IMG/VR virus record: IMGVR_UViG_3300035698_017562
Coordinates: 1-23,173 of that record
DNA from: a virus
DNA length: 23,173 nucleotides
Direction: 5' to 3' (one strand)
This document shows positions 1-23,173 of the stretch, in pieces. Every line of letters begins with the position of its first letter. Position 1 is the first letter of the stretch. Both the position numbers and the translations under genes were made by a program. The notes under the pieces were generated by a model. That model did no database searches. It was given only the letters and a program-made list of their open reading frames with translations, and had not been told where the DNA came from.

Positions 1-98
1 CAATTATACCATTTACATTACCAGTTACATTACCATTTACATTACCAGTTACATTACCAGTTACATTACCATTTAAATTACCAGTTACATTACCAGTC
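1..98 (-). repeat. 12-bp tandem repeat coding GNVT/GNVN units
   Basis: The hexamer ATTACC (plus strand) recurs every 12 bases at about 17, 29, 41, 53, 65, 77 and 89, and a degenerate copy lies at 3-10. On the minus strand each 12-mer codes G-N-V-T or G-N-V-N, with one G-N-L-N. The array lies inside the fibre gene, keeps frame, and probably continues beyond the window. Such an array can change length in steps of four residues. Confidence 0.9.
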
Positions 99-934
99 AA
101 GCTTCCTGTTATTGTACTTGTGACATTAAGAGTTGATCCAATATAAACTTTCTTAGCAACAGCAAGTCCTCCGGCAACTGTAACAGCACCTGTTGTGGTG
201 TTTGTAGCTTCTGTAGTGTTTGTCATAGCTACAATTCCTGTAACACCTAAAGTACTATTTAATAAAACAGCACCTACAATTCTTCCTGTTCCATTAACGT
301 CTAAACTATAAGAAGGGGTTACATCATTTATGCCAACTCTTGTATTAGCTTGATCTACAAATAAAGCAGATCCGCCTAAATTTATTCCAGCATTTAAAGT
401 TCTTTCTGAAATTGTATCTGTTTTTAAGGTATTTTCTACAATTAAATTATAATCATCATCAAAAATACCAGAAGTTCTAACAGTAGTATCTAAAGCAGAA
501 ATTGTTGGATATGCGGAATAGGTAATTTTACAAACTACAACATCGGTATCAAGAACTACATAGGAAGATTCATCTTCATATTCAAAATCGATATAATTTT
601 GTATTACATCATCCCATACATATCTCATGACTAATAGAGTATCTGAAGCAGATTGAGGTCCAGAAGTGTCATTACAAGTTAATTCCATTGAAGCACTTGT
701 AGCTATATTTACTAATTTATCAGTACCTGAATTTATAGCTACCTGAAAAGGCTGTATTGTAATAGCATTATTTGTTCCAGGAACTACAGTCCCATCGGAA
801 GTTATAGAAACTCCACCACCTTGATAGATACCGTGTTTTATAATACCCCGTAATAATTTATTAAATTCTTTCCCCTGTAATGGGTGTTTAAAATCATATG
901 TTATGGTTTGGCTTCCTCTATCTGTTGAACTCAT
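1..934 (-). CDS. Tail fibre / adhesin-like structural protein, N-terminal part (3' end outside window)
   Basis: The frame opens at ATG 934 behind a GAGGG ribosome-binding site and stays open to base 1, giving 311 visible residues. Residues 1-60 form a short N-terminal module that would attach to the baseplate. The motif VGINDVTPSYSLDVNG (about 200-215) matches the 'VGIG..SP...LDVNG' motif that is common in phage tail fibres. A Thr-rich stretch follows (TEATNTTTGAVTVAGGLAVA, 241-260), of a type also common in fibres. From about residue 278 a four-residue repeat, G-N-V-T/N, runs to the window edge. The gene is the last of the baseplate group, 17 bases after the gpI-like gene, which is where fibre genes usually sit. 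The fibre role is an inference from motifs and position. The receptor-binding tip is not visible. Confidence 0.75.
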   Translation of the reverse strand, partial: MSSTDRGSQTITYDFKHPLQGKEFNKLLRGIIKHGIYQGGGVSITSDGTVVPGTNNAITIQPFQVAINSGTDKLVNIATSASMELTCNDTSGPQSASDTLLVMRYVWDDVIQNYIDFEYEDESSYVVLDTDVVVCKITYSAYPTISALDTTVRTSGIFDDDYNLIVENTLKTDTISERTLNAGINLGGSALFVDQANTRVGINDVTPSYSLDVNGTGRIVGAVLLNSTLGVTGIVAMTNTTEATNTTTGAVTVAGGLAVAKKVYIGSTLNVTSTITGSLTGNVTGNLNGNVTGNVTGNVNGNVTGNVNGII

Positions 935-951
935 TCTCTATTCCCTCTTTT

Positions 952-2076
952 TTAAACTAAATTTATATTTAATTGAACACTACTATAAAACTTATCACTA
1001 TAATTAACTTCTGGTATATGTGCATAATAAACACATCCACTTACAGTATTGACTAGCGCAAACTCTGTAAAAGTATCAAATTTTCCTGTCTTTGTTAATA
1101 TCTTTCTTGCATTATATGCAGATGATCCTTGAGAAATAACTTGAAATTCACTAGCATCATAAGTAGCTATTAAATTTTGTACTCCAGTTACTACTACTCC
1201 GGATAATGTTTCATACTCTCCATTACCAAACTGTATTGTATTTATCCATCCTGAGGTGAGATCTCCTATTTGATGTTTTGATGTTACACAACCTGAAGTT
1301 GTTTCATCATAGTTATAATATAATTCTTCTGTAATAACCCCAGAAGTGGTTGTATCTATTGAAATTTTAGGCTCTAAATGTAAAACCTCAGTTCTTCTCT
1401 TGTTATGAAATAAGTCCTCATAATATGATTCTACAGTATTTGTGCTTATAAACTCATCAGCATTTTCTACATAATTAAAAGAATATTCTACAAGAATGTG
1501 TCTTGTAATAGTAGATAAAATTGTATTCTCATCTAAAGTTGTAGGGACAATTCCTGCACTTGGATCTAAATAAGCTATTGGTTGTCCTGTTGAAGCTGGA
1601 ATTGAATATACAGGATTACCACCACTATAAAATAATATATTGTCAGCTTCTTGATCAAGTGTTGTTGCAGTATCTATTTCATTTGAAGAACTCCATGTTG
1701 TAAAAGGGTTTAAGGTAAGATCATTATTTAAAAAACAAGGATATGCGTTACCTGTTAGATCATAAATATTAAAAATATATTTATACCCTACGGAAGTTGT
1801 TCTGTTTAATATCCTAGGAACTATTGATAGTATTTGTTTTTTTAAATAGTCAGTAGTCGAGGTATAGCCATCCCTATAGTTTATATCATATCCAAGAAAG
1901 TTTCCAAAAGATAATATTTCAGCATCTGTCATATTTTCTAATTCAAACTGAGTTTTGATTATGTCTATTTTGTCAGCTTTTATTTCATTAAATACTGATT
2001 GTACAACTTCTATTAATTCTCCCCATCTACCTGTACGGATATTGGAGGGTATTAGTTTTTTAAAATCTATTCCCAT
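952..2076 (-). CDS. Baseplate protein, P2 gpI-like
   Basis: This 374-residue protein follows the J/gp6-like gene by 8 bases and precedes the fibre gene, which is the I position in a J-I-fibre order. Its N-terminal part (about 1-125) has the look of gpI-type tail proteins: an amphipathic start (MGIDFKKLIPSNIRTG), a helix, LSFGNFLGYDI, then TDYLKKQILSIVPRILNRTT. In P2-like tails gpI links the wedge to the fibre. The C-terminal two thirds is beta-rich, with many Thr/Ser/Tyr residues, and I recognise no domain there. The start has only a weak ribosome-binding site (RC of attcctatg), and the stop is TAA. The family call rests on N-terminal pattern and synteny. A T4 gp7/gp8-type wedge protein is the alternative. 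Confidence 0.6.
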   Translation of the reverse strand: MGIDFKKLIPSNIRTGRWGELIEVVQSVFNEIKADKIDIIKTQFELENMTDAEILSFGNFLGYDINYRDGYTSTTDYLKKQILSIVPRILNRTTSVGYKYIFNIYDLTGNAYPCFLNNDLTLNPFTTWSSSNEIDTATTLDQEADNILFYSGGNPVYSIPASTGQPIAYLDPSAGIVPTTLDENTILSTITRHILVEYSFNYVENADEFISTNTVESYYEDLFHNKRRTEVLHLEPKISIDTTTSGVITEELYYNYDETTSGCVTSKHQIGDLTSGWINTIQFGNGEYETLSGVVVTGVQNLIATYDASEFQVISQGSSAYNARKILTKTGKFDTFTEFALVNTVSGCVYYAHIPEVNYSDKFYSSVQLNINLV

Positions 2077-2084
2077 TTCTATTC

Positions 2085-3884
2085 CTATGTGTAAGTCAAT
2101 GTTGTGTCTATATAATTTGAATCTACATCCGTGATTTGTTTAAAAGTAGACAATCTTAAATTATTTTTTTGATCTCCGTTTCCATCTTGTGTTTTGTATG
2201 AAATATTTATATTATATGTATCAATACTCCCTGAAGATAAAGTATCTATAACAAAAGCAAAAGTATTATTAACAAAATCTAAACTAGTACCCGATAAATT
2301 ATATCCATTATCCTCTAATATTACACCAGATAAATCATATCCTGCCCTTTCTATAGTTTGAACTTCACCACTTAATACATTTTCTACCCATATTTCAAAA
2401 CTATCAGGTGACAAATATATTTGATCAACAATTCCAGAAGATGTAATATCACTAACTGCTATAGTTTGTGTGGGTGTACTATAAGTAAGATTTTTTTCTA
2501 AAGTATATATTTCTGTATTATGCCATGTGATATTACTTACGGCACTGATAACCCCATAAAAATCTGATTCATAAACATCTGTATTAAAATCAGTATTTAA
2601 AATACCATAATTTGTATCCAGAGCTGTCTTTATTGCTTGATCTACAACAGTTGTTTGTCCAGTAGATATCTTTCCATCTACAGAAACTTTAACATATATA
2701 ATTTCTAAATCTTGAAAAGAAGCTATTTCAGTAGGACTTTTTTTATTTTTTAAATAGTTTGTAGTAATATCTTCTTTTTGTGTAGTTGTTAAATCATTTC
2801 CATCTGCAGAAATTGCAGCTATGTATACTTTATTCATATTAGCTTCTGAAGTATCACCAATATCGTATGCAGACCACACAATTGCATTTGTTATATACGC
2901 ATGATCTTCTAAAACCGATATCCAATCATTAGAACCTCCACATCTATAACCTGTTTGAAAGATATTTGGTGCATGGTTTCTTATATGTTCTATATCTTCT
3001 ATATTACTCGCATCAGAAATTTCTTCTGTATTATTTACATAAAGAACAATATCATTTCCATATACATCTTGTGGATCACTTTTAAAAGCTGTTATAATAC
3101 TAGCATTTTGTATATTACCACTTACTCCAAGAGTTTCTGTATATTTAATTAAAACTCTTTCACCTTGAGTTAATTTTTTAGTATTAACTCCATTGCCAAA
3201 CATAATCTGAACATAGCTGAAATCATTTGCATTAGAAACTTCACAATAATAGTCATTAGGGTCGTTTAGAAAATACATCTTCTTATCTTCTACATCTACA
3301 CCCATGATGCTAACATTATTTAAAACAACACCATTAACATCTACTATATATACTTTAATTTCTGTATTATCTACACTATCAGAATAGATATAAACTTTTT
3401 CCTCATTACTACCTAAAGCAAAATAAGTAAAAGATTTTGGAGTACCTTGTTTTACAGTTACACTTAAATTACCTGTAGTTCCTGTACTATATACAAAATC
3501 AGCAGTAGCATATACATTTAAATCTCCATTAGTATTCTTAAATTCATCCCATTGAGATATATTAACATTATTTCCTGTATAAACATATGAATCACTAAAA
3601 CTACTATCAGCAGATATTAATAAATTACCACTAGCTCCAACTTTTCTGTAAGCCGTATAATCTAAATATACTGCTTTAGTCATTAATGATTCTATTTTCT
3701 GAGCTGTTCCCCAGTTTGATTCTCTATAATAAAATTCAGCAGCATATATCATTTGATTCGCTATATAAGCAATAGGGGATAACATATTATCATATACACC
3801 GAAATAAAATGTATTAGCCCATTCTGTTTCTAAAGACAATTGTTCTTTTATTTCTGTTAATATTCCTTCATATGAAAAATCCAT
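2085..3884 (-). CDS. Baseplate wedge protein, gp6/J family
   Basis: This 599-residue protein shows the usual pattern of baseplate J/T4 gp6 proteins. The N-terminal helical part (about 1-85) contains MLSPIAYIANQMIYAAEFYY. A beta module carries VQIMFGNGVNTKKL followed by GERVLIKYTETLGVSGNIQN at about 225-260, matching the family's 'FG(D/N)G..G..p..G..v.i.Y..T.G..GN'. A segment at about 315-340 (RCGGSNDWISVLEDHAY) leads into the central domain. A late DLEIIYVKVSVDG strand is also typical. In T4, gp6 dimers form the ring of wedges around the hub. The ATG at 3884 follows a GAGGTAG-type ribosome-binding site, and the stop is TAG. The gene sits between the gp25-like and gpI-like genes, the standard order (W-J-I in P2). 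Confidence 0.85.
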   Translation of the reverse strand: MDFSYEGILTEIKEQLSLETEWANTFYFGVYDNMLSPIAYIANQMIYAAEFYYRESNWGTAQKIESLMTKAVYLDYTAYRKVGASGNLLISADSSFSDSYVYTGNNVNISQWDEFKNTNGDLNVYATADFVYSTGTTGNLSVTVKQGTPKSFTYFALGSNEEKVYIYSDSVDNTEIKVYIVDVNGVVLNNVSIMGVDVEDKKMYFLNDPNDYYCEVSNANDFSYVQIMFGNGVNTKKLTQGERVLIKYTETLGVSGNIQNASIITAFKSDPQDVYGNDIVLYVNNTEEISDASNIEDIEHIRNHAPNIFQTGYRCGGSNDWISVLEDHAYITNAIVWSAYDIGDTSEANMNKVYIAAISADGNDLTTTQKEDITTNYLKNKKSPTEIASFQDLEIIYVKVSVDGKISTGQTTVVDQAIKTALDTNYGILNTDFNTDVYESDFYGVISAVSNITWHNTEIYTLEKNLTYSTPTQTIAVSDITSSGIVDQIYLSPDSFEIWVENVLSGEVQTIERAGYDLSGVILEDNGYNLSGTSLDFVNNTFAFVIDTLSSGSIDTYNINISYKTQDGNGDQKNNLRLSTFKQITDVDSNYIDTTLTYT

Positions 3885-3899
3885 TTACTACCTCAACTG

Positions 3900-4481
3900 T
3901 TATCCGTTTATATATAATAATACATCACTAAATCTTGAATCAGATGTTGTTAAATCTACAAGTTTGTATTTTCCCCATGTCCAAGATTCTTCTTCTATGT
4001 TATATGTTAATTTTCTACCTGGAAGTGAAGGTTCTTTAAGAACAACCCAATTATATAAATTATCTTCTATACATTCTATATCTTGATATTTATAATAACT
4101 AATCTCAGGAAATTCGTCTATATAGAGTGTTGCTAAACTCGGCTTATTCGTCAAAAGACTTGTATAATATATATCTATCTTTATAGTTCTTGAACCTCTA
4201 TCTGGTGTAATAACTAAATTATTCAATTCTATTAGGTTAGAAAATTTTTTATAAATTGCATTTGTAAGAGAAAATTGCATTTTTTCTAATGATCCATTTG
4301 TCATATTCTTAAATAAATTATTTTCTAAAATACCACCTTCATTAGGATCTCTAATAAAATCCCCTCTTTTAGATGTTAACCATAATATTAAAGCATTATT
4401 TAAGGAATCATCATCATGAAAATAGAATGGTGTTCCATCTGTGTGTTCTCTTCCATATATATCAAAATCTTCAAAACCCAT
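3900..4481 (-). CDS. Baseplate wedge protein, gp25-like
   Basis: This 193-residue protein has a gp25-type N-terminal domain: SLNNALILWLTSKRGDFIRD at 26-45, then PNEGGILENNLFKN, matching the family's helix, 'L.T..GE/D....P..G' and 'lF'. gp25 (P2 gpW) is the wedge component that nucleates the sheath. The remaining 70 or so residues (EFPEISYYKYQDIECIEDN and onward) form an Arg/Trp/Tyr-containing extension not usual for the short gp25 (about 130 residues). The ATG follows a clear GAGGAA ribosome-binding site with 6-base spacing, and the late-promoter-like motif lies 21 bases upstream. It is therefore the first gene of a probable unit gp25-gp6-gpI-fibre. Confidence 0.8.
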   Translation of the reverse strand: MGFEDFDIYGREHTDGTPFYFHDDDSLNNALILWLTSKRGDFIRDPNEGGILENNLFKNMTNGSLEKMQFSLTNAIYKKFSNLIELNNLVITPDRGSRTIKIDIYYTSLLTNKPSLATLYIDEFPEISYYKYQDIECIEDNLYNWVVLKEPSLPGRKLTYNIEEESWTWGKYKLVDLTTSDSRFSDVLLYING

Positions 4482-4502
4482 TTATATTCCTCAATAAATT
4501 AT

Positions 4503-4516
4503 TATATTTATTAGTA
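4503..4516 (-). promoter_or_regulatory. Late-promoter-like motif TACTAATAAATATA (copy 1)
   Basis: This is a perfect copy of the recurrent 14-mer on the minus strand. It lies in the gap between the unknown 171-residue gene and the gp25-like gene, 21 bases before the latter's ATG. AATAAATA inside it resembles the T4-type late promoter (TATAAATA, or NATAAATA in relatives). A short AT-only inverted repeat (ATTATTA / TAATAAT) brackets it. Confidence 0.6.
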
Positions 4517-4538
4517 ATAATGAAGTAGATATTTAGTT

Positions 4539-5054
4539 TTAAGATATCGAACCTAAAACGGGTAATATTCCACCTGCTGCTAAAGTTCCAGTGCATGTTG
4601 CTATAACTAGCTTTGTGGCTGTATCTAGTAAATTAGAAATTTGAGTAGCTTTTGTTGAAACATCATCTGAAGTATTTGCAAATATAGTAGTCAAAGTTGC
4701 TGAAATTGCTGGAGGTATTATGGAAACTGTAACAATTGCCGATACTTCTGGTAATATTGTTCCTGCTGGTGGAATAGTTAATAAGAAGGTTCCTGCTGTC
4801 CAAAAAAGTGTTAAACCTGCCTCAAGCTTGACTGCTGCTGTTGCTGGTGTTTCTGATGTAGTTAATCCTTTAAATGCATTCACGATACCTGTTTTATTTA
4901 ATACATCAGGAGAATCACCAGATATATCCAAAGCATCATTTGCATATGTTTCATAAGCATTTGCAAAAGCATTAGCTGCATCATCTATATTATCGTATGT
5001 AGAGGACATCCAGGTTATTAAATTATCTTTGAGTACTTCTTTATTTAATGCCAT
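4539..5054 (-). CDS. Unknown baseplate-cluster protein
   Basis: I do not recognise this 171-residue protein. It begins with a helical segment (MALNKEVLKDNLITWMSSTY) and Ala-rich helices to about residue 75. The middle is hydrophobic and Pro/Gly-rich (FLLTIPPAGTILPEVSAIVT, about 91-110), and the C-terminus is Ala/Gly-rich (CTGTLAAGGILPVLGSIS). No classic signal peptide is visible. The gene lies 17 bases after the spike gene and is probably co-transcribed with it, since no promoter motif lies between. The late-promoter motif follows it. Position suggests a virion or assembly role around the spike, such as a tip protein or chaperone. The hydrophobic segments could also suit a membrane-active protein. 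Function is not assigned. Confidence 0.7.
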   Translation of the reverse strand: MALNKEVLKDNLITWMSSTYDNIDDAANAFANAYETYANDALDISGDSPDVLNKTGIVNAFKGLTTSETPATAAVKLEAGLTLFWTAGTFLLTIPPAGTILPEVSAIVTVSIIPPAISATLTTIFANTSDDVSTKATQISNLLDTATKLVIATCTGTLAAGGILPVLGSIS

Positions 5055-5071
5055 TATATGTAAAAATCCTT

Positions 5072-5692
5072 TTAATTATTTTTAACCTTTGGTGATAGTA
5101 ATGTATTTAATGTACTCTTTAAACTTGTAAAAGTAGCGGAGTTGATCGGAACACCTGATGGCCCCACTCCCGTAGGCACCGTCAATGCCAATATAGCATC
5201 TAAAAAGTCGCTTAAAAATTGTGAAGTAGTCTCACCAAGTAAGGTAGATTCTAGTGTAGTTGTTCCTCCTATAATATGAACTTCTCCATCAGGATTTATA
5301 TATATACTAGAATCCCCTGCAACAATTGTTGCTTCTGTTTCGGAACTATTAATTGCAATTGAAACACCGTTTTTTAACTTAATGTATTTAATATTTGGGT
5401 ATTCCCCAACCATATTATTTATTGTCTCATTATGCTCATGATATCCACGCAAAGAGACTTTATCTGAATAATACCCGTTCCTCCATTGACTTTCATCTAA
5501 AAATTCTACCCATACATAATCCCCAATTTCAGGTATATTGGAAGCCCAGTCTCTTTTTTGCATTACCCAGGGATACATATCAGCATTTATATCTTGCATT
5601 AGTGATTCTATATATATTTGAATTGCACCATTCTCAGTAGCTTCTGGAGATTTAGTTGAATCATTGTCTATTACTTTAGCTATATATTCCAT
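5072..5692 (-). CDS. Baseplate central spike protein with OB-fold (gp5/gpV-like)
   Basis: This 206-residue protein has a short beta N-terminus (MEYIAKVIDND), then an OB-fold-type stretch (about 22-83). The stretch contains NIPEIGDYVWVEFLDESQW, matching the 'P.iGd.VwV.Fl.gd...p' strand pair of gp5/gpV/VgrG spikes. Residues 100-145 form short beta repeats (IKLKNGVSIAINSS, SSIYINPDGEVHIIGG) as at the start of a spike beta-helix. The C-terminal helix-rich tail (about 150-206) is longer than in P2 gpV. There is no lysozyme domain of the T4 gp5 kind. Its ATG overlaps the preceding stop (TAATG), so translation is probably coupled. In the virion it would form the membrane-puncturing tip under the hub. 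Confidence 0.75.
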   Translation of the reverse strand: MEYIAKVIDNDSTKSPEATENGAIQIYIESLMQDINADMYPWVMQKRDWASNIPEIGDYVWVEFLDESQWRNGYYSDKVSLRGYHEHNETINNMVGEYPNIKYIKLKNGVSIAINSSETEATIVAGDSSIYINPDGEVHIIGGTTTLESTLLGETTSQFLSDFLDAILALTVPTGVGPSGVPINSATFTSLKSTLNTLLSPKVKNN

Positions 5693-5991
5693 TATTTCAA
5701 ATTATCTAATATAAAAGTATCTATATCATCCTTTTTAGGTAATTTTAATTCTGTTTCTGGTACAATATCAAAAACATATTCGATTTTGTTCAATAGTAAA
5801 ATAATATCTTCATATTCTACATCACCATAATAAGCAAATGCGATTAAATATAATTTTACTACTTCAGTTGAGCTAACCTGATGTTTATAATATCCGTTAG
5901 GGAATGTAAATTGATTCCAGTCTATAGATGAAGGATCATATAATTTTACATTATTTGTCTCATCTAATATTGTCATTACTTTATATCTCAT
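5692..5991 (-). CDS. Small baseplate protein, LysM-like (gpX / gp53 type)
   Basis: This 99-residue protein contains VKLYLIAFAYYGDVEYEDII followed by a helix, a turn and ELKLPKKDDIDTFI. That is the order seen in LysM-like tail proteins (P2 gpX: 'd.i....yG....v..vl..N.......L..G..i.lP'), and T4 gp53 also carries a LysM-like fold. The Pro in KLPKKDDI corresponds to the usual final 'lP'. The gene lies between the tube-junction-like protein and the spike, where LysM-type hub-binding proteins commonly occur. Stop and next start overlap (TAATG). The fold is inferred by pattern only, and the sequence is divergent. Confidence 0.5.
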   Translation of the reverse strand: MRYKVMTILDETNNVKLYDPSSIDWNQFTFPNGYYKHQVSSTEVVKLYLIAFAYYGDVEYEDIILLLNKIEYVFDIVPETELKLPKKDDIDTFILDNLK

Positions 5992-5993
5992 AA

Positions 5994-6755
5994 TTAAAAC
6001 CTATCCTTCAGAGAAATACTTCCCCCACCACCAACTAAATCATCTAATCCATACGTTTTACTTTCTTTTTTTAATAGATCATCTGTTGCTGGATATAATC
6101 CGGAAATTTCTACATTTAATGTTGCCCATAATGGATATCCTGAATCAGTTTCTTCTTTTGATATAGTAGGAACTGCTTTTGTAATTAAAGCTAGTGGAAG
6201 ATAAATAACACCAGGAATTCTTACTGCTATTAATCTAGAATTTCCTATTATTCCTAATTTACCATCCTGTCCTTTTTTTGTTGATTGTTTTAATGATCCT
6301 AAATTTAATCCAGGTGTTTTATATCTGGGATTTTTTTCAGTAGATTTAGGATCTTTTTGTAATATTGTTAATGATATTAAATTCATCATAGGATCATATA
6401 CATCTTTTTTTGCACTTGTTTGTGTATAAAATAATAAATTTAAATTCACTCTTATAGGATCAGTTTTTTGCCATCTTTGTATACTAGAAAGATTTTGAAA
6501 ATTTAAAGCACCTTCACTAATAGAACCTCCAAGTCCTGCAAGAGTAGTCATTAAATTTGTTAAATCTCCTACTAGTGGAACACTCTCAGTCATAGATGCG
6601 AATGAAGAAACTACTTCTAAATTAATATCATCCATTAGTGGGAATTCCATAATACTGGTACTATCTGGAGTAAGTTTATATTTTTGACTACTTCCTGCTG
6701 TACCAGTATCATCTCCACCTACAGTAACATACTCTATTAGTATCTTTTTAGCCAT
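5994..6755 (-). CDS. Putative baseplate hub / tube-junction protein (gp48/gp54-like)
   Basis: This 253-residue protein follows the tape measure directly, with its ATG overlapping the tape measure stop (TAATG). The N-terminal part carries EFPLMDDINLEVVSSFASMT. The central part reads RVNLNLLFYTQTSAKKDVYD, then PMMNLISLTIL and several Pro/Gly turns, then YPLWATLNVEISGLYPATDD. The pattern 'v.lnl.f......dV..P...L..l..P.......' with a late 'G.Pl.a.v.v.i.g' strand is shared by tube-cap and tube-initiator baseplate proteins encoded just after tape measure genes in myoviruses. The C-terminus is Gly-rich (LVGGGGSISLKDRF). The precise T4 equivalent (gp48 or gp54) cannot be settled from sequence by eye. 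Confidence 0.5.
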   Translation of the reverse strand: MAKKILIEYVTVGGDDTGTAGSSQKYKLTPDSTSIMEFPLMDDINLEVVSSFASMTESVPLVGDLTNLMTTLAGLGGSISEGALNFQNLSSIQRWQKTDPIRVNLNLLFYTQTSAKKDVYDPMMNLISLTILQKDPKSTEKNPRYKTPGLNLGSLKQSTKKGQDGKLGIIGNSRLIAVRIPGVIYLPLALITKAVPTISKEETDSGYPLWATLNVEISGLYPATDDLLKKESKTYGLDDLVGGGGSISLKDRF

Positions 6756-9472
6756 TACCTTTTACCTGTTGCTTTTCTACTTTTAGTCCATGTTTTATTA
6801 GTTTTTGAGACTACTCTTACTTTATCAGTTCTATTTTTTTCTAATAATTTATCCATTATCTTTTCAAAACTATCTGTAGTTAATCCAGATTTTTTTTGCA
6901 TACTCTCAAATGTACCTATCTCTTTTCTAGTCATTTGTCCGCTATCGAACATTTTCTGCTTTTCTTCTGCATCAGCTTTCCCCCAAGCTTGCAAATCACC
7001 CATATCTATACCTTGTTTTTCTAATCGGGTCGCATTTCTTGTATATTCATCTTTATCTTCTTTAGATTTATCCATCCAATCCCATACTCCAAAAGTTCCT
7101 ATACCTCCAAACCAATTGATTATATCTGATAAAGTATTTTTTATAAAATCAAATACTTTTATTATATTAGATATTACCTTTTTCCATATCCAATCTAAAA
7201 CTTCTCCAATTTTTTTTAATACTGGAGATAATATTTTAATTATAGGCGCAAATATTTTTTCAAAGAACCCAAATACTTTTTTAAATACTTGTATAACAGG
7301 TTTAAAAATATCATAGAAGAAATCACCTACTTTTTTCCCTATCTTTATTATACTCTTCCATAAGAAAGATCCAAATTCTTTTATTTTCTTCCATATAATC
7401 TTCATGGTCTTTGCGAATCCTTCTTTTTTAATTGTTTTAAATAACCACACAATGAATTTAAGGGGTGCTGTTATAATTTGAAAAGCTACACCTAATATTT
7501 TACCTACCATACCTAATTTCTCCTCCAAAAATTTAGGTACATTATTTAAAAATTCGTATACCTTATCAGCATATTTCCATAATAAGACTAAAGCTCCAAT
7601 AATTGCACCTACAACAACTATAATAGGAAGTAAGGGGACAATTATAGGAGCTAATGTACCTATAATGAATGCTTTTATTGTAGCAAAGAGAGGTACTAAA
7701 GCAGCCATTATAATAACACCTAATTTTTTTATTCCCTTTATTAGAAAGCTCCCAAAAGTTTTGGCATTATTTTTTAGTGCTCCTCCCAAACTTTTGGCAT
7801 TATTTTTCATAAATTCACCAAAAGTTTTGGCATTATTTTTCAGAAAATCTATAGCCATTTGTTTCATGCCATTAAAAGCTAAGCCCATCTTTAACATAAA
7901 TGTAGGAAATACTTTCATAGCTATCCAAAATAAAGTCTTACCAAATCCCATAAATAATTTTCCGAATAATTTAAAAACAGGTGCTACTTTCATAAATAAT
8001 TTAAGGAATATACCAGCTCCTATAAAGAAAGGTATTAGTCCAGCAAGACCTTTAAAAATTTTAACTAATAACCCTTCGTCTATTATTTTTTTTTCTTTTT
8101 TTATTACCCTAAAAAGAGTACTTATTTTTTCAACTACCCAACCTAATATAGGAGACTCTTTTTTTAACTCCTTAGCCCATTCTCCTAACATTTTCCCAAT
8201 AGCAGGAAATATCATCTCAATAGCTCTCATTAAAGCGTTAGGTAAAGTCTCAGTAATTAGTTTTATCATTCTTTTGAAGATAATTGGAACCCATTTACTT
8301 AATATCTTAATTAGGAACATAGCAATACTAGTAAAAATACCAATTAGAGTATCAAGTAATCCCGGAAATAAAGCCATAACAAATAAGAATTTAAGTAATT
8401 GCATTACCCAACTACCTGCTTTAGAAGCCATAGTCTTTAAAGATTTACCTACATTCTGTAACCACTTCTTTTTAACTAAAAATTTATCTATATAAGTTGT
8501 AGCTTTATTCTTTAACTTTAAAAATCTTTCCTGTCTTTTTGATATAAATCCTTTATCAGCTAATCTTCTAATCTCCTCATCCCTCTGATCAGCTTTTTGT
8601 TGTAATTCCAAACTTTGTCTCTGTCCATCTAAAGCTTCTTTCTGATACTGAGTAAGATACCCCATTTCTGATTTTAAACTTATTGCTTCAAGCTGTCCCT
8701 TAACTGCATCATTTCTATCTTCATTTGCCCATTCTGTTTCTCTTTCGAATTTACCCATTTCAAATTTTCTGACATTATCATGCCTTAGTTGTTCAGCCTT
8801 TTCATTATTTATAGTTTTATTATATAACAATTTTGAAATTTGATCATCTCTTTCACCAAATCCTTTTTGTAGTGAATATAATTCGTCCGCTCTTTTATCT
8901 TCTCTTAATCCAATATCCTCAATTAGAGATTGTAACTCTCCATGATTTCTATCTAATTCTGTTGACCATTCTGCAGCCCACTCTGTTTCTTTATCAAATC
9001 TACTCATTTCAAATTTTCTAACATTATCGTGTCTTAATTGTTCAGCTTTTCTCTGATCTATAGCTTCGTTATGTAGTAATTTTGAAATTTGATTGTCCCT
9101 TTCATTAAATTCTTTTTGTAAGGAGTATAGTTCATTTGCCTTTTCTATCTCCGCATTTCCCATCTCCTGTAAACCCTGAAGATGCTCTACATTTATCTCT
9201 TTAAATTTTGCTACTAAAGTATTTGTAGCTTCTCTTCTTAAATCATTAGCTTCATCAGAAGTAATTTTCTCACTTTTATATAGCTTACTTATATCAGTAT
9301 ATATAGATTTATAATCATTTTTAGAGGATAACAGATTTTTTTGTAGATCTGATTGTACAGAAAGACCTACTTTCTCATATTTCTCTGTATTACCCACAGA
9401 CATATTAATAGCTTTTAAAACTTCTAAACTATCTTTTGGATAATTATCTTTAATAGGTATAGCTAATGCCAT
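6755..9472 (-). CDS. Tail tape measure protein
   Basis: At 905 residues this is the longest gene of the window and lies between the tail assembly genes and the baseplate. Residues 1-330 are charged and coiled-coil-like, with two 53-residue repeats (114-166 and 197-249). Hydrophobic stretches follow at about 353-395, 475-495 and 584-632 (for example PIIVPLLPIIVVVGAIIGAL), and there is a triple 11-residue repeat at 543-575. The region 640-800 is Lys/Trp/Phe-rich and amphipathic, and the C-terminus is basic (KTWTKSRKATGKR). Long coiled coil plus transmembrane-like segments is the normal make-up of tape measures, which set tail length and are released into the cell envelope. If length scales as in other phages, the tail would be longer than that of T4 (gp29 is 590 residues). 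Confidence 0.9.
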   Translation of the reverse strand: MALAIPIKDNYPKDSLEVLKAINMSVGNTEKYEKVGLSVQSDLQKNLLSSKNDYKSIYTDISKLYKSEKITSDEANDLRREATNTLVAKFKEINVEHLQGLQEMGNAEIEKANELYSLQKEFNERDNQISKLLHNEAIDQRKAEQLRHDNVRKFEMSRFDKETEWAAEWSTELDRNHGELQSLIEDIGLREDKRADELYSLQKGFGERDDQISKLLYNKTINNEKAEQLRHDNVRKFEMGKFERETEWANEDRNDAVKGQLEAISLKSEMGYLTQYQKEALDGQRQSLELQQKADQRDEEIRRLADKGFISKRQERFLKLKNKATTYIDKFLVKKKWLQNVGKSLKTMASKAGSWVMQLLKFLFVMALFPGLLDTLIGIFTSIAMFLIKILSKWVPIIFKRMIKLITETLPNALMRAIEMIFPAIGKMLGEWAKELKKESPILGWVVEKISTLFRVIKKEKKIIDEGLLVKIFKGLAGLIPFFIGAGIFLKLFMKVAPVFKLFGKLFMGFGKTLFWIAMKVFPTFMLKMGLAFNGMKQMAIDFLKNNAKTFGEFMKNNAKSLGGALKNNAKTFGSFLIKGIKKLGVIIMAALVPLFATIKAFIIGTLAPIIVPLLPIIVVVGAIIGALVLLWKYADKVYEFLNNVPKFLEEKLGMVGKILGVAFQIITAPLKFIVWLFKTIKKEGFAKTMKIIWKKIKEFGSFLWKSIIKIGKKVGDFFYDIFKPVIQVFKKVFGFFEKIFAPIIKILSPVLKKIGEVLDWIWKKVISNIIKVFDFIKNTLSDIINWFGGIGTFGVWDWMDKSKEDKDEYTRNATRLEKQGIDMGDLQAWGKADAEEKQKMFDSGQMTRKEIGTFESMQKKSGLTTDSFEKIMDKLLEKNRTDKVRVVSKTNKTWTKSRKATGKR
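7748..7846 (-). repeat. Triple 33-bp repeat in the tape measure gene
   Basis: Three in-frame copies of an 11-residue unit lie at residues 543-575: FLKNNAKTFGE, FMKNNAKSLGG and ALKNNAKTFGS. The DNA copies share the plus-strand core TTTTGGCATTATTTTT (CTTTTGGCATTATTTTT in the middle copy). Eleven residues make about three helical turns, so gain or loss of a unit would change rod length slightly without breaking phase. Confidence 0.85.
8726..9133 (-). repeat. Two long internal repeats in the tape measure N-terminal region
   Basis: Residues 114-166 and 197-249 (offset 83) are closely similar. Both contain ELYSLQK, ISKLL, KAEQLRHDNVRKFEM and ETEWA. A degenerate third copy may lie at about 288-320 (QRDEEIRRLADKGF). 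The nucleotide copies are also similar, which points to a fairly recent internal duplication. Confidence 0.85.
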
Positions 9473-9480
9473 TGTTTCCT

Positions 9481-9768
9481 CTATTTCTTTCCAGCTTTTT
9501 TGAGTGACCCAGAGACGGCACCACTCATAGCTTTTTTATACTTCATATACTGGTCCATTCTTTTTATTAGTACATGATATTTCATATTATCTATCACTTC
9601 AGGAGAATATTTTAATTTATACTCCAAAAAGAATCGTCCCTCTTGAACGGCTTCGTAACTCGCCATCGGAACTAGTGTCCAGAGGAATAAATTCATATGG
9701 ATCAAATTCTCGTTGAAGTAACCTCCCTTCAGTTTTCCCACAGAATTCACATTCGAACTCTCTCTCAT
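9481..9768 (-). CDS. Small tail-assembly protein overlapping the upstream gene out of frame
   Basis: The open frame allows 95 residues from ATG 9768, but that part would lie under the zinc-binding end of the upstream gene. ATG 9696 and ATG 9666 (the latter giving MASYEAVQEGRFFLEYKLKY) are more likely starts, though none has a good ribosome-binding site. The unique part is helical and basic (YHVLIKRMDQYMKYKKAMSG, ending SGSLKKAGKK). It overlaps the upstream 389-residue gene by up to 152 bases in the +1 frame and ends 9 bases before the tape measure gene. This is the position where many phages encode tail assembly chaperones made by ribosomal frameshifting. Independent initiation and a +1 (or -2) fusion are both possible. 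Confidence 0.6.
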   Translation of the reverse strand: MRESSNVNSVGKLKGGYFNENLIHMNLFLWTLVPMASYEAVQEGRFFLEYKLKYSPEVIDNMKYHVLIKRMDQYMKYKKAMSGAVSGSLKKAGKK

Positions 9769-10786
9769 CCTGAATACCGAAGTTTATATATTGTAATAGT
9801 TCATTGAACTCCAAAGTCTCTTTTCTTTTAATTTTTTTATAGAGTTCTATTTTCTCTTTGTTATCTGTAATTTCTTTATCATTGAATCCCACCACACAAA
9901 GTGCTTTAGTAGTACTAATAATATCTTTCAATTTTCTAGTCTGAATTTCTCTCATTTCTTTTTCTTTTTCTATTTCCAGTTCAGCTTTTTTAATTCCATG
10001 AGTTTTTTTCATTTCTATTTTCTTAATATCTACTGCATATTTACTATCAACAAGCTTTTGAGCTACAATAATATCCTTCATTCTGGTAAATCTAAATTTA
10101 AATTTATCTTCTCCTACCATTTGAGTAATAGGTTCTTCTATTTTTATTTTGCTTAATTCTGTATCTTTATTATAATCTACAGCATTTATTACTTCTTCTT
10201 CACTATATTTTAATTCGAGATATTTTTGAAAATCAGCTTCTGTAATTTCATCTAAATAAGGTTTAAAAAATTCTCTTAATCTCTCATCTGCTTCTAATAT
10301 AGATACATAATTCATTTCTCTTAAATCTAATTTAAAGCTTTGAGGAGTTTTATTACTCTCATCTGCTTGGCAATCACATAACCATCTATGTTCATGTGTA
10401 GGAGTATTAAATTTTATCTTAATACCAACCATAGCTTCTATAAATTCTTGTGGTAACATATCTCCTATATTGTATTGATCTTTTTCCTTCATAAGATCTT
10501 GCATAATTGTTAAAAGATTTTCTACAAAATTCTCTTCATTTGACATAGTGATATCTAATACTTGTTGTCCGGTATAGTCATCAAAATGTAAGGTTCTGGG
10601 CATATCAAATCTACCTAATGTTTCAAAATTTATTTTTACAAGACCTGCTGTATTAACAAATTTATCTCCTTCTTCTTTTGTTTCTACAATTTCTTCTTCA
10701 TCATCATTATGATCTACCATAACCTGTCTTCTTACTCTTCTTTCTGCTACATCTTCTGGACTTAAAAGTTTTGTTTCCTTTGTCAT
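9617..10786 (-). CDS. Zinc-binding baseplate-hub / tail assembly protein (T4_baseplate-like)
   Basis: This 389-residue protein lies between the second tube-like gene and the tape measure. An acidic N-terminus (about 25-45) precedes a beta-helical domain with MPRTLHFDDYTGQQVLDITM, NEENFVENLLTIM and LPQEFIEAMVG (62-121), which recalls T4 gp26/gp51-type hub assembly proteins. HEHRWLCDCQ (131-140, Cys137 and Cys139) and ECEFCG (345-350, Cys346 and Cys349) could jointly bind one zinc. Between them lie KDIIVAQKLVDSKYAVDIKK and a charged helix. The family's usual ending would fit FDPYEFIPLDTSS. The last dozen residues (Arg/Ser-rich) are encoded where the other frame is also open. No promoter motif precedes it, so it probably shares the unit that starts at 11452. 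Confidence 0.6.
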   Translation of the reverse strand: MTKETKLLSPEDVAERRVRRQVMVDHNDDEEEIVETKEEGDKFVNTAGLVKINFETLGRFDMPRTLHFDDYTGQQVLDITMSNEENFVENLLTIMQDLMKEKDQYNIGDMLPQEFIEAMVGIKIKFNTPTHEHRWLCDCQADESNKTPQSFKLDLREMNYVSILEADERLREFFKPYLDEITEADFQKYLELKYSEEEVINAVDYNKDTELSKIKIEEPITQMVGEDKFKFRFTRMKDIIVAQKLVDSKYAVDIKKIEMKKTHGIKKAELEIEKEKEMREIQTRKLKDIISTTKALCVVGFNDKEITDNKEKIELYKKIKRKETLEFNELLQYINFGIQDEREFECEFCGKTEGRLLQREFDPYEFIPLDTSSDGELRSRSRGTILFGV

Positions 10787-10804
10787 TTTTATATCTCCTA
10801 TATT

Positions 10805-11428
10805 TTAAAATAATGTACTTAATTTTACATAATCTACAGTAAATGTAACTTCCATAAACCAAGGCTCTGTTTCTGCATGACCTATTGTTACATCTCCTAT
10901 TTTTTTAGGTCTCATTCCCTGTATAGTAATCCATCCAGGTGAAGGAAGCCCACTTCCCATTTGTAAAAATATTTTACAATTTCTCTTAGCAAAATCTTGA
11001 TCTTCTTTAAAAATATAATCATTTTTAATATCATTAAATTCTGCTACATCTTCTTGCCAATCTAATATATAATTTCTAACTATTGCCAAATCATTTTCTA
11101 CAAATGTTATAGTAACTTCGTTTGCCCGTTCTACCATTTTCGCATAGGTAACTTTATCTGCACTTTCAAATTCAATTCCATCAAATCCAAAAGAAATACT
11201 TTGTAAATGTAATCTTGTAATAAGAGTATCACGTGCCAATCTTGCAGATATTTTTGCAAATTGAACAGCACCACTTCCCATAGAATTAGGGGCAAATATA
11301 ATTTCAAATGTATTTTTATTTTGAGGATCAAGAAGCTCCATAAGATATTTCTGGGCTTTATTAATTTGTCCCACTGCTTCGGCTGCTGTCTTAAATCCTT
11401 CTATAACTTTTTGTGGAAATAATGCCAT
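10805..11428 (-). CDS. Second tail-tube-like protein
   Basis: This 207-residue protein resembles gp19-type tubes. An N-terminal helix (MALFPQKVIEGFKTAAEAVG) precedes a strand FEIIFAPNSM. Then come LITRLHLQSISFGFDGIEFE, EVTITFVENDLAIVRNYILD (about 108-127, the tube family's 'vtitf.nd....r.....W' element), NCKIFLQMGSGLPSPGW and a final beta strand (WFMEVTFTVDYVKLSTLF) like the T4 gp19 ending. It lies after the main tube gene and before the hub assembly gene. It could be a tube paralogue, a tube initiator or a tail terminator-type protein. The gene has its own late-promoter-like motif within a terminator hairpin 23 bases upstream. Confidence 0.6.
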   Translation of the reverse strand: MALFPQKVIEGFKTAAEAVGQINKAQKYLMELLDPQNKNTFEIIFAPNSMGSGAVQFAKISARLARDTLITRLHLQSISFGFDGIEFESADKVTYAKMVERANEVTITFVENDLAIVRNYILDWQEDVAEFNDIKNDYIFKEDQDFAKRNCKIFLQMGSGLPSPGWITIQGMRPKKIGDVTIGHAETEPWFMEVTFTVDYVKLSTLF

Positions 11429-11439
11429 ATATTAAAAAC

Positions 11440-11476
11440 CTCTTATTTTACTATATTTATTAGTAAAAAATAAGAG
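11440..11476 (-). terminator. Rho-independent-type hairpin after the tail tube gene, with a promoter motif in its loop
   Basis: On the minus strand CTCTTATTTTTTACTA (11476-11461) can pair with TAGTAAAATAAGAG (11453-11440) with two unpaired T residues. The loop is seven bases, and GG-TTTTT follows. The stem is AT-rich but long. It lies 37 bases after the stop of the tube gene. The late-promoter motif occupies the loop and the inner arm bases. Confidence 0.6.
11452..11465 (-). promoter_or_regulatory. Late-promoter-like motif TACTAATAAATATA (copy 2)
   Basis: This is a perfect copy of the recurrent 14-mer, 23 bases before the ATG of the second tube-like gene. It is located in the loop of the terminator-like hairpin at 11440-11476. 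Confidence 0.6.
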
Positions 11477-11512
11477 ATTTTTATTTTTAGAAGATTTTAT
11501 ATATGTTAAATT

Positions 11513-12025
11513 TTAACTAAATTCCATTGATCCGTATATAAGACCTATTGTAACTTTAGCAGGTTCTTCTGAAGTATGTTCAAATGTAGAAACTTTTAAC
11601 ATCTTTATTTTACAATTCTTAAATGAAATCGTCTCTATTACATTATTATTTGAATCTAATGCCTGAACTTCTATAGGAAATCTTGTAGAAGTGTCTCCTA
11701 AAGCTGTTCCTGTTAGTGGATTATAAGAAGCTTCATATGTCTTTCTTAACATCTTATAAATAGCCCAATTTTTATCAAGTCTTGCAATTAATTCAACTTC
11801 TTTAGAAGTAGTTTCTGACATATTAGTCTTAGTAATTGTCATACCTCTATATTTTATTTCATAAGTTCCCATTTCTTCTGAAGGTGGATCGATTGATTCA
11901 TCTAGCCTTAGAGAAAGATTATCAACATCTCCTCCTAAAGGTAATCCATCAGGAAATAAAACTATAAATTGATTTGCAAGTTGATCATCACCTAAACCTA
12001 AAATTTTATCAATAACTACACTCAT
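11513..12025 (-). CDS. Tail tube protein (gp19-like)
   Basis: This 170-residue protein directly follows the sheath, the fixed place of the tube gene in myoviruses, and its length is close to T4 gp19 (163). Visible elements are NQFIVLFPDGLPLGGDVDNL near the N-terminus, YEIKYRGMTITKTNMSETT (the family's 'i...y.gr...v.g' segment) and KEVELIARLDKNWAIYKMLR. These are followed by FPIEVQALDSNNNVIETISF, a sub-terminal CKIKMLKVSTFEHTSEEPAK and a closing beta strand (VTIGLIYGSMEFS). In the virion it would stack in hexamers on the hub inside the sheath. A late-promoter-like motif lies 23 bases upstream and a terminator-like hairpin lies downstream, so it may be mostly monocistronic, as suits a high-copy protein. 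Confidence 0.8.
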   Translation of the reverse strand: MSVVIDKILGLGDDQLANQFIVLFPDGLPLGGDVDNLSLRLDESIDPPSEEMGTYEIKYRGMTITKTNMSETTSKEVELIARLDKNWAIYKMLRKTYEASYNPLTGTALGDTSTRFPIEVQALDSNNNVIETISFKNCKIKMLKVSTFEHTSEEPAKVTIGLIYGSMEFS

Positions 12026-12048
12026 ATTATTTTCCTCTCTTATTATTC

Positions 12049-12060
12049 TATTTATTAGTA
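12049..12060 (-). promoter_or_regulatory. Late-promoter-like motif TACTAATAAATA (copy 3)
   Basis: Twelve of the 14 consensus bases are kept (GA replaces the final TA). It is placed 23 bases before the tube ATG, directly after the right arm of a 13-bp inverted repeat. Confidence 0.55.
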
Positions 12061-12096
12061 ATATGAAGAGTTAAAAATATAATTCTTCATATTACT
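12057..12096 (-). terminator. Hairpin between sheath and tube genes
   Basis: AGTAATATGAAGA and TCTTCATATTACT form a perfect 13-bp inverted repeat (12057-12069 and 12084-12096) with a 14-base loop, 13 bases after the sheath stop. No T-run follows on the minus strand, so it may be an mRNA 3' end or stability element rather than a classical terminator. Its 3' arm runs into the promoter motif. Confidence 0.45.
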
Positions 12097-12109
12097 ACTT
12101 TTCAATTTC

Positions 12110-13624
12110 TTATATTAAACTCGCTATAACTGTATTTTGTCCAACTCTAATAAGATTTAGTATTGTAAATTCTGCATCTACTTGAGCTTTAACATATACA
12201 TCTAAAACGAATTGTCTATTAGTTCTTGTTACATCAGTATTATTTGTAGTATCACAAACTACTAATGCTTCTGCTAATAATTCTTTTGCAAGAATAGGAC
12301 TTAATAGTGTTTCAGTCATAGATTTAGCTTTATTTAAATGAGCAGAATCTATATTTTTAAATTCTTGTCTTTTCAATACCTGAGTAACAACTTTTTCAAG
12401 AATATAATTGTATATTCTTCTTGTTTGAATATAAGATGTATCTGAATTTGTGACTTGCATTGTCCTATTTCCATAAGCCATTACACCATAAATTTCATCA
12501 AGAATAACAGGATTTATCTGAGCTTCATCCATAAGTTGAAGTGCAGTATCATCATAATCATACTCCATTTCTATAGTTCTCCAATTAGCAATTTGTCCAC
12601 CTGGATTTGAACCTTCTGTAATACCTGCAGGGGCTAATCCATCATAAGCAAATTCCATTCTAGCATAATTTTTACCTATACTACCTACATTAGAGATCCA
12701 TGCAAAACTATCATTATAAGGATCGTAAATCTTTCTCCAGTTTGTGTAAAGACAAAGATTATCAGTATCTAATGCTCCTCTTGCTGTAATAGCAGCATCA
12801 TAATCATTACCAAAAGGGATTACTGAAATACCTTGTGAATAGTATTGATATGATGCAATAATAGTATTAATGTAAGTTCTTCCTAAACCGTTAACATCCA
12901 TAAAAGTTTTAGCTGGATATTTGTTTGGCTTCTTAAAGTAATTCCAACATCTTGAATAATCTGCTTCAACAGGAGTATTTCCTCTAGCACCACCAGCAAA
13001 TGCAATTTTTGTTGTAGCTGCAAGTGATGGATCTGCGCCTGTATAAGATGCATTAACTTTAGGAACTACATAAGGATTATCATTAAAAACATCTAAGATA
13101 TATAATTGTTTTCCAAAGCTATCTTTTTCTCTTGAAAGTGAATAATTATATTCTGAAAGATACACTTCATTTCCACTTTGAGTTTGGTATAATTTTAATT
13201 TATACTGAGTTCCTGAAGTAGTGATATTCACTTTTAAATCATCTACGTAAGGAGAATATGCAAAAAATGAGTGTGAAATTGTATTATCGGTATGAGTATA
13301 ATTTGAAGGATCTACTCTACCTGAAGCAAAAGCTTCTACTGTTCCTGATTTTACATCTGTTCCACCCCAAAGAATTCCTGTTCCATGAGGACTTGATACC
13401 CATAAAGGTGCTTCTTGTACATATGCTAATGCTTCAAAAACTTCAGGATATGTTGCTGAAGGTGTTCCAAAATACATAAAAACGTCATTTTCTGATGTAC
13501 ACTTTACTGGTTTTTCTGCTCCTTTCGGTGCATTTATTAACATTGCTCCTGTTTCATTTCATGTAGGAGAAATAAAACCAGCAAGGTCTTGTTCTTGGAA
13601 TTCTGATCTATAACTACCTGCCAT
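12110..13624 (-). CDS. Tail sheath protein, interrupted by an in-frame TGA at codon 22
   Basis: The contractile sheath is recognised by the N-terminal pattern ETGAMLINAPKGAEKPVKCT then ENDVFMYFGTPS (compare 'G.aa..G....Gp....v....e....fG.Pt' of T4 gp18). Other support is EVFEALAYVQEAPLWVSSPH and the C-terminal domain, with NRTMQVTNSDTSYIQTRRIY, about 20 residues of helix, LSPILAKELLAEALVVCDTT and NRQFVLDVYVKAQVDAEFTI. The true start is most likely ATG 13624 (AGAGG ribosome-binding site at 13634-13638), giving 504 residues. Codon 22 (13561-13559) is then TGA, in the context ISPT-TGA-NETGAM. The uninterrupted part from ATG 13543 (477 residues) has its GGAG only two bases before the ATG, which is too close. 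Readthrough, mutation or sequencing error are all possible. Confidence 0.85.
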
Positions 13625-13666
13625 ATTAGTTTACCTCTTTATTATTTTCATTATATTCAACTTATC

Positions 13667-13680
13667 TATATTTATTAGTA
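13667..13680 (-). promoter_or_regulatory. Late-promoter-like motif TACTAATAAATATA (copy 4)
   Basis: This is a perfect copy, 42 bases before ATG 13624 of the sheath gene. That spacing supports 13624 rather than 13543 as the start. Divergent plus-strand genes begin just beyond it. Confidence 0.6.
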
Positions 13681-13727
13681 TCTGAGATCGATAAAATAAT
13701 GAATTTTTTCATGTTTTTACAAAAAAG

Positions 13728-13756
13728 TTGTTTACTTTCTACATATATGTATTATA
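13728..13756 (+). promoter_or_regulatory. Plus-strand sigma70-like promoter for the small-gene island
   Basis: TTGTTT (13728-13733), a 17-base spacer and ATTATA (13751-13756) lie 36 bases before the first plus-strand ATG. TATAAATA at 13773-13780 lies between it and the AAGGAG ribosome-binding site, and may be chance in such AT-rich DNA. The island reads divergently from the sheath gene, so some promoter is needed here. Confidence 0.45.
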
Positions 13757-13792
13757 TTTAAATTAGATAATATATAAATAAGGAGAAATAAA

Positions 13793-14308
13793 ATGAAAAG
13801 AATTGAAAGAAAATTTATAGTAAAAAATAGTAAAGAATGTTCAATGTACACCCTACCTAATGGCAAACCAATTATAATTAACTCTTCCTCTTGTAGAAAT
13901 TGTAATTACGATAAATCAATATTTGGCTATTATTTTTGTATAAAAAACAAAAATATAGATGATGTGGAAATAACAGAAGAAGAATTTAACGAAATAAAAG
14001 AAAAAGCAGAGGAATCTATCAAAGAAAAAGAATTACATACTTTAAATGATTGTGAAGATTATGTTGATATTGTTAAAATAATAGAAGATTATAAAAATAA
14101 ACTTAATCTTTGTGATGAAGATTTTTATTTTGACATTAGTTGTGATTCTTGTGAATTATGTTGTTCCATAAAATTTAATGAACAAGAACAAGAATCATAT
14201 ATTAAAAGAGAAATTCTCTTCCTTATGTTATATAAAAAAACCAATCAAGAAAGAGAAATTGAAAAAAATAAAGAAGAATTATCATTATATAAGAAACTCA
14301 AATTTTAA
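13793..14308 (+). CDS. Unknown Cys-rich protein, first gene of the plus-strand island
   Basis: This 171-residue protein has an ideal AAGGAG ribosome-binding site 7 bases before the ATG. Cys pairs are visible in SSSCRNCNYDKSIFGYYFCI (about 31-50) and in ISCDSCELCCSIKF (about 118-131), which suggests metal binding. The rest is charged and helical (EEEFNEIKEKAEESIKEKEL, NQEREIEKNKEELSLYKKLK). I do not recognise the family. The coding frame seems to continue past the stop after a -1 shift (see 14293-14457), so the natural protein may be longer. No transmembrane segment is visible. Placement at the head of a divergently transcribed island suggests expression at a different time from the late genes. 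An early host-takeover role is possible but unproven. Confidence 0.7.
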   Translation: MKRIERKFIVKNSKECSMYTLPNGKPIIINSSSCRNCNYDKSIFGYYFCIKNKNIDDVEITEEEFNEIKEKAEESIKEKELHTLNDCEDYVDIVKIIEDYKNKLNLCDEDFYFDISCDSCELCCSIKFNEQEQESYIKREILFLMLYKKTNQEREIEKNKEELSLYKKLKF

Positions 14309-14457
14309 AGAAAGTAAAGTATAAATATGAAGATGGTAGAGGTGAATATTTTCCTAGATCTTCTGAAGAAGAATTTTGTGATTGTATTAAAGAAGAATGT
14401 GTAGCTTATGATCCAGATTCCACAAGATCGCCTTGTAAAAATATAGTAAATTATTGA
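14293..14457 (+). pseudogene. Orphan coding stretch, probable frameshifted extension of the preceding gene
   Basis: This open frame has strong coding character (YEDGRGEYFPRSSEEEFCDC, IKEECVAYDPDSTRSPCKN) but no ATG, GTG or TTG start with a ribosome-binding site. It overlaps the end of the 171-residue gene in the -1 frame. Adding one A to the AAA at 14300-14302 would join the two (…YKKLKILKKVKY…). The Cys residues continue the Cys-rich theme. It ends with TGA 14455-14457, just before the next gene's ribosome-binding site. Confidence 0.5.
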
Positions 14458-14471
14458 GAAGGAGAAAGAAG

Positions 14472-14705
14472 ATGAAATATGTAACGTGTAGTACATGTGG
14501 AAAGCAAGTTAGTAATGAAGTTGAACAGGTTTTAACAGTAACTGTCTTTATTGAATGTCCTGAATGTATTGAAAAACAGTCAAAAATTATTAAAAAGGAT
14601 AAATTATGTGGGGTTTTAAAAGAGCATCGAGAATTATATGCTATAAGAAAAGATGATGAACAATATTTAAATTTAATTAGCAAAATTAAAAGTATTATTG
14701 AATAA
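14472..14705 (+). CDS. Small zinc-finger protein (CxxC…CxxC)
   Basis: The ATG at 14472 is chosen because AAGGAG lies 7 bases upstream. An in-frame ATG at 14454 has no such site. The 77-residue product begins MKYVTCSTCGKQVSN and carries ECPECIEKQ about 24 residues later. The two Cys pairs would bind one zinc in a ribbon or knuckle. The C-terminal half is a charged helix (KEHRELYAIRKDDEQYLNLI). I do not recognise a specific family. It is one of at least four small Cys4 proteins in this island. Binding to nucleic acid or to a host protein are both possible. Confidence 0.7.
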   Translation: MKYVTCSTCGKQVSNEVEQVLTVTVFIECPECIEKQSKIIKKDKLCGVLKEHRELYAIRKDDEQYLNLISKIKSIIE

Positions 14706-14706
14706 A

Positions 14707-14735
14707 TTGTTAAAGATTTCCATATACTATATATT
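14707..14735 (+). promoter_or_regulatory. Plus-strand promoter-like site with TTAAAGATTTCCATATA
   Basis: TTGTTA (14707-14712), 17 bases, then TATATT (14730-14735) resembles a sigma70 promoter. The stretch TTAAAG-N-TTTCCATATA recurs at 16315-16331 upstream of another island gene. About 70 bases of leader separate it from ATG 14808. Confidence 0.45.
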
Positions 14736-14807
14736 CTATTCTTCTTTGTAGTGTTCTTATCATCTGGTGTATTATGGTTTGTGTTTGTATTTTTATGGGG
14801 GTTTAAC

Positions 14808-15038
14808 ATGAAACACACAATAAGTATAGAAGACTTTGAAGATTGTAAATATAATTACAGAATAGCAGGGAGTCATTGTTCTAAACAAGGTATAAACAAA
14901 TCTCTTGATAGAATAACAGAAATTGATAAAAATACTATGAAAGAAGTTATAAGATATGTTGTATACAATCAAAGAGAACTTGTTTTTGCAACACCTAACC
15001 TTATAGATGCAATAAATTTTTATAATGGGTGTGATTGA
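14808..15038 (+). CDS. Unknown small protein
   Basis: The start is set at ATG 14808, which follows GGGGG with 7-base spacing. The longer frame from 14751 (GTG) would add a hydrophobic stretch without a ribosome-binding site and overlaps the probable leader. The 76-residue protein begins MKHTISIEDFEDCKYNYRIA and has two Cys residues (DCK, SHCSK), a helix (ITEIDKNTMKEVIRYVVY) and NLIDAINFYNGCD at the end. No family is recognised. It ends with TGA, overlapping the next start region (TGATATG). This is the only full-length gene in the window that ends with TGA. Confidence 0.65.
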   Translation: MKHTISIEDFEDCKYNYRIAGSHCSKQGINKSLDRITEIDKNTMKEVIRYVVYNQRELVFATPNLIDAINFYNGCD

Positions 15039-15039
15039 T

Positions 15040-15225
15040 ATGAAAAAAACTAAAACAAATTGGGTAGCAAAATCTTATACTGCTAATGTATTTTGTCCCC
15101 ACTGTCACTATCTAATGACAGAATATCATCTTAAAGATATAAGAATAGAGAATGGAGAAGAATTTAAAGGTCAGATAGTGTGTTTAAATTGTAGAAAATT
15201 TTTTGAATTAGAAATAAAAAAATAA
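15040..15225 (+). CDS. Small zinc-ribbon protein
   Basis: ATG 15040 overlaps the preceding TGA by one spaced base (TGATATG), so translation is probably coupled. An in-frame ATG at 15025 lacks a ribosome-binding site. The 61-residue protein has NVFCPHCHYLMTEYHL and, 30 residues on, IVCLNCRKFFELEIKK. This CxxC…CxxC arrangement with beta-type spacing is a typical zinc ribbon. Such short phage proteins may bind nucleic acid or a polymerase, but nothing here shows which. Confidence 0.7.
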   Translation: MKKTKTNWVAKSYTANVFCPHCHYLMTEYHLKDIRIENGEEFKGQIVCLNCRKFFELEIKK

Positions 15226-15235
15226 GGAGATTATA

Positions 15236-15496
15236 ATGAAAATATCGTGCTGGGAAATAAAGTATGTGGGATTTAGCAGGAAAGAACAAAACCTTAATTG
15301 GAAAAAAGAAGCACTGGCAGGAAACAGAGTCCCTGTTATAAAAGCTTATCGTGCACAGCATTCAGCCATTAAAGTATGTAGTATGTTAAAAGCTAAAATA
15401 GCAGTAGATAACTACATGATAAAAAATGGTATTTCTTTATATCTAGGATATGAAGGAAGTGGAAAACGATCAAAAGAATTTTTAAAATTAAAATAA
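15236..15496 (+). CDS. Unknown 86-residue protein, possible L7/L12-C-terminal-like helix
   Basis: AAGGAG stands 7 bases before ATG 15236. The protein begins MKISCWEIKYVGFSRKEQNL. Residues about 28-63 (NRVPVIKAYRAQHSAIKVCS, then MLKAKIAVDNYMIKNG) recall the 'k...IK.yR...g..LKeAK..Vd.y' pattern of the ribosomal L7/L12 C-terminal domain, which some phage small proteins carry. The match is partial: the Gly-Leu-Lys-Glu-Ala-Lys core reads differently here. The C-terminus is basic (GSGKRSKEFLKLK), and there are no membrane segments. I would treat it as unknown with that weak hint. Confidence 0.65.
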   Translation: MKISCWEIKYVGFSRKEQNLNWKKEALAGNRVPVIKAYRAQHSAIKVCSMLKAKIAVDNYMIKNGISLYLGYEGSGKRSKEFLKLK

Positions 15497-15517
15497 ATTA
15501 AAATAAGGAGATTAAAG

Positions 15518-15951
15518 ATGAAAACACTAACAATTAAAAAAATAATGAGTTTTGATCCTTGCTACTCTGAAACAGAGCTAAAACAATTATGGGAAACACA
15601 GGGATTTAAAAAACAGCAACTGTTTTAGAAATAGCAGAATCAAACCATAACCCAAATGATTTATTATGGTTGTTATTAAGACCAGAAATTATTCCAGAAA
15701 TAAAACTTCATTTACTTGCTGTTCTATTTGATGAAACCGCTTTAAAAGCAGAAAGAAAAGCAGGAAGAGAACCACATCCTGATAGTTGGAAAGCATTAAA
15801 AATCAAAAAACAATGGCTGAAAAACAAAGCAACAGATGAAGAATTAGCTGCTGCTTGGTCTGCTGCTTGGTCTGCTGTTGAAAAAAAACAATTAAAACAA
15901 GTTATCAAAGTATTAAGAATACAAAAAGATAAAAGAACTAATAAGGAATAA
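15518..15951 (+). pseudogene. Imm5-like 'putative immunity protein', split by a frameshift
   Basis: ATG 15518 (AAGGAG upstream) opens a 36-residue frame ending at TAG 15628. The -1 frame then continues without a start: TATVLEIAESNHNPNDLLWL, later EPHPDSWKALKIKKQWLKNK and ATDEELAAAWSAAWSAVEKK, to TAA 15951. Joining the parts at the six A residues 15608-15613 (seven would restore frame) gives about 144 residues. The order 'l…Wall…fA…p….A…ATdEELaAAwsAAwsA' is that of the Imm5-type proteins often called putative immunity protein in phages. A nominal start at ATG 15670 inside the second part has no good ribosome-binding site. A true mutation, slippage on the A-run and a sequencing error are all open. 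Confidence 0.6.
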
Positions 15952-16015
15952 AAAGAAAGTTTGTATAAAATGTAAGAAAGAATTATTATTTGCTAATTTA
16001 TTGCCTATTATTTAA
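15917..16015 (+). pseudogene. Remnant of a zinc-finger paralogue
   Basis: A 32-codon open stretch follows a stop and overlaps the end of the Imm5-like gene in another frame. It reads EYKKIKELIRNKKKVCIKCK then KELLFANLLPII. This closely matches the C-terminus of the intact gene at 16388-16576 (KKIKEILKEKKKLCIDCKKE, then MLFANILSIV). It has no start codon, no ribosome-binding site and only the second Cys pair, so it looks like the 3' end of a deleted copy. Confidence 0.7.
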
Positions 16016-16079
16016 CTTTAATTAACATGATTAAGGAAATAGTAGAATAAATTGTTAATGTATTTAAAGGAGAAATGAG

Positions 16080-16310
16080 ATGATAAGTAGTTATAATGAA
16101 GATAAAAAGTGTTTAGTCTGTAATACTTGGTTTAATGGTTTTGGAGATACTTGTACTATTTGTAAATATAAAAAAATTGTAAATGAAATTATTCTTGATT
16201 TAAGTGATCGTAGAGGGTTAGGAAATGAATGGGATCAAATAGATGAGGATATTCAAGAAGAAATTAAAGAAACTTGGGTTGGTATAATAAAATACAATTT
16301 AATAAAATAA
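16080..16310 (+). CDS. Small zinc-finger protein
   Basis: AAGGAG (16067-16072) lies 7 bases before ATG 16080. The 76-residue protein has KKCLVCNTWFNGFGDTCTIC at about 9-28, two Cys pairs 12 residues apart, which is a compact zinc finger. An acidic helical C-terminus follows (DLSDRRGLGNEWDQIDEDIQ, EEIKETWVGIIKYN). No family is recognised. The acidic tail plus Cys4 head suggests protein binding as much as DNA binding. Confidence 0.7.
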   Translation: MISSYNEDKKCLVCNTWFNGFGDTCTICKYKKIVNEIILDLSDRRGLGNEWDQIDEDIQEEIKETWVGIIKYNLIK

Positions 16311-16314
16311 AATA

Positions 16315-16351
16315 TTAAAGGTTTCCATATAAAATACAGATAGTATAAATA
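16315..16351 (+). promoter_or_regulatory. Plus-strand promoter-like site with TTAAAGGTTTCCATATA
   Basis: TTTCCA (16322-16327), 16 bases, TATAAA (16344-16349). The 17-base stretch at 16315-16331 differs by one base from that at 14710-14726. It precedes the last island gene by 36 bases. Confidence 0.45.
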
Positions 16352-16387
16352 TAGAGAGTGAAAATGAAATCAACTGGAGGTTTCATT

Positions 16388-16576
16388 ATGAAAAACAAAA
16401 AATGTTGTGTATGTGGTATTAAAGTAAAGAGAGATAATAATGGATTATTTTTACAAGAAACTTTTTTCACATTAGATGAAGATAAAAAAATAAAGGAGAT
16501 TTTAAAAGAAAAAAAGAAATTATGTATTGATTGTAAAAAAGAAATGCTATTTGCTAACATTCTATCAATTGTTTAA
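16388..16576 (+). CDS. Small zinc-finger protein, last gene of the island
   Basis: GGAGG (16376-16380) is 7 bases before ATG 16388, which fixes the start. The GTG and ATG 10 and 8 codons upstream (16358, 16364) are not needed. The 62-residue protein has KKCCVCGIKVKRD near the N-terminus and KKLCIDCKKEMLFANILSIV at the end. The two Cys pairs lie about 35 residues apart, with a charged helix between (TLDEDKKIKEILKEKKK). The C-terminal third is repeated as a remnant at 15917-16015. A convergent terminator follows within 20 bases. Confidence 0.75.
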   Translation: MKNKKCCVCGIKVKRDNNGLFLQETFFTLDEDKKIKEILKEKKKLCIDCKKEMLFANILSIV

Positions 16577-16595
16577 CCTCTTTTTATTTTAAAAG

Positions 16596-16631
16596 CCTAT
16601 AGAAAATTAATTCTATAGGTTTCTTTTTTTA
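16596..16631. terminator. Bidirectional terminator between convergent genes
   Basis: CCTATAGAA (16596-16604) and TTCTATAGG (16611-16619) form a perfect 9-bp stem with a six-base AATTAA loop. On the plus strand TTTC and seven T residues follow. On the minus strand the stem is followed by CTTTT. The minus-strand nuclease gene ends inside it, its last codon and TAG lying in the stem. Confidence 0.85.
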
Positions 16632-16915
16632 AATCTTTCTATAATTTCTTCTAATTCTTTATTTTCTATAATACCCTCAAACCATTCTTTTTGTCCTTTT
16701 ACTAAACAAGACTTATACCATAATTTTTTTAATTCATTCTGTACATAAATATCAAAATTTTTATTAGGAACTTCCCAATAACCAGATACTTTTATATCTG
16801 GATTATGAGAGATATATTGTCTTATTCTTTTCCTTGGATTTTGTTGACTTGTATACCCTATTTTAAATAAGATATTTTCTTTATTACGTACTAAATATAA
16901 ATAATGTTTCTTCAT
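16613..16915 (-). CDS. GIY-YIG superfamily nuclease, T5orf172-like
   Basis: This 100-residue protein starts KHYLYLVRNKENILFKIGYT, then NPRKRIRQYI. The 'lYlv….KIG.T….R…..' core is that of T5orf172/Mug113-type GIY-YIG domains, with the second strand KIGYT in place of YIG. The C-terminal QKEWFEG (75-81) carries the acidic residue expected in the active site. It is a single domain with no DNA-binding extension, so it is shorter than homing nucleases such as I-TevI. The ATG at 16915 has no ribosome-binding site and directly follows a copy of the late-promoter-like motif. It lies at the edge of the plus-strand island, which suggests a mobile or island-associated gene. Confidence 0.75.
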   Translation of the reverse strand: MKKHYLYLVRNKENILFKIGYTSQQNPRKRIRQYISHNPDIKVSGYWEVPNKNFDIYVQNELKKLWYKSCLVKGQKEWFEGIIENKELEEIIERFKKRNL

Positions 16916-16927
16916 TATTTATTAGTA
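16916..16927 (-). promoter_or_regulatory. Late-promoter-like motif TACTAATAAATA (copy 5), abutting an ATG
   Basis: This is a 12-base match with no gap before the nuclease ATG at 16915. If it acts like a T4 late promoter, the transcript would start inside the gene. Other explanations are a leaderless transcript or a motif left behind when the gene was inserted. Confidence 0.45.
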
Positions 16928-16938
16928 ATATTTTAATT

Positions 16939-17703
16939 TTACGTTCTTATCAATATAATATCAATATACTGTTCCCATTCTTCCATAACCATGTCTCTTA
17001 ATTCATCTGCTTTAGTTTTCAACTCATCTGTATTGATATTAATATCAAGAGTTGAATCTTGTATAATTGAGGATGTGTCTGCTAAATGTCTTAATAGATA
17101 GTACTGACATAATTTTATAACATTCATATTTTGTGCAAATTTAACTTCAGCAAAATCAAGACTATACTTTGCCCATTCAATATATACTTTACCCGTTATA
17201 TTAGAATACGCAACTATATTTTTATTATCCTCATCAACCCTTATCCTCATAACCTGATTATATTTTGTAGTTGCTTGTCTTGATTGATATTGAGTAAAAT
17301 TGGCTTGTATTAATGCACTTGGATTATATCCTTTAATTCCGTAAAGACCTCTTCCTGCACTACCATAACCTCCACCACTATATTGATTAAATTTTACTAA
17401 ATCCCAAAATGAAGATCCACTTGAAGTTGCCGAACTATATTTATCTACAATTCTAGCATCAGTAGCACCAAAAGTATAATCATCTGGAAAAGCTATTGTT
17501 AATTCCGCACCAGAAGAAATATCTTCTGTATATATTGCTTTTTTAGGGAATTTTTTAAAATATTCTAATAGGGCTGGATATACACAATATGATTTTATCT
17601 CATCATCATTTAATAATAATTCATCTGCAGTAGGATATGCTAAAGCTGCCTTAATTAATTTTAAATTCCCTGCACTTATTGTAACACTACCAGGATCTGC
17701 CAT
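16939..17703 (-). CDS. Putative neck / head-completion protein
   Basis: This 254-residue protein begins MADPGSVTISAGNLKLIKAA. A helical N-terminal region (PTADELLLNDDEIKSYCVYP, ALLEYFKKFPKK) is followed by a beta stretch (AELTIAFPDDYTFGATDARI), a Gly/Tyr/Ser-rich loop (NQYSGGGYGSAGRGLYGIKG) and a helical C-terminal half (YSLDFAEVKFAQNMNVIKLC, QYYLLRHLADTSSI). Such a protein between head and tail genes is typical of neck or connector-completion proteins of large myoviruses, but I cannot match it to a T4 gene with certainty. GGAGTG precedes the ATG, which overlaps the end region of the previous gene (2-base gap). Confidence 0.5.
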   Translation of the reverse strand: MADPGSVTISAGNLKLIKAALAYPTADELLLNDDEIKSYCVYPALLEYFKKFPKKAIYTEDISSGAELTIAFPDDYTFGATDARIVDKYSSATSSGSSFWDLVKFNQYSGGGYGSAGRGLYGIKGYNPSALIQANFTQYQSRQATTKYNQVMRIRVDEDNKNIVAYSNITGKVYIEWAKYSLDFAEVKFAQNMNVIKLCQYYLLRHLADTSSIIQDSTLDININTDELKTKADELRDMVMEEWEQYIDIILIRT

Positions 17704-17704
17704 T

Positions 17705-18100
17705 TTATTTCACTCCGAAAAAGTTAAATTTTTCTGCTAACCATACAAGAATTCCCATTAGAACATATGCTCCTCCTGAAATTGTATAAATTTTTAATTT
17801 AAATTTATTTAAACTATCTATATAATCTTCCGAACATTTCATTCTATCCTTTATTCCAGTATCTTTATTATTAATATCTGAATCTATTATATCTACTGTA
17901 TGTTTCATATTATCTAATATAGATTCAATCCTTTTCACTGATCCGTGTATCCCATTATCTTTATTTACACCCATAACAACAGTTTCAATAACAGTCATTC
18001 TATCAAGTACTGTTCCTAGAATTGTTTTTATCTCCCTAGAGTCAACACTTCTTTCTTTTAATTCTTCAAGTATTTTAATTTCTAATGTTCGCTCAGTCAT
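17705..18100 (-). CDS. Coiled-coil protein with one C-terminal membrane segment
   Basis: The start is set at ATG 18100, which follows GAGG with suitable spacing. The frame opens 4 codons earlier with GTG 18112. The 131-residue protein has charged helices (TERTLEIKILEELKERSVDS, IHGSVKRIESILDNMKHTVD), then a single hydrophobic stretch near the end (IYTISGGAYVLMGILVWLAE) and a short tail (KFNFFGVK). This make-up, coiled coil plus C-terminal transmembrane helix, is shared with XhlA/holin-like phage proteins and with some virion-associated membrane proteins. No lysis enzyme is next to it, so the holin idea is only a possibility. It sits in an otherwise structural neighbourhood. Confidence 0.65.
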   Translation of the reverse strand: MTERTLEIKILEELKERSVDSREIKTILGTVLDRMTVIETVVMGVNKDNGIHGSVKRIESILDNMKHTVDIIDSDINNKDTGIKDRMKCSEDYIDSLNKFKLKIYTISGGAYVLMGILVWLAEKFNFFGVK

Positions 18101-18125
18101 TCTTTTCCTCACTTCAGCCTAAAAG

Positions 18126-18573
18126 TTATTTTCTTGTTTCTATTTTACAACCTGCACTAATTCTAAAATGTAATAATCCATTCATACTATCATTTATAAT
18201 AAATCTCAAAGTATCATCATTTTCAGCTTTTAATACTAAAGGTTCTGTAAATTCTGCAACAGTAGTTATCCAAGTATTTGTTCCGTCACTTCCTTGTCCT
18301 GAAACTCTTGTTCCTGCTAATTGTAAAAAATCTAATATAGTTTTTAAAAGTTCATCTTGTTTTTTACCCTTTTTCGAATATAAATTAATTCTTACTTCAA
18401 ACCCATTCCATTCTATATCCCAATCCCCTGTTTTAGTATCATAGCTATTCACTTTAAAAAGTTTTTTAATTTGTCCTACTACTTTTTTTCCAGATTGAGT
18501 ATCGTTTAAAAAATGACCTCCTGGTTTTTTTGTATTTATAAGCTTCTCTAAATTTTCTTACATATCTTTCCAT
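18126..18573 (-). pseudogene. Neck-region protein, apparent +1 frameshift near the N-terminus
   Basis: The long frame (GTG 18452 to TAA 18126, 108 residues; NSYDTKTGDWDIEWNGFEVR, then LLKTILDFLQLAGTRV, ending RISAGCKIETRK) has no ribosome-binding site and is clearly open upstream to 18557. A good start (GAGGT, ATG 18573, MERYVRKFREAYKYKK) lies in another frame and stops after 35 residues. Removing one A from the seven at about 18524-18532 joins them (…YKYKKPGGHFLNDTQSG…) into one protein of about 148 residues. The function is unknown. Its place between small head-neck genes and the membrane protein suggests a virion role. The first ten residues repeat those of the upstream gene, within the 45-bp repeat. 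Confidence 0.55.
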
Positions 18574-18587
18574 ATTATTCTACCTCT
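18543..18587 (-). repeat. 45-bp direct repeat, copy A
   Basis: This copy matches 18742-18786 with two mismatches in 45 bases, offset 199. On the minus strand each copy spans the end of one gene (…EVE, TAA), a ribosome-binding site and the start of the next (M-K/E-RYVRKFRE). Confidence 0.95.
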
Positions 18588-18772
18588 TTTTTATAATAAA
18601 ATCCTCTACCCTTTTCACCCCAAGGCATATAAACAATTTCATAACCTTTTTTATCAGGAAACGCATTCCATGCCTTTTTTTGTACTGCCTTTGATTTTGC
18701 CTCTTTTGGAGTTTGTAATCGGATAAAAATAATATCTTTATCTTCTCTAAATTTTCTTACATATCTTTTCAT
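18575..18772 (-). CDS. Unknown 65-residue protein lying between direct repeats
   Basis: ATG 18772 follows GAGGTAGAATAAC. The product is basic: MKRYVRKFREDKDIIFIRLQ, then TPKEAKSKAVQKKAWNAFPD, and GYEIVYMPWGEKGRGFYYKK before EVE. The beta-type start and the two aromatic-Gly stretches suggest a small folded domain, but no family is recognised. Its first ten residues recur at the start of the next gene, and its last three (EVE) recur at the end of the previous one, because both junctions lie in copies of the 45-bp repeat. The whole gene is therefore one 199-base repeat unit, as if inserted or duplicated between homologous ends. Confidence 0.65.
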   Translation of the reverse strand: MKRYVRKFREDKDIIFIRLQTPKEAKSKAVQKKAWNAFPDKKGYEIVYMPWGEKGRGFYYKKEVE

Positions 18773-18786
18773 GTTATTCTACCTCT
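18742..18786 (-). repeat. 45-bp direct repeat, copy B
   Basis: This is the upstream partner of the repeat at 18543-18587. It codes the EVE-stop of the 18971-18774 gene and the MKRYVRKFRE start of the 18772-18575 gene. Confidence 0.95.
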
Positions 18787-18971
18787 GTTTTTTCTATCAT
18801 AGTATCTGTTAAAATAGCTAAATGTAAATTCATAATCTTTAATTCTTGAATGATACTATATAAAAGCATTGTTGTATCGTCTTGTAATGCTTTCTGATCA
18901 TCACTTTTATCACCTAAATCATCAAGATTATCTGTATAATCTGTATCTATTTTATTTAGTTTTAAACCCAT
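18774..18971 (-). CDS. Unknown small acidic protein
   Basis: This 65-residue protein has an acidic first half (IDTDYTDNLDDLGDKSDDQK) and one helix (TTMLLYSIIQELKIMNLHLA, then ILTDTMI). Short proteins with a helix of the form 'll..ii.eLk.mN.hla..td' occur among virion or neck genes of large phages, so a structural or connector role is plausible. It overlaps the preceding gene by 10 bases (ATGGGTTTAA), which implies translational coupling. The final TEVE-stop lies in the 45-bp repeat. Confidence 0.65.
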   Translation of the reverse strand: MGLKLNKIDTDYTDNLDDLGDKSDDQKALQDDTTMLLYSIIQELKIMNLHLAILTDTMIEKTEVE

Positions 18972-19348
18972 CTTATCTCATATCCTATATAATTAATAAA
19001 ATCAATTCTCAAATCTGAAGTTGCAGTACCACTTTCTTTCTTAATTAAAAAATATTTACATCTATTTAAGATAGTGTTATCTTCTAAAGTTGTACTATTA
19101 GGAAAGAATATAAAGTCATAATTTGTGTTATCTGTTGTATAATCAGCATATTCATTGTCATTAGCCATAAAATTATATTCTATATCACATCCAGTCAAAT
19201 TTATAGCTTGCATTTCTTTCGGATATACAACACCACTTACCAAACCTTTTGCAATTGTAGTCTGATATAATGTCATATAAGTATCAATTATAATTGTTCC
19301 ACTATTATTTAATTGATCTGCTGTTACTGTTACTTGTTTATTCTTCAT
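18962..19348 (-). CDS. Small structural protein sharing a domain with the 21364-20678 gene
   Basis: This 128-residue protein starts MKNKQVTVTADQLNNSGTII. Its C-terminal part, YPKEMQAINLTGCDIEYNFM then ANDNEYADY and RCKYFLIKKESGTATSD, aligns by eye with the last 90 residues of the gene at 21364-20678 (FPRRISIINSSGKDLAFNVL, SNDDELDEY, PEYLVVKNEEGG). The pattern fits a small beta-sandwich of a capsid or tail surface protein. The ATG has no ribosome-binding site and is directly preceded by a variant of the late-promoter-like motif. The function is unknown; decoration or adaptor protein is a guess from context. Confidence 0.65.
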   Translation of the reverse strand: MKNKQVTVTADQLNNSGTIIIDTYMTLYQTTIAKGLVSGVVYPKEMQAINLTGCDIEYNFMANDNEYADYTTDNTNYDFIFFPNSTTLEDNTILNRCKYFLIKKESGTATSDLRIDFINYIGYEIRWV

Positions 19349-19362
19349 ATAATTATTAGTAA
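19349..19362 (-). promoter_or_regulatory. Variant late-promoter-like motif TTACTAATAATTAT (copy 6), abutting an ATG
   Basis: TACTAATAA is kept and the right half differs from the consensus. The ATG of the 128-residue gene follows without a gap. It lies just after the terminator of the previous unit, where a promoter is expected. Confidence 0.4.
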
Positions 19363-19373
19363 TTTTTTTAATG

Positions 19374-19406
19374 AAAAAAGCCTATTTACGTAAAAATAGA
19401 CTTTTT
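19374..19406 (-). terminator. Rho-independent terminator after the coiled-coil gene
   Basis: On the minus strand AAAAAGTCTATTT (19406-19394) pairs with AAATAGGCTTTTTT (19387-19374) around a six-base loop, with one T-G pair. The T-run is part of the stem base. It lies 25 bases after the stop of the 297-residue gene. Confidence 0.8.
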
Positions 19407-19430
19407 AAAATAGAGTATATTATAATTTAT

Positions 19431-20324
19431 CTATATTTTCATCCATTTAACTCCATTAGATTTATATAAAGTAGATCCTGTAAGTCCTCCGTATACAATA
19501 GCTTTTCTATCTGGATGTAAATTAACTTTAGGTAACTCTTTTTTATCAAATACTTCTATAAATTGACTTTCACAAACTTTTTCCATTAATCTTATTTCAG
19601 ATTGATTTATCATTTCCGAAATATTTGCTATAATTGCGTCTTCTATAATATAAATTTTATCAAGAATCATTTCTCTATTAGATTTTATAATTTCTATAAT
19701 ATCATTATAAATCTTAGGTAATGATTCATCTTCAATATCTTTAACGATATTCAATATAACTTGGATATTATCAAAATCAATTCCATCCAATTTATTAAGC
19801 TTATCTAATTCCTGAAGTTTCTCAATATTAGCCAAATCCTTAAGCTTATCAAGATCTTGTAACTTATCAAGGGATTCTAATGCTTCAAGTTTCTTTAATA
19901 TATCAAGGTTTTGTAAATTCTCTAATTCTTTTAAGCTATCCAATTTTCTTAAATCAATAAGAAAAGCATCAAGTACAGATTTCACAGAATTTAATTCTTT
20001 ATTTACAGATGAATTAATAATAAAATCAAACTTATCTACTATTTTTTCTTTAGATTCTCTTACAGTTCTACTTAATAACTCAGTATCATTGACATTATTA
20101 AGACCTATAAGCTTAACTTCTGTAATTAGAGATTGAAGAATATCAGTTAAAACTTCTGTAGAATTTCTAATGTCTTCTTTATTTTCTAATATAATTTCTT
20201 TAGGAGATAAGTCATTCTTTCTGACAAAATCTTCTAATATAATCATCTTCTCATCTACTAATTTAGTGATAAGTTTCTTAAACAAATCACCATAATTATG
20301 AGTTACTTCTATTCCATTTGTCAT
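19431..20324 (-). CDS. Long Leu/Asp-rich coiled-coil protein, probable fibre-type virion protein
   Basis: In this 297-residue protein nearly all of residues 20-265 is predicted helix by composition. The middle (about 125-185) is a run of short Leu-x-x-Leu units (for example LKKLEALESLDKLQDLDKLK). The C-terminal 25 residues are different: HPDRKAIVYGGLTGSTLYKS then NGVKWMKI, which resembles the short 'G..y....lY.sng..W' capping motif at the end of phage head or tail fibre proteins. An AGGGAG ribosome-binding site precedes ATG 20324. A long stalk with a small terminal cap would fit a head fibre or neck whisker. This is an inference; no known family is recognised. Confidence 0.6.
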   Translation of the reverse strand: MTNGIEVTHNYGDLFKKLITKLVDEKMIILEDFVRKNDLSPKEIILENKEDIRNSTEVLTDILQSLITEVKLIGLNNVNDTELLSRTVRESKEKIVDKFDFIINSSVNKELNSVKSVLDAFLIDLRKLDSLKELENLQNLDILKKLEALESLDKLQDLDKLKDLANIEKLQELDKLNKLDGIDFDNIQVILNIVKDIEDESLPKIYNDIIEIIKSNREMILDKIYIIEDAIIANISEMINQSEIRLMEKVCESQFIEVFDKKELPKVNLHPDRKAIVYGGLTGSTLYKSNGVKWMKI

Positions 20325-20353
20325 ACATATATCTCCCTAACGTATTTTTATTT

Positions 20354-20653
20354 CTATTGAATTTCTAGAGTATATATAATACCATTACTACTAAATTCAG
20401 CTCTCCGTTCTCCAAGATCGATAATTTGTGGTATTCCTTCTCCATATTCAAGACTATTAAATTTATTATCTTTAACTATAAATTTAGTTGAAGTATTTCC
20501 TAATATCAACTTTCCTACAACAATTGCAAAATTTCTACCCGACTCCATAAATGCTCTACATTTTCTTCCCTCATTAGCTTGAAGAAACATTTTAAAATCA
20601 TGAGCGTCAAATGAAGATCTACCTTCTTTAATTTGTATATTGTACTTTTTCAT
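20354..20653 (-). CDS. Unknown 99-residue protein
   Basis: A clear GAGGAA ribosome-binding site precedes ATG 20653. The product begins MKKYNIQIKEGRSSFDAHDF, then KMFLQANEGRKCRAFMESGR and NFAIVVGKLILGNTSTKFIV. The second half is alternating beta and ends GIIYTLEIQ. There is one Cys and no membrane segment. No family is recognised. It lies between two probable virion genes and shares their unit (no terminator or promoter motif between 21364 and 19431). It could be a small capsid-associated protein or an assembly factor. Confidence 0.6.
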   Translation of the reverse strand: MKKYNIQIKEGRSSFDAHDFKMFLQANEGRKCRAFMESGRNFAIVVGKLILGNTSTKFIVKDNKFNSLEYGEGIPQIIDLGERRAEFSSNGIIYTLEIQ

Positions 20654-20677
20654 TTAATATTCCTCTTTTTATTTACT

Positions 20678-21364
20678 TTACCTACTACTTCTAGGATAAT
20701 AAGTTGCTAATTGAACTTCTAATGCTACAGAAGGAGCACCACCTTCTTCATTTTTTACTACTAAATATTCTGGTGTTGGTAATGGATGAATCTCATTAAA
20801 AGAGATGGTATCAGAATCTATTACACTTATTAAACCAAAATCAGCATCACTTGCTATATACTCATCTAATTCATCATCATTTGATAGTACATTAAATGCT
20901 AAATCTTTTCCTGAAGAGTTTATTATTGATATTCTTCTAGGAAATCTAACTACTGTTTTTGTATTTTGTTGATCTCCAGAAGTTACTACTGTATTCATTT
21001 TACAATCAACTATCTTTACAGCTCCGGCACAATCTATAGTCCATGTATCATCTACAGTTAACTTACCTAATCCTCCAACATCTGTAAAAGTTGCTGTTAA
21101 TCCTACAGTTCCTACATTTAGAGGAGATCCAAAACTTATAGCACCACTTGTATCTAAATCTTTATCTGTTCCAAAATCACAAGTTACTCCATAAGAAGCT
21201 TCAGTCAAAGAAGTTAATGTATATACTGCGCTAAAATTCTGACCTGCATATGTTCCCCCTTTCGCTACTGTTGTATTTCCTGAATTACTGGCTCCTGCTT
21301 CTGCAGCTGAAACTACTCCTGATGTTAAATCTTCTATCGATAAAGTTACAATCTTATTTCTCAT
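20678..21364 (-). CDS. Two-domain beta-rich virion protein (Ig-like plus shared C-terminal domain)
   Basis: In this 228-residue protein, residues about 28-120 have the pattern of an Ig-like phage surface domain: GGTYAGQNFSAVYTLTSLTE, later VGTVGLTATFTDVGGLGKLT and VDDTWTIDC, compare 'sGgtYtG…tytv' and 'l..GvtvtF.D….vGDtWt'. Residues about 140-228 carry the domain shared with the 19348-18962 gene. The first gene after the terminase, it starts at ATG 21364 behind GAGG and a late-promoter motif 30 bases upstream. A head decoration or surface display role is likely from fold and place, but the partner is not known. Confidence 0.6.
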   Translation of the reverse strand: MRNKIVTLSIEDLTSGVVSAAEAGASNSGNTTVAKGGTYAGQNFSAVYTLTSLTEASYGVTCDFGTDKDLDTSGAISFGSPLNVGTVGLTATFTDVGGLGKLTVDDTWTIDCAGAVKIVDCKMNTVVTSGDQQNTKTVVRFPRRISIINSSGKDLAFNVLSNDDELDEYIASDADFGLISVIDSDTISFNEIHPLPTPEYLVVKNEEGGAPSVALEVQLATYYPRSSR

Positions 21365-21394
21365 TTATAATACCTCAATTTCTATTTACATATT

Positions 21395-21408
21395 TATATT
21401 TATTAGTA
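21395..21408 (-). promoter_or_regulatory. Late-promoter-like motif TACTAATAAATATA (copy 7)
   Basis: This is a perfect copy of the recurrent 14-mer. It runs straight into TATAAATA (21398-21391), which equals the T4 late promoter consensus. It is the first promoter after the terminase stop and drives the 21364-19431 unit. Confidence 0.65.
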
Positions 21409-21429
21409 AAAAAAGATCAGAAAAATCAT

Positions 21430-23173
21430 TTAGAAAGTACTTCTTATACCAGAAAGAGCATTTTCAAGGTTTTTTGAAGGTAATTGTATGTTCTCCACAA
21501 CATTATATCTACTATCCTCATCTTCATATATAGTAATTGGAATAATATCACTATTTGACATATCATATACTACTCCGGCAACACTATCTGAACAATCTTT
21601 ATCATTAATACCTGCTTGAGATTCATCCCAATTACCAAAATATTTATGTTCAGTTGATCCTTTTATATGATCTATTTTTTCTTTACCTTTACTATTTGTT
21701 TCTAATATAAGACTTAAAAGATTATTCTTTAAAAATATATTCTTACCTACTTTTATAGTCTCATCAAACAAGCAGTTTACAAGAAATAGATAAGGATCAA
21801 TTGTTCTATCAACAGATAATACAGAAGCTTCTATACCATTTCTTAATAACGCCTGTTTAAATTGAGCATTTTGAAATGTATCTGATGTAAAATATTTTAT
21901 AAAGACATTTCCTTCATACTTTAAATCTGATATAAAATGTTCAATTGCAGCTAAATTTATACCTGCTTTACCAGGACCTATACAAAAAGCAAAATCTAAT
22001 ACATATATAGTCTTTTCTAATACTTTACTTCTCTCTTTATGACCCATAGAAATACCTACTAAATCTCCATGAGCACTCATAGCGGGATCTACATGAACCC
22101 ATTTTGGTTCTCTAGCAGCTCTTTTTATCTTATATTTACCCTCAATTGTTTTTATAAAGAATTTAGTTTTTATCATATTCCATAATATCTTTTCCGGATT
22201 TTCCATAGAATCTGCTGTAATAACACCTTCAATATTTGTTAAATTTTCATTATTAAATAAATTTTCTATTAATACATAATCTTGTATAAGTCTATTCTCT
22301 CTCTGTGTAGGAAGACCTGCTATATCCTTGATAGATTTGATTATATTCTTTTCAAATTCAAGTTTAACGTCAATAGGTACATCAATAAGGAGACTCTTAT
22401 TTATATCCTTTAATTGATTATCATTTGTTATTATTTGAGGTGGGGTAACTCCATCTCCTGTACATACTTTAAACGTTTCTCCTGTTTCTACCCACTTAGG
22501 AAACAAATATGGTCTAGCATTCCATCTACTTCTACTTCTAAAATATACTCTTTCTTGTTTCTGTAATTCATTTAAAATATATTTCTCAATTGGATTCTCT
22601 ATATCATTAGCAGAAGAATCTAAATATACCATACCTAAATAATTTCCACCTACAGTAGCTTTAATACGATCAAGTCCATCTGTATATAGTTGAAAAATAT
22701 CTGCATGAGAAACTCCTGCTTGTTGAATAAAGAAGTTAATTTCAGATACTGAAAGGAATAATAAATCTGCTCCTATAAAATCTAAAAAAGCGACTCCTAT
22801 ATTTAATGATAATCTAGACTCTAAAGTAAGTTTACCAAACGTAGCTGCTTTGGACCAAATTATTGTGTCTAACCCCTCCTCATGTTGCTTTATCGCTACT
22901 TGATCTTGTCTATCTACTCTTTTAAATCTGGGACTCATCATAAGCATATCATATATAGGTTTAAGTAAAAGTTGATTAACTTTCTCCGCCACAAAAGACA
23001 TAATATATATAGATAGATTGGTTGTAGGGGCTAAACCATAATATAACTGAGGGTGTCTTAAACAATGTACAAATATAATAATATAATGTATTAACATTCT
23101 ATTTAAAAAACTTTTACCTGTATTATGTGTTACGGTAAAATCTTCTAATAAATATCTTTGATTACCATCTAGA
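21430..23173 (-). CDS. Terminase large subunit, 5' end outside window, with a probable intein C-terminus at its start
   Basis: The frame is open from the window edge (23173) to TAA 21430. The first Met at 23097 is internal. TGKSFLNRM at 23121-23095 is the end of the ATP-binding Walker A loop. GADLLFLSVSEINFF (109-123, counting from Met 23097) is a Walker-B-like strand with Glu119, and VYLDSSAND (157-165) is the coupling motif. In the nuclease half, WVHVDPAMS gives Asp337, FTSDTF gives Asp406 and KDCSDSVAGVVYD gives Asp501/Asp504, the acidic cluster of the RNase-H-like fold. It cuts and pumps DNA into the capsid. No Walker A glycine stands before THN-TGKS; instead YLLEDFTVTHN resembles an intein end. 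The gene family is certain, and the intein is strongly suggested. Confidence 0.9.
   Translation of the reverse strand, partial: LDGNQRYLLEDFTVTHNTGKSFLNRMLIHYIIIFVHCLRHPQLYYGLAPTTNLSIYIMSFVAEKVNQLLLKPIYDMLMMSPRFKRVDRQDQVAIKQHEEGLDTIIWSKAATFGKLTLESRLSLNIGVAFLDFIGADLLFLSVSEINFFIQQAGVSHADIFQLYTDGLDRIKATVGGNYLGMVYLDSSANDIENPIEKYILNELQKQERVYFRSRSRWNARPYLFPKWVETGETFKVCTGDGVTPPQIITNDNQLKDINKSLLIDVPIDVKLEFEKNIIKSIKDIAGLPTQRENRLIQDYVLIENLFNNENLTNIEGVITADSMENPEKILWNMIKTKFFIKTIEGKYKIKRAAREPKWVHVDPAMSAHGDLVGISMGHKERSKVLEKTIYVLDFAFCIGPGKAGINLAAIEHFISDLKYEGNVFIKYFTSDTFQNAQFKQALLRNGIEASVLSVDRTIDPYLFLVNCLFDETIKVGKNIFLKNNLLSLILETNSKGKEKIDHIKGSTEHKYFGNWDESQAGINDKDCSDSVAGVVYDMSNSDIIPITIYEDEDSRYNVVENIQLPSKNLENALSGIRSTF
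23122..23173 (-). other. Probable C-terminal end of an intein inserted in the terminase ATP-binding loop
   Basis: The visible residues LDGNQRYLLEDFTVTHN end in His-Asn, and the next residue is Thr (23121-23119) followed by GKS. Inteins end in HN and splice before Ser, Thr or Cys, and the P-loop of phage terminases and helicases is a known insertion point. 'yL.eDF.VTHN' also resembles the block F-G end of many phage inteins. Only 17 residues lie in the window, so the N-terminal splicing block and any homing domain cannot be seen. Confidence 0.75.

What the first reader, a model, noticed from the sequence alone, without database searches (positions are those of the whole stretch)
23107..23173. 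Terminase ATP-binding loop appears to hold an intein
The frame is open to the edge, but the residue five positions before the GKS glycine is Val, so VTHNTGKS is not a working Walker A by itself. Removing everything up to HN leaves TGKS as the second half of a loop, which is what a spliced terminase needs. His-Asn followed by Thr is the intein-extein junction signature. Interrupting the packaging motor's catalytic loop fits the known preference of inteins for essential sites.
Basis: partly seen in the sequence, partly recalled or inferred. Interest (0 to 1): 0.75.

Follow-up and report, generated by a model that had tools for sequence, protein, structure and literature searches.

The report
Truncated intein in phage packaging ATPase

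Summary
The minus-strand frame 23172..21430 is a TerL (DNA-packaging ATPase/nuclease) whose 5' end is cut off by the end of the record. Seven aligned homologues read G-x-[IA]-G-x-[GA]-K-[ST]-like Walker A motifs; the window reads V-T-H-N-T-G-K-S there, preceded by LDGNQRYLLEDF. A profile made from 28 intein C-terminal blocks in other viral contigs picks out this frame alone in the window (E = 2e-13; next best 0.2). The 11 residues before FTVTHN, not used to choose the training set, score as high as genuine inteins; no non-intein stretch among 379,163 matches them. All ten such relatives scanned carry a Hint domain, nine also a LAGLIDADG endonuclease. In the same TerL family, five other contigs have complete inteins in this P-loop, two at exactly this site, and each rejoins to a perfect Walker A on paper. 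So the record ends about 17 codons inside an intein, probably 300-400 residues long. Its N-terminal half, first catalytic residue and any endonuclease lie outside the record and could not be read. P-loop inteins in phage TerL are published, so this is a new member of a known kind. Interest is low.

The parts
23122..23172 (-). C-terminal 17 residues of an intein (LDGNQRYLLEDFTVTHN): end of the C-terminal splicing region, penultimate His and terminal Asn. The rest of the intein lies outside the record.
   Evidence: Profile match E = 2.2e-13; 11 unselected upstream residues score 26.4 bits, within the range of true inteins
23110..23121 (-). Second half of the TerL Walker A (T-G-K-S) at the start of the C-extein; Thr is the +1 residue
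   Evidence: Aligns with x-G-K-[ST] of G-x-I-G-x-[GA]-K-[ST] in seven homologues
21430..23121 (-). C-extein: rest of the terminase large subunit (563 aa plus stop), ATPase and nuclease domains
   Evidence: tblastn to 205 phage records; PHROG 17415 terminase large subunit, E = 0.0017; alignment A1

Best explanation
The right end of the record lies inside an intein inserted in the Walker A loop of a myovirus terminase large subunit, between the fourth and fifth residues of the loop (G-x-I-G | T-G-K-S). The precursor would be translated as one chain. The intein would cut itself out by standard protein splicing: acyl shift at its first Cys/Ser, transfer to the +1 Thr, cyclisation of the terminal Asn helped by the penultimate His, then rearrangement to a peptide bond. 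This would leave G-x-I-G-T-G-K-S and so an active packaging ATPase. By analogy with its nearest C-terminal relatives it is probably about 300-400 residues long and probably carries a LAGLIDADG homing endonuclease. Shown here: the C-terminal splicing block, its position in TerL, and the loss of the first half of the Walker A. Inferred: the N-terminal block, the endonuclease and actual splicing.
For: Profile match E = 2.2e-13, next window ORF 0.2. The 11 residues upstream of FTVTHN score like true inteins and no background stretch equals them. All 23 viral contig stretches with FTVTHNTGK have it in a P-loop-like TGK context; all but one (L017, of another intein-like type) share the same upstream block, in helicases, AAA proteins, terminase-like proteins and others. 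All ten of these proteins scanned have Pfam Hom_end_hint, and nine have LAGLIDADG/Hom_end. Where the intein start was recognised in this group it follows a Gly, as G|C...HN|TGK. Five relatives in the same TerL family have complete inteins at three P-loop sites; L045 and L047 are at the same site as the window, and joining the exteins on paper gives GGIGSGKS and GSLGSGKS. Three of the five also match Pfam Intein_splicing, two of them above the curated cut-off.
Against: Only 17 intein residues are visible, and the N-terminal block is not in the record. NCBIfam finds no intein model in the window protein, but it also finds none in equally short tails of two confirmed inteins, so this is uninformative. 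The +1 residue is Thr, which is allowed but less usual than Ser or Cys (own knowledge). No close relative of this TerL was found, so no intein-free allele could be compared.
Confidence: 0.95

Rival explanations
1. The visible tail is the C-terminal piece of a split intein: N-extein plus Int-N are encoded elsewhere and the two halves trans-splice.
For: The frame is open to the edge, so a start codon a few residues further upstream cannot be excluded. Split inteins exist in phages (own knowledge).
Against: All ten relatives with the same C-terminal block that were scanned carry the Hint domain on the same open frame as the C-terminal block, and the five P-loop inteins in this TerL family are contiguous.
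Confidence: 0.03
2. A contiguous intein that no longer splices, leaving a dead terminase gene in a defective genome.
For: Splicing cannot be tested from sequence, and the first catalytic residue is not visible.
Against: Terminal His-Asn, +1 Thr and the GKS of the extein are all intact, and the TerL frame is open over 563 codons to its stop.
Confidence: 0.03
3. No intein: an ordinary TerL with an unusual N-terminus, VTHNTGKS being a degenerate Walker A.
For: VTHNTGK occurs by chance in some unrelated ORFs (L137, L139, L154).
Against: E = 2.2e-13 for the intein C-block. None of the seven aligned homologues has anything similar. The first Gly of the P-loop is missing.
Confidence: 0.005
4. Assembly chimera: a foreign intein end joined by mistake to a TerL at the contig edge.
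For: The feature lies at the very end of a metagenomic contig.
Against: The join is in frame and exactly at a site where intein-extein junctions occur in relatives (L045, L047 in TerL; HN|TGK in other P-loop proteins).
Confidence: 0.01

Closest known systems
Mycobacteriophage TerL1-a and TerL1-b inteins (PMC5050341)
   Same: Inteins in the Walker A P-loop of phage TerL. That paper shows splicing for the five of seven terminase inteins it tested, and homing endonuclease activity for two.
   Different: TerL1-a lies between the invariant Lys and Thr, with TerL1-b one residue away. The window's insertion lies before TGKS (G|TGKS), in a different set of TerL proteins. Our intein cannot be compared over its length.
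Inteins with the block YxGFxLxGxxxYLLxDFTVTHN before TGK in viral P-loop proteins (L009, L012, L020, L021, L023, L024, L025, L027, L028, L132)
   Same: Same C-terminal splicing block and same insertion point before TGK; several hosts look like terminases of other families.
   Different: Those have the whole intein (Hint, mostly with LAGLIDADG); here only 17 residues are on the record.
P-loop inteins in the same TerL family (L032, L036, L045, L047, L073)
   Same: Same host protein family; L045 and L047 have the same insertion site.
   Different: Their C-terminal blocks are of other types (VHN|S, IHN|S, HHN|S, TGN|T), so they are probably not the same intein lineage.
crAss-like phage Delta-group TerL inteins (PMC7886860)
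   Same: The authors report that TerL in that group typically contains an intein.
   Different: Different phages, Hint-Hop type in the example shown; no relation tested.

Membership tests
Intein (protein-splicing element) | C-terminal splicing block with penultimate His and terminal Asn | tested here: met
   LDGNQRYLLEDFTVTHN, E = 2.2e-13 to a profile of intein C-blocks
Intein (protein-splicing element) | +1 extein residue Ser, Thr or Cys | tested here: met
   Thr at 23121-23119
Intein (protein-splicing element) | N-terminal splicing block starting with Cys or Ser | not testable with these tools
   Lies beyond the end of the record; no overlapping contig found
Intein (protein-splicing element) | In-frame insertion at a conserved site of the host protein, absent from homologues | tested here: met
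   Replaces the first half of the Walker A; seven homologues uninterrupted. Only the downstream side is visible.
Intein (protein-splicing element) | Excision demonstrated (spliced product) | not testable with these tools
   Needs protein
LAGLIDADG homing-endonuclease intein | Endonuclease domain between the splicing blocks | not testable with these tools
   Off the record; present in 9 of 10 C-block relatives at Pfam E below 0.01
Terminase large subunit (C-extein) | Sequence homology over ATPase and nuclease domains | tested here: met

The most novel reading that the evidence does not exclude
A split intein in the Walker A of a phage packaging motor, so that an active terminase forms only when two separately encoded pieces are joined.
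Probability: 0.03. Interest if true: 0.5.

Novelty: new member of a known kind. Interest (0 to 1): 0.18.

Why it matters
It adds one more case of an intein in the catalytic loop of a phage packaging motor, in a TerL family where this survey shows repeated invasion: three P-loop sites plus a nuclease site. It also warns that gene callers would treat VTHNTGKS as the native start of this truncated protein. It does not change current views.

Tried and rejected
Exact 36-base search of the window's end in viral contigs: nothing. Relatives through the tail sheath protein: six loci, 23-26% identical; their TerL genes were not examined. NCBIfam on the window protein: no intein model, but the same is true for short tails of confirmed inteins. 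Pfam on the window protein: nothing useful. Degenerate Walker A without an intein, and chimera: rejected for the reasons given under rivals. Structure prediction was not run because the visible intein part is 17 residues.

Full report
What is in the sequence. The window is a whole linear virus record of 23,173 bases. On the minus strand a frame runs from the right-hand edge (23172) to a stop at 21432-21430, 580 codons, open at its 5' end. It begins LDGNQRYLLEDFTVTHNTGKSF. The frame belongs to a terminase large subunit: tblastn finds 205 phage records, E down to 1e-29, about 25% identical over about 90% of the query in the best ones, many annotated as terminase large subunit; PHROG 17415 (terminase large subunit) matches weakly (E = 0.0017). 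The rest of the record includes a myovirus tail module: sheath, tube, tape measure and baseplate.

The Walker A. In the alignment of the window with seven TerL homologues, all seven read G-x-I-G-x-[GA]-K-[ST]. The window reads V-T-H-N-T-G-K-S. The second half of the loop is present, and the first half is replaced by something that ends in His-Asn.

Is the replaced part an intein? A pattern search for FTVTHNTGK in 2.9 million viral contigs gave 23 stretches. All but one share a further upstream block, roughly Y(Y/F)GFxLxGxxxYLLxDFTVTHN, and all continue with TGK plus a P-loop-like context, in helicases, AAA proteins, terminase-like proteins and others. To avoid circularity, only the 11 residues before FTVTHN, which played no part in the selection, were scored. 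The window scores 26.4 bits, inside the leave-one-out range of the true cases, and the only stretches among 379,163 background positions that reach it are those inteins and the window itself. A profile HMM made from 28 members of this group (identical ones merged) finds the window's frame with E = 2.2e-13; the next of 511 window ORFs has 0.2. Ten of these proteins were scanned against Pfam: all ten have Hom_end_hint, and nine have LAGLIDADG and Hom_end domains, ending before the HN. As a caution, VTHNTGK alone is not diagnostic: in a wider search (63 stretches) some hits are plainly not inteins, such as L137 and L139.

Inteins in this TerL family. Among 80 distant TerL relatives from viral contigs, five have complete inteins in the P-loop, at three sites: after GK (L032, L036), before SGK (L045, L047; the same site as in the window) and before TGSGK (L073). 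L032 and L036 match Pfam Intein_splicing and LAGLIDADG_3 above cut-off, L047 matches Intein_splicing weakly, and L045 and L073 match nothing at E 0.01 and were recognised by their junctions and in-frame insert. Joining the extein halves on paper gives perfect Walker A motifs in every case: GAIGVGKS, GGIGVGKS, GGIGSGKS, GSLGSGKS, GSTGSGKT. Applied to the window this predicts G-x-I-G | intein | T-G-K-S.

What cannot be seen. The record stops 17 codons into the intein. No overlapping contig was found by an exact 36-base search, and no close relative by protein. The first catalytic residue, the endonuclease and the size (expected about 300-400 residues from relatives) are therefore inferred. The absence of an NCBIfam intein match means nothing, because tails of confirmed inteins of the same length also fail.

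Mechanism. Standard protein splicing is inferred, with Asn cyclisation at the visible HN and the visible Thr as +1 nucleophile. Without splicing the ATPase would lack the first half of its phosphate-binding loop, so splicing should be needed for packaging.

Novelty. Inteins in the P-loop of phage TerL are known: in mycobacteriophages TerL is the commonest intein host, TerL1-a and -b lie in the Walker A, five terminase inteins were tested and all spliced, and two were shown to cleave intein-free DNA (PMC5050341). TerL inteins are also typical of one crAss-like group (PMC7886860). The present case is a new, truncated member of that kind in another TerL family. Interest is low, confidence high.

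Noticed in passing
L063, L065, L081, L099 (TerL frames, residues about 550-960): Four TerL relatives carry an HNH-type intein not in the ATPase but at the C-terminal nuclease site, K(I/V)DHPxxG|C...HN|SKDxxDxLxG (in L065 KVDHPDGGRRG|C). In the mycobacteriophage survey, terminase inteins were reported to localise to the ATPase domain (PMC5050341). The window's TerL has no insert there.
   Followed up: partly
window 16613-16915 (-): T5orf172/GIY-YIG domain protein between the block of small plus-strand genes and the structural genes, a possible homing-type nuclease (Pfam E = 1.3e-9).
   Followed up: partly
window 9481-9768 and 9617-10786 (-): Two frames overlap by about 150 bases just upstream of the tape measure gene, the layout of a tail assembly chaperone pair; a +1 or -2 shift would join them. 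No slippery site was tested.
   Followed up: partly
window 13793-16576 (+): A block of small, partly Cys-rich plus-strand ORFs interrupts the minus-strand structural operon; the two tested have no Pfam match.
   Followed up: no
window 21433-23172 (-) against PHROG 17415 (940 columns): The window TerL's residues 13-85 match profile positions 402-474, so the family's P-loop lies unusually far from its N-terminus; the family may have been built from intein-bearing TerL sequences.
   Followed up: no
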